Source: Maridesulfovibrio sp. (GTDB lineage: Bacteria; Desulfobacterota; Desulfovibrionia; Desulfovibrionales; Desulfovibrionaceae). Taken from it: a stretch of DNA of 64,000 nucleotides. Shown here in pieces: positions 1-64,000 of the stretch. The notes beneath the pieces are model-generated. The model was not told the DNA's origin, did not search any database, and saw only the letters and a list, made by a program, of their open reading frames with translations. Position 1 is the first letter of the stretch. Each line of letters opens with the position of its first letter. The stretch lies in contig NZ_OY781616.1 of NCBI RefSeq assembly GCF_963677005.1, positions 937,501 through 1,001,500 of the forward strand, read 5' to 3'. The translations under genes were made by a program, and so were the position numbers.

Positions 1-36
1 TATGTCCAGGATTCAAATTATTCCGGGCGATAAACG

Positions 37-1761
37 TTATTGCGGAATCGGCTTTTTGGCGACAAAAAGCGCTGCTGCAGTAACTACCGTTCCTATAATG
101 ATGGCGACAGTGTACGGCACCAGCCCGGTTACGGCATTGGGAATGGGCAGCACGAATATACCGCCGTGGGGAACCATGAGTGTGCACTTCATGGTCATGG
201 AGATTGCACCGGTAACGGCAGAACCGAGCATTATGCACGGGATTACCCGGAAGGGATCGCGTGCGGCAAACGGAATGGCACCTTCGGTAATGAAGGATAT
301 TCCGAGTACGAATGCGGCCTTGCTCGCTTCCTGCTCATCCTCGGTAAAACGGCTCTTGAAGAGGGTTGCGGCCAGCGCCAGCCCCAGCGGCGGGGTCATA
401 CCGGCGGCCATGACTGCTGCCATGGGAGCGTATATTTTTGCGGAGAGCAGACCTACCGCGAAAGTATAGGCTGCCTTGTTTACCGGTCCGCCCATATCAA
501 AGGCCATCATGGCTCCAAGGAGCAGTCCGAGGGCAAGGGCGCTTGTTCCCTGCATGGACTGCAGCCATTCGGAAAGTGCTGTGAGCGCAATTTTTACCGG
601 AGGTCCGATGACGAAGATCATCAGCAACCCAACGACCATAGTCGAGAGGAAAGGCAGAATCAGCACGGGCTTGAGTCCCTGCAGGTTCTGGGGAAGCTTG
701 ATCTTGTCGTTAAGGAATTTGGTCAGGTAACCGGCAAGAAAACCGGCCACGATACCGCCGAGAAACCCGGCCCCGACATTTGTGGCCAGCATACCGCCGA
801 CCAGTCCGGGTGTGATGCCGGGACGCTGGGCGATTGAATAGGCTATAAATGCGCCGAGAACAGGTACGAACAGGGAGAAGGCCCCTGCCCCGCCGATCTG
901 CATGAGCGCCCATCCGAAGGTTCCAGGATGATCACCGGCGTAAATTCCGCCGAAAGCAAACGCCAGCGCGATCAGAAGACCACCGGCTACAACAACCGGA
1001 AGCATGTATGAAACCCCGGTCATCAGATGGCGGTACGGCCCGGTGCGTGCGGCCGAACGCTCTTTCTTGAGCGCGTCAACCTTTCCTGCGAGGTCCTGCT
1101 GTACAAGCGGAGCCGCGGAAAGAGCGGATTTGACCACCTGTTCCCCTTCACGGAGAGCGGCCTTGGTCGTTGTTTCGTAAAGAGGCTTGCCGGAAAAACG
1201 TTTGGTATCCACAAAGGCATCCGCGGCGATAACCACCGCGTCCGCACGGGCGATGTCTTCATCAGTCAGCACGTTCTTGGCGCCGACAGAACCCTGCGTT
1301 TCAATTTTTACTTCGTGTCCGAGAGCCTGCGCGGCCTTGCGCAAAGCTTCCGCGGCCATGAAGGTATGGGCTATCCCTGTGGGGCAGGAAGTTACACCGA
1401 CTATGAATCTGCGCTCTGTTGCAGCAGCTTCCGTCGGTTCTTCCGCAACGAAATTTTCCGCTTCCTTCAGGGCTGTTTCGATGATTTCCTTTGTCTTGCG
1501 AATGGCATCGCTGGTGGATACCGCGTGCATGGGCCTGCCCACGAATCTGGACGGGTCCACATGAATATCCGCAGCAATGATGACCACATCCGCCTCTGCA
1601 ATTGCCTGAGACGAAAGAACATCCTTTGCACCCTCAGCACCCTGGGTTTCCACTTCCACGGAGTGTCCCATGCTGGCGCCAATTTTTTTCAATGCTTCCG
1701 CAGCCATTATGGTGTGCGCCACTCCCGTGGGACACGCGGTTACAGCAACGATTTTCGACAT
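37..1761 (-). CDS. fruA: Fructose-specific PTS permease, IIB'-IIB-IIC
   Basis: Membrane component of the fructose phosphotransferase system; it imports fructose and phosphorylates it to fructose-1-phosphate. The 574-residue protein begins with two tandem IIB domains, each with a phosphorylatable cysteine loop (ACPTGVAH near residue 10 and SCPTGIAH near residue 125), followed by a IIC domain from about residue 240 with many hydrophobic segments. The duplicated IIB order matches E. coli FruA. It is the last gene of the fruB-fruK-fruA operon, 12 bp after fruK, with a GGGGGA ribosome site before the ATG. Only 36 bases lie beyond its stop, so no terminator can be judged. Confidence 0.95.
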
Positions 1762-1773
1762 GGCAGTTCCCCC

Positions 1774-2724
1774 TTATAAACTTATTGTTTCAATAGTTAC
1801 CCGGTCTTCCAGCTTTCTGGCCCGATCAAGATTTTCAAGGCTTGGCGCGGCCTGAGCCACCGTTGCAGCGGACAATGCCGTTGCAAGGCGCACCCTTTCC
1901 CTGAAGGAAAGCCCCAATGCCGTTCCCGCAACCAGACCGCCGATCATTGCGTCCCCGGCTCCCACAGTGCTCACGGGCTCAATTTCAGGCGGAGTCGCAA
2001 AAAGTTCCTCTTCGTCATTGACAAACAAGGCTCCGCGGGCTCCCAGCGAGATCACGACATTGGCAATGCCGGATCTGTTCATGCGCCACGATTCCCGCGC
2101 TATTTCACTTATAGTTTTCAACGGACGGCCTACCAGCTCGGCCAGTTCGTCGTCATTGGGTTTAATGAGCCATGGTACGGAATCAACCGCGCTGCGCAGT
2201 GCCGGACCGCTGGTGTCCACAACCGGTTTGGCGCCCTGCTCCCTGATCACGGTTACAAGTTCCCCGACCGTTTCCGGGCCGACAGTGGCCGGAAGACTTC
2301 CGCCGATGACGACAATGGAAGCTTCCGCGGCCAGCTTTTCGATCGCTGCGGTCAACTCTTCTACATGACCCATATCCGGGGCCAGGCCGGGAAAATTGAT
2401 ATCCGTGGTGGTTTCCGTCCGTGGGTCAAGCACCTTGATACCGATACGTGTTTCACCGGGAACCCGGACAAACCAGTCTTCCAGTCCCTGTTCCCGGAAC
2501 ATCTTTTCGAAAATTCCGGCATTATCCTGCCCTAGAAAGCCGGTAACCGTTACCGGCAGACCGAATTTGCGCAGCAGGACGGCTATGTTCACCCCCTTTC
2601 CCGCCGCATCCGTCTGGTAGGATTCCACCCGGTTCACCTTTCCGGCAGTAAAGTCCGAAACCGTGCAGGCCAGATCAATGGCCGGATTCATGGTCACGGT
2701 CACAATACGATTCTTTTTCGACAT
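1774..2724 (-). CDS. fruK: 1-phosphofructokinase
   Basis: Phosphorylates fructose-1-phosphate to fructose-1,6-bisphosphate in the cytoplasm, the step after PTS uptake. The 316-residue protein is a PfkB-family sugar kinase: it opens with the substrate-binding TMNPAIDL motif and carries the catalytic GAGD anion-hole motif (VSTVGAGDAMIGG) near residue 255. Length is normal for the family. The gene sits between fruB and fruA with 12-bp spacers on both sides, so translation is probably coupled. The ATG has a GGAG site upstream. The operon context favours FruK over tagatose-6-phosphate kinase. Confidence 0.93.
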   Translation of the reverse strand: MSKKNRIVTVTMNPAIDLACTVSDFTAGKVNRVESYQTDAAGKGVNIAVLLRKFGLPVTVTGFLGQDNAGIFEKMFREQGLEDWFVRVPGETRIGIKVLDPRTETTTDINFPGLAPDMGHVEELTAAIEKLAAEASIVVIGGSLPATVGPETVGELVTVIREQGAKPVVDTSGPALRSAVDSVPWLIKPNDDELAELVGRPLKTISEIARESWRMNRSGIANVVISLGARGALFVNDEEELFATPPEIEPVSTVGAGDAMIGGLVAGTALGLSFRERVRLATALSAATVAQAAPSLENLDRARKLEDRVTIETISL

Positions 2725-2736
2725 ACACGTCTCCGT

Positions 2737-5208
2737 CTAGGACAGGGCCAAGGCACGGACCTGTCTGCTGTTGCTGCACTTAAGCGCCTTGTCCGCCAGT
2801 TCGCGAGCCTGTTTCATGCTCATGGACCGGATTCTGGATTTGACCGCCGCAATGCTTGGAACAACCATGCTGAGTTCCTTGACTCCCAATCCTGTCAGGA
2901 TAGTGGCCCCAAGAGGCTCTCCGGCCAGACCTCCGCAGACTCCGGTCCAGATTCCGGCCTCATCCGAAGCCTTGACCACCTGCGCGATCAAACGCAGCAC
3001 AGCCGGATGCAGACTGTCCGCCTTGGCGGCAAGAGTCGGGTGGACACGGTCTATGGCCATTGTGTACTGGGTCAGGTCATTGGTTCCGACTGAGAAAAAG
3101 TCCACTTCGCGTGCGAATTCCGCGGCCATGGCTACTACAGAAGGCACCTCGACCATGATTCCGATCTCAACCGGTTCCGCTCCAACTTCGATACGGGCCT
3201 TTTCCGCCAGTCTCTTGCCTGCTTCCAGATCTTCCAGGGTGGAGATCATGGGGAACATGATGCGTACCGGTCCGAATTTCGAAGCGCGGTAGATGGCTCT
3301 CAGCTGAGTCAGGAACATTTCAGGTCTGTTCAGGCACAAACGGATTCCGCGCTCACCAAGGAACGGGTTGTCTTCAGGAGGCAGGTCGAGATAGGAAACA
3401 GCCTTGTCCCCGCCGATATCCAGAGTACGGATGATGATCGGCAGACCGTTCAATGCTTCGACCATGGCCTTGTAGCTCTGATACTGTTCCTCTTCATCAG
3501 GAGGGGTATCCCTTTCCAGAAAGAGAAATTCCGTGCGCATCAGGCCGACTCCTTCCCCTCCGGCATTGACCGCTTTTTCCGCCTCGCTGACCTTGCCGAT
3601 GTTGGCTACGACTTCCACCCTTTCTCCGTCTGTGGTCAGAGCCGGTTCAAAGCGGGTCCGGTATTCCTCGTTGCGCAGTTCTTCCAGCCTGAGCATGGCT
3701 TCCCGGGCGGTTCCAATATCAGCTTCGCTCGGCTCAAGGTAGAGATTGCCGGAGTCTCCATCGAGTATGGCCATGGTGTCGTCAGGAATTTCAAGCAGGC
3801 TCGGTCCGGCTGCAACAATGGCCGGTATGCCCAAAGAACGGGCTATGATGGCTGAATGTGAAGTGGGGCCGCCTGCGGAAGTGCAGAATCCCAGAATAAA
3901 GGCGGGGTCAAGCTGTGCGGTATCGGACGGAGTCAGGTCGTCGGCAATAAGTATCACCGGAGATTTGGGCGTGAAGGGCTCGTCATGGACCATCCCGGCC
4001 AGATGCTTGAGAACGCGGCGTCCCACATCACGCAGGTCCATGGCTCTGGCTGCCAGCAGATCGTCATCATGCTGTTCCAGTATGCGCACCCGGTCTTCAA
4101 TAACCTGCCGCCATGCATAACCGGCGCTTTTGCCCCTGCGGATGAGTTCTTCGGTTTCAGCCAGCATTTCAGGATCGTCCAGAAATGCTTCATGAGCCTT
4201 GAATATGGCTGCCCTGGGTTCTCCGGACTTCGCCCGCACTTCTTCGTAAAGGAGGTGCAGATTCCGGCGAGCCGCGGCAATGGCATGACCGAGTTCCTCG
4301 GATTCGTGCTTCGGGTCCTTGGCCATGGCTTCAACGATTATGCGCTGCTGGGTCAACTGATGGACCGGGCCGGAGGCGAGACCGGGAGAAGCGGTGCAGC
4401 CGGGTATGGTGGCTTTCACATTCTGCGGTACCCAGCCGTGTTCAATCTGCTGCATGGCAGTCTCTTCCTGATCTTCACCGAGTCCCTGCTCTACTGCTTC
4501 CTTAAGGGCGGCCAGCGCCGGACCTGCGTCACTTCCCTTTCCATGTATGCGGATGGAATGCCCCCCGGAAACACCGAGTTTGAGCAGGGACGCAAGGCTC
4601 TTGCCGTTTCCAGAACGGCCGTCGAATTCCACTTGGATTTCCGAATCGAATTGCTTGGCAATATCCACGAAAAATGTGGCCGGACGCGCATGCAGACCGT
4701 GTTCTCCGAGAATTTTGACATCAATCGATGCATCAAAATCAGATACGTCAAGGGTCGGCGCAGGACGAGTTGCCGTTTCTGCTTCTCCGTTCAGGACACA
4801 TACAATTTCATCGGCATCTCTGGTCACAGCAAGACGGCTTACTGTGTCTATATCATCTAGAACATGAGTCAGGTTGGTCAGAATTTTTATATGCTCATCA
4901 GATTTTGCGGCAATTCCCACCACCAGAAATACCGTCTCACCGGGATTCCAGGCCACTCCGCCGGGCACCTGAAGAACAGCTACCCCTGTTTTCAAAATGT
5001 GATCCCGATTTTCAGGCAGACCGTGCGGTATGGCTATTCCGTTGCCGAGAAAAGTGTTTGCAACCGTTTCCCTGCGCTTCATGCTGTCAATGTATTCCGG
5101 CTTGATGTAGCCTTCGCGGACAAGAAGTTCTCCTACTTTTTCAATAGCTTCTGTTTTTCCAGAAACCTGTTCCCCAAGTATGACGTCTGTCTTGTTAAAA
5201 TTAATCAT
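2737..5208 (-). CDS. fruB: Fused PTS protein: fructose IIA - HPr - Enzyme I
   Basis: Soluble phosphoryl-transfer protein that takes phosphate from PEP and passes it to FruA. The 823 residues hold three modules: an N-terminal IIA-Fru domain with its active His62 in GIAIPHG; an HPr domain around residues 155-250 with the phospho-His in GLHARPA; and a full Enzyme I from about residue 265 with the phospho-His motif GGPTSHSAIIAR and the PEP-binding barrel. Fusing EI makes fructose uptake independent of a separate general PTS. The ATG has a strong GGGAGG site. The gene leads the operon and lies behind a 30-bp operator palindrome. Confidence 0.94.
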   Translation of the reverse strand: MINFNKTDVILGEQVSGKTEAIEKVGELLVREGYIKPEYIDSMKRRETVANTFLGNGIAIPHGLPENRDHILKTGVAVLQVPGGVAWNPGETVFLVVGIAAKSDEHIKILTNLTHVLDDIDTVSRLAVTRDADEIVCVLNGEAETATRPAPTLDVSDFDASIDVKILGEHGLHARPATFFVDIAKQFDSEIQVEFDGRSGNGKSLASLLKLGVSGGHSIRIHGKGSDAGPALAALKEAVEQGLGEDQEETAMQQIEHGWVPQNVKATIPGCTASPGLASGPVHQLTQQRIIVEAMAKDPKHESEELGHAIAAARRNLHLLYEEVRAKSGEPRAAIFKAHEAFLDDPEMLAETEELIRRGKSAGYAWRQVIEDRVRILEQHDDDLLAARAMDLRDVGRRVLKHLAGMVHDEPFTPKSPVILIADDLTPSDTAQLDPAFILGFCTSAGGPTSHSAIIARSLGIPAIVAAGPSLLEIPDDTMAILDGDSGNLYLEPSEADIGTAREAMLRLEELRNEEYRTRFEPALTTDGERVEVVANIGKVSEAEKAVNAGGEGVGLMRTEFLFLERDTPPDEEEQYQSYKAMVEALNGLPIIIRTLDIGGDKAVSYLDLPPEDNPFLGERGIRLCLNRPEMFLTQLRAIYRASKFGPVRIMFPMISTLEDLEAGKRLAEKARIEVGAEPVEIGIMVEVPSVVAMAAEFAREVDFFSVGTNDLTQYTMAIDRVHPTLAAKADSLHPAVLRLIAQVVKASDEAGIWTGVCGGLAGEPLGATILTGLGVKELSMVVPSIAAVKSRIRSMSMKQARELADKALKCSNSRQVRALALS

Positions 5209-5239
5209 GCCCGGCCTCCCTGAGAATTCTTAGCTTTGA

Positions 5240-5269
5240 AAACTTATTGTAATCGATTACAATAAGTTT
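5240..5269. promoter_or_regulatory. Operator: perfect 30-bp palindrome before fruB
   Basis: Two 15-bp arms are exactly inverted around a central CG. The core TGTAATCGATTACA fits the TGnAAnCGnTTnCA pattern of LacI/GalR-family operators. It lies 31 bp before the fruB ATG, inside the leader, and overlaps a possible weak minus-strand promoter (TTGAAA, 15-bp spacer, TACAAT). The neighbouring LacI-family gene is the obvious candidate repressor (inference). Confidence 0.8.
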
Positions 5270-5326
5270 CAAAAAAATATGATTAGATCCTGCATCTCCA
5301 TGCATATTTAATTTATGCCTGATTGC

Positions 5327-5354
5327 ATTATACACAAAAATTTCTCTTTGTAAA
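5327..5354 (-). promoter_or_regulatory. Sigma-70-type promoter for the fru operon
   Basis: On the minus strand a TTTACA -35 box (5349-5354), a 16-bp spacer and a perfect TATAAT -10 box (5327-5332) preceded by TGTG point toward fruB. Predicted transcription would start near 5320 and run through the 30-bp operator, which could act as a road-block site. Confidence 0.6.
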
Positions 5355-5444
5355 TACTGGGTTGAAAATCATATTTCAGGGCTAAAAAGTATTTTCTTTA
5401 TAAGACGTTACACATGTGTTTACACACTGAAATCAGGAAAAAAC

Positions 5445-5473
5445 TTGAAAATAAATTTGAAAACGATTACATT
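5445..5473 (+). promoter_or_regulatory. Promoter and overlapping operator of the LacI-family gene
   Basis: A TTGAAA -35 box (5445-5450), 17-bp spacer and TACATT -10 box (5468-5473) point to the regulator gene. An imperfect operator half-match, TGAAAACGATTACA (5458-5471), covers the spacer and -10; it shares 12 of 14 bases with the core of the fruB palindrome, suggesting autorepression. Confidence 0.6.
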
Positions 5474-5497
5474 AAATTATCGAATAAGAGGTAAGCT

Positions 5498-6493
5498 ATG
5501 AAAATTAAAGACATTGCTGAAGCAGCCGGTGTTTCTACTGCAACCGTTTCCCGTGTACTTAGCGGGAAACCCAATGTCCGTCAGGAAGTTCGTGAAAAGG
5601 TCCTGCAGGTAGTGGCCAGAACCAATTACAAGCCTGACGGCGCTGCAAGGCGGTTGCGTTCAGGCAAATCGACCTACATCGGCCTGATTGTAGCTGATAT
5701 TCAGAGCCCGTATTTTGCTTCCGTGGCCCGTGCAGTTGAAGATGTGGCGCAGAAAAACAATTACAATGTAATACTCTGCAACACGGATGAGAATCACGAT
5801 AAGGAACGGAATTATCTGGAAATGATGCAGAGTGAAAATGCGGCAGGAGTCATCCTTGCCCCTACCCTGCGGCTCTCGGAAAATTTCGAACTAACCAGAT
5901 ATTACAGTTCCCCCATGGTGGTCATAGACCGGCAGGTTCAGGGGTTGTCTGTGGATATGGTGCTGATTGACAACAGGCAGGCTTCGCTGGAGCTGACCAG
6001 ACACATGCTGGCGCATGGCTACAAGCGGATTGCCGCCCTGTTCGGCAACAGCAGTGCCACAGGGGCCCAGCGGCGTGCAGGTTTTGAAGACGGTATGCGC
6101 GAAGCAGGTATTTCAGAAAATGATTATATCGTCAGGAGTCTTCCGGCAAAGGAACAGGATGCGCACGAAACAGTTAAAGCATTGCTTGAACTTCCTTCTC
6201 CGCCGGAAGCCGTGATCACAAGTAACGGTCTGCTGGGAGCAGGAGCTTTTCGGGCCATACGGGATAAGGAACTTCCCATACCGGAATCTGTGGCCTTTGC
6301 CAGTTTCGATGAATCCGTGTGGACGGCCATGACCCGTCCGGCAATTACCGTGGTGGAACAGCCTACATATGCCATCGGACAGACTGCCTGCGAAATGCTC
6401 CTCAAGCGCATCGAAGATCCGCAGCGGCCGACACGAAAAGTTGTGCTTGAAAGCAAACTGGTTATCCGGCAGTCCTGCGGAGGAAAAGCCTAA
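5498..6493 (+). CDS. LacI-family transcriptional regulator of the fructose operon
   Basis: DNA-binding repressor probably controlling the divergent fru operon. The 331-residue protein begins with a typical LacI helix-turn-helix (IKDIAEAAGVSTATVSRVLS, residues 3-22) and hinge helix, followed by a periplasmic-binding-like sensor domain (YIGLIVADIQSPYF onward). Divergent orientation and matching operators in the 289-bp gap support a local role; the inducer is likely fructose-1-phosphate by analogy with Cra/FruR (inference). An AGAGG ribosome site precedes the ATG. Whether it also acts globally cannot be told. Confidence 0.85.
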   Translation: MKIKDIAEAAGVSTATVSRVLSGKPNVRQEVREKVLQVVARTNYKPDGAARRLRSGKSTYIGLIVADIQSPYFASVARAVEDVAQKNNYNVILCNTDENHDKERNYLEMMQSENAAGVILAPTLRLSENFELTRYYSSPMVVIDRQVQGLSVDMVLIDNRQASLELTRHMLAHGYKRIAALFGNSSATGAQRRAGFEDGMREAGISENDYIVRSLPAKEQDAHETVKALLELPSPPEAVITSNGLLGAGAFRAIRDKELPIPESVAFASFDESVWTAMTRPAITVVEQPTYAIGQTACEMLLKRIEDPQRPTRKVVLESKLVIRQSCGGKA

Positions 6494-6553
6494 CCGGCAT
6501 TTTCGGGATAAGCACAATTACTTGAATTGGCTTTATCTCCGAAAATACCGGTT
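6492..6553 (+). terminator. Long inverted repeat after the regulator gene
   Basis: Arms starting AACCGGcATTTTCGG and ending CCGAAAATaCCGGTT face each other with a roughly 26-base interior, beginning inside the stop codon of the LacI-family gene. No clean T-run follows, so termination is plausible but unproven. Confidence 0.45.
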
Positions 6554-6576
6554 AGTATTGATTCATTTTGGATTTA

Positions 6577-6660
6577 ATGCGCTTCGCGCTTTTGATGATC
6601 TGATTTTGCCTCCGGTGGCCAAAGGGTCCACGACCCTTTGGAATCCCTAATAGTTTAAAA
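6577..6660. repeat. Dispersed intergenic repeat, copy A
   Basis: Begins ATGCGCTTCGCGCTTTTGAT and contains a hairpin with arms CCAAAGGGT and ACCCTTTGG, then GGAATCCCTAATA. It strongly resembles the segment at 7518-7600. It lies downstream of both dapB and the LacI-family gene, so it may also help end transcripts. Confidence 0.75.
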
Positions 6661-6685
6661 TGACTATATTGAATGGGATTTTAGA

Positions 6686-7462
6686 CTAGAAAATATCTGC
6701 CATGGAGTACAATTTTCCGGGCTTCTGGGAACTCAGCCAGCGGGCGGCACGAAGCGCACCCTGCGCAAAGGTCTCGCGTGAATGGGCTCTGTGAGTTACT
6801 TCAATGCGTTCGCCGGGTCCGAGAAAATATGCGGTATGATCACCCACCACGTCACCGCCGCGCACAGCCAGTACTCCGACCTCGTCTTTTGTTCTCGCCC
6901 CGATAATTCCGTCACGGGCATGTTTCTTGACTTCATCATAAACCAGTCCGCGTGCCTCGGCCATGCAGGCTGCCAGCTTGAGTGCTGTTCCGCTGGGAGA
7001 ATCGACTTTTTTGTTGTGATGAATCTCGACCATTTCCATGTCATATGCAGGTCCGAGCATGCGGACCAGTTCCGGCAGAATCTTGAGCAGGACATTGACC
7101 CCTACGCTCATGTTCGGGGCCAGAAATACCGGCACTTTCTTGGCGTATTCCTCTACCTGTGCGAGTTCTTCGGCATTAATCCCGGTAGTACCGATTACAA
7201 CCGGATTCCCGGTTACAGAAGCGGTTTCCAGAAGTTTCAGAGTCACTGCCGGGGAAGTAAAATCAATAACAACGGCTCCGGGAACCTTGGTCAGAACCTC
7301 TTCAGGAGAGGTGCCGCATACACAGCCGAGTGTATCAAGGCCGTCTTCGCAACCGGACCGCTCAAGCACACCTGCGAGTTTCAGGTCTTCGCTCTGCTGT
7401 GTGCAACGGACAAGCGTATCGCCCATGCGCCCCTTTGCCCCCATAATTACTACATCTGTCAT
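6686..7462 (-). CDS. dapB: 4-hydroxy-tetrahydrodipicolinate reductase
   Basis: NAD(P)H-dependent reductase of the diaminopimelate/lysine pathway, cytoplasmic, needed for peptidoglycan and lysine. From the chosen start the protein has 258 residues: the Rossmann motif GAKGRMG near the N-terminus and the catalytic signature [15 protein letters not shown], whose His and Lys are the active-site pair. The frame is open for 34 codons further upstream, but those codons run into repeat copy B; the ATG at 7462 has a GGAG site and fits the family length. It appears to be a single-gene unit between two repeat copies. Confidence 0.93.
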
Positions 7463-7517
7463 GTCTTGCTCCTGCTGATTTTCACGGTTCTGAACAGAGC
7501 CGCAAGGTTGGTAATCT

Positions 7518-7600
7518 GATGCGCTTCGCGCTTTTGATAACTTGATTTCGCCACCGGCGGCCAAAGGGGATAATCCCCTTTGGAATCCTTAATAATATAA
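7518..7600. repeat. Dispersed intergenic repeat, copy B
   Basis: Same order as copy A: GATGCGCTTCGCGCTTTTGA, a GC-rich middle, a hairpin (CCAAAGGGGA / TCCCCTTTGG, loop TAA) and GGAATCCTTAATA. The hairpin arms differ from copy A by matched changes on both sides, which suggests the fold is conserved. Confidence 0.75.
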
Positions 7601-7730
7601 AGTTGATAGACTTTAAATCGTCTCTTAAACCAAAAAATTTGCGTAGATAGATCAGTGGCCATATCAAAATATGGCGTTTACAGTGTTGCCCTGACTAAAC
7701 CCTATCTTCCATCTTTAAAATATCCAGGCA

Positions 7731-9578
7731 TCAATCTGCTGAAACGATTTCCATAAACTCAGCTTCGGTAAGTAAATTTACTCCCTTGGCCCGAGCACTT
7801 TCCATCTTTTTCGGCCCTACGTTGCTGCCGCAGACCAGAAAATCCGTTTTTCCGCTCACGGAAGTCTGTACCTTTGCGCCAAGACGGCGGGCCATGGCCT
7901 GCATGTCCTCGCGGGTGCCCTGCACCATTTTTCCGGTAAAGACTATGCCCTTTCCGCTTATAGGGCTGTCCGTGTTTTCCGTTTCAGCAGCAAGCGGCGT
8001 GCGGCGCAGATTGAAACCGATCTCCAGCATGTGCAGGATCGTTTCCCTTATCTGTCCTATGCCTTCGGTCACGGAATGGCTGGTTATATCGCCGAACCCG
8101 TGAATTTCAATCAGCTGTTCCTGTTTCACGTCCACTATATCTTCAAGCTGAAAATATCCAAGCAGCTTGCGGCTGTCGGCCTTACCCAGATCCGGTATGC
8201 CGAAAGCGGCCAGAAAACGCCAGTCGTCGGTTTCCTTGGTCCGGCTGATGTAAATTGCTTCCGCCAGATTGGAGGACTGCACCGGGCCGAAACCCAGTTT
8301 TTTGAAATCATCCTCTCCCATGGTATAAACCGATTCCAGGGAATTATGTCCGGCCGCGACAAGTTTGGCAATGGTCTTTTTACCGAACCAGTCCGCATTG
8401 CCCAAAGTCTTGAACCAGTATTCTATACGCTGCTCAACCCGTGCCGGGCAGCTGAAATCCGGGCATTTCAAAAAATCGTTCTGCCAGTAAAGCTCGGCAC
8501 CGCATGAAGGACATACGGCAGGCAGTTCCACTTCTCCGGCAGGTTTGAGTACTTCCTCCAGCTTGGGGATGACCTCGCCGCTGCGGATGATCCTGATCAC
8601 AGCCCCTTGCCCGATAGACTGATCACGGACTATCCCTGCATTATGAGCGGTCACATTCCTGATTGTGGCCCCGGAAACGGATACCGGGCTGACTTCCATG
8701 ACCGGCGTGACGGACCCCATGCGCCCGACCTGCCAGCGGACCGATTCAACTTCGGTAACAGCTGATTCGCCCTTTTTCTTTATCGCGATCTGCCAGCGAT
8801 AATGGTGGGCCGTGGCTCCGAGCGCCTCCTGCAGTGATGTGTCCATTACCTCCGCAACCATTCCGTCCAGCGGATAATCGGTGGAGTTCCATAGCTCGTC
8901 GGTAATTTTCCAGACATCACGTACAAGTTCCCTGCCGTCCACCACCCTGTCGGGCAATGTGCTGTACGGTACGAACCGGACGGCTTCATCCTGCAGGGCC
9001 TGTTTCGATGTCTCATTCACATTGTCGGAAGTAATAATGCCGACAACCATATTGCGCGGATGTTCGAACACATCGGAAAGATGTTCGTCAAAATATTCCC
9101 GGCTGCAGACTATCTCGCCGACTCCCTGCCCCCGTCCGCCGACTGGTACAACTCCCTTGGCAAAGGCGCTGGATATCTCGTAGCCCACTTCCCCGTTGCC
9201 GCGGGTCGCAAATATTTTACCGTCATCGCGCGCCGCAAGGCCGTCAAGCTTGGGGGTTACCCGGTATTTTATCTCGCGTATTCCAAGCCCTGCAGCCTCT
9301 TTTTCCACTCTGGATACGAACCGTTCAAGTTCTTCCGCAGTGTATGCCTTCTCGGTAGATAACATGGGACGGGGATGGCGAACCTCAACCTTTTCGCTGA
9401 AATTTTCCGGCTCTACGTGCTGCAGAAAAGCATTTTCAGGATCAAGTTCCCGCAACATTTCGGTCAATTCATCATACCTTGCGTCACTAACGGTAGGCAT
9501 GCCGCGTCTGTAGTCCTCGTTGTGCTTTTCCAGACGCTTTACCAGCTCTTCAATCTTATTTCTGTCGTTATTATTCAT
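7731..9578 (-). CDS. Divergent NAD-dependent DNA ligase (LigA family)
   Basis: Predicted DNA ligase of 615 residues, shorter than the usual ~670. Domains in order: NAD-binding Ia region (TVSDARYDEL), adenylation domain with the nucleotide-accepting lysine in TPKLDG, a TRGNGEVG motif, an OB region with VGRMGSVTPV, a four-cysteine zinc finger (CPSC...CPDFSC), helix-hairpin-helix region and a C-terminal BRCT domain (GKGIVFTGKM). Several near-invariant LigA motifs are altered: the usual RNAAAGSLRQ is RNMVVGIITS and GRTG is GRMG. Catalytic Lys, Asp and a later Lys (WQIAIK) remain. It may be a second ligase; whether another ligA exists lies outside the window. The ribosome site is weak. Confidence 0.8.
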   Translation of the reverse strand: MNNNDRNKIEELVKRLEKHNEDYRRGMPTVSDARYDELTEMLRELDPENAFLQHVEPENFSEKVEVRHPRPMLSTEKAYTAEELERFVSRVEKEAAGLGIREIKYRVTPKLDGLAARDDGKIFATRGNGEVGYEISSAFAKGVVPVGGRGQGVGEIVCSREYFDEHLSDVFEHPRNMVVGIITSDNVNETSKQALQDEAVRFVPYSTLPDRVVDGRELVRDVWKITDELWNSTDYPLDGMVAEVMDTSLQEALGATAHHYRWQIAIKKKGESAVTEVESVRWQVGRMGSVTPVMEVSPVSVSGATIRNVTAHNAGIVRDQSIGQGAVIRIIRSGEVIPKLEEVLKPAGEVELPAVCPSCGAELYWQNDFLKCPDFSCPARVEQRIEYWFKTLGNADWFGKKTIAKLVAAGHNSLESVYTMGEDDFKKLGFGPVQSSNLAEAIYISRTKETDDWRFLAAFGIPDLGKADSRKLLGYFQLEDIVDVKQEQLIEIHGFGDITSHSVTEGIGQIRETILHMLEIGFNLRRTPLAAETENTDSPISGKGIVFTGKMVQGTREDMQAMARRLGAKVQTSVSGKTDFLVCGSNVGPKKMESARAKGVNLLTEAEFMEIVSAD

Positions 9579-9699
9579 AGTTATCAGGATATGTTGTCAG
9601 GTATGATTTTAATGTCTCCGATGGCATCTCTGCTCTCAACGGACCGCTAAAACTCAAAGCAAAATTTTTCGTTAAGCGACTGTAAGGTCTGCCGGGGGC

Positions 9700-9727
9700 T
9701 TTAAACCCTTTTGCAAAAGGGTTTAAA
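9700..9727. terminator. Perfect 28-bp palindrome, likely terminator
   Basis: Exact palindrome with core ACCCTTTTGCAAAAGGGT, preceded by GCCGGGGGC. It lies downstream of the potassium-channel gene and upstream of the ligase gene, both on the minus strand. It may belong to the GC-rich hairpin class seen elsewhere in the window. Confidence 0.5.
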
Positions 9728-9878
9728 AATCCCAAAACCTTTTATCAAGGCTTCACCACGCAAAAAACAACTTATTGTCGGAAAATGATTGTATGTTCTT
9801 GTTTTTTAAATTTGTATTAATTTCGCAATACACTGTAAAACAGGGGATGAAATATACTAAAATTAATCTCGCAGGATT

Positions 9879-10922
9879 TTACAGAATCTTGCTGATGGCG
9901 GAAAGGTCGGAAATTTTGCCGACGGTGAGCAGAGTATCTCCGGCTTCTATCACTTCATGCGGGCCGGGGTTGAAAACCATTTCCCCGGAGCCTTTGCGGA
10001 TGGCGATAATGATCAGATTGAACCGCTGCCTGATCTTGGATTCAATGAGATTAAGCCCTACAAGCTCCGAATCCGCGGTAACAAACAATTCTTCCATCTG
10101 GAGATCGATCTTGCCGCGCATGGCGATATCGAGAAAGTTGGTGACCGTTGGCCGCAGTACGGACTGGGCCATGCGGATTCCGCCGATAGTATGCGGCAGC
10201 ACAACCCTGTCGGCCCCGGCGAATTCCAGCCGTGAAATACTTGAAGTTTCATTACCGCGCGCAATAATGTTCACTTTGGCATTGGACTGTCTGGCTATGA
10301 GGGTCACGTACACATTCGCAGCTTCATCCGAAAGCGCGGCAATGAGGGTCTTGGCCCTGTCCAGACCTGCCATTTTGAGGACTTCATCGTCAGTGGCATC
10401 GCCTTCAATGCACACGATACCGGCTACTTCCATACTTGAAATCAGATCGGAATTGTTTTCGATGACCACGATGTCCAGACCTTCATCCATGACTTCCTTG
10501 GTCACGATCGCGCCGATGCGTCCATAACCGCAGACAATGATGTGATCCTTGAATTTTCCTATCGTCTTCTGCATTCTGCGTCTCCCGAGAATGGCCTGCA
10601 GCCGCCCTTCGACCAGCAGTTGTGAAAATGCACCTATCAAATACGCGAATCCGCCTACTCCGCCCAGAATCAGAAAGGAGGTGAAGAGCCTGCCGTCAGC
10701 CGAAAGCGGCAGAACTTCCATGAATCCGACCGTGGACAGCGTGATTACCACCATGTAAAAGCTGTTCAGAAAATTCCAGCCTTCAATCCACATGTACCCT
10801 GCTATTCCGGCGATGAAAACCAGCGTCATATAGATAACACCGGAGATCAGTCCCCAGAACATTCCGTAACTCCTGCGCAGCCGCAGCATCCGGACAAATA
10901 AGGATTTAGATCTGGTTTTCAT
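9879..10922 (-). CDS. Potassium channel with RCK/TrkA domains
   Basis: Inner-membrane ion channel subunit, 347 residues. It has two transmembrane segments (about residues 20-45 and 80-105) flanking a pore loop whose filter reads TLSTVGFME rather than the textbook TVGYGD. A cytoplasmic RCK_N domain follows with the nucleotide-binding GYGRIG motif, then an RCK_C domain (about residues 260-347). This is the MthK/Kch-like architecture, so K+ selectivity with ligand gating is expected; the filter change leaves the exact ion preference open. The gene is 26 bp downstream of uvrB, possibly co-transcribed. Confidence 0.85.
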   Translation of the reverse strand: MKTRSKSLFVRMLRLRRSYGMFWGLISGVIYMTLVFIAGIAGYMWIEGWNFLNSFYMVVITLSTVGFMEVLPLSADGRLFTSFLILGGVGGFAYLIGAFSQLLVEGRLQAILGRRRMQKTIGKFKDHIIVCGYGRIGAIVTKEVMDEGLDIVVIENNSDLISSMEVAGIVCIEGDATDDEVLKMAGLDRAKTLIAALSDEAANVYVTLIARQSNAKVNIIARGNETSSISRLEFAGADRVVLPHTIGGIRMAQSVLRPTVTNFLDIAMRGKIDLQMEELFVTADSELVGLNLIESKIRQRFNLIIIAIRKGSGEMVFNPGPHEVIEAGDTLLTVGKISDLSAISKIL

Positions 10923-10948
10923 TTCCGCAGGTCCGCATTTTATTCATT

Positions 10949-12955
10949 TCAGCCCAGGCTGATAATTTTTTCTCTCAGCTTCATAATCCGGTCACGAAGT
11001 TCGGCGGCCTTTTCAAATTCCAGTTCGGCGGCGAATTTTCGCATTTCCTTTTCCATACGACGCACTTCTTTTTCCATCCGGGCCGGGTCCAGTCCGTATT
11101 CGGCGACATCCTCGGCCGCAATCTTGACTTCGCTGCCGGACCACGTGTCAGAGTATAATGTTCCCAGCATATTATCCAGTGATTTGGATATGGTTTTGGG
11201 AATTATACCGTGCTCTTCGTTGTATTCTTCCTGCTTCAGGCGGCGGCGGGAAGTCTCGTCCATGGCCGTGCGCATGGATTGCGTAACCGCATCGGCATAA
11301 AGGATTACCCGTCCTTCCGAATTTCGGGCCGCGCGGCCGAAGGTCTGGATCAGCGAGCGCGTTGACCTCAGGAATCCTTCCTTGTCCGCATCAAGTATCG
11401 CCACGAGGGATACTTCCGGAATATCAAGTCCTTCCCGGAGCAGGTTTATGCCGATAAGCGCAACGAACTCACCCGCACGCAAGGATTGGATTACGGCCAT
11501 CCGTTCCATGGTATCAATATCCGAGTGCAGGTATTTGGCCTTTACACCCATCTGATTGAAATACTCGGTCAGGTCTTCGGACATCCGCTTGGTCAGGGTG
11601 GTGATCAGGACACGCTCATTGCGTTTTTCGCGTTCCTTGCATTCTGCCAGCAGGTCGTCCATCTGTCCCTTGACCGGACGTATTTCGACTTCAGGGTCAA
11701 GCAGCCCGGTAGGCCGGATAATCTGCTCTACAACCAGCCCCTGAGCCCGTTCCATTTCCCACGGGCCGGGAGTTGCCGAGACATAGACGGTCTGTCCGAT
11801 TTTGTCGAGGAATTCCTCAAAGCAAAGCGGCCGGTTATCAAGGGCTGACGGCAGACGAAAACCGAAATTCACCAGCGTGGTCTTGCGGGAACGGTCTCCG
11901 TTGTACATACCGCCAACCTGCGGCACCGCAATATGCGATTCATCCATGAACAGCAGAAAATCTTCGGGGAAATAATGGATCAGCGTGGCCGGAGGTTCCC
12001 CCTCCTTACGTCCGTCCAGATGGCGGGAGTAGTTTTCAATACCGTTGCAGTAGCCGATCTCCTCGATCATCTCCAGATCATACATGGTGCGTTGTTCAAG
12101 GCGCTGGGCTTCAAGGATTTTGTTGTCCTTTTTGAACGTACTCAGGGTTTCCGCAAGCTCCGTGCGGATATCCTCGCGCGCCCGCTCAAGGTTGTCCTTG
12201 TCGGAAACAAAGTGACTGGCCGGGTAGATGACTGTTTTGCGTCTGCGGCCGGTAATTTCTCCGGTCAACGGATCGGTTTCGAGAATGGATTCAATTTCGT
12301 CCCCGAAAAACTCTATGCGCAGGGCCTGCTCGCGGCTGTACGCCGGTATGATTTCGATTACGTCGCCCCTGACCCGGAAAGTTCCGCGATGGAAATCATA
12401 ATCGTTGCGTTCGTATTGAACCTCGATGAGTCGGTCCATGAGTTTTTCCATGGACATTTCCTGCCCTTCTTCCACCGGAATAATCATGCGGGCATAAAAT
12501 TCCGGCGAACCGAGACCGTAAATACAGGATACCGAGGCCACGATCAGTACGTCGCGTCTGGTCAGCAGAGCGTGGGTGGCGGAATGGCGCAGTTTATCTA
12601 TGTCGTCGTTTATGGACGAATCTTTTTCAATATATGTGTCCGAATGCGGAAGGTAGGCTTCAGGTTGGTAGTAATCATAATAACTTACGAAATATTCAAC
12701 CGCATTATGCGGGAAAAGAGCCTTGAATTCATTGAACAGCTGTGCGGCCAGAGTTTTGTTGGGTGCCATGACCAGTGTCGGACGATTCAATTCCTTGATT
12801 ACGTTGGCCATGGCAAAAGTTTTACCCGTGCCTGTTGCTCCAAGCAGGATCTGGTCTTTAATTCCGTGCCGGATGTTTTCCACCAGCTGTTTCACTGCTT
12901 CCGGCTGGTCACCCCTTAGTGTGTAATCACTGACAAGCTCAAATTTACCTGACAT
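10949..12955 (-). CDS. uvrB: Excinuclease ABC subunit B
   Basis: Damage-verification helicase of UvrABC nucleotide excision repair, cytoplasmic. The 668-residue protein has Walker A GATGTGKT (near residue 38), the damage-probing beta-hairpin [12 protein letters not shown], helicase motifs ([13 protein letters not shown]) and the C-terminal UVR domain ([13 protein letters not shown]) that contacts UvrC. Length and order are standard. The 101-bp gap to the divergent gene shows no CTGT-N8-ACAG LexA box, so any SOS control would use a different operator. Confidence 0.97.
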
Positions 12956-13056
12956 TTCGTTCTCATCCCGACTTGTGCTGTTAGATTAAAATAGTTATGT
13001 AATTCCGATAAATAGTTTGCCAAGAAAATTTTAAATATTTATTTCGAGAGGTAGCA

Positions 13057-13554
13057 ATGATTCCCATAATACAGGTTGAAAACGGAGATATCCCCGTAAA
13101 GCGCGGGTATGCCGTATCAATGGTTATCCGCAGTTTCAAGGGGCGCCGCGATGTGGAAGTACATCTTTTCAGACCGGAATGGCCTGACGGAGATGAAAAC
13201 GAATTTTCATGGGACAATCTTTTCGGCAGCCCGGTTGCCCTTGATGCTGTCGCTGATGAAATAAAAGACCGCAAAATCATCCTTGAATCATTCACCAGGG
13301 AAGAACGCGACATTGTCGTCGAGTATCTCAAGGAGCATTATTCTTCAAGACTGGAATCAATTTTTTCCGCGCCCATGGAGTTCCCTGTACCGAGCGGTCT
13401 TCCGCCCCTTTCTTCCATTTGTGAAGGCAAGGATATCGGGCTTATCCGCTTTGAGAAGGTGCCTCATTTCAATTTGCCCTTCGCCCTGCGCGGGCTCTAC
13501 AATCTCGGCGCGCATCGTCCGCTGGTTGAGACTCGTGATGGAGATGGCAATTGA
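13057..13554 (+). CDS. Hypothetical protein
   Basis: 165-residue acidic soluble protein that I cannot assign to a family. No signal peptide, membrane segment or cysteine cluster is visible; there is a charged middle (FTREERDIVVEYLKEHY) and a proline-rich stretch (PVPSGLPPLSS). A GAGAGG ribosome site lies 6 bp before the ATG, and base composition matches the neighbours, so it is probably a real gene. It is transcribed divergently from uvrB, and its 3' end merges into repeat copy C. Confidence 0.7.
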   Translation: MIPIIQVENGDIPVKRGYAVSMVIRSFKGRRDVEVHLFRPEWPDGDENEFSWDNLFGSPVALDAVADEIKDRKIILESFTREERDIVVEYLKEHYSSRLESIFSAPMEFPVPSGLPPLSSICEGKDIGLIRFEKVPHFNLPFALRGLYNLGAHRPLVETRDGDGN

Positions 13555-13650
13555 TGCGTTTTGCGCTTTTATAATTATATTTCGCCTCTGGCAGCCAAAG
13601 GTATTTTGGCCGCCGGCGGCGAAATCAGATAATCAAAAGGGTGATGCGGA
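13553..13650. repeat. Dispersed repeat, copy C (inverted-pair form)
   Basis: Starts TGATGCGTTTTGCGCTTTTA like copies A and B, but after the central CCAAA it turns back on itself: the right half is an imperfect inverted copy of the left (TTTCGCC ... GGCGAAAT, then GATAATCAAAAGG ... GATGCGG). It begins at the stop codon of the upstream gene and sits between two convergent genes, where it could work as a two-way terminator. Confidence 0.6.
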
Positions 13651-13661
13651 TCAAAATTCCC

Positions 13662-14387
13662 CTACTGCCCTAACGTCCGGGTAATCAGATCGTATTCACC
13701 TTCCGCGAAGTCCCAGATTCCCTGCATTGCGGAAAATTCCATTGCATCGTCAAGGCGATCCAGAAAAACATCCCGGTCCATCTCTTCCGCTCCCAGAGAT
13801 TTCAGATGTGATGTCGGCTGCTGGCAGTCCACGAAATGAAATTCCCGATTTTTTAGAAACTGTACAAGGTAGGAAAAACCGATTTTGGATGCATCCGGCT
13901 CTAGGAAGAACATGGATTCACCTGAAAATACCCGCCCTATAGAGACTCCGTAAAGTCCTCCGGCAAGCTTCCCGTCACTGTTCCAGACTTCCACACTGTG
14001 GGCGAAACCGAGTTTATGCAGTTTCACATATGCTTCGATCATTTCGGGAACAATCCATGTTCCGGCCTGGCCCGGGCGAAATTTTCCGGCACAGTTGCGG
14101 ATAACATCCTTGAAACGGCGGTCAATTGTGACTGTATATTCTCTTTTTCTGATCTTGCGTCGGACCCGTTTTGAGACGTGGAGTTTATCGAAGTAAAGAA
14201 CAAGTCTGGGGTTCAGTGACCACCATAATATCGGAGAATTGTCGTCATACCATGGAAAAATTCCCGCTGCGTAGGCCGAAAGCAGTCTCTCTGGACTCAA
14301 ATCACCGCCGACAGCCAGCAGTCCGTCCGGTTCAGCCTCATCGGGATGCGGAAAAACGGGTTCTTCTATCAATCTGTAAACTACCAT
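13662..14387 (-). CDS. aat: Leucyl/phenylalanyl-tRNA--protein transferase
   Basis: Adds Leu or Phe from aminoacyl-tRNA to proteins with N-terminal Lys or Arg, making N-degrons for ClpS-ClpAP. The 241-residue protein shows family landmarks: FPHPDEAEPDGLLAVGGDLS, AYAAGIFPWY, GTWIVPEM and GESMFF. Length is normal. It lies downstream of clpS-clpA on the same strand, joining ligand maker, adaptor and unfoldase in one locus, although a terminator-like hairpin separates it from clpA. An AAGGAAT ribosome site precedes the ATG. Confidence 0.95.
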   Translation of the reverse strand: MVVYRLIEEPVFPHPDEAEPDGLLAVGGDLSPERLLSAYAAGIFPWYDDNSPILWWSLNPRLVLYFDKLHVSKRVRRKIRKREYTVTIDRRFKDVIRNCAGKFRPGQAGTWIVPEMIEAYVKLHKLGFAHSVEVWNSDGKLAGGLYGVSIGRVFSGESMFFLEPDASKIGFSYLVQFLKNREFHFVDCQQPTSHLKSLGAEEMDRDVFLDRLDDAMEFSAMQGIWDFAEGEYDLITRTLGQ

Positions 14388-14555
14388 AGAATTCCTTTAT
14401 AACGCCAGAAGTCCTGCGACAACGTATCGTTGCGAACACACCTGAATCCGGAGTTCAAATCGCGATTCAATGTAATATCATATCAGGTGTCAGGTTAATT
14501 TTCATCCATTGATGCACGCAGGTATGTAAATCTGCCTCCATTCTAAAAAAATAAA

Positions 14556-14594
14556 TCCGGAGGGTAAGCATCAATATGCTTGAATCCCTCCGGA
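14556..14594 (-). terminator. Terminator after clpA
   Basis: Arms TCCGGAGGG / CCCTCCGGA with an inner AAGCAT/ATGCTT pairing, followed on the minus strand by a T-rich run (TTTATTTTTTT). It lies 18 bp beyond the clpA stop. Confidence 0.8.
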
Positions 14595-14612
14595 CAGTTA
14601 AGTTTTATGTAC

Positions 14613-16922
14613 TTAAGAAGTCTTGAACTTGAAACTCAGCACTTCTTCTTCGCTCTTCTTGTCCTTACTGGTGGAAACGGAGACCGTTCCTCCCTTGACA
14701 AGTTTGCCGAACAGAATTTCATCGGCAATTTCATCCTTGATGGACGTCTGGATAAGTCTTGCCATGGGTCGGGCTCCGTAGGCCGGATCGTGACCTTTCT
14801 CGGCCAGCCAGCGGCGCGCTTTTTTATCCAGCTCAACAGAAACCCTGTTATCCAGCAACTGGCCGTTAAGCTCCTTGATGAACTTGTCGACGATCATTTC
14901 CATGATATCGATTTTCAGGGAATTGAAAGGCACAATGGCATCAAGCCTGTTGCGGAATTCCGGACTGAAGATTTTTTCCACAGCTTTAATTCCGCGGTCC
15001 TTGTCTTCTCCGCCCCTTACCTCGGAACCGAACCCGATTCCGCCCTTGGCCATTTCCCTGGCTCCGGCGTTGGATGTCATGAGCAGTACCACATGACGGA
15101 AATCGGCTTTGCGGCCGTTGTTGTCTGTCAGTGTGGCATAATCCATGACCTGCAGGAGTATGTTGAAAACATCCGGATGGGCCTTTTCTATTTCGTCAAA
15201 AAGGATGACGCAGTGCGGGTTCTTGCGGACTCCTTCCGTTAGCAGGCCGCCCTGATCGAATCCTACGTATCCCGGAGGGGCTCCGATCAGCCGTGCGACA
15301 GCGTGTTTTTCCATGTATTCACTCATATCGAAACGCATGAAATGCACGCCCATGGTCCCTGCCAGCTGTCTGGCCAGCTCAGTCTTGCCGACCCCGGTTG
15401 GCCCGGTGAGCAGAAATGACCCTGTCGGTCTTCCCACCTGTTTCATGCCTGCGCGGGAACGCAGGATTGCCTTAGTAATGATATCGACAGCTTCGTCCTG
15501 CCCGAAAACCACCGATTTGAGATTGGAATCCAGTTCCTGCAGTCTGCTGCGGTCGGACATGGTGATCCGCCGTGTCGGAATGCGGGCCATTTTCGAAATG
15601 ACCTTTTCAACATCGGAAACAAGAATGCGATCCCCCTTGCGCTTGCGCTGGCTGAGCCCGTAGAAGGCGCCGGCCTCGTCAATAACGTCTATGGCCTTGT
15701 CCGGCAGAAAACGTTCATTGATATGGCGGGCGGAAAGTTCCGCCGCAGCCTTGATTGCGGAAGGCGAATACACAACCTTGTGATGTTCTTCGTAATACGG
15801 CTTGAGTCCTTTGAGGATCTCAATGGTCTCGTCCACGGTAGGCTCGGTTATGTCTATTTTCTGGAACCTACGGGAAAGAGCCCGGTCTTTTTCAAAATGA
15901 TTCTTGTACTCTTCGTAGGTAGTGGCGCCGATGCACCGGATTTCACCGGAAGCAAGGAAAGGCTTCAGAATGTTGGAGGCATCCATGGAACCGCCGCTGA
16001 CCGCCCCGGCTCCTACGATAGTATGAATTTCGTCTACAAAAAGTATGGCACCTTCTTTGTGCTTCAACTGGGCCAGCACACCTTTGAGCCTTGATTCAAA
16101 GTCGCCGCGGTATTTTGTCCCGGCCAGAAGCGCACCCATGTCCAGAGCGTAGACTTCGTTTTCCTCAAAGGATGCCGGAACATTGCCCTCGGCAATTGCC
16201 AGAGCCAGTCCTTCGGCCATGGCGGTTTTACCCACACCGGGATCGCCGACGAAAATCGGATTGTTTTTGCGTCTGCGGGCCAGGACCTGCAGAGTGCGTT
16301 CAATCTCGTTATCCCTGCCTATGAGCGGGTCTATTTTGCCGTCTTTGGCTTTCTGGGTCAGATTGGTGGTGAATTCCTGAAGTGGCGACTTCTTTTCGTC
16401 CCTGCCGGGCTGGCCGGCATCGGACGGAGCACCCTGAGGACCTGTTCCGGTTCGTGGGCTGGGACTTATATCCAGACCCTCGGCCCAATCATTTTCATTT
16501 GCTGCATGTGAAATATATTCCAGAATATCCAGTCGGGAAATATCGTGAGTCTTGAGAAAATAGACCGCGTAGGAATCCTCTTCCTCAAACATAGCCGCAA
16601 TGACGTCCCCGACTTCCACAACATCCTTTCCGGCCGCCTTTTTCTGCCAGATGGCTCTCTGCAGAACACGCCGGACTCCTAGGGTCTGGATAACTTCCGA
16701 ATCCACACCGCTGGGCAGCGGATCAAGGTTCTCGTCAAAGAATCTTTCGAGCTGGCTTTTAAGTTTGCTGACCTCGGCACCGCACCCGGATATGATATCC
16801 GCGCCCACTTCTTCCTGAATGATGGCGTAGAGCAGGTGTTCGAGGGTAAGAAATTCGTGGTTCCTGAGCCTGACCTCATTAACCGCAGAAGTCAGTGCCT
16901 TTTCCAATGCTTTGCTGAGCAT
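14613..16922 (-). CDS. clpA: ATP-dependent Clp protease ATP-binding subunit ClpA
   Basis: AAA+ unfoldase that feeds ClpP, taking ClpS-delivered N-degron proteins. The 769 residues comprise the N-domain that docks ClpS (about 1-145), a first AAA+ module with Walker A GDPGVGKT, and a second with GPTGVGKT. An IGF tripeptide (GGIGFGS) in the second module is the ClpP-docking loop. The start codon lies one base after the clpS stop, so translation is coupled. The partner clpP is in the same window near 54 kb. Confidence 0.96.
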
Positions 16923-16923
16923 A

Positions 16924-17232
16924 CTAGACCTCTTCGATTGTGCATTTCAGCGGATAGCCTGCCTGCTTGGCAAGCTGTCTGACCATTTCAACGCGTGTTT
17001 CAGCAACTTCTGCCGTATAAACTCCACAAACGCCCACTCCGTCATTATGGACCTTGAGCATGATTTCCGTGGATTCCTCTTCTGTTTTTCTGAAAACCTG
17101 CATCAGGACAGCAACAACGAATTCCATGGAAGTATAATCATCGTTATGAAGCAGAACGCGATACTTCCTGGGTTCTTTAAGTTCATCGTCCAGCAGAATG
17201 TCAGATTCAAATTCTTCTTTATAATCGGGCAT
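16924..17232 (-). CDS. clpS: ClpS N-degron adaptor
   Basis: Small cytoplasmic adaptor (102 residues) that recognises bulky N-terminal residues and hands substrates to ClpA. It has the flexible acidic N-terminus, the VLLHNDDYTSMEFVV segment whose Asn-Asp line the N-degron pocket, and the later HNDGVGVCG stretch. It leads the clpS-clpA pair. The ribosome site before the ATG is poor (AT-rich). Confidence 0.94.
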   Translation of the reverse strand: MPDYKEEFESDILLDDELKEPRKYRVLLHNDDYTSMEFVVAVLMQVFRKTEEESTEIMLKVHNDGVGVCGVYTAEVAETRVEMVRQLAKQAGYPLKCTIEEV

Positions 17233-17360
17233 ATTTCAAAATTGTTATTTTTTATTAGGTTAGCCTTGATCAAAGATAAGATCAATTTTCTCCTCTGTCG
17301 AGGCCGATTTGTCTGTTTTTGCCGGGCAAGTGTCCAATAATTGATTAAAAACGGCCTTAT

Positions 17361-17936
17361 TTAAAGTAATACTTCAACTTCTTCTTCCGTGAACACAAAA
17401 TTTTCATCTTGCGGCAATCCTGCGGACAAACGGTATTCCCTATTCAGTTCATGATACGTCTTCCGGGATGAGTTCTCCGGTAGCAGTTCCAGAATTTTCG
17501 CGCATGCCAGTATTTTGTCTTCCTCCCCTTCTATTTCAACAAACGAGCCAAATGGAAGCAGGTCCAGACATATCCTGCAATCGGCAAACTCCCATTCCTC
17601 GCGAATCTTCTCATATCTGAATACGGGCAGATACCCCAGAACCTGCAACGCGGAGATTGTTTCTGTGAAATCTGAGACTTCGGTTTCGTGCTCCACATAA
17701 ACTTTGGCCTTTCCGTTTCTGATATCCGCAGGTATCCGCTTGACGGTCATGGTGATTTTATCCGCCTGCCGGACCCGGAGAAGAGCCGAACGTTTGTAGA
17801 GGCTTCTGCCGGGATCATCCAGAACAACATTGCGCTCATAATGCCTGGTCAGTTTAATGCCGCCACCGGCAGCCATAATGGAGCGTATTTTATCATGTTC
17901 GGTATTCAGGTACTTGAGTTCTGTTTCCAGTGCCAT
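17361..17936 (-). CDS. CYTH-domain protein
   Basis: 191-residue member of the CYTH fold (CyaB class IV adenylate cyclase / thiamine triphosphatase-like). It shows the diagnostic ExExK motif at the N-terminus (LETELKYL), the LRVRQ and TVKR basic strands, and an acidic FVEIEGEED motif, together forming the metal-dependent triphosphate tunnel. Sequence alone does not separate cyclase from triphosphatase or polyphosphate-related activity. An AAGGGA site precedes the ATG. It stands alone between clpS and the divergent crcB. Confidence 0.75.
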   Translation of the reverse strand: MALETELKYLNTEHDKIRSIMAAGGGIKLTRHYERNVVLDDPGRSLYKRSALLRVRQADKITMTVKRIPADIRNGKAKVYVEHETEVSDFTETISALQVLGYLPVFRYEKIREEWEFADCRICLDLLPFGSFVEIEGEEDKILACAKILELLPENSSRKTYHELNREYRLSAGLPQDENFVFTEEEVEVLL

Positions 17937-18005
17937 TTCCCTTTTCTCTCTTGGTTTGAAGTGGTAATGCTTTTTGTGGACATTTTGATTTCAAAGGACA
18001 GTAGT

Positions 18006-18386
18006 ATGCAGAAATATTTTTTCATAGCCGCGGGCGGGGCTGCAGGAACACTCTGCCGTTATTTTGTTTCCGGGGCTGCACAGAAGATGATTGAGACTTC
18101 CTTCCCCGTAGGAACATGCGCAGTGAACATGATCGGCTGTCTTCTTTTCGGGCTTGTGACCGGTCTTTTTGAGGATCGGCTGGGGCTGCCTCCGGAAATG
18201 CGTCTGATGATACTTACCGGATTCATGGGCGCATTCACAACCTTTTCAACCTACATGTTCGAAACCTCTACCCTGCTTAAATCCGGCAACTGGCCCATGC
18301 TGGTTCTCAATGTAGGCGGACAGACGGTTGTCGGCCTGCTTTGCGTGCTTGCCGGACTGGCTCTCGGCCGATTCATTGTAGCCTGA
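18006..18386 (+). CDS. crcB: Fluoride channel CrcB/Fluc
   Basis: Small inner-membrane channel (126 residues) that exports fluoride as a dual-topology dimer. Four hydrophobic helices are visible with family motifs GGAAGTLCRY, FPVGTCAVNMIGC and GFMGAFTTFSTYMFE, which hold the pore Asn and Phe residues and the central Na+ site. The ATG at 18006 is preceded by AAAGGA; the longer upstream open frame is antisense to the CYTH gene. The 69-bp gap upstream is too short and shows no crcB-type riboswitch. Confidence 0.92.
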   Translation: MQKYFFIAAGGAAGTLCRYFVSGAAQKMIETSFPVGTCAVNMIGCLLFGLVTGLFEDRLGLPPEMRLMILTGFMGAFTTFSTYMFETSTLLKSGNWPMLVLNVGGQTVVGLLCVLAGLALGRFIVA

Positions 18387-18414
18387 TAACCGATCACCTG
18401 AATGGAGATTTTCT

Positions 18415-18759
18415 ATGACCTTATCCGAGAATGCAATTAGACTCAAAATTTATACAGGCGAAGAAAACCGTATCAAGCATCGTCCGCTTTATGAAGTGAT
18501 TGTGGAGGAAGCCCGAAATCAGGGATTGTCCGGGGCTTCAGTATATCGCGGAGTGATGGGGTACGGGGAAAACAGCCAGGTGCGCACAACTTCCATACTG
18601 CGTCTGTCCGAAGACCTGCCGTTGATAATCGAGATTATTGATTCTTCGGAGAAAATTGAAAAATTTATGGCTTTTCTGCACGAGAATGTGACTGAAGGGC
18701 TGGTTACGACAGATGAAGTAAACGTTGTTCTGCACCGCCACAACAAGGGCAACAAGTAA
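18415..18759 (+). CDS. DUF190 PII-like protein
   Basis: 114-residue cytoplasmic DUF190 protein, a family commonly next to crcB. It shows LKIYTGEENR near the start, PLYEVIVEEARNQGLSGASVYRGVMGYG in the middle and a LPLIIEIIDS strand, giving a PII-like ferredoxin fold. It lies 28 bp after crcB with a GGAG site, so they form a two-gene operon and it may modulate fluoride export (inference). The biochemical role is unknown. Confidence 0.85.
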   Translation: MTLSENAIRLKIYTGEENRIKHRPLYEVIVEEARNQGLSGASVYRGVMGYGENSQVRTTSILRLSEDLPLIIEIIDSSEKIEKFMAFLHENVTEGLVTTDEVNVVLHRHNKGNK

Positions 18760-18777
18760 CTCGCCGGAAATTAAAAA

Positions 18778-18806
18778 ATCCGGAAGACTGCAGCAGTCTT
18801 CCGGAT
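18778..18806. terminator. Two-way terminator between DUF190 gene and cheB
   Basis: Perfect 13-bp arms (ATCCGGAAGACTG / CAGTCTTCCGGAT) around a 3-base loop. The minus-strand side is followed by TTTTTT, making it a strong terminator for the chemotaxis operon; it can also end the crcB-DUF190 transcript. Confidence 0.88.
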
Positions 18807-18810
18807 AACT

Positions 18811-19875
18811 TTATCTGGTGCGGGAAAGCACTTCTCCGGGAATATTGTTCAGGGAAACGATCTTGTCGACGCCCCCTGTCTTGATGGCTTCCTGCGGCAT
18901 ACCGAAAACCACGCAGGACGATTCGTCCTGAGCAATGGTGTACGTTCCGGTTTCATGAAGCTCCTTCATTCCCTTTGCTCCGTCATCGCCCATGCCGGTC
19001 ATGATTACGGCAACCGCGTTCTTGCCTGCACTTGCTGCGCCGGATCTGAACAGGACATCCACTGACGGCCTGTGTCGGCTGACCAGCGGTCCATCCTTGA
19101 TTTCCACGTAATAACGTGCTCCGGAACGTTTGATCAGCATATGTTTATTGCCCGGAGCTATCAAAGCCTGCCCCCGAAGTATACTGTCCCCATCGGCAGC
19201 TTCTTTTACCGTGATCTGACACAGGGTATTAAGCCTGGAAGCAAATGCTGCGGTGAATTTTTCCGGCATATGCTGCACAATGGCAATACCCGGACAGTCG
19301 CGCGGCATGCGGGTCAGAAAACTCTGTATGGCCTCTGTCCCTCCTGTAGAAGCGCCTACGAGCACCACTTTTTCCGTGGTCTGCAGTGTTACGCCCGGAC
19401 GGGAAGGTGGCAGGACTGCATCCGCATTGAGTTTGGGCTGTATCGTCATGGGACGTGCGGAAAGTTTTCTGGGCCTGGTCAAAGCAGCCGCCTTTACAAC
19501 ATCGCAAACCCTTATGCTTGATTCCTCGAAAAACTGTTTGGTACCGATTTTAGGTTTGGTAATCACATCCACAGCTCCGTATTCAAGGGCCTTCATATAG
19601 CATTCCGATCCCTTTTCAGTCAGCGTCGAGCAGATGACCACCGGAATGGGATGCTGGGTCATTAATTTCCGTAAAAATGTCAGGCCGTCCATTCTGGGCA
19701 TTTCTATGTCCAGAGTGATTACATCGGGAACAATTTTTTTCATGATCTCTGCAGCAGCAAACGGATCACCGGCACTGCCCACTATCTGTATGGCAGGATC
19801 TGTTTCAAACAATTTCTGGAGGGTTTGACGCACCAGTGCGGAGTCGTCAACAATCAGCACCTTGTACTTTTTCAT
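18811..19875 (-). CDS. cheB: Chemotaxis response regulator methylesterase CheB
   Basis: Removes methyl groups from, or deamidates, chemoreceptor glutamates when phosphorylated by CheA. The 354 residues hold a receiver domain with phospho-acceptor Asp56 ([12 protein letters not shown]) and acidic pair Asp10-Asp11, then a methylesterase domain with a catalytic triad in [10 protein letters not shown] (Ser), IVQHMPEKF (His) and MTGMGDDGA (Asp). It is the last gene of cheA-cheR-cheB, 4 bp after cheR, and is followed by a strong terminator. Confidence 0.96.
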
Positions 19876-19879
19876 CTGG

Positions 19880-20728
19880 TTAAACCTTTTGATAAACAGT
19901 GGGGGCGATCTGCTTCACGGGAAGGTCCATGCCCGAAATACTTTCAGAATGGCCAATGAACAGGTAACCGCCCGTATGAAGATGCTTGCAGAACTGATTG
20001 AACAGTTTTTCCTGCGTAGCCCTGTCAAAGTAAATGACTACGTTGCGGCAGAAAATTATATCTTTCTGATCCTTGAACGGAAACGGTTCCATGAAATTGA
20101 GTCTTCGGAAATCCACCTTTTTGCGCAACTCCGGAGCAACTCTCACCAAAGGCTTGGCTTTGTCCTTGCTCTTGAGAAGATATTTCTTTTTCATCGCCAT
20201 GGGGATAACTTCGACTTTGCTCATGGGGTAGACCGCATTCATGGCCTTACGCAAAATTTCCGTAGATATATCGGTGGCGAGAACTGAAAAATTGAAATTC
20301 TTATTGTTTCTTTCGAATTCACTCAGCACGATGGCCAGTGTGTAGGGCTCTTCCCCGCTTGAACACCCTGCCGACCAGACCTTCAAGGGTCGATTCACTC
20401 TTCTGGCAAGATCCGGAAGAATTGTGCTGAGCATCAGCTCGAAATGTTTCGGTTCACGAAAAAAATCGGTGGTGTTTGTCGTCACCACATCTATAAGATG
20501 AGTAAGCTCCTTTTCGAATCCACCGGGACTGAAAAGGTAGTCACAATAATGCGAGTGGGAGCACAACTCCAGAGCCCGCAGTCTTTTCTGCAGCCGGGCC
20601 TCCAGCATGGTCTTTTTGGAAAGCGGCATTTTAATGCCGAATTCTCCTTTGATCAGATCGCTGAATTTTCTGAAATCAGCATCAGTCATTCGCGGAGTAG
20701 CGGTTACAGCCTGTATCTGCTTATCCAT
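19880..20728 (-). CDS. cheR: Chemotaxis protein methyltransferase CheR
   Basis: SAM-dependent methyltransferase for chemoreceptor glutamates, opposing CheB. The 282-residue protein has the CheR N-terminal helical domain (about 15-70), then a methyltransferase core with [16 protein letters not shown] as the SAM site and the [13 protein letters not shown] motif. No TPR extension, so it is the minimal form. It lies between cheA (23 bp) and cheB (4 bp). An AGGAA site precedes the ATG. Confidence 0.96.
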
Positions 20729-20751
20729 GTCGACGTTCCTGCTAATCGTAT

Positions 20752-22929
20752 CTAACTTGCGGCCTTGATTTCGGCCAGAACAGTGCGAAATAACTTCGGT
20801 ATATCAAGAATGAGGGCTAAAGTTCCATCTCCCTTGATGGTGGCACCTGAAATGCCCTCGACATCGCGGTACACCCGACCAAGACTTTTGATAACTGTCT
20901 GGTGCTCGCCTATGACCGTGTCCACAACAACACCGACTCTGTTCCCTTCCAGTCCCGTTATGACTATCTGTTCAATAGCCGGGGATTCTCCTTCGATTTC
21001 AAACCATTCACGGATGCGTATATAGGGAACGATCTCACCGCGAAGATTTACAAACTGCTGTCCGTTGGCATCTTCCACATCCTTGCGGGTAAGCTCCACA
21101 CACTCTTCAACAAGAGAAAGGGGAATTACGTAGTATCCGTCTTCCACCCGGACCTGCAGTCCGTCGATTATAGCCAGAGTAAGAGGCAGTCTTATAGTTA
21201 TTACTGTACCTTTACCTTCCTTGCTGTCAATATCTATACTGCCTCTAAGTGAGTCTATGGCGCGTTTTACCACGTCCATGCCGACTCCCCTGCCGGAAAC
21301 ATTGGTCACGCTCTTGGCCGTGGAAAATCCCGGCTCGAAAATAAGGTTGTAAAGTTCCTTGGGAGAAAGCTCGGAATCAGGTGAAATCAATCCCTTTTCC
21401 ACTGCCTTTGCCCGGATGGCATCCGGGGACATGCCCTTGCCGTCATCTTCTATTAAGATCATTACGTCGCCGCCGGAATGTTCCGCAGTGAGCGTAATTG
21501 TTCCCCGTCCGGATTTGCCTTTGGCCTGACGTTCGTCCGGAGTTTCTATTCCGTGGTCTATGGAATTTCTGAGAAGGTGTACCAGAGGATCACTGAGACG
21601 TTCGATTACGGTCTTGTCCAATTCGGTTTCAGCGCCGTTTGTCTGCAAATCAATCTTTTTACCAAGGTCTTCGGAAAGATCGCGCACAAGCCGTCTGAAT
21701 TTGCTGAAGGTCGTTCCGATGGGCAGCATCCTGATTCCGAGCGTGCTGTCGCGCAGTTCATCGGAAAGCCGCTCCAGTTCCTCGGAAAGCGCAACCAGAG
21801 AAGAATCTCCCCTTTCTCCCACAACCTGACTTATCTGAGCCTGAACAATGACAAGCTCTCCGACCAGATCCACAAGATAATCCAGTTTTTCGGCAGAAAC
21901 CCTGATTGAAGATGAAACTTCGGTCTTTTTCCGGGCAGACTTGAATTCCTTGGTCGCGGCCTGCTCCGCCAGAGCACTGTTGACCTTGTCTTTACTGACT
22001 ATGCCTTTTTCGGAAAGCAGTTCCCCGATCGGCTTGTGGTCGGCTGAATCTTCGCCGGACGGTTTCTGGTCGGCCAGAACCTGTGAAAGAGCTTCTTCGT
22101 GGACATCTCCACGCTCAACGAGTATTTCGCCGAGCTTCTTGCCTTGCGGCGTTTCGGACTCTTCTCCGTCATCAAGTCCCTGATCGAAGAGATCCTCTTC
22201 GAAGTCTTCCTTGGCAATTTCGCGTACTTTTACAGATATGGGAACATCGGTAAAAAAGAAAATCTCTTCAATGGAAAGACTGTCCACGGGACTTTCAAAG
22301 ATTACGTCCCACCACTTTCCGCCTGTTTCGCCTTCTTTGCCGGAATGGAATATTTCCGAACGAACATGCCCTATATTGGCAAGCTCCTGCATGAGGGAGC
22401 TTAAGTCCTCACCCTGCACCTCGCTGCCTGAATCCGGTGTAATACTGATCTGATAAAGTTTGTCCGGTTCCGAGTTATCCTGCTCCTGCGGAATATCTGT
22501 AACAACTGCTTCAGGCACCTCAACGGCTTCTTCCTGCGGCTTATCTGCCTGTGTTCCTGCCGCATAATCCTTGAGCCCATCCAATATTTCGCTTCCCACA
22601 GCCGGGTCACCGGTTCCGGAAGCAGATTCAAGCATGGAATAAATATGGTCGCGTGAAGAAAGAGCCAGGGTAAGCAATTCCTTGGTAATGGAAAGTTCTC
22701 CGTTTCTGACCTTATCGAATACGGTTTCGACTTCGTGTGTGAATTCTGCAATAGCCTCAAAGCCGAACATGGAGCCGGACCCTTTGATTGTGTGCAGAGC
22801 TCTGAAAACCCTGTTAATCAGGTCCATATCATCAGGAACTTCCTCCAATTCAAGCAATGAAGTTTCTAATTCTCCAAGCAGTTCATAGGCTTCTTCCTTG
22901 AACACTTGAGTCGTCATATCATCAGACAT
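20752..22929 (-). CDS. cheA: Chemotaxis histidine kinase CheA with MshEN-like insert
   Basis: Histidine kinase that phosphorylates CheB and CheY. The 725 residues contain an Hpt domain with phospho-His46 (RALHTIKGSGSMFGF), a long acidic linker, dimerisation domain, HATPase domain (LLRNSIDHGIE, EDDGKGM, GRGVGMDVV) and a C-terminal CheW-like domain. Between about residues 270 and 335 are two copies of a motif LGEILVERGDV...L...L..Q / IGELLSEKGIV...V...L.EQ that resemble the half-motifs of MshEN/GspE-N c-di-GMP-binding domains; that is unusual for CheA. No cheY, cheW or receptor gene is nearby. It heads the operon with a GGGAG site. Confidence 0.94.
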   Translation of the reverse strand: MSDDMTTQVFKEEAYELLGELETSLLELEEVPDDMDLINRVFRALHTIKGSGSMFGFEAIAEFTHEVETVFDKVRNGELSITKELLTLALSSRDHIYSMLESASGTGDPAVGSEILDGLKDYAAGTQADKPQEEAVEVPEAVVTDIPQEQDNSEPDKLYQISITPDSGSEVQGEDLSSLMQELANIGHVRSEIFHSGKEGETGGKWWDVIFESPVDSLSIEEIFFFTDVPISVKVREIAKEDFEEDLFDQGLDDGEESETPQGKKLGEILVERGDVHEEALSQVLADQKPSGEDSADHKPIGELLSEKGIVSKDKVNSALAEQAATKEFKSARKKTEVSSSIRVSAEKLDYLVDLVGELVIVQAQISQVVGERGDSSLVALSEELERLSDELRDSTLGIRMLPIGTTFSKFRRLVRDLSEDLGKKIDLQTNGAETELDKTVIERLSDPLVHLLRNSIDHGIETPDERQAKGKSGRGTITLTAEHSGGDVMILIEDDGKGMSPDAIRAKAVEKGLISPDSELSPKELYNLIFEPGFSTAKSVTNVSGRGVGMDVVKRAIDSLRGSIDIDSKEGKGTVITIRLPLTLAIIDGLQVRVEDGYYVIPLSLVEECVELTRKDVEDANGQQFVNLRGEIVPYIRIREWFEIEGESPAIEQIVITGLEGNRVGVVVDTVIGEHQTVIKSLGRVYRDVEGISGATIKGDGTLALILDIPKLFRTVLAEIKAAS

Positions 22930-23027
22930 ACGGAAACTCCCATCGTATTTAATTAGCTGGCAAACATATTTATTTTTAAACAGTTAATTAATTTCTTTCA
23001 AGAATTATCACTCACTGAGTTATAAAA

Positions 23028-23058
23028 AAAAGACCCTCTAAATTATACAGGGTCTTTT
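23028..23058 (-). terminator. Terminator after the DUF2062 gene
   Basis: 10-bp arms AAAAGACCCT / AGGGTCTTTT around an 11-base AT-rich loop, flanked by A- and T-runs on both sides, so it can act in both directions. It lies 55 bp beyond the stop of the DUF2062 gene. Confidence 0.8.
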
Positions 23059-23112
23059 CTTTTTAATCGATCTTTTCAGAGATACACTGACAAATTAAAA
23101 TAAAGGTCTTAA

Positions 23113-23616
23113 TTACAACACCTTACGTCTCGCTAACATTCTGAGGGCCTTGCGTTTACGGTGTCGCCGGACAAAATGAAGGGCCAGAAAATACGATATG
23201 ATTCCTAAAGGGATTCCGAGAATGAAACCGCCGAAGATAAGAATGGCAAGCCCCTGCCATCCTATGCTCATGAAATCCGTAACCTGCCATGACGCAGGAT
23301 CGAACTTTACTTCAAGCGGCAGCAGAAAACTGCCTATCTTGTACTGTACGTAATAAAAAAGCAGCCAGTTGAACGGGTTGGATATCCAAGTAGCGATAGC
23401 TGCGGCAATCTTGCTGCTTCTGGTAATAAAAGCGCAGGCAACAGCGATAACAGTCTGCAGCGGCAGTCCTGGAATCACCGGAAAACACCCGCCGAAAACT
23501 CCGCAACCGACGCCCATCGCTATATAATGAGGAGATGCGTTGATGCGCATTATTTTCAGATAATATAATTTGAGAAGACGTTTGAGCTTCTCCATTCTAC
23601 TGTATTCTTTGGCCAT
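23113..23616 (-). CDS. DUF2062 membrane protein
   Basis: 167-residue inner-membrane protein of the DUF2062 family, function not established. After a basic N-terminus (LKRLLKLYYLKIMRI) come the family hallmark GVGCGVFGGCFPVIPGLPLQT and ISNPFNWLLFYYVQYKIG, with three to four hydrophobic segments, and a strongly basic tail (RRHRKRKALRMLARRKVL). A GAGA-type ribosome site precedes the ATG. It is monocistronic between cheA and the EF-G paralogue. Confidence 0.8.
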   Translation of the reverse strand: MAKEYSRMEKLKRLLKLYYLKIMRINASPHYIAMGVGCGVFGGCFPVIPGLPLQTVIAVACAFITRSSKIAAAIATWISNPFNWLLFYYVQYKIGSFLLPLEVKFDPASWQVTDFMSIGWQGLAILIFGGFILGIPLGIISYFLALHFVRRHRKRKALRMLARRKVL

Positions 23617-23725
23617 TGCTTTCTCTTATCAAATATTTTTATCTGTGTATGCCGCCAGCAGTATTTTAATAAAGACGTTAACCAGACCAGTTGGTCAGTC
23701 ATAGCACGGTAAAAACAGCCTGAAA

Positions 23726-25774
23726 TCAACTCAGTACGTCAAAGCTGTGAAATTTCATCACGAAACCGGCCCGTCCCTGAGTGGACGATCTGAGCTCCGT
23801 TGAAAATCCGAACATGCTCCGAAGCGGTGACAGAGCCTGAACTATTTTCTGGCTGTTGCGGTCAAGCATATTTTCAATGCGCGCTCCCTTGGAACCGAGC
23901 AGGCCGATCACATCGCCGACAAATTCATCGGGAACGGATATTTCAACATCCATTATCGGTTCCATAAGCTTCGGCTCCGAGACCGCCAGCGCGTTTTTAA
24001 GAGCCCTGCCGGCTGCCATGTGGTACCCGGGGACGCTGGATTCCCCTTCCCGTCTGCGCATTTCCAGCACCCTGACCTTGATATCCTGGACAGGAAAGCC
24101 CTTTATCACGCCGCTCTGCAGGCCATCGCTTATTCCTTCCGCAACCGCGTCCATCCAGTCGGAAGGCCATTCATTCGTGTCGATTGCAAAAACAACCGAG
24201 CGCCCGGCTCCCCTTTCCATCGGCTCAACACTCAAACGGACAAATCCGTAATGCTTGTCATCACCAAGCAACCGGTCGAATTCATATTCAGATTCGGCCT
24301 CCTTGCCCGGAATTTCCTGATAGACAACCTGCGGTTTTCCGGCTCGCGGATCAAGCCCGTATTCTCTGCGCAACCTATCCAGCACAACTTCAAGATGCAG
24401 TTCACCCATTCCGGAGAGGATGATCTGTCCGGTTTCCTCATCAGTCTGGAGTGTGAGGGTCGGGTCTTCCTGAAGGTATTTCCCGAGGACCTCTTCAAGT
24501 TTTTCGGACTCAGCCGAATTTCGAGGCTCGATTGCAAGTGAGATTACAGGCTTATACAGTTCTATCTGTTCCAGAACCAGCGGTTCATTGCCGGTAGAAA
24601 GTGTATCCCCTGTCCGGACGTCTTTCAGCCCGGCAACAGCCACGATATCACCTACTCCGGCGATGTCTGCGCGTTCTTTGCGGCCCGCGTGCATCCGGAA
24701 AAGACGCGCGATTCGTTCAGTCGAGTTCTGTGTAAAATTCTTAACGGTTTCACCCGGCTCGATTTTACCGGAATAAATGCGCATGAGCACCATCTTGCGC
24801 CCTGAATCCATAAGCACCTTGAAGGCAAGTGCCTGGAAAGGTCCTGAAACAACCGGATCGATTACCCGCTTTACTCCGGTATTCGGGTCAATGCCGGACA
24901 TCTTAGGAACTTCCAGCGGGCTCGGAAGATATCTGCAGACCCCGTCCATCAGCGGCTGTATCCCCGCATTTTTAAGTGCCGATCCGGCGAAAACCGGCAC
25001 CAGCTTCAATGAAATTGTAGCCTTGCGGATGACTTCATCAATATAATCAGGCGCAATATCATCTTCAAGATACCTTTCCATGAATTCGTCATCGATTTCA
25101 GAAAGAGTATCGCACATGCGTTCCCGCCACGGGGCAACAAATTCTTCATCGGAAGGTTCAAGATCAAAAACCTGAAATTCATCGCCGTCTGCCGCCCGGT
25201 CAAATACGAGCTTTTTCATTCGTACGATGTCGTATACGGCAGAGAACTCTTCTCCCCCTCCATCCGGGACCTGCACAGGAAGGGATTTTACTCCCAGCTT
25301 GTCGGCCATGGATTCAAGAACGGCGTTGAAGTCGGCGCCGAGCCGATCCATCTTGTTGATGAAAACCAGCTTGGGAACCTTGTAATTCTCACTCTGTCTC
25401 CAGACGGTTTCGGACTGAGGTTCAACTCCACCGACAGCACAGAAAACACCAACCGCCCCGTCCAGCACGCGCAAAGACCTTTCAACTTCTATGGTAAAGT
25501 CCACGTGTCCGGGGGTATCTATTATGTTTACCGTGTTCTGTTTCCAGTAGCAGGTGGTTACTGCGGAGGTAATAGTTATTCCGCGCTCCTGCTCTTCCGG
25601 CATGTAGTCCATGGTTGCGGTGCCTTCATGCACCTCTCCCAGCCGGTGAATCTTGCCGGAAAAATAAAGCATGCGCTCGGTGACGGTGGTCTTGCCTGCG
25701 TCAATATGCGCAATAATCCCAATATTACGAATTTTACCGATTCCCTTGGCGGAAAAATCAGGCTTAGCGGTCAC
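23726..25774 (-). CDS. Elongation factor G (second-copy type)
   Basis: Ribosomal translocase GTPase of 682 residues. Motifs: AHIDAGKTT (G1), ERGITITSA (switch I), DTPGHVDF (G3), NKMDRLGADF (G4), then domains II-V with ILSGMGELHLEV. It starts with GTG, preceded by GAAGG. It is not beside rpsL, rpsG or tuf, where the main fusA normally sits, so it may be a paralogue with a special role such as ribosome recycling or stress (inference). Against this, its switch regions look ordinary, and the rest of the genome is not visible. Confidence 0.85.
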   Translation of the reverse strand: MTAKPDFSAKGIGKIRNIGIIAHIDAGKTTVTERMLYFSGKIHRLGEVHEGTATMDYMPEEQERGITITSAVTTCYWKQNTVNIIDTPGHVDFTIEVERSLRVLDGAVGVFCAVGGVEPQSETVWRQSENYKVPKLVFINKMDRLGADFNAVLESMADKLGVKSLPVQVPDGGGEEFSAVYDIVRMKKLVFDRAADGDEFQVFDLEPSDEEFVAPWRERMCDTLSEIDDEFMERYLEDDIAPDYIDEVIRKATISLKLVPVFAGSALKNAGIQPLMDGVCRYLPSPLEVPKMSGIDPNTGVKRVIDPVVSGPFQALAFKVLMDSGRKMVLMRIYSGKIEPGETVKNFTQNSTERIARLFRMHAGRKERADIAGVGDIVAVAGLKDVRTGDTLSTGNEPLVLEQIELYKPVISLAIEPRNSAESEKLEEVLGKYLQEDPTLTLQTDEETGQIILSGMGELHLEVVLDRLRREYGLDPRAGKPQVVYQEIPGKEAESEYEFDRLLGDDKHYGFVRLSVEPMERGAGRSVVFAIDTNEWPSDWMDAVAEGISDGLQSGVIKGFPVQDIKVRVLEMRRREGESSVPGYHMAAGRALKNALAVSEPKLMEPIMDVEISVPDEFVGDVIGLLGSKGARIENMLDRNSQKIVQALSPLRSMFGFSTELRSSTQGRAGFVMKFHSFDVLS

Positions 25775-25797
25775 AGCACACCTTCGCGATGTAAATG

Positions 25798-26598
25798 TTA
25801 TTCAGCGTTGGTCAGAACAACTGATTCCTGTCTGAAAAAGCGGTATCCGAAATCATTCCATATCCAGCAGCCCTCCTGGCCGAAGGTCAGGACTATTCTG
25901 AACGCGAGCAGGGCCTCTCCGGCAAGTTCGGCCGGAACTACCACCGCATCTGCCTGAGTTTCTGCATAGGACTCCTCGTCCGCTTCAATGAACCCGACAT
26001 CAGGATGGGCGAATGCAAGGATATCAAGATCAGGCGATTCTTCATCTTTACAGACACATATACTTGAAATTTTTCGAGCACGCCAGTACCGCAACTCCGG
26101 GTGATCCGATAAAGATTCAGCCTTGCCGCGCAGGTCCAGAACAGCACCGGCATAACTTGCGGCAGACATGAAATCCAGCAGTTCGCTCAGTTTTTCCTGC
26201 TCAATACAGACCACATCCTCCTGCCCGGCCAGTTCAAAGCCGGTTAATACCGGCTCACTTATCTCTCCGGAACCGACAAAGGCCACAAGCACGTTTTTGA
26301 CCCCGGAAGCCAGAGCTGGAACCAGAGCCGCAAGCAACCGAACCGGAGAAACAGATTCCTGATCGATGAGCATAATCGTCCAGTCCAGCGGACGAACAGA
26401 CACTTCGGTCTCAAATCCTCCCGGCCAGGTTCTGACGTTCCATTCCTTTCTGGGGGAATCAGGAGCACTGATTCCGTAAACCTGCGCGATGGTTTTCTTC
26501 ATCCATGCGCGCAACTGCGGTTTTGTAGCTTCATAGGCTTCGGCAAACACCGTGTCATCAATCTGATATTGTGCAAGCCAGTCCGGAAAAGCGATCAT
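25798..26598 (-). CDS. Conserved-looking protein, weakly histidinol-dehydrogenase-like
   Basis: Soluble protein of 266 residues whose function I cannot name. The middle (VSPVRLLAALVPALASGVKNVLVAFVG and later TGFELAGQEDVVCIEQEKLSELLDFM) faintly recalls the nucleotide-binding core of histidinol/aldehyde dehydrogenases, where a cofactor-site sequence is followed by a second Rossmann-like unit. Catalytic residues of HisD are not visible. The frame is open 17 codons further upstream, but the ATG at 26598 has a GGAG site. It lies 23 bp upstream... of the EF-G gene's start on the same strand, so the two may be co-transcribed. Confidence 0.6.
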   Translation of the reverse strand: MIAFPDWLAQYQIDDTVFAEAYEATKPQLRAWMKKTIAQVYGISAPDSPRKEWNVRTWPGGFETEVSVRPLDWTIMLIDQESVSPVRLLAALVPALASGVKNVLVAFVGSGEISEPVLTGFELAGQEDVVCIEQEKLSELLDFMSAASYAGAVLDLRGKAESLSDHPELRYWRARKISSICVCKDEESPDLDILAFAHPDVGFIEADEESYAETQADAVVVPAELAGEALLAFRIVLTFGQEGCWIWNDFGYRFFRQESVVLTNAE

Positions 26599-26630
26599 GA
26601 TCAACTCCAACCTGTTCAGTATTGAAAAGA

Positions 26631-26653
26631 CCCGGCGAATATTATTCACCGGG
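26631..26653 (-). terminator. Hairpin after bamD
   Basis: CCCGG and GAATA arms pair with TATTC and CCGGG, with one mismatch, and TCTTTT follows on the minus strand. It lies 27 bp after the bamD stop. Confidence 0.6.
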
Positions 26654-26679
26654 CCCTAGAATTAACGCATCATAACGCA

Positions 26680-27411
26680 TTACAACCAGTCAAACAATTC
26701 TTTCCAACTGCCGTGCAGTTTTTCCCGTTCATCCTGGGATAGCGTTTTCTGGTATTCATAATATGACATTTCAGCCTGTTTCATTGCATATTTCTGCACA
26801 TCCGGCAGGTCCTTGAAATTCCTTACCACATACGCATAGCGCTTCCAGGCGGACCCGTATTTTTCAGAACGCCAGAAAAAATCTGCTATGTACAGTTCAT
26901 GGTCCGCAAGTATCCTGCGGCATTTGACAATGTAATCCTTGGACGCCTTTGCATATTGGGAATCAGGATAAGCTTCTTCCACACGGTAGAAGTATTCAAG
27001 CGCTTCCGTTATATTGGCCTGCGGACGGTCAATTGAACTGAAGATATTGAAGTTGCTGAGTCCTATCTGAAAAAGAACATAGGGTATTTCCTCGCTGCCG
27101 GGATGGAGTGCGGAAAATTCCTTGTATGCTTCGGAGGCGTCAAAATATTTTTTGTTCAGAAAATAAGCATCACCGAGGCTTACTTCCGCCTTGATGGTAT
27201 ACGGGCTGAACGGATAGCGGTCCTTGAGCTTGGCAAAATATTCTGCCGCATCATAATAGTCTTTTTCCTTCATGGACTCCACTCCGGCCTCGTAGAGCTC
27301 CTGAGCAGTGTCTTCCGGTTTGGGAAGGAAATAATAGTCTATTATACCGCAACCGCTGACACAAAAAAGAAGTATGAATACAACTAGAAATGATAAAATT
27401 CTGATTCGCAT
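26680..27411 (-). CDS. bamD: Outer-membrane assembly lipoprotein BamD
   Basis: Periplasmic lipoprotein of the BAM complex that inserts beta-barrel proteins. The 243-residue product has a signal peptide with lipobox ending VSGC (Cys21), then TPR-like helical repeats (DYYDAAEYFAKLKDRYPFSPYTIKAEVSLGDAYF, then KYFDASEAYKEFSALHPGSEE), typical of BamD/ComL. Length and order agree. Its ATG overlaps the trxB stop by one base (TAATG), indicating coupled translation in trxA-trxB-bamD. Confidence 0.88.
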   Translation of the reverse strand: MRIRILSFLVVFILLFCVSGCGIIDYYFLPKPEDTAQELYEAGVESMKEKDYYDAAEYFAKLKDRYPFSPYTIKAEVSLGDAYFLNKKYFDASEAYKEFSALHPGSEEIPYVLFQIGLSNFNIFSSIDRPQANITEALEYFYRVEEAYPDSQYAKASKDYIVKCRRILADHELYIADFFWRSEKYGSAWKRYAYVVRNFKDLPDVQKYAMKQAEMSYYEYQKTLSQDEREKLHGSWKELFDWL

Positions 27412-28328
27412 TATTTGTGTTCCAGATACGCATAAGCTGCTGTGGCGGCAGTTGCGCCGTCACCCACAGCAGTTACAATCTGTCTGCATTTTTTGGATCT
27501 TATATCCCCGGCAGCAAAAATTCCGGGAATGGACGATTCCATTTCACAGGTGGTCTTGATGAACCCGGATCTGTCCGTGGCCAGATTTTCGGGAAAAAAG
27601 TCGCACACTGCGTTGAACCCTACAAAGATAAAGACCCCGTCTACTTTCAGTTCCGAATATTTTCCGGTGACAGTGTCCTGCAATTCAATACCTGTAACCT
27701 CGGTTTCTCCTACAATTCGGGAAACCACGGAATTCAGTACAGGCTCAATGACCGGATTGTCGAGACATTTATCGCGAAAAACCTTGTCTGCCCGGAACTG
27801 GTCCCTGCGGTGCACCAGATAAATCTTTTTAACAAGCTTGGATAGATAGATGGATTCTTCCAGTGCGGAGTTTCCCCCCCCTATGACCGCCACAACTTTG
27901 TTTCTGTAAAAATTGCCGTCACACAGGGCACAATATGAAACTCCGCGCCCGAGAAGTTTTTCTTCATTGGGGACTTTAAGCTTTCTGAATGAAACGCCTG
28001 AAGCGATGATTATGACTTTGGTCCGGATGTGTTCTTGTTCGACGACGACTTCATGATATTCGCCACCGGGAATTATTTTATCTACAGCCGCATAACGATG
28101 ATCGTATTTGTACTGCCCCACATGTTCAGCCATGCGGTCTGCCAGTTCATATCCTTTTATTCCCTGCGGAAAACCGGGATAGTTTTCCAATTCATCGCTT
28201 AGCAGCATCTGACCGCCGTGAGAAAGCTTTTCGACGACAAGAAACTTAACTCCTGCCCTCGCAAGATAAAGGGCGGCCGCCATACCGGCTGGGCCGCCCC
28301 CGATGACTACGGCGTCATAAGAATTCAT
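27411..28328 (-). CDS. trxB: Thioredoxin reductase
   Basis: FAD enzyme that reduces thioredoxin with NADPH. The 305-residue protein has the FAD site GGGPAGMAAALYLARAG at the N-terminus, redox-active CALC in YCALCDGNFYRN (usually CATC), the NADPH site GGGNSALEESIYL and the C-terminal FAD motif GIFAAGDIR. It starts 3 bp after the trxA stop and its own stop overlaps bamD. In some Desulfovibrio TrxB enzymes the nicotinamide preference varies; the His-Arg-Arg motif VHRRDQFR here fits NADPH binding. Confidence 0.93.
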   Translation of the reverse strand: MNSYDAVVIGGGPAGMAAALYLARAGVKFLVVEKLSHGGQMLLSDELENYPGFPQGIKGYELADRMAEHVGQYKYDHRYAAVDKIIPGGEYHEVVVEQEHIRTKVIIIASGVSFRKLKVPNEEKLLGRGVSYCALCDGNFYRNKVVAVIGGGNSALEESIYLSKLVKKIYLVHRRDQFRADKVFRDKCLDNPVIEPVLNSVVSRIVGETEVTGIELQDTVTGKYSELKVDGVFIFVGFNAVCDFFPENLATDRSGFIKTTCEMESSIPGIFAAGDIRSKKCRQIVTAVGDGATAATAAYAYLEHK

Positions 28329-28331
28329 AGG

Positions 28332-28652
28332 CTACAGAGCCTTGCTGCTGATCATTTCCTTAATGCTGCTTTTGGACACTGCACCGGTGGTCTGGTCTAC
28401 AACTTCACCGTTCTTGAACAGAATGAGAGTAGGGATGGCGCGGATACCGTACTTTCCGGGGGAAGTGGGGTTATCATCCACGTTCATCTTGCAGATTTTC
28501 ACCTGACCTGCATACTCCTCGGAGAGCTCATCAATGACAGGACCCATAGCCCTACAGGGACCGCACCACGGTGCCCAGAAATCAACCAGAACCGGCTTGT
28601 CGGAATTGAGAACTTCTTCTTGAAAATTGGAATCTGATACCTGCAAAGCCAT
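28332..28652 (-). CDS. trxA: Thioredoxin
   Basis: Cytoplasmic disulfide reductant, 106 residues. It has the canonical FWAPWCGPCRAM active site and the cis-proline motif IPTLILFKNGE. The open frame extends 18 codons upstream, but the ATG at 28652 is preceded by AAGGAG and gives the normal thioredoxin length. It leads trxA-trxB-bamD. Confidence 0.96.
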   Translation of the reverse strand: MALQVSDSNFQEEVLNSDKPVLVDFWAPWCGPCRAMGPVIDELSEEYAGQVKICKMNVDDNPTSPGKYGIRAIPTLILFKNGEVVDQTTGAVSKSSIKEMISSKAL

Positions 28653-28859
28653 GATTTTCTCCTTGTTACAGTATTCAGGTTGGTGTGCCTTTTTCAAAAG
28701 GCCCATTCTTGTTTTTTCACGAACAGCAGCTGAAGCAACTGCATTTCAGTGTACAAAAATAAGTATCGCCTGCCTCGGTGTCAAGACATACCGGATAGTT
28801 ATATAATTCTCGGATAGATTTTAACTTTCCTTGATATTAATGGCAATACCAAGTTTTTT

Positions 28860-29933
28860 TCAGCGACAGTCACAGACCCAGTCCGCAGGGACCACTCGTC
28901 CGCGCGGGATCGCGTCAAGATCCAGTTCATGCCTGTATCCGGCACTGGCAATCAGGTATCCGGAATAAGCTATCATAGCACCGTTATCGGTACAAAGGTG
29001 CATCGATGGCAAAACCAGCGGAAGCTTGAATCTCCTTGCAACATCCGCCATCACGCTGCGTACCACGGAGTTTGCGGCAACTCCTCCTGCAACAATCAGC
29101 GAACGCACATTTCTGTTCCGTTCAAGAGCTCTTTCAACTTTTATCGCCAGAGCTTTGCCTACTACATAATTGAAGGAGGCCAGCATATTGTTCCGCATTG
29201 TCGTTATGTCGGCAGGTTCGGAACCTTCTTCCGGCAACCCCATATTGGAAAGACGAAGTTCTGGGTGCTGGTTGACATAGGTTGCTACCGCAGTCTTGAG
29301 CCCGCTGAAACTGAAATCGAGATTGTCGTTATTGACATACGGAGTCGGGAACATTTTTTTGTCAACTGTCCCCCTGCTCCCGAACTCGTCAACCAGCTTT
29401 CCGCCCGGATACGGCAGGTTCAAGGATTTTGCAGTCTTGTCGAAGGCTTCCCCTGCTGCATCGTCCAGAGTACGTCCAAGTAATGTGAATTCTGTCGGGC
29501 TTTCAATCAGATATATGTGAGTGTGTCCCCCGGAAACGAGTAGTCCGAGTGAAGGAAATTCCAACTTCTGCTCCAGTCCCGGAGCGGTGAGATGAGCCCA
29601 GAGATGATTGACTCCTACCAGCCTGGTGCCGCTTGCCAGCGCCAACCCTTTGGCAAAATTCAGTCCCATAAGAAGACAGCCCTGAAGTCCTGGCCCCCTT
29701 GCAACGGAAACCACATCCACATCCTTCATGGTCACGTCACAACTGCGAAGCAATTCATCAAACAGGACCGGGAGCATGCGCAGGTGTTCACGGGATGCTA
29801 TTTCCGGGACCACACCTCCGAAAACTGCGTGAATGTCAATTTGCGAGGAGAGTTGCTCCCCTATCAATTCGCCGTCACGTACCAGTGCCAGCCCGGTTTC
29901 ATCACAGGAACTTTCAATTCCGAGGCAGAGCAT
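28860..29933 (-). CDS. tsaD: tRNA N6-threonylcarbamoyladenosine transferase TsaD
   Basis: Catalytic subunit that places threonylcarbamoyl on A37 of ANN-decoding tRNAs. The 357-residue protein has [10 protein letters not shown] at the N-terminus, the metal-binding VNHLWAHL (HxxxH) motif, [13 protein letters not shown] and the later [10 protein letters not shown] and [11 protein letters not shown] motifs of the ASKHA fold. Its ATG overlaps the fbp stop (TGATG), so it is translated with fbp. Partner tsaB, tsaC and tsaE are not in the window. Confidence 0.96.
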
Positions 29934-30949
29934 CAGCCTTCGTTCTCCCTGTATATCCTTGCAATCGTCTCCACCTCATGTCTGGAGCCGATGAATAGCG
30001 GGACCCGCTGGTGCAGATGGTCCGGTACAATATCAAGAATCCGTTTCTGCCCGTCTGTTGCACGTCCACCGGCCTGTTCTATGAGCATGGCCATGGGAGC
30101 AGCCTCGCACATGAGCCGGAGTTTGCCGCGCGGTTTGGAAGGATCGCGATGATCGGCAGGATACATGAATACTCCGCCGTAAATCATATTGCGATGAAAG
30201 TCGGCAACAAGGGAGCCGATATACCGCAGGCTGTAAGGCTGGTTGTGGATATTGTCGGCTGATTTGAAATAATTGATGACCTCTTTGGTCGCCTCGCTCC
30301 AATAGGGCCAGTATCCTTCGTTGACAGAGTATATTTTCCCGTTGTCCGGGGCCTTGATGTTGGGGTGCGAGAGCAGAAACTCACCTACGCCGGGGTCGAG
30401 GGTAAATCCGTGAACTCCGTCGCCGGTGGTGAAAACAAGCATGGTCGATGAACCGTACAGAATATATCCTGCGGCCACCTGCTCCGAACCAGCCTGAAGA
30501 ACATCAGAAGACTGCACCGGGGTACCGACTTTACTCTTGCGTCTGTAGATGGAAAAGATGGTTCCGATATTGACGTTGGCATCGATATTGGAAGATCCGT
30601 CCAGAGGGTCGAAGATGATGATGTAGTTTCCTTGCGGAAGCCCGTGCGGAATATCAATGATGTCCGCATTTTCTTCTGAGGCCATGGCACAGAGAACCCC
30701 GGATCTGGCCATGCGGTGAATCAGAATGCGGTTGGAATATTCATCAAGTTTTTTTACTTCTTCACCCTGAACGTTTACCTCGCCGGTAAAGCCCAGGACA
30801 TCGACAAGCCCGGCCTTGTTCACCTCGCGGGATATAATCTTGGCTGAAAGGACAAGTTCATTGAAAAGATGAGTGAATTGCCCTGTTGCGCCGGGAATCT
30901 GTTTCTGATGGAATAACAGGTGCTCGGTTACGGTAATCTGCTGGGTCAT
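29933..30949 (-). CDS. fbp: Fructose-1,6-bisphosphatase, class I
   Basis: Gluconeogenic phosphatase making fructose-6-phosphate. The 338-residue protein shows the metal-binding [11 protein letters not shown] motif, upstream ASEENADI acidic residues and the sugar-phosphate site later ([25 protein letters not shown]). Size and order match class I FBPase. A strong AAGGAGG site precedes the ATG; tsaD follows with a stop-start overlap. It balances the glycolytic flux fed by the fru operon. Confidence 0.96.
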
Positions 30950-31040
30950 TGTTCCTCCTTAGGAATGTCCCCCTAGTGCGCGATTTTCAGGAAATGTACA
31001 GCTTTGATAACAAAAATTTAGAACAAGGACCAACTGATAT

Positions 31041-31841
31041 TTAAAAAAAGAGGAATCCGTCGTCCTCATCTTTCTTGGATACGGCCTGTGTCAGATACAG
31101 AATCTGAGTATCCCCCACGTACCGCGACAGCCAGACATAACGTATTCCGTTTACGTTGACGACGCCGTGTACGCTGTTGTCCAGTAGCGAATCCCAGTTG
31201 ACTTTAAGAAGTGCATCTTTATCGACCTTGTCCGATCCGCTCCAGATACCGCCACCGTCAGGCTGCATTATTATAAGCTTCTGAGGATCCGGACAGAAAT
31301 TGAGCAGGATTCTGGGGTCAAAATGGATAACAACCAGTCCTTTGAATTCGGCATCCTTGAAAAAGGGTGTGCAGAGATACATCTCCGGTCCGAATTCCGA
31401 ATAGCTCACAAAAGATTTAAGATTGATCTCCGACCAGTCTCCCTCATACTCGACCAGCGGTCCGGGCTTGAAAGGCTTGATCCCGGCTTCAGGCAGCCGA
31501 ACCAGAACATTGGCCTCCTCGTCCACGGTCATTATTCCGCTTATCCACGGGTAACGCATGAAAACCATTTTAAACCAGTTTTCATCAGGGTGGGTGTCTA
31601 CTGTTGAAAGCAGATCAATCAGGGACAAAACCTTTTCATCCACAGGGGTAAAAAGAAGGGCCAGCTTGTTGTCATCCGGATTCTGAATTCCGGGGTTTTT
31701 AAGAGTTATTTCCGGATTCGGATCCACATAGTTCTGGGTATCGTGCCAGACCTTACTGCCGTATTCACATCCGGATGCGAGCAGGAGCATCAGGATGACA
31801 GAGAAAAGTGCAATAGACCGCACTAAGTGTCTTAATTTCAT
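31041..31841 (-). CDS. Predicted lipoprotein of unknown function
   Basis: 266-residue predicted lipoprotein: a signal peptide with lipobox LASGC (Cys25) and a charged N-terminus. The mature part has mixed alpha/beta content and motifs such as FVSYSEFGPEMYLCTPFFKD and LVVIHFDPRIL that recall Cache/PAS-like extracytoplasmic sensor folds; that is a weak impression, and no receptor or enzyme domain is attached. The next gene upstream is a TPR protein, 66 bp away. The ribosome site is weak. Confidence 0.6.
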   Translation of the reverse strand: MKLRHLVRSIALFSVILMLLLASGCEYGSKVWHDTQNYVDPNPEITLKNPGIQNPDDNKLALLFTPVDEKVLSLIDLLSTVDTHPDENWFKMVFMRYPWISGIMTVDEEANVLVRLPEAGIKPFKPGPLVEYEGDWSEINLKSFVSYSEFGPEMYLCTPFFKDAEFKGLVVIHFDPRILLNFCPDPQKLIIMQPDGGGIWSGSDKVDKDALLKVNWDSLLDNSVHGVVNVNGIRYVWLSRYVGDTQILYLTQAVSKKDEDDGFLFF

Positions 31842-31907
31842 ATTAAAATCCGGGCGCCGCGCTTACCGCGTCACTCCTTGTCAAATTTGATTACAGTTGA
31901 AATGAAA

Positions 31908-32783
31908 TTAACGATTGGCACGTGCTTCAAGACGCCCGGCCAGAAGTTCAAGGGTGCTGATCAGTTTATTCTTGGAATGCCTGTTGTAAGGGTCCCTGCT
32001 TTCTTCATCCATCTCATCAGTGCCACTGGACTGACTGATTTTTTCCGAGATTTCAGCCATATATTTAAGCAGTAGTTCCTTTTCTCCATCATCGGCTTTA
32101 CAGAGAAGCTCGCGATAGATGTCCAGGGCTCCTTCAAGGTCGCCCTGTGCAGCCAGAACGTCGGCCATTGTTCTGGTCTTGAGGCTTTTCATGACAACTG
32201 GACTGGTCAGATCCTCTTCATCGGTATCTGATTCAGCCCTTGCCGCTGCTTCTGCTATTTCCTTGGAAAGGTATTCACCGTCAGCTTCCGGAGCGGGACG
32301 TTGGAAAGTAGCCTGTGCTTCATATATGTCGCGAAGATCAGGGTCAACAGGTTTTGTCTTGGATGCGGAAGACTGTGCAGCCCCTGTAAGCTGCTTGATT
32401 CCTTCGGACATTACATCCGACCAGGATATCGGGGAGCCGTGCAGTGCCGAAAACAGAAATGCCATGGCTCCGGCTACATCCGGATTTCCTTCGGAAACGG
32501 AATCCCCCCAGGTCTTCCAAAAAGACGGATACGATGAAAAAAGGCGGGTCAGCGGAGCGATAGCTGCTTTTGCCTCGGATTCCCTTTCCAGACGGGTCAG
32601 GGTTTCCACAAGCAGCAAACGGGCTTCAAGATAATCCGGATGGCGATCCAACCCCATCCTTAAAGTGGTAACTGCTTTTTCATGGCTTCCCATTTCAACA
32701 TAAAGTCGAGCAAGGGGGAAAAAGACTTTCGAGCTCGGTTCAAGGGCCAGAACTTCCTGATACCACTCAATCTTGCTTTGCAT
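31908..32783 (-). CDS. TPR-containing protein
   Basis: 291-residue soluble protein with tetratricopeptide-like repeats in its first 110 residues (PSSKVFFPLARLYVEMGSHEKAV, then HPDYLEARLLLVETLTRLERESEA), a low-complexity acidic middle and a helical C-terminal repeat (DLEGALDIYRELL). Such proteins act as protein-protein scaffolds; no partner can be named. It overlaps the FtsB-like gene by 17 bp, and both are in the pgsA-led cluster. Confidence 0.7.
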   Translation of the reverse strand: MQSKIEWYQEVLALEPSSKVFFPLARLYVEMGSHEKAVTTLRMGLDRHPDYLEARLLLVETLTRLERESEAKAAIAPLTRLFSSYPSFWKTWGDSVSEGNPDVAGAMAFLFSALHGSPISWSDVMSEGIKQLTGAAQSSASKTKPVDPDLRDIYEAQATFQRPAPEADGEYLSKEIAEAAARAESDTDEEDLTSPVVMKSLKTRTMADVLAAQGDLEGALDIYRELLCKADDGEKELLLKYMAEISEKISQSSGTDEMDEESRDPYNRHSKNKLISTLELLAGRLEARANR

Positions 32784-33093
32784 CTGATTCAGCTCCCTGG
32801 TCGGTTACCTTCCCGGTTTGCGGGAAAATGTACAGTATTTCGTTTTGTTTGACATAGTTCATTCTGCTGCGGATAATTTTTTCCTGATAAGCCCGGTCGG
32901 TTTTCAACCTCCGGATTTCAAGACTCAGTTCAACCGTACGGTTGTCCGCCGCTTCGATCTTTTTTTCCAGCTCCGTAACCTTCTTATCCAGTTCCAGAAA
33001 GCCGAAAACACCCTGCTCGCTCAGTCCCAGCCGGATAACGAGCACAAGATTGATGACAACCAGCAGCCCCAGTAAAACTCTGCTTCGCAGCAT
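32767..33093 (-). CDS. FtsB/DivIC-like septum formation protein
   Basis: Single-pass inner-membrane protein of 108 residues with the FtsB layout: an N-terminal transmembrane segment (LLGLLVVINLVLVIRLGL), a coiled coil (about residues 35-80; LDKKVTELEKKIEAADNRTVEL) and the short motif LKTDRAYQEKIIRSRMNYVKQNEILYIFP typical of septum formation initiators. It probably links divisome parts FtsL and FtsQ. It overlaps the downstream TPR gene by 17 bp. Confidence 0.8.
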   Translation of the reverse strand: MLRSRVLLGLLVVINLVLVIRLGLSEQGVFGFLELDKKVTELEKKIEAADNRTVELSLEIRRLKTDRAYQEKIIRSRMNYVKQNEILYIFPQTGKVTDQGAESDAKQD

Positions 33094-33102
33094 GGATATC
33101 CT

Positions 33103-33381
33103 CTATTGCAGGCGCATGAACATTTTTCTGTCCGATTCAGCCTGAGCCAAAGGCAGCTTGAGTTCCATCAAAAAATTATCCGTGGCGGATTCTATTCTTT
33201 CGACTTCATCCTCACTTACCTGGATTTTTTCCATTTTATTCATGAACCCTTTGAGGACTTCCAGTTCAGCAATGAACTTGCGGCTCATGTCCAGCTTTTC
33301 GAGTTCCTGCTCCAGCTCAAGGATTGTCTCAAGACAATTGTTGAGCCTGAGTTTTAGATTTTGTTTTTCATGGCTGTTCAT
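33103..33381 (-). CDS. Small coiled-coil protein
   Basis: 92-residue protein dominated by a predicted coiled coil with many Glu, Lys and Leu (LRLNNCLETILELEQELEKL, then LEVLKGFMNKMEKIQ). No signal peptide, membrane segment or catalytic motif is seen. It lies between pgsA and the FtsB-like gene, 9 bp before the latter, so it likely belongs to this operon. The function is unknown. Confidence 0.6.
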   Translation of the reverse strand: MNSHEKQNLKLRLNNCLETILELEQELEKLDMSRKFIAELEVLKGFMNKMEKIQVSEDEVERIESATDNFLMELKLPLAQAESDRKMFMRLQ

Positions 33382-33413
33382 GATTCACCCGCGTTTTAAT
33401 TGACGAATAAAAT

Positions 33414-33959
33414 TTATTCGTTAGTTAACCAGACTTTGTGCAAATTGTACATATAATTGGCACCTGAAAATACAGTTAAAAACAGTGCTATGTAAAGAAT
33501 AACCGTACCTATCCCGTGCATATCCAGTCCGAAATACGGATAGTGAAGCAGAAGCGGGCCCAGTGCGAAACTCTGCATGACCGTCTTCAGTTTCCCGAAT
33601 TTGTCTGCCGCAAGAACCAATCCCATGTCCACGGCAATGGCTCGCAGGCCTGTAACAGCCAGTTCGCGGCAGACTATTACAGCGGTTATCCAACCGCTTA
33701 TGTAGCCGAGATAGGTCAGCATGATGAGCGTGGAACAGATCAGCAGCTTGTCTGCCAGAGGGTCCAGAAACTTGCCGAGATTCGTGACCTGATTGCTGCG
33801 TCGCGCGATGTAGCCATCGAAAAAATCTGTCAGCGAGGCCAGAAAAAAGACCAGCGCCGCCAGAAACATGGTTATTTTGTTCGGATAATAAAGCAGAACA
33901 ATTATGACGGGGGCGGCAAAAATACGTCCTAAGGTCAGCGTGTTGGCAAGATTGAACAT
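33414..33959 (-). CDS. pgsA: CDP-diacylglycerol--glycerol-3-phosphate 3-phosphatidyltransferase
   Basis: Inner-membrane enzyme making phosphatidylglycerophosphate, the precursor of phosphatidylglycerol. The 181-residue protein has several transmembrane segments and the CDP-alcohol phosphotransferase signature D..DG..AR...(x)8..G...D...D, read here as DFFDGYIARRSNQVTNLGKFLDPLADKLL. Length is normal. It heads the run of envelope and division genes; a long gap to mrp holds a strong hairpin. Confidence 0.9.
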   Translation of the reverse strand: MFNLANTLTLGRIFAAPVIIVLLYYPNKITMFLAALVFFLASLTDFFDGYIARRSNQVTNLGKFLDPLADKLLICSTLIMLTYLGYISGWITAVIVCRELAVTGLRAIAVDMGLVLAADKFGKLKTVMQSFALGPLLLHYPYFGLDMHGIGTVILYIALFLTVFSGANYMYNLHKVWLTNE

Positions 33960-34074
33960 TGGATATCCCGGGGTCGAAAATTCGTTCAGTCAGGATGAAC
34001 CCATCCTGAAACCTGTACTTCTGCGAAACAGGGAGTCCGCACCGGCGGTCCTCCGATATTGATGCTGCATGATT

Positions 34075-34111
34075 CTCTGCCTGGGCGGACGTTCTGTCAA
34101 CCCAGGCAGAG
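34075..34111 (-). terminator. Strong hairpin after mrp
   Basis: Perfect 11-bp arms CTCTGCCTGGG / CCCAGGCAGAG with a 15-base loop, 12 bp beyond the mrp stop. The minus-strand tail has few T residues, so it may act as a partly Rho-dependent or processing hairpin. Confidence 0.6.
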
Positions 34112-34122
34112 TGCAGAGATTT

Positions 34123-35016
34123 CTAGGTGTGTGTGCTGGATACGATTTCCAGACTGCTTTCCGCGGCTTCAGCAATGCGGTCGGCCACTTCTCTGAAAGC
34201 TTCCTTGGCAGGTGAATCCTCTTCCAGCAGGACTACCGGCTTGCCGAGGTCGCCGGCAACCACGGTTGTGGGATCGAGAGGAACAGCACCAAGGAAAGGA
34301 AGACCGTATTTCTCGGCCAGTTCCTTTCCGCCGCCCTTTTTGAAGAGGTCAATGCGCTGTGAACAATGCGGGCAGACGAGTCCGCTCATATTTTCCACCA
34401 CACCCATTATGTTCGCTTTGGCGTACTGCAGAAAGTTGATGGCCTTGCGTACGTCCGCAAGTGAAATCTCCTGCGGGGTGGTAACCACAACAGCAAGTGA
34501 TTCGGGAATGGTCTTGAGCACGGTCATGGGCTCGTCACCGGTGCCCGGAGGGGAGTCGATAACCAGAAAATCGAGTTCGCCCCACTGCACATCGGAAATA
34601 AACTGCCGAATGGCGGAAGTCTTCATGGGACCGCGCCAGAGAACGGCCTGATCCGGGTCCTTGAGCAGCGATTCCATGGAAACCACGTGCAGATTCTCGT
34701 TCACCTTTTTGGGAACAACGAGATTGCCCCTTTCAACTTCCAGCTGCCCGGTTATTCCAAGCAGGTGCGGAACACTGGGACCGTGGATATCGACATCAAG
34801 AATGCCGACCTTGAAGCCTTTGTCTGCAAGTGCAGCGGCAATGTTTACCGCCACGGAACTTTTGCCGACACCGCCTTTGCCGCTCATTACAAAAATCTTG
34901 TATTTGATCTTCTCCAGAGTCGTGGAGATAAGCTGGTCCTGCAGCGCCTGGGCTGCACTGGCTTTCTTATCTCCGCTCTTTCCGGACGAAGAGCAGGAAC
35001 TGCATGATGAACTCAT
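34123..35016 (-). CDS. Mrp/NBP35-type Fe-S cluster carrier ATPase
   Basis: Cytosolic P-loop ATPase of 297 residues that carries or inserts [4Fe-4S] clusters. It has a deviant Walker A GKGGVGKSS, DVDIHGPS, the switch VIDSPPGTGDEPM and a C-terminal CPHC metal-binding pair (LVCPHCSQR) that bridges the dimer. The N-terminal cysteine-rich start (SSSCSSCSSSGK) resembles extra cluster-binding cysteines of NBP35 proteins. In this organism hydrogenase and ferredoxin-like proteins are possible clients (inference). A stand-alone gene with an AAGG site. Confidence 0.9.
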   Translation of the reverse strand: MSSSCSSCSSSGKSGDKKASAAQALQDQLISTTLEKIKYKIFVMSGKGGVGKSSVAVNIAAALADKGFKVGILDVDIHGPSVPHLLGITGQLEVERGNLVVPKKVNENLHVVSMESLLKDPDQAVLWRGPMKTSAIRQFISDVQWGELDFLVIDSPPGTGDEPMTVLKTIPESLAVVVTTPQEISLADVRKAINFLQYAKANIMGVVENMSGLVCPHCSQRIDLFKKGGGKELAEKYGLPFLGAVPLDPTTVVAGDLGKPVVLLEEDSPAKEAFREVADRIAEAAESSLEIVSSTHT

Positions 35017-35073
35017 TTCTATGCCTTTGTTGTATATTTTACAGACAACGGAGAAACCCTCCTCCGAAAAGCC

Positions 35074-36033
35074 TCAGCCCTCTCCGGCTGAAGATACCCA
35101 TTCCAAGATAATCACTGCCGCGAAACCCGCAAGCATCAAAAGCACTGCCGAGGCGAATTCTCCGTCAAAAGCCGGAGGAAGCACGTTCACCTCACTGAGC
35201 ACATGGGTCTTACCCCTGATAACCACTGAATCCAGCACCTCTTTCCAGGGCCAGATCTTGCGCATGGCCCCGGCCATGAATCCGGTCAGAACACTGACGG
35301 TGATGGCGTGGTGTTTTTCGAGAAAATAGTGAAGAACACGGGAGAACATTGAGATGCCCACAGCGCAGCCGCAGACAAAAGCAATCAGAACAGCTGCATT
35401 TTCGGCAACAGTCGGATTTCTCAGGGCTCCTGTAATATATTCGTATTTGCCGAGAAGAAGCAGTATGAACGCCCCGCTTATGCCGGGCAGGATCATGGCG
35501 CAGATTGAAATGCAGGCGCACAGGAAGACAAACCACAGCGCGTCCGGCGTGGTTACGGGAATAAGCCCGACCAGAATGAAGCTGAAAACAGCCCCGGCAA
35601 TTCCGGCAACGAGTTTTTTCACGGAAAAACGCCCCGCCCTTCTGCCAACCACAAGGATGGATGCGGCAATAAGGCCGAAAAACAACGACCAGACCTGTAC
35701 CGGATGGGTCCCCAGCAGATGATGGATTACGTTGGCCACGGAAACCATCGCCGCCAGTATCCCGAAAAGAAGCGGAAGCAGGAATTTGAGATGGGCTTCC
35801 GCAATGGCGCCGGTGATGTCCAGCGTGAAAAGCTTTTTAAAGAAAGTACCGTTGAAGGAGCGTATGGAATCAATCAGATTGTCATATATTCCGGTGATAA
35901 ACGCCATGGTTCCGCCGGATACCCCCGGAATGATGTCCGCAATCCCCATGCAGACACCCTTCGCGATAAGGATAAGGTAATCCTTTAATGAGTCCGGTCC
36001 CGGACCGTATTTCCATGCCTGAATAATATTCAT
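35074..36033 (-). CDS. DUF368 polyprenyl-phosphate translocase
   Basis: Polytopic membrane protein with the DUF368 hallmark GVCMGIADIIPGVSGGTMAF near the N-terminus and about eight or nine hydrophobic segments. This family was recently shown to recycle undecaprenyl phosphate across the membrane (PopT), supporting cell-wall synthesis. The open frame starts 21 codons earlier but overlaps pcm; the ATG at 36033 has a GGAG site, giving 319 residues. It lies 23 bp downstream of pcm. Confidence 0.85.
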   Translation of the reverse strand: MNIIQAWKYGPGPDSLKDYLILIAKGVCMGIADIIPGVSGGTMAFITGIYDNLIDSIRSFNGTFFKKLFTLDITGAIAEAHLKFLLPLLFGILAAMVSVANVIHHLLGTHPVQVWSLFFGLIAASILVVGRRAGRFSVKKLVAGIAGAVFSFILVGLIPVTTPDALWFVFLCACISICAMILPGISGAFILLLLGKYEYITGALRNPTVAENAAVLIAFVCGCAVGISMFSRVLHYFLEKHHAITVSVLTGFMAGAMRKIWPWKEVLDSVVIRGKTHVLSEVNVLPPAFDGEFASAVLLMLAGFAAVIILEWVSSAGEG

Positions 36034-36056
36034 CTGTTTCTCCGGATATACGGCAT

Positions 36057-36701
36057 TTACCAGCCCTGTTTTCCCACAAGGTCCACAAAGGCGCATCCGC
36101 CCATATCTGTGGTCTCAATACTGCCCGCGTTCTTGGTAACCAGCATCAGACGCTGTACGCGCTTCTGATCGCCGACGGGAATCACCATTCTGCCTCCCTC
36201 GGCCAGCTGGTCAATGAGGTATTGCGGGATTTCCGGCCCACCCGCTGTAACGATTATGCGGTCATACGGGGCATGCTCAGGCCAGCCCATTGTGCCGTCA
36301 TCCAGTTTCAACTGGATATTGAAATATCGAAGATCGAAAAGAAGTTTGCGCACAGCCAGAAACAGCTTGCGGATGCGTTCCACGGAAAAGACATCCGCCC
36401 CCATTTCGGCAAGTACCGCGGCTTGATACCCCGAACCGGTGCCTATCTCCAGAACCTTGTGGCCCGGTTCAATCTGCAGCAGTTCGGACATGAAGGCCAC
36501 TATATACGGCTGGGAGATAGTCTGTCCTTCCCCGATAGGAAGGGCGCTGTCCGAATAGGCCCGGGAAGCGAGAGCATCCTGGACGAAAAGATGCCTCGGA
36601 ACCTTTCTCATGGCATCCAGAACGGTCTTGTCGGTCACACCTCTGACCATGATCTGCTCTTCGACCATTTTCAGGCGAGAGCGTTTCGGATCTATACGCA
36701 C
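36057..36701 (-). CDS. pcm: Protein-L-isoaspartate O-methyltransferase
   Basis: Repairs isoaspartyl residues in aged proteins using SAM. The 214-residue protein has VPRHLFV, the family [19 protein letters not shown] stretch, and the SAM site [18 protein letters not shown]. It starts with GTG, preceded by GGGGGA. It is co-oriented with the DUF368 gene 23 bp downstream. The 220-bp gap to the divergent CBS gene is AT-rich and holds no further gene. Confidence 0.94.
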
Positions 36702-36921
36702 TTATCCCCCATCAACCGGGTGTACTTTGCCTGAACAGATTCTCTGTGCAGCCGGAAGAAAACACCCTGCGATAATTCATTGTTTGCGTTTGCAAATCAG
36801 ATTTTGGCGGTCAAGTCAACCTGAATGGCTCAAATCGGCCCTTAAACCTGTTTTTTTTGCCTCCATACTTGACACAGAGGCCCCTTAAAGCGAAATTGAA
36901 GATAAGGAAAAGGAGGAACAC

Positions 36922-37353
36922 ATGCTGAAAGTTGATGATCTTATGACCAAAGAACTGTTCACTCTAAATGAAGATGACAATCTTAAAATGGCCAGGTCGC
37001 TCATGGACCTGCAACGTATAAGACATATTCCTATCGTAAATGAAAAGCAGGAATTCATAGGACTTGTCACCCATCGGGACATTCTGCGCGCCACAATATC
37101 CCAGCTTGCGGATATCGACCCGGCAACCCAGGGTGAAATTGACGCAGGAATACCAGTCGGGGAAATAATGCAGACCGGCATAAAGACCGTCAGCAAGGAC
37201 TGTCTCCTGAAGGAGGCCGCCTACCTTCTTTTGAACCACAAATACGGCTGTCTGCCGGTGGTTAACGAGCAGAACTGTCTGGAAGGCATCCTCACCGAAG
37301 CTGATTTCCTCAAACTGACCATCAGTCTTATGGAAGCGTTGGAGAATGGGTAG
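36922..37353 (+). CDS. CBS-domain-pair protein
   Basis: 143-residue cytoplasmic protein consisting essentially of two CBS domains (DLMTKELFTLNEDDNLKMARSLM and the second EIMQTGIKTVSKDCLLKEAAYLLL). Such stand-alone proteins bind adenine nucleotides and sense energy charge; no linked effector is present, so its partner is unknown. A strong AAGGAGG site precedes the ATG. Upstream is a TTGACA -35-like element (about 36862), but no good -10 was found. Confidence 0.85.
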   Translation: MLKVDDLMTKELFTLNEDDNLKMARSLMDLQRIRHIPIVNEKQEFIGLVTHRDILRATISQLADIDPATQGEIDAGIPVGEIMQTGIKTVSKDCLLKEAAYLLLNHKYGCLPVVNEQNCLEGILTEADFLKLTISLMEALENG

Positions 37354-37393
37354 GGATTTTTGGGCTGACGCAGACTTAATTTGATGAATGCAG

Positions 37394-37428
37394 AAATCCC
37401 CCGGCAGCGTAAGGTTGTCGGGGGATTT
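37394..37428. terminator. Two-way terminator between CBS gene and TPR gene
   Basis: Perfect 10-bp arms AAATCCCCCG / CGGGGGATTT around a 15-base loop with T-runs on both sides. It lies between convergent genes and can end both transcripts. Confidence 0.85.
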
Positions 37429-37438
37429 TTGATCGAGA

Positions 37439-39301
37439 TTATTTTTTTGAGGATTGAGTTTGTTTTTGGGCGGCGAGGAGAGATTGGACTTTTTCAATCA
37501 TGGGTTTTGCGCCGATTTCACGAAATAGAGAAAGTGATTTTTCCCAGCATTCCTCGGCTCCTGCAAAGTCCGATTGGGTTTTACGGAGGACACCGAGGTT
37601 GCCGTACTGGTAAGCCATCCCTTCTTTACTACCGAGCTCTTTATTCAACTCCAGTGACTTGTTGTAAAAATCCTCGGCTCCGGCAAGGTCCCCTTGAGTT
37701 TTACGAAGGACACCGAGGTTGCCGTAATCTGAAGCCATCCCTTCTTTGCAGCCGATCTTTTTATTCAACTTCAACGACTTGTGGTAAAAATCCTCTGCTC
37801 CTGCAAAGTCCCCCTGAGTTTTACGGATGATACCAAGGTTGCAGTAATTTGAAGCCATCCCTTCTTTGCGACCAAGCTTTTTATTCAACTCCAACGACTT
37901 GTTGTAAAAATCCTCTGCTCCTGCAAGGTCTCCCTGGTTACTACGAATATTTGCGAGGTTGCCGTACTGGAGAGCCATCCCTTCTTTGCGACCGAGTTCT
38001 TTATTCAACTCCAACGACTTGTTGTAAAAATCCTCTGCTCCTGCAAGGTCTCCCTGAATACGACGAATATTACCGAGGTTGCCGTACTGGTTAGCCATCC
38101 CTTCTTTATTGTCGAGCTCTTTATTCAACTCCAACGATTTGTTAAAAAAAATCTCTGCTCCTGCAAGGTTACCCTGAATTCCACGGATGATACCGAGGTT
38201 GCCGTAATCTGAAGCCATCCCTTCTTTGTGACTGAGCTCTTTTTCGATTGCCAAAGATTTGTTGTGAAAATTCTCTGCTCCTGCAAGGTCCCCCAGAATA
38301 TAACGAATATTCCCGAGGTTGCCGTACTGGTTAGCCATCCCTTCCTTGCGACCGAGTTCTTTATTCAACTCCAACGACTTGTTGTAAAAATCCTCTGCTC
38401 CGGCAAGGTCCCCCTGAATTTGACGGATGATACCGAGATTGCCGTAATTTGAAGCCATCCCTTTCTTGCGACAGAGCTCTTTATTCAACTCCAACGCTTT
38501 GTTGTAAAAATCCTCTGCTTCTGCAAGGTTCCCCTGAATATACCGAATATTCCCGAGGTTGCCGTAAGCAACAGCATAAAGTCCTTTGTTTTTACTGGAA
38601 ATGCCTATTTCCAGAACTTTTTTATATGCCTGCCCGGCTTTTTCAAGCTCCCCTATTCTTTGCAATAAATGCCCAAGTTGATTCCATCCGTCAGCATTTT
38701 TGGGGTCAAGTTCAACAGACTTTTGATAAGCTTCAAGTGCTTCATGAGTATTCTCTAAAAAAGCAAGAGCACCAAGGCGCCGATAAGCCTGCGCAGCTAT
38801 TACATTGGTTTTCTGAGATTTTTCTTCATTCTCTTGTGCAACCTGTTTAAATAATGCCTTTGCTAACTCGGTGTTACCTTTTTCAAGTTCTTTTTCTGCT
38901 CTTATTGCATCTTCTTCGATGTCATCCTGTTTTTCCAACTCACGTACACCATCAATGGCATCTTTTAACCTTGCTATCTCCTGATCCTTTGACTGATTAT
39001 CCAATTTGGCTTTTGTAAGCTCTTCATTAACGTTTTCATATTTTTCAAGTAATCTTAATGCAATTTCACCAGAATCTGTCCTTTCTGCGGGAGATACTGT
39101 TACAGTCACAGGAGAAGGACCAGCTTGATCTGTTTTTCTACGCGGCAGAAAAAACTTAACAAACCAAATGGCAAAAGGAGTTCCTCCCAGAAAAACACTC
39201 CAAGCCCCTAATTTACAGCTTGTATCCAAGCCTGCGTATAAAGGCCACCACCCGGAAACAGTGGCGTCCACACTATAAATTATATCAGTGGCATTAATCA
39301 A
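37439..39301 (-). CDS. Membrane-anchored protein with nine near-identical TPRs
   Basis: 620-residue protein: one N-terminal membrane segment (near residues 30-50, FLGGTPFAIWFVKFFLP), a coiled-coil-rich linker (about 70-160), then kinesin-light-chain-type tetratricopeptide repeats. From about residue 245 there are nine 40-residue units with consensus YGNLGIIRKIQGDLAGAEDFYNKSLELNKELGRKEGMA. It starts with TTG, preceded by GGGAG at a good distance. The gene is AT-richer than its neighbours and could be accessory. The TPR face should bind protein partners; no functional partner or effector domain is visible. Confidence 0.8.
   Translation of the reverse strand: MINATDIIYSVDATVSGWWPLYAGLDTSCKLGAWSVFLGGTPFAIWFVKFFLPRRKTDQAGPSPVTVTVSPAERTDSGEIALRLLEKYENVNEELTKAKLDNQSKDQEIARLKDAIDGVRELEKQDDIEEDAIRAEKELEKGNTELAKALFKQVAQENEEKSQKTNVIAAQAYRRLGALAFLENTHEALEAYQKSVELDPKNADGWNQLGHLLQRIGELEKAGQAYKKVLEIGISSKNKGLYAVAYGNLGNIRYIQGNLAEAEDFYNKALELNKELCRKKGMASNYGNLGIIRQIQGDLAGAEDFYNKSLELNKELGRKEGMANQYGNLGNIRYILGDLAGAENFHNKSLAIEKELSHKEGMASDYGNLGIIRGIQGNLAGAEIFFNKSLELNKELDNKEGMANQYGNLGNIRRIQGDLAGAEDFYNKSLELNKELGRKEGMALQYGNLANIRSNQGDLAGAEDFYNKSLELNKKLGRKEGMASNYCNLGIIRKTQGDFAGAEDFYHKSLKLNKKIGCKEGMASDYGNLGVLRKTQGDLAGAEDFYNKSLELNKELGSKEGMAYQYGNLGVLRKTQSDFAGAEECWEKSLSLFREIGAKPMIEKVQSLLAAQKQTQSSKK
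37485..38565. repeat. Tandem 120-bp coding repeats, about nine copies
   Basis: The repeats are clear in DNA, not only in protein: for example the 60 bases at 37981 and at 38341 differ at one position. They correspond to 40-residue TPR units. Such identity suggests recent duplication or gene conversion and copy-number variation between strains. Confidence 0.9.
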
Positions 39302-39412
39302 AGCACTTCTCCCGACAACTGAAATACTACGATTTTTATCTTACTTATAAACTCAATTAACTATAAGCAAACATAGCCGTCAATATATAAAATCATATAC
39401 ATACCAACAAAA

Positions 39413-39447
39413 AAAAGCGGCAGCCCCATCCCGGAACTGCCGCTTTT
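39413..39447 (-). terminator. Terminator after hysD
   Basis: 11-bp arms AAAAGCGGCAG / CTGCCGCTTTT with A- and T-runs on both sides, located 35 bp beyond the hysD stop; it ends the maturation gene and can also act in reverse. Confidence 0.85.
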
Positions 39448-39482
39448 GCAAAATCTGTTAAACCACCCTTCGCACACCCACC

Positions 39483-39956
39483 CTACTGCGCGAACTCCTC
39501 AACAAAACGATTGATCTCCTGACGCGCTTTTTCCAGAAAATGGGGAAAAGCAGCCTTGCAGGTATCAGTCATTTCCATGGACCATTCGGTGTAGTTCTCC
39601 GGCTCCATACCCAGGATGCGGAGTTCCGGGCGTTTGCCGATGGCTCCGGCCATGTTCAGGGAATCCACCAGATCGATATCGTGCAGGGACAAGCGCTGCT
39701 TCTCGTTATTGATGATGTCCTTTTCTTCCAGATAATAGATGGTCCCGGCATTCTTCCCGCCATGAACAATGTCCAGAACCAGCGTTGCATCGTATTTTTC
39801 GAGAATATGAAAAATATCATGAGTGAATGTTCCGCCGTCCACAAGGTGAACGTATTCCGGCCATTCCTCCTTCTTGAGCTCCTCAACAGCATGAACCCCG
39901 ACGCCCTCATCGCCGAGCAGTATGTTTCCTATTCCCAGCACCAGTAATTTTTTCAT
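39483..39956 (-). CDS. hysD: Hydrogenase maturation endopeptidase
   Basis: HybD/HycI-type protease (157 residues) that trims the C-terminus of the hydrogenase large subunit after nickel insertion. It shows GIGNILLGDEGVGVHAVEEL at the N-terminus, with the Glu/Asp that test for nickel, and the conserved DGGTFTHDIF and DIVHGG segments with the second Asp and the His ligand. It lies 175 bp downstream of hysA, separated by a strong hairpin, and is expected to remove an 18-residue tail of HysA (inference). GGACGG precedes the ATG. Confidence 0.9.
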   Translation of the reverse strand: MKKLLVLGIGNILLGDEGVGVHAVEELKKEEWPEYVHLVDGGTFTHDIFHILEKYDATLVLDIVHGGKNAGTIYYLEEKDIINNEKQRLSLHDIDLVDSLNMAGAIGKRPELRILGMEPENYTEWSMEMTDTCKAAFPHFLEKARQEINRFVEEFAQ

Positions 39957-40018
39957 TTTCCGTCCTAAAGCGCGAACCGCATCAAATATAAAAAATATGG
40001 CAACACTTAAATAAGCAA

Positions 40019-40056
40019 AAACTCCCGGACACGGGGTACCCTGCGTCCGGGAGTTT
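40019..40056 (-). terminator. Hairpin between hysA and hysD
   Basis: 12-bp arms AAACTCCCGGAC / GTCCGGGAGTTT with a second inner pairing in the loop; a T-rich stretch follows on the minus strand. It lies 75 bp past the true hysA stop, so hysD expression may rely on read-through or its own promoter. Confidence 0.75.
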
Positions 40057-40131
40057 GCAATATATCAATTCAAACGTTCATACGTTCCGGATTCGGACCG
40101 TTGGTCCGTTGTGCAGATCTACCGGGGTAGA

Positions 40132-41670
40132 TTAGCAGCCTTCTCCTACGTGTACAACGTGTTCCTCACCGGTCTCTGCGTGCAGCACGTGCACGGCACA
40201 GCCAAGTCACGGGTCGAAGGATCGTATGATCCTTGATATGTCAACCGGACTTTTCGGATCGGGAACGGGGCAGCCGATGAGGGCTTCCTCAATGGTGCCG
40301 CGCATGCCTGAATCGTCACGGGGTGTGCTGTTCCAGAGAGTTGCCGGAATCATCTGATAGTTGGCGGTTTTCTGGTCCTTGATGCTGATGTAATGCAGCA
40401 GGGAGCCGCGGGGAGCTTCGGTGAGACCGAGGCCTTCCGCAACCTGGGGAATGGCGGACTTGACGTAAGTCTCTTCCCCGGCCTTGACTTCATTGAGCCA
40501 GCGGTCCTGAATGGCATTGACAACGAGGTAGGCTTCCTCTGCACGGGCAACGTGACGGCCCATGAGGGAGAAGACCATTTCCGCACCGAGATCGCGGAAC
40601 ATCTTGGCTTCGACACCGAAAAGGTCCTTGAGCTGCTTGCGGCCCATGGGGCTGAGTTCAGGGTTCTGAACCCACATACGGGCGGCAGGGCCTACTTCAA
40701 CGGCATGACCGTTGTAGCGGGAAGCCTTGCAGAAGCTGTAGGCGCCTTCCTTGTGTACATCCGGAATGGTCTTGCCCTTGCTGGGGTGCAGGTCGGAACA
40801 TTCATCGGTGTACCATGCATACTTGGTGTATTCCTTGATGAGTTTCTGGTCGAAAGGCTCATCCTTGCCGTCAACGTAAACGCCGGGCTTGAGGAGGAAT
40901 TCGCTTTCGGCATCATCCATGGGGAATACGCCGTATGCCATTGCGTTTCTGTATCCGCCGCCGATTTTGAACAGATCCTTGTAAACGGAACCGATCAGGT
41001 AAACGGTGGGTACGTATGTTTCAGCGACGAATTTCTGCACCTGCTTGAAGCGGCTTGCGTATTCGACAAGCTTTTCCTTGGTGGGGATTTCGGTCGCTCC
41101 GCCGACAACCTGACCGGAGATGTGCGGCATCTTGCCGCCGAACAGTGCCACCATTTCATGGCAGATACGGCGGATTTCAAGAGCTTTTACATACTGGTCG
41201 ACTGCAACGGCGTTGGTTTTTTCATCCAGACGCAGGTCCGGGTGTTCAAAACGGGGAACAAATGGAGCTTTGCCCGGACCTCTGACGAAGTCCAGAGCTG
41301 CCAGATGATAAAAATGCAGAATATGGGACTGCAGATAGTTTGCGCCGAAGATGAGGTTCTTGGTCAGGCGACCGTTGGTGGTCAGCTTGACGCCGAAAGC
41401 ATCATCAAGGGCACGGGTGGATGCTGTAGAGTGAGCGGTGGGACAAACTCCGCAGAGTCTCTGAGTCAGCTGGGCGGCATCGCGGGGATCGCGGCCGATC
41501 AGAATGTTCTCGAAACCGCGGTACATGCCGCCGGACAGCCATGCGTCCACAACTTTGCCGTCCTTGACCACAACCTCGGCTTTGAGGTGTCCCTCGATGC
41601 GGGTTACCGGGTCAATGGCAATCTTGAGCTTCCCGTCTGCGGCGACGGGTTCATGAGAGTTCGAAGACAT
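40132..41670 (-). CDS. hysA: [NiFeSe] hydrogenase large subunit (selenoprotein)
   Basis: Catalytic subunit of the periplasmic [NiFeSe] hydrogenase. The conventional frame ends at TGA (40207-40209), but continuing in the same frame past it gives 24 more codons to a TAA at 40132-40134. Read as selenocysteine, the end becomes FDP-U-LGCAVH-VLHAETGEEHVVHVGEGC, the exact active-site motif DPUxxCxxH with Sec488 and Cys491; the N-terminal Cys73/Cys76 pair is in RLCGVCPTAH. Total length is 512 residues. The tail after His494 (18 residues) would be removed by HysD. Overlap with the known Desulfovibrio HysA sequence is strong. Confidence 0.95.
40165..40206 (-). promoter_or_regulatory. Candidate SECIS region after the UGA codon
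   Basis: Bacterial selenocysteine insertion needs an mRNA hairpin directly 3' of UGA. The roughly 40 bases here are GC-rich and can form partial pairings (for example GTGCTGC with GTTGTAC), but I could not settle a single fold, so only the position is proposed. Confidence 0.35.
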
Positions 41671-41694
41671 AAGGATTACTACTCCTCTTTCCGG

Positions 41695-42642
41695 TTAACC
41701 GGCTTCGTAGAAGGGGGACATTTCATCCGGGAATCCCGGTTCTACACAGCCAAGACATACTGAGTTTTCGACACACCAGTTGACCCCGCCGTTCCATTTG
41801 CGTTTGAAACAGTCGGAGTTTGCGTTGGGGCCTTTGCAACCCAGTTCGTAGCGACACTTAACCGGATCGGTGAATATTTCAGCGTATTCGTCGTTATCGA
41901 ATTTTTCGAGGAACGGACAATTGTCGTGAATATTTTCACCGTAAAAGGGAGTGGGACGTCCGACGTTGTCCAGAATGGAAACAACATCAGCCAGTCCGCT
42001 CTGCAGACCTTTCTCTTCAATAGCGTTGATCGCGACGACAAGAGTTCCCACCATCCAGTCAGGATGGGGCGGGCAGCCGGGAATGTTGACCACGGGGGTC
42101 TTCACTCCGTTTTCAGCCAGGAAATTGGTCACGGACATGGAGCCTGTGAGGTTGCCCTGTGCGGCCGGAATACCGCCGTAGGCAGCGCATGTGCCCACGT
42201 TTACGACAACGGCGGCGTTTTTGGCCATTTCGAGTGTGGCATCGGTCATTGCGAATTCCTTGTGATTCGCATCAGCACCGACAATGCAGAAATGACCGTT
42301 TTCCGCAGTGGGAACCGAACCTTCAACGATAAGGATGTATTTACCCGTCTGCTCTTTTGCCACGTCCATCATGTGTCCCCAGGCTTCATGACCTTCGGAC
42401 CCCATAATGGTCGGGTGGTAATCAAGGGTAATAACATCCAGAAGAACCTCTGCGATCGAGGGGTGCACTGAATTGAGAATCGATACCGAGCATCCGGTGC
42501 AGCCCTGTCCCTGCAGCCAGAATACATGCGGTACGAATTTTTTCAGTGCGTGCACCACACTGGGGTTGAACATCTGGGAAATCCCAAATCCAGCCACAGT
42601 CCCTGTGCACAATTTCACAAAATCTCGCCTGGTCAAACTCAT
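41695..42642 (-). CDS. hysB: [NiFeSe] hydrogenase small subunit, Tat-exported
   Basis: Electron-transfer subunit of the periplasmic [NiFeSe] hydrogenase, 315 residues. It starts with a twin-arginine signal peptide (SLTRRDFVKLCTGTVAGFGIS) that exports the folded dimer. Cysteine motifs CTGC, GTCAAYGG, PGCPPHP and CVENSVCLGC supply the clusters; the medial position reads NWCVEN, where [NiFe] enzymes have Pro, predicting three [4Fe-4S] clusters, as in known NiFeSe enzymes. The open frame extends 12 codons, but AGGAGG precedes the ATG at 42642. hysA follows after 24 bp. Confidence 0.95.
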   Translation of the reverse strand: MSLTRRDFVKLCTGTVAGFGISQMFNPSVVHALKKFVPHVFWLQGQGCTGCSVSILNSVHPSIAEVLLDVITLDYHPTIMGSEGHEAWGHMMDVAKEQTGKYILIVEGSVPTAENGHFCIVGADANHKEFAMTDATLEMAKNAAVVVNVGTCAAYGGIPAAQGNLTGSMSVTNFLAENGVKTPVVNIPGCPPHPDWMVGTLVVAINAIEEKGLQSGLADVVSILDNVGRPTPFYGENIHDNCPFLEKFDNDEYAEIFTDPVKCRYELGCKGPNANSDCFKRKWNGGVNWCVENSVCLGCVEPGFPDEMSPFYEAG

Positions 42643-42857
42643 CCCTACCTCCTTGGTGGTTGCCGGCGTGTAAGGCACTGTCCTTACTTAATAAAAAAAA
42701 CCGCCACGGCGACGATATTTTTTCAAACCAAATACACACTACGGAGTTTTACGTCAACAATAAGTGATAGAAAAAGGGAGTGTGCATAGATTTTATCTAT
42801 ACCAAGCATAGACAAAAACCTCTTTTACAATGTTGTGTATTGAATCATCAGGATATT

Positions 42858-42886
42858 TGTTGTTATGGTTGCCCCGCTTAACAACA
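42858..42886. repeat. Inverted repeat between hysB and the M23 gene
   Basis: 8-bp arms TGTTGTTA / TAACAACA, 13 bases apart, lie in the 287-bp gap between divergent genes. It could be a regulator site for either gene; no known motif is recognised, and no clear promoter was identified in this gap. Confidence 0.3.
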
Positions 42887-42929
42887 TTATATGAATCGGG
42901 TTCACTTGAACAAAATCCAAGGATCAGCA

Positions 42930-44246
42930 ATGGCGCGTAAGAAAAATCGTATCGGGCAATTTATCGTATTAATAATTCTTATCGGAATTTTAGGTGCCGG
43001 AGGGTATATATTATATAAAGACACTACCGCTCCGCAGCTGTCCATCAGTCCGGATAAAGGGTTTATTACTTATGAAACACCAATAGACATCAATATCAGC
43101 GATACTCAGTCAGGACTCAAGGCTGTCAAAATCGTACTTGTGCAGGGCGACAACAAAATCACACTTACGGAAAAGACTCTGCCGAAGAATACAGTTGATT
43201 ATAATCAGCAGATTACCATCGGCAAAAGACAGATAAAGGAAGGACCGTTTGAAATAGCGGTCTGGGCTGTGGACACTTCCCTGGCCGGTTTCGGAAGCGG
43301 AAATGCCGTTATAGCCAGAGGGAACTATACTCTTGATACCATAGCGCCGAAAATCAGTGTTATTTCCGGCAGCCACAACCTCAATCAGGGAGGCTGCGGG
43401 CTGGTCGTCTACAAGCTCAGCGAAACTCCGTCCCGGACCGGTGTTGAAGTCGGCGAAGATTTCTTCCCCGGATTCAAACAGCCTGACGGCGAATACGCGT
43501 GTCTTTTTGCCATTCCGTATTATGATGACGCGAAAAAAGTCAGCCCGGTACTCATCGCCGAGGATGCTGCAACCAACAAACGCAGAAGCGGTTTTGCGTT
43601 TCACGCCAACAGCAGGGTTTACAGGCATGACCGAATCAATATTTCGGACCGTTTTCTGGGCAGCAAGATGCCGCAGTTTGAGTCGGATTATCCCGGTATA
43701 ACCAATCAGGTTGAACTCTTTCTAAAGGTCAACCGTGAACTGCGAGTGAAAAACCGGGCCGAACTGCACCGCATAGCCAGGGACACTTCCCCGGTATTCC
43801 TGTTCAAGGGCAGCTTCAAAAGACTCGATAACGCTGCCAACCGGGCCGGGTTCGGAGACCAGCGGACCTATTATCACAACGGGAAGGAAATAGACAAACA
43901 GACCCACCTGGGCATTGACCTGGCCAGTATCCGCAACGCCCCTGTTCCCGCCGCAAATAATGGCCGCGTGGTGCTGGCTGCGTCCGATTTCGGCATATAC
44001 GGAAACGCGATCATCATTGATCACGGCATGGGACTTCAGACCCTGTATTCACATCTCAGCCAGATGGATGTCGCTCCCGGAGACATGGTCGAACGCGGCC
44101 AGATTATCGGCAAGACCGGTGCAACAGGCATGGCCGGCGGAGACCACCTGCATTACGGCGTTATCTGCTCCGGCATCCCCGTCAACCCGGTTGAATGGTG
44201 GGACGCGCGCTGGATCAAAAACAACATTACCAGCAAGTTGAAATAA
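42930..44246 (+). CDS. M23-family peptidase, LytM-type
   Basis: Single-pass inner-membrane protein with a periplasmic zinc metallopeptidase domain, about 438 residues from the chosen ATG. A transmembrane segment (FIVLIILIGILGAGGYILY) follows a basic start, then beta-rich repeats, then the LytM domain with HLGIDLAS and HLHYGV as the zinc-binding His/Asp motifs and IDHGMGLQTLYSHLS between. Intact ligands suggest activity on peptidoglycan cross-links rather than a degenerate activator. The ATG at 42930 has AAGGA upstream; 13 earlier codons are also open. Confidence 0.88.
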   Translation: MARKKNRIGQFIVLIILIGILGAGGYILYKDTTAPQLSISPDKGFITYETPIDINISDTQSGLKAVKIVLVQGDNKITLTEKTLPKNTVDYNQQITIGKRQIKEGPFEIAVWAVDTSLAGFGSGNAVIARGNYTLDTIAPKISVISGSHNLNQGGCGLVVYKLSETPSRTGVEVGEDFFPGFKQPDGEYACLFAIPYYDDAKKVSPVLIAEDAATNKRRSGFAFHANSRVYRHDRINISDRFLGSKMPQFESDYPGITNQVELFLKVNRELRVKNRAELHRIARDTSPVFLFKGSFKRLDNAANRAGFGDQRTYYHNGKEIDKQTHLGIDLASIRNAPVPAANNGRVVLAASDFGIYGNAIIIDHGMGLQTLYSHLSQMDVAPGDMVERGQIIGKTGATGMAGGDHLHYGVICSGIPVNPVEWWDARWIKNNITSKLK

Positions 44247-44260
44247 GGGATTACCATAAG

Positions 44261-44308
44261 AACGCAAAAGGGGGGGACATCGTGATCGATGTCCCCCCTT
44301 TTGCGTTT
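44261..44308. terminator. Long two-way terminator
   Basis: Arms begin AACGCAAAAGGGGGG and end CCCCCCTTTTGCGTT, about 21 bp with one bulged G and a 4-base loop. It lies 15 bp after the M23 gene and faces the 3' end of the convergent YibE/F gene. Confidence 0.9.
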
Positions 44309-44361
44309 CAATCCGCGTGAACAGGTGTGCTCTTCAGCAACTCTGCCCTTCCTGATTATAT

Positions 44362-45495
44362 TTATTGGCAGCTGTCATTTTCGATATTTTTGAATCCGCA
44401 AAGAATTATCCCGGCAATGATTGCCGTGATCGGCGCAACCAGCACAAGTCCGACACTTCCGACCAAGGTACGGAAAACCTCGGCTGCCACCAGTTTGAAA
44501 TTAAGCATCCGCGTAAAAGAGGCTCCCTTGGAAACAAACAGCATCAGCATGGTCAGGTAACCGCCGGAATATGCCAGCAGCAGAGTCGTTGTCATCGTAC
44601 CCGTAACCATCCTTCCTACGTTGAAGCCTGACTTTATAAGGTCCTTACGCCCGATATCCGGCCGCTTGCTCAATACTTCATTCATGGATGCGGTGACGTC
44701 CATGGCAATATCCATGGCCGCTCCGGAAGCCCCCAGAATGACCGAGGAGTAAAAAATATCCCGCAGATCCAAGGAAAAATGACCTGAAAAATAAAGAAGC
44801 GTGGCAAATGGAGCCGTCATGCCTGAAAGCCTAAGCTTTTCCCCGAAAAAGAGAGTCAGTCCCAATGCCAGAAAAAGCCCGATAAGTGTTCCGGCTGTTG
44901 CAATAAGCGTAACCCGCGAAAAACCGGCCACCGAAGTTATGATGACCACGGTCAGCAGGGTCAGGGTAATAACGGTCAGCCAAACCGGATTTCCGCCGGA
45001 AAGAAGTTCCGGAATGAAAAATCTCCACAAAATATAAGCGCTTGTCACGAAGCTGAATAAGGCTTTCAATCCTATGGTCCGGGCATAAATTAGCAGGATC
45101 AGAACGAAAAGTCCGAAAAGGAGCATCTCCCACCCCTGCCGGTACTGGTTGACCGCCCTGGCATCCTCCGGTTTATCGCCGTTCATGCGTACGGCCATAA
45201 GCATGGTGTCTCCCGGAGCGTACACCTCGTCCATTTCAGGCTGCCCTATCAGCTGATTTATCCCTCGTACTGTTTTTCCCTTGATCTCTCCCTCGGTAAG
45301 AACTGCCGTAACGTACTGGGTGCCGATTATGGCTGTTCCCATGTGCACTATGGCGTCATTATCCACCTCGGTAACCACAGCCTGCCATTCATGGATAGCC
45401 GGATCAAGGTCGTGTCCGGAACGGTCAAACCGCAGCAGACAGATAACGCCGATAATGAGCAGAATAAATACAACTGGGGTGGCAAACCTTCGCAT
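44362..45495 (-). CDS. YibE/F-like membrane protein
   Basis: 377-residue polytopic protein of the YibE/F family, function unproven. After an N-terminal membrane segment comes a periplasmic domain (about 30-125), then seven or eight transmembrane segments with the conserved stretch SSVILGASGAAMDIAMDVTASMNEV. A GAGG site precedes the ATG. It is a single gene that converges with the M23 gene at a shared terminator. Confidence 0.8.
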   Translation of the reverse strand: MRRFATPVVFILLIIGVICLLRFDRSGHDLDPAIHEWQAVVTEVDNDAIVHMGTAIIGTQYVTAVLTEGEIKGKTVRGINQLIGQPEMDEVYAPGDTMLMAVRMNGDKPEDARAVNQYRQGWEMLLFGLFVLILLIYARTIGLKALFSFVTSAYILWRFFIPELLSGGNPVWLTVITLTLLTVVIITSVAGFSRVTLIATAGTLIGLFLALGLTLFFGEKLRLSGMTAPFATLLYFSGHFSLDLRDIFYSSVILGASGAAMDIAMDVTASMNEVLSKRPDIGRKDLIKSGFNVGRMVTGTMTTTLLLAYSGGYLTMLMLFVSKGASFTRMLNFKLVAAEVFRTLVGSVGLVLVAPITAIIAGIILCGFKNIENDSCQ

Positions 45496-45566
45496 CCGTA
45501 CCTCACGAAAACATTAAAATGACCTTCTCTTTCGGGGAAGGAGCTTGGTAGCAAAGTCCAAAACGT

Positions 45567-45691
45567 CAGACTGTTGATAATGTGCCAGATATAAGGCGCA
45601 AGAAAAAGCATGGAACGAAGCGTATATCGACATACGTGAGTTTCATGCTTTTTCGCAGCAACGCAGCAGATGGTGCTTTATCAGCAATCTG
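45567..45691. repeat. 125-bp nested palindromic element
   Basis: Non-coding element whose left arm (CAGACTGTTGATAATGTGCC...GAAAAAGCATG) is imperfectly matched by the inverted right arm (CATGCTTTTTCG...GGTGCTTTATCAGCAATCTG), each about 48 bases. Inside is a second palindrome with CGTAT / ATACG. It fills the space between the YibE/F gene and the phosphatase terminator. The structure resembles a non-autonomous repetitive element, and I believe similar sequences recur in Desulfovibrio, but that needs a search. Confidence 0.7.
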
Positions 45692-45716
45692 AGGCCCCCG
45701 TTTTTTTCGGGGGCCT
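45692..45716. terminator. GC-rich hairpin terminator
   Basis: Arms AGGCCCCCG / CGGGGGCCT with a T7 loop, immediately next to the palindromic element. The T-rich tail is on the plus-strand side, yet the nearest 3' end belongs to the minus-strand phosphatase, so its direction is uncertain. Confidence 0.6.
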
Positions 45717-45769
45717 TATTTTAACAAAGTGACATATTGTGCAGTCCTTTAGGGACGCCGGTCAACAGC

Positions 45770-47323
45770 CTAGTTGTTGTAGGGAATCCTGGAGTATTTT
45801 TCCTGCGGACCGTAGGTTGCACCGAGCAGAGCTTTTGAGTCGGTCTTTTTATAGTCGGACAGCTTCACGCCGATAGCCTGTGCAATGCGGGTGGGGATGT
45901 CGGTATTGTCGATAAAACCGCGGAACATGTCAGCGTCAACACCGACAGCGGTGGCAGGAATAACGGTTCCGGTATGAACGAAGGAAGTCCAGAAAACACG
46001 GGCTCTCTGGGAGATAAGGTCGGTAACGGCAACCATTGTCGGAGTGTAGGAGTAACCGTAAAGGACCTTGTCCTTCTTATCGAGGCTCTGGTTCTTGTCC
46101 TGAACCAGCATTGCGTCCATGAGGACTTTGTCTTCGCTGGGAGTACGGTCGGTCAGGCCCCATTTTTCTTCAACATACCTGATGAAATCGGCATGACGTT
46201 TTTTGAGGTCAGCTTCTTTCTTGGCCAGCTTGTTGTAGTATCCGTTCAGGTTGTCTTCTGCGGAAACACTTACTTTTTCCAGCGCCTTGAGATTAAGGAA
46301 GTAACCTTTGGAGTCCATTGAGATACCAAGACCTGCACCACCGGTTTCATGGTCGGCAGCGGTAACAATGAGGGTTTCATCGGGGTGCTTGAGGTAAAAG
46401 TCGTATGCGACCTTTACTGCCTCGTCCATTGCGAGAGTATCAAGGATTGCCGACTTTGCATCATGGGCGTGAGCAGCGTGGTCGATGCGTCCGCCTTCAA
46501 CCATGAGGAAGAAAGGCTTGCCCTGTGCAGCAAGGGAAGCAACTGCTTTTTCAGTGATTTCGCTCAAAGCAGGGATCTTGTTTTTCTTGAGGTCGCTGTT
46601 GCGGCGGGCAACTTCGTAAGGGATATGGCTGTAGGCCAGAACGGCAAATACTTTTTCACCTTTTTTGGGCTTGTAAGCGCGGAACGCATCACGGGCGGAA
46701 TCACCGACAAAGGTTTTGTAACCCTTGTCTGCAAACATTTTTACAACGTCAACATCGTCTTTGCGCTTGGACTTCAAGCCCTCTGCGTTGTTTTTGGCTA
46801 CGAAATGGCGATAGCCGCCGCCGGCGAGGAAATCAAAACCGGAATCGGCCTGATCAACCGCAATCGCATTTTCTGCGTCACGATCAACATTGTGAGCGGA
46901 AAATGAAGCGGGAGTGGCGTGTGTGAGACGGGTGGTGGTAATTACACCTACGGCATAGCCCTTATCCTTGGCTGCTTCGGCAATGGTCTTGAGGTCTCTG
47001 CCGTCGGGAAGCTTTGCAAGGTAGCCGTTGGTGGTCTTGTACCCGCAGGAAAGTGCAGTACCGCCTGCTGCGGAGTCGGTAATAAGGGTGTTGTCGGAAT
47101 AGGTGGTAACCAGAGCAGTATCGGGAAACGAGTTCATTACCAGTTTTGCATCGGGATTACCGGTTTCCATTTTGTTGTACAGTTCAGCGGCCATACGCTG
47201 TGTGGGGCCGAGACCGTCTCCGATGAAGTAGAAAACATACTTGGGACCGGCCGCAAAAGCGCTGACGGCCAGCAGGCAAATACAGAATGCCAATGCTGAA
47301 GGACGAAGAATTCTTTTAAACAT
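45770..47323 (-). CDS. Secreted alkaline phosphatase
   Basis: Exported phosphomonoesterase of 517 residues. A Sec signal peptide (FKRILRPSALAFCICLLAVSAFA) precedes the PhoA-family core: FIGDGLG metal site, nucleophile serine in ITDSAAGGTALSCG, TRLTHATPA, GGRIDHAAH and TAADHETGG. The open frame begins 55 codons earlier, but the ATG at 47323 has a GGAG site and gives the signal peptide. The 5' leader holds hairpins and a possible Pho box, so phosphate control is plausible. It is a single gene. Confidence 0.92.
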   Translation of the reverse strand: MFKRILRPSALAFCICLLAVSAFAAGPKYVFYFIGDGLGPTQRMAAELYNKMETGNPDAKLVMNSFPDTALVTTYSDNTLITDSAAGGTALSCGYKTTNGYLAKLPDGRDLKTIAEAAKDKGYAVGVITTTRLTHATPASFSAHNVDRDAENAIAVDQADSGFDFLAGGGYRHFVAKNNAEGLKSKRKDDVDVVKMFADKGYKTFVGDSARDAFRAYKPKKGEKVFAVLAYSHIPYEVARRNSDLKKNKIPALSEITEKAVASLAAQGKPFFLMVEGGRIDHAAHAHDAKSAILDTLAMDEAVKVAYDFYLKHPDETLIVTAADHETGGAGLGISMDSKGYFLNLKALEKVSVSAEDNLNGYYNKLAKKEADLKKRHADFIRYVEEKWGLTDRTPSEDKVLMDAMLVQDKNQSLDKKDKVLYGYSYTPTMVAVTDLISQRARVFWTSFVHTGTVIPATAVGVDADMFRGFIDNTDIPTRIAQAIGVKLSDYKKTDSKALLGATYGPQEKYSRIPYNN

Positions 47324-47350
47324 ACTCACTCCAAACCAAATTAGGGTTAC

Positions 47351-47385
47351 GCTTCGCGTACTAAATTTCGGCAGGTACGCGAAGC
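47351..47385 (-). promoter_or_regulatory. Hairpin in the phosphatase leader
   Basis: A perfect 10-bp inverted repeat GCTTCGCGTA / TACGCGAAGC with a 15-base loop sits 28 bp before the start codon and just before the ribosome site. It could influence translation or mRNA stability; no known riboswitch is recognised. Confidence 0.5.
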
Positions 47386-47473
47386 ACCATGCTCTCCCGG
47401 ATCGGCTAATCATAATTGAAAAGCATATTTTCAGGTTCGCATTACAACATTCACAAATGAACACTGTCGGCTG

Positions 47474-47500
47474 CCGGCATAGAGACAATGCCGGTTTTTA
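47474..47500 (+). terminator. Plus-strand terminator without an upstream gene
   Basis: CCGGCAT / ATGCCGG arms with a 7-base loop are followed by TTTTTATT on the plus strand. No plus-strand coding gene precedes it here, so it would suit an antisense or small RNA; it may also be a leader hairpin of the phosphatase mRNA. Confidence 0.4.
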
Positions 47501-47629
47501 TTCCCAACAAAACATCCGACATCTGGTTCTCTGCATACTTTTTCAAGGATTTAAAAAAGTTGAAATCACCTTAAAATGAATTGAAATTATGTCAATAGGG
47601 TCACATTGTACAAACTACGGCTCCTTCTT

Positions 47630-47647
47630 TGTAACACAATCGTAACA
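47630..47647 (-). promoter_or_regulatory. Possible Pho box
   Basis: On the minus strand two 7-base direct repeats, TGTTACG and TGTTACA, are separated by 4 bases (11-bp period), the layout of PhoB-binding sites, although the bases match the CTGTCAT consensus only in part. It lies about 310 bp before the phosphatase start, 40 bp upstream of a CATAAT -10-like hexamer. Confidence 0.4.
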
Positions 47648-48131
47648 TTTCGGAATGTATTTATTAATGCAATAGGATTTTTTTTGTTAGATTATGTAAA
47701 TTATTTTACATATAAATAAGTGTCGGAGTCTTTTTAAGAAAAAAAAGTAACTAAATGAAAGAAGCACGCGCAATATTAATAAAATATATTTCAATTATGA
47801 ACTGATATCCATATCAATCTTATCGGCAATATCTTCAACCAAGACAGTATAAACGATGTCTCTGTACTTTTATAAGGACACTGATTGCTTATTAGACAAT
47901 ACTCCAGAGCATGGAAAATAATTCCGCATTTTTCTGAATATAGCCCGTAATAACATTCTGCACATAACCGGATATCGATTAAATTTCCTGATCATTGACA
48001 CAGTAAAAACCACTTAGAACTGTTAACTTGTTGATTTGTGTTTATTAATCCTAAACGGTCTGTTTCTTGTAGAATGGAATGCAGGTAAACCATGGACAGA
48101 TTATTCCACAACAGTAAAGGGAAGGTGGAGT
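47648..48131. other. AT-rich gap without a visible gene
   Basis: This stretch between the phosphatase promoter and the small secreted-protein gene is AT-rich with A- and T-runs, and no ORF, RNA gene or strong hairpin was recognised. It probably contains the promoters for the flanking genes. Confidence 0.5.
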
Positions 48132-48428
48132 ATGTGGAAAGCAATGATCATCCTGGCAATCGTCCTGGCAATTCCGGTAATTACAAATTCATATGCAGCC
48201 GGCATTGAACCTGTAAGAAACGAATCTTTTTCAGAGCGTGCAGAGAGAAATGTCGAGTTCAACAACAGATCCGTATCCGATGACACGGCAAATTTCATGA
48301 ACTTTAGCGAGGACATCAAGGCCGGTTTTGTTTTCGGCCTGAACAACGATGAAGAATCATATAATGACGGACCTCAGGACAACTCCGGAGGTATGGGGAT
48401 TGGAATAGGATTCGGTTTCAGTTTTTAG
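48132..48428 (+). CDS. Small secreted protein with glycine-rich C-terminus
   Basis: 98-residue protein that I do not recognise. It begins with a Sec signal peptide (WKAMIILAIVLAIPVITNSYA, predicted cut near AYAA), then a charged polar middle (NESFSERAERNVEFNNR) and a glycine-rich C-terminus alternating Gly with hydrophobic residues and ending GIGFGFSF. A terminal Phe after beta-strand-like alternation recalls outer-membrane targeting signals, but the protein is too short for a barrel. The ATG has GGTGGAG 1-7 bp upstream. Its end overlaps the convergent serine-hydrolase gene by 11 bp. Confidence 0.55.
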   Translation: MWKAMIILAIVLAIPVITNSYAAGIEPVRNESFSERAERNVEFNNRSVSDDTANFMNFSEDIKAGFVFGLNNDEESYNDGPQDNSGGMGIGIGFGFSF

Positions 48429-49614
48429 CGACAGTTTCGGTTCCCGGATTTATGGTAAACAATCCGGACTTATTGACAACCTGCCAGAAAACGGACTCAG
48501 CGGTCGCGTCCTGCCCTGCCCCATACGTCTGTCCGTTGGTGAGAATCACAAAATAATATCCCCTGTACCGAAAGGCCAGAGAAGTATAAATTCCCGCAAA
48601 ATCACCATTATGGCCGATCGCATCGGCTTTGTTCATCAACCCCAGACCGTATGAAACACCATAGAGCATGGCCGGTTTGAAACAGAACTGTTCATGCAAG
48701 ATATCCTCGTCTATTCCGTATCCGTTCAGATAGGATTTCAACCAGACCATTATGTCTCTGGCTGTAGATACACCATTGCCGGAACACCAGGCCCAGGAAG
48801 GATTAATTACTCTGCTCAGGTCCTTTACCCGGCCTGTTTCAGGATTATAATCGTACCCCCGCGCATAAGGAGAGCGCATTCGAGTACAGGTAGGAAAAGA
48901 AGTGGACCGGAACTTCAGCGGGCCGAGAATCCTTTTCTGGACCTGATTTTCAAACGTGTCCCCGGTCAGCCTTTCAAGAATAAGCCCCAGCAGCACATAA
49001 TTTGAATTACTGTACTCGAAAATTGTTCCTGATGGTCCGCACGGACAGCGACGGAACTCCAGTAATCCTTCCGGGGTCCATTTTTTCCGAGGGGTTGTTC
49101 TGAATTCCGCCAGAAAAGCCCTGTTATCTGCAAAATTGCCTAAATTGCTCCTCATCTGCAGCAGATGTCGTATCGTTACCGGGTTATCTTCCGCAATCAT
49201 GTCCGGCAGAATACTATGAACCCTCGCATCGAGCTCAACTTTGCCTTCGCTGACCAGCATAAGCACCAGCGAGGCAACAAATGTTTTGGTTATACTGCCT
49301 ATTCTGAACCTGTGCCCTGCAGAAACGGGCATTCTCGGGTTTATCACCCCCACGCCGGTACTCATGGTCCACTTTTCACCTTCCGGAGTTTCAACGCACA
49401 TTACGGCGCCTGGAATCTTCAGTTCCTTCACCGAAGTCACGAAAACACTGCGGACATCATCACGCGTTCCGGCCAGACTTGCTGTTCCCGCACATAATGT
49501 GAACCAGATAAAAAAAATATAGACTGTCGCTTTTCCCGTCACAACTTCAACCAGAACCTTTTCAGACAAATAAAACTTCCGGAAACAGTCCATGCCTGCA
49601 AAATTTAATTTCAC
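48418..49614 (-). CDS. Serine hydrolase, beta-lactamase class C / PBP-like
   Basis: Exported hydrolase of the class C beta-lactamase/esterase/DD-peptidase superfamily. Active motifs: SITK (SxxK) near residue 107, YSN in FEYSNSNY, and HNG in IGHNGDFAG in place of KTG. The N-terminus carries a hydrophobic signal segment (VYIFFIWFTLCAGTASLAG). The first codon is GTG with no ribosome site; GTG at 49542 gives a better signal peptide, so the start is unsettled. Which substrate it cleaves (muropeptide, ester or amide) cannot be told. It converges with the small secreted-protein gene. Confidence 0.82.
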   Translation of the reverse strand: MKLNFAGMDCFRKFYLSEKVLVEVVTGKATVYIFFIWFTLCAGTASLAGTRDDVRSVFVTSVKELKIPGAVMCVETPEGEKWTMSTGVGVINPRMPVSAGHRFRIGSITKTFVASLVLMLVSEGKVELDARVHSILPDMIAEDNPVTIRHLLQMRSNLGNFADNRAFLAEFRTTPRKKWTPEGLLEFRRCPCGPSGTIFEYSNSNYVLLGLILERLTGDTFENQVQKRILGPLKFRSTSFPTCTRMRSPYARGYDYNPETGRVKDLSRVINPSWAWCSGNGVSTARDIMVWLKSYLNGYGIDEDILHEQFCFKPAMLYGVSYGLGLMNKADAIGHNGDFAGIYTSLAFRYRGYYFVILTNGQTYGAGQDATAESVFWQVVNKSGLFTINPGTETVAKN

Positions 49615-49660
49615 TTCGCATGGACCATGCCTCCCCTGCGGATATCAACCAGCCTCTTGA

Positions 49661-49720
49661 GAGTTAGCATAATATCTCCCGAGCTCAAAACATTCTATTA
49701 TACAATTAGCTCGCTAACTC
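49661..49720. repeat. Inverted repeat GAGTTAGC / GCTAACTC
   Basis: 8-bp arms, 44 bases apart, the right one part of the small palindrome TTAGCTCGCTAA. It lies upstream of the serine-hydrolase gene and could be a regulator site; no known motif was recognised. Confidence 0.3.
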
Positions 49721-49780
49721 TTTTGGGAACAACGGAAATGTCCATATATAAATTGATAATCACCAAGTAAAATACGCAAT

Positions 49781-49824
49781 AAAAAAGATCTGAAACCAAC
49801 GCAATAAACATCGGTTTCAGATCT
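49781..49824 (-). terminator. Terminator after lon
   Basis: 12-bp perfect arms AGATCTGAAACC / GGTTTCAGATCT with a 15-base loop, followed on the minus strand by TTTTTT. It lies about 70 bp beyond the lon stop. Confidence 0.9.
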
Positions 49825-49892
49825 TTCAGATAATATTCTTTCGGGCTTAGAGAGTTCCTTGCGGATACCCCGCTCAACCGATTCAAATGCAA

Positions 49893-52343
49893 TTAATGCG
49901 GCTGGCTCTGATATTCATCCTTGATCAGGTTCAGGGCGATGGGTGTAACGTTGTTACGTCCTCTGAACAGTTCTTCCGCGGTCAGACTGTCCAGAGCACA
50001 ACTCAGAACCTCGTCCATGTTTTCCACGGGGATTATTTCCAGATCAGTCAGAATTTCGTCCGGAACCTCTTTGAGGTCCTTTTTGTTATCAATGGGGATA
50101 AGGACTGTTTTCGACTGTCCCCTGTGAGCAGCCAGCAGCTTTTCACGCAGTCCGCCGATGGGAAGCACCCTTCCGCGAAGAGTTATCTCGCCGGTCATGG
50201 CCAGATCATGGCGAACAGGCACGTTGAGGAAGGCCGATGCAATGGCGGTACAGAGTGTGATACCGGCCGAAGGACCGTCTTTCGGAGTTGCACCTTCCGG
50301 CACGTGCACATGCACATCGATTTTTTCATGAAAATCAGATTTCAATCCGAACAGATCGGAACGGGACCGGATGTAGGACAGGGCCGCCTGTGCTGATTCC
50401 TGCATTACATCACCCAGCTTTCCGGTTATGACCACCTTGCCCTTGCCGGGCATGAGGACAACTTCCACCATCAGCATCTCGCCGCCGACCTGAGTGTAAG
50501 CAAGTCCTGTTGCAACACCGACGAGAGATTTTTCCTCTCTTGAACCGAAACGGAATTTATACACACCGAGAATCGAGGTGAGGTTATCCCGCTCCACCTG
50601 CATGTTTTTGTCCCTGTCACCGGATTCCACAATCTGCATGGCGGTCTTGCGGCAGACCCGAGCCAGTTCCCTTTCAAGACTTCTGACACCCGCCTCTTTT
50701 GTGTAAGTGCGGATAATGTCCAGCATTGCTTCATCGGAAACGGCAAGGTTTTCTTCCTTGAGGCCGTGTTCCTTGATCTGTTTGGGCAGCAGGAAATCCT
50801 TTGCGATATGCATTTTTTCGGTTTCCAGATAGCCCGGCAGAGTAATGATCTCCATACGGTCCTGCAGCGGAAGAGGAATGGAATGCAGATCGTTCGCCGT
50901 GGTAATGAAAAATACCTTGGACAGATCGTAATCCAGATCAAGGTAATGATCGCTGAATGTTCCGTTCTGCTCCGGATCAAGCACTTCAAGAAGAGCCGCC
51001 GAGGGGTCACCCCTGAAGTCGGTGCTCATCTTGTCCACTTCGTCCAGACAGATGACCGGGTTGCTGAACTCGCAGCGGCGCAGGGACTGGATGATCTTAC
51101 CGGGAAGAGCCCCGACATAAGTACGCCTGTGACCTCTGATTTCAGCTTCATCGCGTACACCGCCGAGAGAAAGGCGCACGAATTCGCGGTCCATGGCTCT
51201 TGCAATGGACTTGGCGATGGAGGTTTTACCTACTCCGGGAGGGCCTGCAAAACAGAGGATGGGACCTTTGATCGTTTCGACCAGAGACTGCACGGCCATG
51301 TATTCAAGGATACGTTCCTTGGGCTTTTTGAGTCCGTAATGGTCCTCATCCAGAATTTCGCGTGCTCTGGAGATATCAAGCTTGGTCTTTTTGTAGCTGT
51401 TCCACGGAAGTTCCATAACCCAGTCTACGTAATTTCTTACGACCGTGTATTCTGCGGAAGACGGCGCCATCTGACGCAGCTTCTTGATTTCCTTGCGAAC
51501 CCTGTCGCGCGATTCATCATCCATCTGCTTGGCGTCAAGCTGTTCTTCAAGGTCGTGGGCTTCCGCCTGAGGATCGTCCTCGCGGCCCATTTCCTTGTTG
51601 ATGGCCTTCAGCTTTTCATTGAGATAGTATTCGCGCTGGTTCTTTTCCATCTGTCCTTTGACGCGGTTCTTGACCCGCTTTTCAATGGACACGATTTCGA
51701 TTTCGCCAAGCAGAAGTTCATAGACCGCTTCAAGACGCTCAAGGGGGTCAACCATTTCAAGAATGCCCTGCTTCTTGATGAACTCAACCTTCAAATGCGG
51801 CATTATCGAATCGGCCAGTTTTCCTGCCGAGCGGATAGTGGAGATGGCCAGAACCGTTTCCGGGGCAATTTTCTTGTTCACCTTGCCGAAATTTTCAAGA
51901 GCTTCGTGCACGGAACGCACCAGTGCCTCGGTAGCATTCTCTTCTGCATGAAGATCATCCACCCTTTCAATATCTACCAGGGGAAAATCTTCCTTGAAGG
52001 TCATGCCATCGGCATCCGGATTCCATGACGCACGGTAAAGGCCTTCGAAAAGGACCTTGATGGTCCCGTCCGGAAGTCTGAGCATCTGAAGAATCTTGCT
52101 CACGGTACCGATGCGGAACAGATCGCTCGGAGCGGGTTTTTCCTTTTCCGGGAATTCCTGTGTGACCAGAAAGATCTTCTTGTCATATTCGGCAATAGCT
52201 TCCTCAATGGCCTTGATCGACGACTCGCGTCCGACGAAAAGCGGCACTATTGATCTGGGAAACATAACCACTTCCCTGAGGGACATCATCGGAAGCCTGT
52301 TTTTATCAGCGGATGAGCCACTTTCATAAACTGTGGACGACAT
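49893..52343 (-). CDS. lon: ATP-dependent protease Lon
   Basis: Hexameric AAA+ serine protease for misfolded and regulatory proteins. The 816 residues have the LonN substrate domain (about 15-210), a Walker [10 protein letters not shown] near residue 365, Walker B, and the C-terminal protease domain with the catalytic serine in [10 protein letters not shown] and a later Lys. Length is normal. AGGAGG stands before the ATG. It lies downstream of clpX with a separate terminator and its own leader, so it forms a separate unit of the tig-clpP-clpX-lon cluster. Confidence 0.97.
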
Positions 52344-52378
52344 TTATCCTCCTACCTTAAACCCGGATACGGATTGCA

Positions 52379-52395
52379 AGAACCGTTACGGTTCT
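52379..52395. promoter_or_regulatory. Palindrome in the lon leader
   Basis: AGAACCG-TTA-CGGTTCT, a perfect 17-bp inverted repeat 36 bp before the lon start, with a second short one (GGATAA / TTATCC) near 52434-52453. It does not match CIRCE or sigma-32 elements; a role in lon expression is a guess. Confidence 0.4.
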
Positions 52396-52453
52396 GAGTG
52401 AATATTTTATCTTACCAAATTTTATCTTATTCAGGATAACAATTTCTTTATCC

Positions 52454-52710
52454 GAAAATTCCTCTTAAAATAACCGATTTGATAAACAGGCGTTCACGCC
52501 CGTAATTAAATCAACCGATTGTAATGGATCATGTAATACCTAGACCCGGTTTGTCAAACTTGAGTAATGAAATTTCAGATGAAAAGAGGAGAAAAAACTG
52601 AATCAAGGAATGTTCAACACCTGTCCATTCCTTATTTCTATCGGAAGAATCCGGAAAATTATTAGCCTTTGGACCTGTCTTCAAGAATATCGTTACAAAG
52701 CCATAATCCC
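52454..52710. other. Gap between lon and clpX, promoter region
   Basis: Together with the lon leader and the clpX terminator this is a 437-bp intergenic stretch. Nothing with gene-like features was found; it probably holds the lon promoter. Confidence 0.5.
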
Positions 52711-52740
52711 AAAAAAGCCTCCGTTCAAACGAACGGAGGC
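52711..52740 (-). terminator. Terminator after clpX
   Basis: 10-bp arms GCCTCCGTTC / GAACGGAGGC with a 4-base loop followed by TTTTTT on the minus strand, 40 bp after the clpX stop. Confidence 0.92.
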
Positions 52741-52780
52741 CATTGTAATTAAATTGTCGAGGAAAATCCCCGGCAGGCTG

Positions 52781-54034
52781 CTAAGCGCTTTTTATTTCGT
52801 TATGAAAAAAAAGCAGCGGTTCTATGCCGGATTCAACAACGCTCTTGTTTATTACGCACTCCTTGACTCCGGTAAGGGAGGGAAGCTTGTACATAATATC
52901 GAGCATGATGGATTCCAGAACGTTACGCAGCCCTCTGGCTCCGGTCTTTCTCTTCACCGCCATAGCGGCGATGGATTTGAGAGCGTTCTCGGTAAAGGTC
53001 AGACGAACACCGTCAATGTCGAACATTTTCTTGTACTGTTTGACGAGAGCGTTCTTGGGCTCCGTAAGAATCCTTACCAGATCCTCTTCGGTAAGCTCGG
53101 AAAGAGCTGTCTGTACCGGAATACGCCCTACAAATTCAGGGATAAGCCCGAATTTTACCAGGTCGGCAGGTTCAGCCTTGGAAAAAAGCTCGCTGATGCC
53201 CTTTTCGGTCTTGGTTTCAACCTTCGCACCGAATCCTATTCCCGAACCGGACATACGCTGCTGAACAATGCTGTCCAGACCGATGAAAGCCCCGCCGAGA
53301 ATGAACAGGATGTTCGAGGTATCGAGGCGGATAAACTCCTGCTGCGGATGCTTGCGTCCACCCTTGGGCGGGATATTGGCTTCGGTTCCCTCAATAATTT
53401 TGAGCAGAGCCTGCTGTACGCCCTCACCCGATACATCACGGGTGATGGAGGGGCTGTCGCCCTTCCTGGAGATTTTGTCGATTTCATCAATGTATATGAT
53501 CCCGCGCGAAGCAGCATCAATATCATAATCGGCATTCTGCAGCAGTTGAACAAGGATGTTTTCCACGTCCTCGCCAACATATCCGGCTTCGGTCAGGGTT
53601 GTTGCGTCGGCAATAGCAAACGGAACCTTGAGCACACGGGCCAGAGTCTGGGCCAGCAGGGTTTTACCAGAACCGGTGGGGCCGATAAGCAGGATGTTGC
53701 TTTTATCTATTTCAACATCATCGGCAGAACTGGATTTGGAATAAAAAACACGCTTGTAGTGGTTGTGGACAGCCACCGCCAATATCTTTTTAGGATAATC
53801 CTGGCCGATAACATACTCGTCAAGGAGTTCCTTGATTTCCTGAGGCGAGAGGAGCTTTCCAGCATCAAACTCTTCGCTGACTGCTTCCTGAGCCATGATG
53901 TCGTTGCAGAGCTGCACGCACTCATCGCAGATGTACACATCCGGACCGGCAATCAGTCTCTGAACTTCATCCTGCGATTTGGAGCAGAAAGAGCAGCGGA
54001 GGTCCTGTCCCGAACCTTTTCTATCCTTACTCAT
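52781..54034 (-). CDS. clpX: ATP-dependent Clp protease ATP-binding subunit ClpX
   Basis: AAA+ unfoldase for ClpP, 417 residues. The N-terminal four-cysteine zinc domain (CSFC...CDEC) recruits adaptors, then Walker [13 protein letters not shown], the ClpP-docking tripeptide IGF (GSGIGFGA) and the pore motif are in place. It lies 6 bp after clpP on the same strand, so the two are co-transcribed. Confidence 0.97.
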
Positions 54035-54040
54035 CCGGAA

Positions 54041-54649
54041 TTAACCTTCCTTGGATTCAATTTTCCCACGGGATTCAATGATCTTGTCGATCAGACCGTA
54101 ATCAAGTGCCTCCTGGGCGGACATGAAATAATCACGGTCGGTATCCTTTTCTATTTCCTCAACCGTCTTGCCGGAAGCGTCAGCCATAATGGAGTTGAGC
54201 GACTTCCTGAGACGCAGAATTTCCCTGGCCTGGATATCGATATCCGTGGCCTGACCCTGAGCACCGCCGAGAGGCTGGTGAATGAGGATGCGGCTGTGCG
54301 GCAGGGAATAGCGATGCCCTTTCTCCCCTGCGCAGAGCAGGAAAGCACCCATGCTGGCGGCCTGTCCCATACACAGAGTGGCAACCGGGGCGGAAATATA
54401 TTTCATTGTATCATATATAGCCAGTCCGGCAGTGACAACCCCGCCGGGGGAGTTGATGTACATGTATATTTCTTTTTCCGGATCTTCCGATTCAAGAAAA
54501 AGAAGCTGTGCGCAGATTACGCTGGCTACATGGTCGTTGACTTCGCCGCTGAGCAGTATGATCCTGTCCTTAAGCAGACGTGAATAGATATCGTAGGCAC
54601 GTTCCGTACGCCCTGTGGTTTCAATAACAATAGGTATGGTTCCAGACAT
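54041..54649 (-). CDS. clpP: ATP-dependent Clp protease proteolytic subunit ClpP
   Basis: Tetradecameric serine protease chamber shared by ClpX and ClpA, 202 residues. The catalytic Ser is in [11 protein letters not shown], His in [11 protein letters not shown] and the Asp further on. A TTG codon precedes the ATG; the ATG at 54649 has GGAG at 6 bp and is the better start. It is upstream of clpX and downstream of tig in the usual order, with 274 bp to tig including a terminator. Confidence 0.96.
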
Positions 54650-54860
54650 CAATTTCTCCCGATGAGGACATTAATATTATGAAAAACCGTGTTTACTTAA
54701 CTAAAAATTATATCCTGCGCTAAAGCGGACCCTTTTCGATTTTGTATCCTAAACATTTGATGACACAAGTACAAGTATAAATCCGGCACAGACAACTTTA
54801 GAATGAAAGAACATAATATGCCCTGAGGGGGCAAAGTCAACCCGCAAAAACGAATCAAAT

Positions 54861-54896
54861 AAAACGGCGGCACAGTTCTTGGAAACCATGCCGCCG
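54861..54896 (-). terminator. Terminator after tig
   Basis: 8-bp arms CGGCGGCA / TGCCGCCG with a 16-base loop and a T-run on the minus strand, 28 bp after the tig stop, so tig and clpPX are separate transcripts in part. Confidence 0.85.
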
Positions 54897-54923
54897 AAGT
54901 CTGTATAAAAAACCGGCAGAAGA

Positions 54924-56231
54924 CTATGCTTCGTCTTTTGCCACAGGATCAATTTCAGTTACATCGGCATTTTCATAGATGAACTCTGCGGCCTTGTCGG
55001 CAAGCAGCCTGTCCTTGAGGGGGATAAGCAGGTTGTTCTCTTCGTAGTAGGATTTAACCGAGCTGAAATCCTGACGGGTCTGCTGTGCAATCTGGTAAAG
55101 AGCACCCTCTACTTCGTGAGGTTCAACGGTGAGTTCTTCACGTTTTGCAACAGTGAGCAGGAATATTTCGGTACGCACGGATTCTTCGGCCATGGGACGC
55201 TGCTCTTCACGCAGTTCTTCGATGGATTTACCCAGAGATTCAAAGCTCTTACCGGAACGTTCGGTACGGGAAACAACATCCTGAACCATGCGATCGAGAC
55301 GGTCTTCAAGCAGGGACGGAGGAAGCTGGAAGTCGAGTTCTTCAGCAATGCCCTTGATGAGCTTGGTCTGTGCAGCACTCTTGCAGAGCTGTTTGCGGTT
55401 GGCCATGTAGGACTGCTTGATAACTTCACGCATTTTTTCAACGGATTCGAAACCGCCGGCTTTTTTAACTACGTCATCAGTAAGTTCAGGCAGCTTGCGT
55501 TCCTTTACGGCATGCACGGTTACCTTCATGGTAGCGGTCTTGCCGGCCAGGTCGGTGTTGATGAAATCTTCGGGGAAGGTGATGTCGGTTTCCCCGGATT
55601 CTCCGGCTTTGAGAGTCTTTACGAAATCTTCGAATTCCTTGAGGGAATGACCTTCACCGATGGGCAGGTCGAAGTTGTCGGCCTGAATGCCGGGAACAGG
55701 TTCACCGTCAATTTCGGTGGAGAAAGTTACGGAAGCAAGTTCACCGTCTTTGGCGGGACGATCATCGTCGATGGGAGCAATCTTGGCCATGGACTGGAGG
55801 AGCCTGGTTTCAACTTCAGTAAGTTCCGAATCTGCAACTTCAGCACGTTCTTCATCAACCTTGAGTCCGAGGTAGACCGGGGTTTCAAATTCGGGAACGA
55901 TTTCGAATTTGATAACGTAGTTGAAATCCTCTCCGCGAACGAGTTCCTTGGAGTCTACATCTATTTTGGAAACAGGAACAAAGGACTGCCCGTTCAGGAT
56001 CTCGTTGATCTGGTAGTTGATCAGGTCGGTGGTAGCTTCACTGATGATCTGTTTCTTGTACTTGGACTGGATAACCGAAGCGGGAACCTTGCCCTTTCTG
56101 AAACCCTTAACAGGTGTCTGGACCTTGTACATAGCAATAGTAGCATCCAGCGCGGCACCGACTTCTTCTGCAGAAACGGAAACTTTTATTTCTCTTTCTA
56201 CCGGTGAAATTTCTTCAATATTAAAATCCAT
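54924..56231 (-). CDS. tig: Trigger factor
   Basis: Ribosome-bound chaperone and prolyl isomerase, 435 residues. It has the ribosome-binding GFRKGKVP motif near residue 45, a FKBP-like PPIase core around 150-250 (DGELASVTFSTEIDGE, LPIGEGHSLKEFED) and the long helical C-domain. Length is typical. AGGAGG precedes the ATG. It leads the tig-clpP-clpX-lon cluster. Confidence 0.96.
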   Translation of the reverse strand: MDFNIEEISPVEREIKVSVSAEEVGAALDATIAMYKVQTPVKGFRKGKVPASVIQSKYKKQIISEATTDLINYQINEILNGQSFVPVSKIDVDSKELVRGEDFNYVIKFEIVPEFETPVYLGLKVDEERAEVADSELTEVETRLLQSMAKIAPIDDDRPAKDGELASVTFSTEIDGEPVPGIQADNFDLPIGEGHSLKEFEDFVKTLKAGESGETDITFPEDFINTDLAGKTATMKVTVHAVKERKLPELTDDVVKKAGGFESVEKMREVIKQSYMANRKQLCKSAAQTKLIKGIAEELDFQLPPSLLEDRLDRMVQDVVSRTERSGKSFESLGKSIEELREEQRPMAEESVRTEIFLLTVAKREELTVEPHEVEGALYQIAQQTRQDFSSVKSYYEENNLLIPLKDRLLADKAAEFIYENADVTEIDPVAKDEA

Positions 56232-56456
56232 CTTAAGGCATCCTCCTAAAATATCCGCCGCGCCCGATACGGGGGGCAGTTGGGTTCTTCAGCTTATGCA
56301 GGCGGAAAGTGAAGTCTTTCACATTTCCCGTACAAAAGAATTGGGATTATTTAGGCAGTTCTGCCACAAAGTCAACCCCTGAGAAGGATTCCATTACAGA
56401 TTATATCGTTTTGCACAATCTTTTTCGTAAAATACGCGACCAGACCACCCACGACC

Positions 56457-56485
56457 AAAAAAAAGCGGCCTGTTGTTCAGACCGC
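56457..56485 (-). terminator. Terminator after the small TPR gene
   Basis: Arms GCGGCCTG / CAGACCGC with one mismatch and a 5-base loop, followed by TTTTTTTT on the minus strand, 35 bp after the stop. Confidence 0.7.
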
Positions 56486-56519
56486 CCTACGGACAGAAAT
56501 ACCGATTCGATGCCGATTT

Positions 56520-56834
56520 CTAAGCAGCTATCTTCTCTTTGAGACCATCCATTTTACCTTTGATCCGTTTTATCAGATTCGCCTGCCCCTTGTGGTCCGG
56601 GTTCAGAATATTCACTGCCGATGAATAGGCGTCAATCGCTTCACCGAATTTTCCGCTCATCTGGTAGACCACAGCGAGGTTGTTATACATTGTGGCCTTA
56701 TGGATTTTTTTGGACTTGCAGCCGGATAATGATATCGCCGTTCTGAGGTTGTTTTCCGCAGTAAAAAAATCACCTCTGTTGCATGCTTCCATACCCTCAC
56801 GGCTGAGCTGCCAGACTTTACTGAATCCGCACAT
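56520..56834 (-). CDS. Small TPR protein
   Basis: 104-residue protein with two or three tetratricopeptide units (SREGMEACNRGDFFTAENNLRTAISLSG, then HKATMYNNLAVVYQMSGKFGEAIDAYSSAVNIL) and a basic C-terminal helix. No signal or membrane segment. It likely binds a protein partner; nothing nearby suggests which. A strong AAGGAG site precedes the ATG, and a terminator follows, so it is a single-gene unit. Confidence 0.75.
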   Translation of the reverse strand: MCGFSKVWQLSREGMEACNRGDFFTAENNLRTAISLSGCKSKKIHKATMYNNLAVVYQMSGKFGEAIDAYSSAVNILNPDHKGQANLIKRIKGKMDGLKEKIAA

Positions 56835-56923
56835 TATATTCTCCTTGTTCAGGTTGTTATTCTTTTTCGGTCAACTTTTGGATAATATATTGATAACGAT
56901 TTTCAATGTCAAGTGTGTTGAAT

Positions 56924-56955
56924 AAAAAAAGGGCAGCCGGCTCCGAGCTGCCCTT
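56924..56955 (-). terminator. Terminator after the BASS transporter gene
   Basis: 9-bp arms AAGGGCAGC / GCTGCCCTT with a 9-base loop and a T-run on the minus strand, 31 bp past the stop. Confidence 0.9.
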
Positions 56956-56986
56956 ACGAGAAACCAGTCTACCTGAGGACTGTATG

Positions 56987-57973
56987 TCAGGCTGTCTGTG
57001 ATGCCTTGACCGGTGCAGGGCCGAAGACGGACGAGGTGTACTTGACATACCAGGCTGCAGACTGGACCTGAATGATATAGGCCATTGCGATTACCAGTGC
57101 GGCGTCAGAACCTTGGGGGCCGAAAGCGTTGATGGCTATGGCCAGCGCAATGGACAGGTTGCGCATTACCGAACCGTAAACAAGGGCAATGGCATCACCG
57201 CGCGGAAGAAAGGTACGGCCTATGATTGTGCTAAGGATATAGTTGAAGGCATAGAGAATCAGAAGCGGAACAAGTATTCCGACCAGCACCTCTGGTGCTG
57301 AAGCTATCGTCCTGGCCTTGAGTGCAAGCGCTACAAAGACAATACCGAGTACTCCGAGGGTGGAAAGAGGAGGAAACTTCGGGCCTATGAACTTCTGAAA
57401 ATCCTCCTGTCCGTATCTGGCTACCATGATCCGCTGGGTTGCATAGCCCAGTGTCATGGGCAGAAAGACGATAAAAAAGATCTGCTTCATCACCGAGGTA
57501 AGGTTTATCTCGATAGTTGCACCCATAAGCGCCTTGACGAAAAACGGAGTTGCCAATGAACCGCAGATAAGCCCGATAACGGTCATCTTGACTGCCGCGG
57601 ACATATTACCCTTTGCAAAACCGGTCCATGAAATGGTCATTCCGCTGGTGGGAACAAGCCCGGCAAGAAGCAGCCCGAGAGCCATATACGGCCGGTCGGA
57701 AAAGAAATACATTCCGAACCCGTAAGCCACGAAAGGCACAACCGCGAAGTTGATTATCTGGGTAAGCATCTGAGCCTTTACATCTCCTCCTTCAAAGACC
57801 TTTTTGATCTTCAATGTAACCATCATGGGATAGACCATCAAAAAGGTGAAGGGTATGATCATGGACTTCAGCCACCTCGGATCGGCCAGAAGGCCGTAAG
57901 CGAACCCGCCCAGCATCATCAGCGGGATGGCGACAATAAGATTCTGTGATATTTTTCTGAGTAATTTCCACAT
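56987..57973 (-). CDS. BASS-superfamily transporter, ACR3-like
   Basis: 328-residue inner-membrane transporter of the bile acid:sodium symporter superfamily. About nine to ten hydrophobic segments are visible with conserved patches LLLAGLVPTSGMTISWTGFAKGN and YGSVMRNLSIALAIAIN. Members include Na+/organic-acid symporters and ACR3 arsenite exporters; the residues seen do not settle the substrate, and no arsR or arsC is nearby. It is translated 23 bp after the zinc-ribbon gene, and a Crp/Fnr regulator diverges from the pair. An AAGGAG site is present. Confidence 0.8.
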   Translation of the reverse strand: MWKLLRKISQNLIVAIPLMMLGGFAYGLLADPRWLKSMIIPFTFLMVYPMMVTLKIKKVFEGGDVKAQMLTQIINFAVVPFVAYGFGMYFFSDRPYMALGLLLAGLVPTSGMTISWTGFAKGNMSAAVKMTVIGLICGSLATPFFVKALMGATIEINLTSVMKQIFFIVFLPMTLGYATQRIMVARYGQEDFQKFIGPKFPPLSTLGVLGIVFVALALKARTIASAPEVLVGILVPLLILYAFNYILSTIIGRTFLPRGDAIALVYGSVMRNLSIALAIAINAFGPQGSDAALVIAMAYIIQVQSAAWYVKYTSSVFGPAPVKASQTA

Positions 57974-57996
57974 AATGATTCTCCTTGTTTACAAAC

Positions 57997-58158
57997 TTAG
58001 GGACATACGGGTAAAACCAACAACCCGTGCTCCAACCATCTTGCCCGAATGGTCCTGCCGCAATCAGGACACTTGAAACTGAAAATTCCGGGTCGGCGGC
58101 CCAATGGGGCGAGCAGCTTGAACGAGCAGTGCGGACAATGTATCGTGGCCGTATTCAC
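57997..58158 (-). CDS. 53-residue zinc-ribbon protein (GTG start)
   Basis: Short gene I found by translating the gap upstream of the BASS gene: GTG at 58158, AAGGAGG 5 bp before it, and a stop at 57997, 53 residues. The sequence begins NTATIHCPHCSFKLLAP and continues FKCPDCGRTIRARW, giving two CxxC knuckles for one zinc ribbon. It would bind metal or nucleic acid; the function is unknown, but its place just before the transporter, and divergent from the regulator, suggests it belongs to that unit. Confidence 0.7.
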   Translation of the reverse strand: MNTATIHCPHCSFKLLAPLGRRPGIFSFKCPDCGRTIRARWLEHGLLVLPVCP

Positions 58159-58218
58159 GAGCGCCTCCTTTTATACTGAACTTGAATAAAGGATTACCCG
58201 CTGGAAGGATCAGTTGCA

Positions 58219-58232
58219 TTGATCATGATCAA
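58219..58232. promoter_or_regulatory. Exact FNR/CRP-type palindrome
   Basis: TTGATCATGATCAA, equal to the FNR consensus TTGAT-N4-ATCAA, lies between the divergent zinc-ribbon/BASS pair and the Crp/Fnr gene, 24 bp before the regulator's ATG. Probably the binding site for that regulator (inference). Confidence 0.75.
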
Positions 58233-58256
58233 CAGAATTAAGACCGGTGAAGAAAA

Positions 58257-58934
58257 ATGACAAAAGCAGAAATAGAAAAAGCAGTAAGAGAAATACCCCT
58301 TTTTTCACGACTCAAGGACGAACAGATAATCAGACTGTCCGCTCGCGCCACGGTCAGCAGCATTCCGAAGAAATCCACTTTTTTCAGCGAAGACAGCTCT
58401 TCTCAGGGATTGCATGTGCTCATTTCCGGGAAGGTGAAACTTTTCAAGATTGCAGAGGACGGCAAGGAACAGACAATTTTCGTTTTCGGTCCGGGAGAAC
58501 CGTTCTGTCTCTGTTCTGTTTTTTCCGACGGAATTCTTCCGGCCAACATGGCCGCTCTGGAAGACAGTGAGGTGCTCTACATAAGTCCGCAGGAATATGA
58601 AAACATGGTCAGGGAGGACCCCACAATTCTTATGAGTATGATGCGGGTCATGTCCCGCAGACTGAAGGATGCCATGAACATGATAGACTCCCTGTCGCTT
58701 AAACAGGTGCCATCACGGCTTGCGGCCTATTTCATGAGCAGGGAAAAGGACGGGGTTGTGGAACTCGATATCTCGCACAGGGAACTGTCCAAAATCATCG
58801 GCATCACCCCGGAAGCACTTTCCAGAACTCTTAAAAAAATGGCTGCCGGAGGGCTGCTGGAAGTGAACGGATCTGAAATACGGATAACGGACATGAAAGC
58901 GCTTGAACTTTGCGGGGACGGCTCATGCCTTTAA
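58257..58934 (+). CDS. Crp/Fnr-family transcriptional regulator
   Basis: 225-residue regulator: an N-terminal cyclic-nucleotide-binding-like beta-barrel (residues 1-125), a long helix (SMMRVMSRRLKDAMNMIDSL) and a C-terminal winged helix with recognition motif HRELSKIIGITPEALSRTLKKM. It lacks the four-cysteine [4Fe-4S] set of FNR, so it may sense another signal (haem, NO or a metabolite). It diverges from the transporter genes, with the palindrome between, so it probably controls both itself and them. Related Desulfovibrio regulators (HcpR) exist, but the site here differs from theirs. Confidence 0.85.
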   Translation: MTKAEIEKAVREIPLFSRLKDEQIIRLSARATVSSIPKKSTFFSEDSSSQGLHVLISGKVKLFKIAEDGKEQTIFVFGPGEPFCLCSVFSDGILPANMAALEDSEVLYISPQEYENMVREDPTILMSMMRVMSRRLKDAMNMIDSLSLKQVPSRLAAYFMSREKDGVVELDISHRELSKIIGITPEALSRTLKKMAAGGLLEVNGSEIRITDMKALELCGDGSCL

Positions 58935-58967
58935 TGATGGGAAATTAGTACAGTCAGTGTGCCTTTG

Positions 58968-60428
58968 TTATTCACCTACCCGGCTTACGCCCAAAATATC
59001 CATTTCCGTTTCGGAAAGACCCAAAGCGCGCAGTAGCCGGCGATTTCCCCGCACACCTGCGATTGAATCGCCTCCTGCCCTGTAAATTAGCTCTTTCATG
59101 TCTGCCAGCCAGGCGCGTGCGAGACCGATCATTTTTTCAGCCGCCAGTTCAGGATGCTGTCTCCGGGAAAGCCTGACGTCCTCCGTGGCAATGCCCCAAG
59201 CGCACTGCCCGCTGCGACACTGCCCGCAAAGCGTGCAGCCAACGGCAATACGTGCAACGGGCCCGATATCAACGGCATCCGCCCCCAGCATCACGGCCTT
59301 GGCGGCATCGGCTCCGGACCGTATGCCCCCGGAAACGATAAGAACCACCTTTGAGCGCAGGCCTTCCCTTTGCAGCCGTTCATCCACTAGAGCAACAGCC
59401 ACTTCTATGGGAAGCCCGGAACGGCAGCCGGAACCGAGAGCTCCTGATCCGTTCAAATCGCCGTATGCGTCAATCAGCACGGCATCCGCACCTGCCCGGA
59501 CTGCCATTTCTGCTGCCGCGGCAACCTCGTGCATGGCCGGAAGTCTGACCATGAGCGGTTGCCAGTCTCCGGCTGTTTCTTTGATTTTCAAAACGCGCTT
59601 TCGCAACGCGGTTTCATTCGGATCAAATATTATTTCAAAACCTGCGCTTCCATTAAGACATTCACCCAAACCTGCCGGTTCGTCAGGATCGATCACAGCC
59701 AAGGCAGACTTCCCCGCTTCGCCTAATAACTCCAGTTTCTTACCCGGCACAGAGCAGACGGTCCCCAACTCCCCGGCAGCCATTGCAGCAGCCAGATGCA
59801 GATTGCTGTTGACCTGTTCCAATCCGAATCCGGCAAAGACCAAAGGGAGCGCGATTGCCGGAAACAGGCTGGACGCGGTCTTTTTGGAAGAATCTACTTT
59901 CGCATCGGTTGATCCGGCCTTAAGTCCGGCGTTCAATCCCGAAGGGACCTCAATTTGATCCGCCGGATATTCTATGGAACTGAACTGCCCTGCGGGACGC
60001 ACGGTATCCGGTAGCAGGTTGTCCCAATAGCGCACTGCTCCTTCGCAAGAATCGGATTTAGTATATGAGTGCCCTACTCCATGATCAGGCATTGCAATCC
60101 GCCGCAAAGCCCCTGCTGACCAACCGTCCACATTCCGCAACGAGCAATTGTTTTTTACAACGCTGAGTGCTCCTATTGGACACAATGCCGCGCACCGATG
60201 GCAACCCACACACTTTCCATTGTCGTGAACGACTTTTCCCATCCTTTCGTTCCAGGAATGGACATCAAAAGGACACTGCCCGATGCAGACCCTGCACCCG
60301 ATGCACAGATCAGGATCACGGATGATTCGGAAATCATGAAACAAATCAACACCCTTATCAAATAACAAGAAAAACTCCTGAAAAATGTCTATCGGACATG
60401 CCACATGCGCCAACTCGCCCCAATACAT
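58968..60428 (-). CDS. Ferredoxin-fused glutamate-synthase-like FMN protein
   Basis: 486-residue protein made of two N-terminal [4Fe-4S] motifs (CIGCRVCIGQCP from Cys42 and CVGCHRCAALCP) and a GltB2-type alpha/beta barrel. Barrel traces are VLIVSGGIRSGADAAKAVMLGADAVDIGP and a cysteine motif CTLCGQCRSGQCAWGIATED, near the family's 3Fe-4S site. The middle looks shortened and degenerate, so FMN binding and glutamate synthesis are uncertain; an electron-transfer oxidoreductase is likelier. No amidotransferase partner is nearby. The start lacks a clear ribosome site, so it may begin later. Confidence 0.7.
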   Translation of the reverse strand: MYWGELAHVACPIDIFQEFFLLFDKGVDLFHDFRIIRDPDLCIGCRVCIGQCPFDVHSWNERMGKVVHDNGKCVGCHRCAALCPIGALSVVKNNCSLRNVDGWSAGALRRIAMPDHGVGHSYTKSDSCEGAVRYWDNLLPDTVRPAGQFSSIEYPADQIEVPSGLNAGLKAGSTDAKVDSSKKTASSLFPAIALPLVFAGFGLEQVNSNLHLAAAMAAGELGTVCSVPGKKLELLGEAGKSALAVIDPDEPAGLGECLNGSAGFEIIFDPNETALRKRVLKIKETAGDWQPLMVRLPAMHEVAAAAEMAVRAGADAVLIDAYGDLNGSGALGSGCRSGLPIEVAVALVDERLQREGLRSKVVLIVSGGIRSGADAAKAVMLGADAVDIGPVARIAVGCTLCGQCRSGQCAWGIATEDVRLSRRQHPELAAEKMIGLARAWLADMKELIYRAGGDSIAGVRGNRRLLRALGLSETEMDILGVSRVGE

Positions 60429-60473
60429 GCGATGAGGGGCAACGGCTCCGCGTCAACAGGCTGAAATGAATAT

Positions 60474-61154
60474 TTAGCGGACAGAAGGCCAAAAGGAAAT
60501 ATTGCGGGCCGGTGAATAGCCCTGCCTGAATGCGAGTTCCAGATTTGTAAACGACACCCTGTTTGCCGGATTTATCTTGGAAACTATGCCGCATTTTTCG
60601 GGAAAGCACCTGTGGCTGCGCCGGTTCCCTATCCATGTTTGCCCGGCTTTACCCTCTTTCAATACGACAGGCCAGAAACCTTTCTGCCCGTTTATGGCTC
60701 GGCATTGGGCTTCGAGAATTTTTTTACGGTAATCCTTATGGTTGTTTCCATGGTAATAAAAGTAGGCGTAACCGTTTTCGACCATATATTCATTCACGAA
60801 GATATTCCCGGCAAAGACCCACGCGACCATCCGGCCATAGCGGTCTCCGCTTTTTGACGCAGCAATCACAGAGACAGTCCGACCGTTCACCATATTTCGA
60901 AGTGCCTCCCCTGCCTCACGGGCATAATAACCGTCTTTCCTGCCGTCATGTCCGATTTCCGGAGTATCGATGGATGCAAGACGCACAGTGCTGCCGTCTT
61001 CCATGACAAAGGTATCGCCGTCAATGACATACTTGACTTTGGCCTCAAAAGCACGGCCGTCGGCAGGATAAACGAAGACGAAAAGCAGAACCAAAAACAG
61101 AACGGAGCCCCGAAGGGCCCCGCTTAACTTTCCAATCAGAATAGATACGGCCAA
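60474..61154 (-). CDS. Staphylococcal-nuclease-like exported protein
   Basis: 226-residue thermonuclease homologue with a Sec signal (LRGSVLFLVLLFVFVYPADGRA) and an SNase domain: VKYVIDGDTFVMEDGSTVRLASIDTPE gives the Ca-binding Asp and catalytic Arg and Glu, and DRYGRMVAWV the second Arg. The TTG at 61154 has AGGGAG about 7 bp upstream; the open frame extends 56 codons further, into glgP, which I treat as spurious. The C-terminal 60 residues (HRCFPEKCGIVSKINPANRVSF) are an extra region. It is probably a secreted or periplasmic nuclease. Confidence 0.75.
   Translation of the reverse strand: MAVSILIGKLSGALRGSVLFLVLLFVFVYPADGRAFEAKVKYVIDGDTFVMEDGSTVRLASIDTPEIGHDGRKDGYYAREAGEALRNMVNGRTVSVIAASKSGDRYGRMVAWVFAGNIFVNEYMVENGYAYFYYHGNNHKDYRKKILEAQCRAINGQKGFWPVVLKEGKAGQTWIGNRRSHRCFPEKCGIVSKINPANRVSFTNLELAFRQGYSPARNISFWPSVR
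61104..61121 (-). terminator. UUCG-loop hairpin near the nuclease start
   Basis: On the minus strand GGGGCCC-TTCG-GGGCTCC forms a 7-bp stem with one G-U pair and is followed by GTTCTGTTTTTGG. It lies 65 bp after the glgP stop, where it could end the glgP transcript, yet it is inside the nuclease signal-peptide codons. Confidence 0.4.
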
Positions 61155-61185
61155 AACCAGCTCCCTGTATACTGAGTCCACCTGT

Positions 61186-63753
61186 TTACTGGGCCCAGTA
61201 TATAAGACCAAGAGAATGTGAATCAAGCAGAAGTTCATGCTTGGGCAGGATACGAACGGTATAACCGAACCTGCCCGCCTCGCCGGGCATGACTTCTCCC
61301 TGATACTGGTGCCATCCTGCACCGAGATCTTCTTCCGCCGTCATTATCACGGTCTTTCTTGTCAGAAAGCTGCCGCCCTGATCGACAGGTCCGGCATAGA
61401 TTTCAACCTGTACATCCTTGGTGGTAAGTCCGTTGAGGAAGACTTCCGCGTTTATGATGATCGGTTCTTCCACGTAAATGTCGGTATGGGTTTCCGAAAT
61501 GATATTCCGGATTTTCAACCTTGACCACTTGGTCATCAGGTCCATTCTCCAGGCCGCCAGTTCCTTGGCACCCTTGAATGAATCCGTGGACATGGTCTTA
61601 TAGTTACGGAAAGCCGGAAGGTAGGCATTCTCGGTATAATCCTCGACCATGCGGTTGGCGTTGAATTCCGGTCCGAGTACGCGCAGAGCCTTTTTGACCT
61701 TGCTGATCCAACTGCGCGGAATGCTTCCGTGTCCGCGGTCGTAGAATTCCGGAATAATATCATTTTCCAGAACCTTGTAGAGAGTCTGGCTTTCCACAAA
61801 ATCCTGATATTCGTGGTCGTTATAATCCTCACGGCGGCCGATTGCCCAGCCGAGGCTGTTATCGGGCAGATAGGCCTCATCCCACCATCCGTCCGGTGTG
61901 CTGAACTGAAGCACGCCGTTGGCCATAGCTTTCATGCCGCTTGTTCCGCAGGCTTCCAGAGGTCTTCTGGGTGTGTTCATCCAGACATCGCAGCCCTGAA
62001 CCATGTAGTTGGCGATCTTCATGTCATAGTCTTCCAGAAAGACCATACTCATGCGGCATTCTTCACGGCGGCAGAGCTGAATAAGATCCTGAATGAGCTT
62101 CTTGCCTTCGTTATCCTGCGGATGAGCCTTTCCTGCAAAGATGAACTGGACCGGATGTTTGGTATCCGAGATAAGTCTGATCAGTCGTTCCTTGTCACGC
62201 AGCAGCAGACCGGCCCGTTTATAGGTCGCGAAACGGCGGGCAAAACCGATAGTAAGCGCGCGCGGATCAAGGACTTCGTCTGCAAGCTCAATTTCCTTGC
62301 GTCTGGCGCCGATATCTATGAGCTGCTTGCGCAGACGTTTGCGGACAAAATCCACCAGCCTTTCCCTCAGCCTTTCATGGGTACGCCACAATTCGGCATC
62401 CGGGATGTTGTCTGTCTGCTTCCACACACGGGAGCAGTCCGGGTCCTCACGCCAGTTGGGGCCGAGATAACGGTCGAAGAGCAGAGAAAAATCAGGAGCC
62501 ACCCAGGTCGGCATATGAACACCGTTGGTGATCGCACCGATGGGCACATCCTCCACAGGATACTGGGGCCAGACCCGTTTCCACATATTTCTGGAAACAT
62601 GGCCGTGCAGCTTGGAAACACCGTTATTGAAACGAGAAAGCTTAAGGGCGAGCACGGTCATGCAGAACTGTTCCGCGTCATCGCGGGGATCTTCACGTCC
62701 GAGAGCCAGAAAAACCTTGTATGCGAGTCCCATCGTCTGGGCATACTGTTCGAAATAAGGCCGCATCATATCTGCCGGGAAACGGTCGTTTCCGGCAGGT
62801 ACCGGGGTGTGGGTGGTAAAAATGGACGAAGAAGCAACCATTTCCATGGCGGCCTCGAAAGACATGCCGTGCTCGGTCATGAACACCCTTATGCGCTCAA
62901 GACCGGCAAAAGCGGAATGGCCTTCGTTCATATGGATTACGTTCGGCTCAAGCCCCAGAACATCCAGAGCCTTTACCCCGCCGATTCCCAGAAGGATTTC
63001 CTGCCAGAGCCGCATTTCCAGATCACCGCCGTACAGACGAGCGGTTATGGTCCTGAAGTACTGCGGGTTATCGGCGATATTGGTATCAAGCAGATACAGC
63101 GTTACGCGGCCGACCTGGACATACCAGATTTTGACTTTTAGAGGTTCGCCCTTGATATCCAGGGAAAATATAACGTCCTCCCCGTCTTTACCTTTTGCAG
63201 GCTTGATGGGCATTTCCTCGAAATCATGGCTGGGGTAGCGCTCCTGCTGCCAGCCGTCCTGAGTCATGTACTGCCTGAAATAACCGTGCTGATAGCAAAG
63301 CCCTATACCCACGAGCGGGATATTTAGGTCGCTGGCGGACTTGAGATGGTCCCCGGCAAGAATTCCAAGCCCCCCGGAATATATGGGCAGGCTCAGCCCG
63401 ATGCCGTATTCGAAGCTGAAATAGGCAACCACGGGGGTGCCTTTCTTCGCTCCCTCAAACTTGTACGAGCAGCTCTCGCGGGCAAGATAATTTTTCTGAA
63501 CCTTGGCCGCCTCCTTAAGGCGCTGGATGAAGAAATCATCGAAAGCAAGCTCTTCCAACTGCTGCTGAGAAAGATGATTTAGAAAAGACACAGGATTCTG
63601 CTGGCATTCCCGCCAGAGGTTCTGGTCTATGGAAGAAAAGATACTCGATATGTCGTTATTCCAGACAAAAAGAAAATTGTATGCCAAGTCCCAAAGCTCT
63701 TCCAGTTGTTTGGGCAAACGAGGTACAACGCTGTACACGCGAAGTGGCTGCAT
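61186..63753 (-). CDS. glgP: Glycogen / alpha-glucan phosphorylase
   Basis: Releases glucose-1-phosphate from storage alpha-glucan using PLP. The 855-residue protein belongs to the shorter bacterial GlgP type with an N-terminal DUF3417 segment (PKQLEELWDLAYNFLFVWNND). Landmarks: YFSFEYGIGLSLPIYSGGLGILAGDHLK, HMNEGHSAF and the PLP-lysine motif EACGTSGMKAMANGVLQFSTPDGWWDEA. AAGGAG precedes the ATG. It is a single gene; the nuclease gene follows. With fbp and the fru operon it ties into hexose-phosphate storage. Confidence 0.95.
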   Translation of the reverse strand: MQPLRVYSVVPRLPKQLEELWDLAYNFLFVWNNDISSIFSSIDQNLWRECQQNPVSFLNHLSQQQLEELAFDDFFIQRLKEAAKVQKNYLARESCSYKFEGAKKGTPVVAYFSFEYGIGLSLPIYSGGLGILAGDHLKSASDLNIPLVGIGLCYQHGYFRQYMTQDGWQQERYPSHDFEEMPIKPAKGKDGEDVIFSLDIKGEPLKVKIWYVQVGRVTLYLLDTNIADNPQYFRTITARLYGGDLEMRLWQEILLGIGGVKALDVLGLEPNVIHMNEGHSAFAGLERIRVFMTEHGMSFEAAMEMVASSSIFTTHTPVPAGNDRFPADMMRPYFEQYAQTMGLAYKVFLALGREDPRDDAEQFCMTVLALKLSRFNNGVSKLHGHVSRNMWKRVWPQYPVEDVPIGAITNGVHMPTWVAPDFSLLFDRYLGPNWREDPDCSRVWKQTDNIPDAELWRTHERLRERLVDFVRKRLRKQLIDIGARRKEIELADEVLDPRALTIGFARRFATYKRAGLLLRDKERLIRLISDTKHPVQFIFAGKAHPQDNEGKKLIQDLIQLCRREECRMSMVFLEDYDMKIANYMVQGCDVWMNTPRRPLEACGTSGMKAMANGVLQFSTPDGWWDEAYLPDNSLGWAIGRREDYNDHEYQDFVESQTLYKVLENDIIPEFYDRGHGSIPRSWISKVKKALRVLGPEFNANRMVEDYTENAYLPAFRNYKTMSTDSFKGAKELAAWRMDLMTKWSRLKIRNIISETHTDIYVEEPIIINAEVFLNGLTTKDVQVEIYAGPVDQGGSFLTRKTVIMTAEEDLGAGWHQYQGEVMPGEAGRFGYTVRILPKHELLLDSHSLGLIYWAQ

Positions 63754-63959
63754 GCTTATCTCCTTGAACAGATCTCGTTATGAAGGATCGCTCCTGCCGA
63801 TCAGATTTTGACCGGACCTTTTATACTTATTTTTATTATTTGCCTTATTCAGGTTAACATTTCAAGGCAGTTTGGAAATATTCTTGCTAGAAAGTTGACA
63901 CATTAAACAGACAAGAGCATTCTGCGCCTTCGCAATGTCTTGTGATAAGGAATAAAAAG

Positions 63960-64000
63960 ATGACGAACCTGCAAAATCATCCTGTTGAAGTTAAAATAAA
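63960..64000 (+). CDS. Start of a plus-strand gene, cut by the window end
   Basis: ATG at 63960 with AAGGA 8 bp upstream opens a frame beginning TNLQNHPVEVKI, which runs out of the window after 13 codons. The 207 bp between it and the divergent glgP are AT-rich, with no recognised motif. The product cannot be identified. Confidence 0.45.
   Translation, partial: MTNLQNHPVEVKI

Follow-up and report, generated by a model that had tools for sequence, protein, structure and literature searches.

In the window, that is, the whole stretch of 64,000 nucleotides of Maridesulfovibrio sp. DNA analyzed here, the in-frame UGA of hysA is very likely decoded as selenocysteine (Sec) by the predicted SelA, SelB, SelD and tRNA-Sec of the organism itself, directed by a predicted SECIS hairpin. 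The gene was confirmed as hysA, an ordinary member of the known [NiFeSe] hydrogenase large-subunit family, and the insertion of Sec at residue 488, as judged from sequence comparison, is likely.

The hysA reading frame and the [NiFeSe] hydrogenase locus

The hysA gene starts with an ATG at position 41670 of the minus strand and ends with a TAA at 40132-40134, and it carries an in-frame TGA within the C-terminal DPUxxCxxH motif. Translation with table 11 yields 487 amino acids ending in FDP, while read-through of the UGA yields 512 residues including Sec488, with the product ending in ...SFDP-U-LGCAVH-VLHAETGEEHVVHVGEGC. The original prediction had placed the TGA at 40207-40209, followed by 24 further codons and the TAA at 40132, and had described a DP-U-LGC-AVH motif in a coding sequence of 512 residues; all of its coordinates were exact on the sequence, which holds both the motif and the length as described. 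The features considered in this work are the following:

40132..41670, minus strand: hysA, large subunit of [NiFeSe] hydrogenase (sequence; NF045518 match)
40207..40209, minus strand: TGA within the frame, predicted to encode selenocysteine as residue 488 (sequence; congeneric conservation)
40189..40206, minus strand: codons 489-494 (LGCAVH), including Cys491 (second metal ligand at the C-terminus) and His494 (residue at which cleavage is predicted)
40178..40197, minus strand: predicted bacterial SECIS hairpin with 7 pairs and loop CGUGC (folding; fits the SECIS model quoted below)
40135..40188, minus strand: C-terminal extension VLHAETGEEHVVHVGEGC, 18 residues, with predicted removal on maturation (sequence; ends of solved chains)
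41695..42642, minus strand: hysB, small subunit with twin-arginine signal (550.2 bits with NF045520, cut-off 470; 23.4 bits with TIGR01409, cut-off 16.7)
39483..39956, minus strand: hysD, [NiFeSe] hydrogenase maturation protease (246.5 bits with NF045519, cut-off 190)

The read-through product scored 883.4 bits (cut-off 780) with NF045518, the dedicated NCBIfam model of HysA (kind "exception"), and the match reached residue 499, beyond the Sec site. HysB was present in all 36 of the loci compared below (partial in one, L027), and HysD was found inside the examined flank in 27 of them. Between hysA and hysD, a strong hairpin followed by a T-run is located at 40021-40054 of the minus strand (-31.1 kcal/mol, z -5.84, reached by none of 200 shuffles); as a terminator, it may set the protease gene apart from hysBA. 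A simple pattern scan for promoters and terminators gave sites no more numerous than in shuffled sequences. Downstream of hysD, positions 37439-39301 of the minus strand encode a 620-amino acid protein with many near-identical tetratricopeptide repeats.

The best solved-structure matches are named as the large subunit of periplasmic [NiFeSe] hydrogenase, selenocysteine-containing, and the site DP(U)LGCAVH is common to hysA and chains 5jsu_B, 5jsh_B and 3ze6_B. We take these three chains to be the periplasmic [NiFeSe] hydrogenase of D. vulgaris Hildenborough, and the solved [NiFeSe] matches in general to be the enzymes of D. vulgaris and D. baculatum. On this assumption as to species, the proposed alignment with their HysA was obtained with 5jsu_B over HysA residues 10-508. 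The likeness of the tail to known HysA tails, also claimed originally, held as far as residue 508, up to which the tail was matched residue by residue (5jsu, 5jsh), whereas its end (EEHVVHVGEGC) is unlike the KVAVIEV of the solved enzymes, from which hysA otherwise shows ordinary divergence; beyond VLHAE, the HysA tail is variable between genera. Furthermore, chains 3ze6_B, 1cc1_L and 2wpn_B have as their last residue the one aligned to His494, as expected for the removal of a C-terminal extension.

The ligands of the Ni-Fe center are presumably Cys73, Cys76, position 488 and Cys491; with these roles, as in the solved enzymes, Sec488 and Cys491 would hold the center together with the N-terminal pair Cys73 and Cys76. 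HysD would cut after His494 following metal insertion, freeing 18 residues; export of HysAB would rely on the Tat signal of HysB, and the enzyme would work outside the cytoplasm. Without read-through, the product would end after 487 residues and be devoid of two of the four metal ligands.

Decoding of the UGA

The 24-codon open stretch that follows the TGA is not significant by itself, with a chance probability of about 0.3 by (61/64)^24. It is homology that places this frame above chance, since the tail aligned to solved [NiFeSe] large subunits and evolves as protein: among 15 congeneric tails (105 pairs, which are related and not independent), pS was 0.33 and pN was 0.12 downstream of the UGA, indicating that the frame is kept as protein. 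A pure stop followed by a meaningless frame was thus ruled out by tail homology and protein constraint. One alternative holds that the UGA mostly terminates translation, the 487-residue form being the main product and Sec being inserted only when selenium is plentiful. Competition between recoding and RF2 is reported in PMC4513850, with 30-40% recoding in vivo in a selenium-dependent manner. Nevertheless, the constraint on the downstream tail and the location at this site of two of the four presumed metal ligands argue against termination as the main outcome, which we regard as very improbable; partial termination, for its part, is compatible with decoding as Sec.

The TGA was conserved in relatives. 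Within the genus, a full-length HysA match was found in 15 of 17 genomes, including that of the window, with exactly one TGA in each; as for the other two, the match was cut by a contig end in G103, and G104 had no HysA-type match. Of 99 family genomes sampled, 24, our own included, had a full-length HysA-type match (at least 53% identity), 22 with one TGA and two with two, and four more genomes (G003, G026, G062, G081) had HysA fragments only. The motif was read in 30 loci, with TGA at the site in 26, Cys in none and the motif unreached in four; ten of 11 further congeneric loci had TGA at the site, the eleventh being cut. Thus, all 36 loci reaching the motif, from this and other genera, carry TGA at the Sec site. 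A few of these loci are perhaps the same genome taken from two collections, and the 36 comprise 26 distinct 45-nt rows. L026, L082, L083, L084 and L104, where the motif was unreached, were left out before counting, as were Sec-type matches to which no locus was assigned (e.g., G073:C72). Among 32 loci from a scan of genome contigs, L027 and L056 were Sec-type, L026 ended before the motif and most others were Cys-type; a tblastn search of plasmids returned 139 records, all below 60% identity, and hence no HysA among them.

A second alternative attributes the TGA to a sequencing error, or to a mutation that disabled a gene formerly of the Cys type. The motif does occur with Cys in P0108, a database relative with 59% identity; however, the same TGA stands in the 36 loci of this and other genera, followed by a constrained tail, and on account of this conservation in other genomes both error and pseudogene were rejected, the chance of either being negligible. 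The genome also encodes a Cys-type [NiFe] hydrogenase (L021), which shares PF00374 with HysA and is 39% identical over query residues 147-505, but has a Cys codon where hysA has TGA, in the motif YDPCIACGVH.

The original prediction had made its reading depend on the presence of sel genes, and the genome, a single contig of 4,258,610 bases, was found to carry selA, selB, selD and a tRNA-Sec. Each of selA (609.3 bits against 267.9), selB (385.3 against 242.25) and selD (335.7 against 125) gave a single match above its curated cut-off, and the tRNA-Sec scored 83.3 bits against 47 and was called tRNA-SeC (anticodon TCA) by ARAGORN. A second match over the tRNA-Sec cut-off, at 47.7 bits, was discarded, being a tRNA-Ser by ARAGORN. 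This full Sec pathway, including tRNA-Sec, and the naming of the closest solved chains as selenocysteine-containing leave reading of the UGA as a different amino acid by a suppressor tRNA exceedingly improbable.

Besides hysA, three genes scoring over their family cut-offs carry an in-frame TGA, namely selD and two fdhA genes with one TGA each. In selD (L010, positions 2289173-2290096 of the genome), the TGA is at a UAAK site, which fits UxxK, the motif given for selenoprotein SelD in PMC13188914; the Sec pathway is therefore likely to need Sec for its own making. A third, low-scoring fdhA-like match (L090, positions 2508064-2508783 of the genome) contains one TGA and is split over several frames.

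The predicted SECIS hairpin

The bacterial SECIS model given in PMC13188914 has an apical loop of 3-9 nt whose first two positions contain a G, an upper stem of 4-16 bp, a distance of 16-37 nt from the UGA and a minimum free energy of at most -7.5 kcal/mol. The hysA hairpin begins 9 nt after the UGA, and it fits this model with its loop CGUGC at 17 nt and an energy of -16.0 kcal/mol over a 37-nt stretch. Folding of the bases after the UGA, as originally proposed, thus yielded a SECIS-like structure, though one not more stable than dinucleotide shuffles: for the 66-nt stretch around the UGA, z was 0.35 and 121 of 200 shuffles folded as well. When 13 codons were redrawn synonymously 5000 times, the energy was reached by 154 redraws, the stem by 199 and both by 20, a modest effect. 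Scans of the window gave no Rfam family at the gathering score and no tRNA.

The best hairpin had the same loop in 24 of the 26 loci scanned (L069 had another, and L081 had none under the energy limit), and the ten later loci were examined for the 7 pairs only; these pairs are possible in all 36 loci. In the window's best fold, the outer pair is shifted by one base, G30 being joined to C13 rather than to C14 as in the helix counted here; either pairing can form in 21 of 21 rows. Downstream of the UGA, codons 4, 6 and 7 (Ala, His, Val) are invariant among the 36 loci, and third-base variation was observed at codons 1, 2, 3 and 10. Val codon 5 is altered in three loci (GTC in L069, GTT in L071 and L072), and in these same loci its pairing partner, the first base of His codon 9, is altered as well (GAC, AAC and AAC, respectively), restoring the pair; the compensatory changes concern one pair in two genera. 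In alignment A1, made of 21 distinct rows out of 26 and to which the ten later congeneric loci do not belong, two double-change cells were found, both at that pair; the covariation score was reached by one of 500 shuffles, but a control slid by -3 scored higher (0.068 vs 0.053). Only one of the seven pairs varies, and 81 of 500 shuffles had at least as many pairs with changes on both sides. Covariation support for the helix, as read from these alignments, appears to be real but thin, and a SECIS downstream of the hysA UGA is likely.

It is conceivable, and we propose it tentatively, that VLHA at the start of the cleaved tail persists mainly on account of the SECIS, whose 3' arm is formed by the VLHA codons, in which case RNA structure would dictate the peptide; where Asn or Asp has taken the place of the tail His, the pair would be restored by the wobble base of codon Val493. 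P0108, with Cys at the Sec site and the tail VLHAES kept, speaks somewhat against the SECIS as the sole reason for keeping the tail, unless its Cys arose recently.

In L080 and L081 (genomes G053 and G012), a second TGA occurs four codons past the CAVH motif, after VLHA and directly behind the predicted 3' arm of the SECIS. In these loci, one UGA would be read as Sec and the next one, eleven codons later, as a stop.

Known relatives and truncation in protein databases

The truncation at UGA, the read-through and the SECIS are textbook features of the [NiFeSe] family and are already in print for near relatives. In PMC4730141 (2016), several [NiFeSe] homologues are described as annotated in truncated form at an in-frame opal codon, with read-through yielding homologous sequence up to the second stop and SECIS elements following; hysA is therefore not new in kind. 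The [NiFeSe] set given there includes D. salexigens and D. hydrothermalis, to whose HysA the present gene adds another genome of the same kind. The nearest named database relative among the matches listed is the M. hydrothermalis record P0004, with 86% identity, which falls inside the within-genus range of 79-92%, and a length of 487 amino acids; this identity points to Maridesulfovibrio as the probable origin of the window.

The original prediction also claimed that standard ORF calling loses the active site, and the protein database bears this out: among the best 120 of 6581 matches, 119 end at the Asp-Pro just before the Sec site, P0108 being the sole exception. Callers that take UGA as a stop lose 25 residues of HysA, including Sec488 and Cys491, which the gene model corrected in this work restores. 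The read-through of hysA opens no new mechanism; the extent of truncation among its best database relatives is useful in practice, both to annotation and to searches that require the full metal site.
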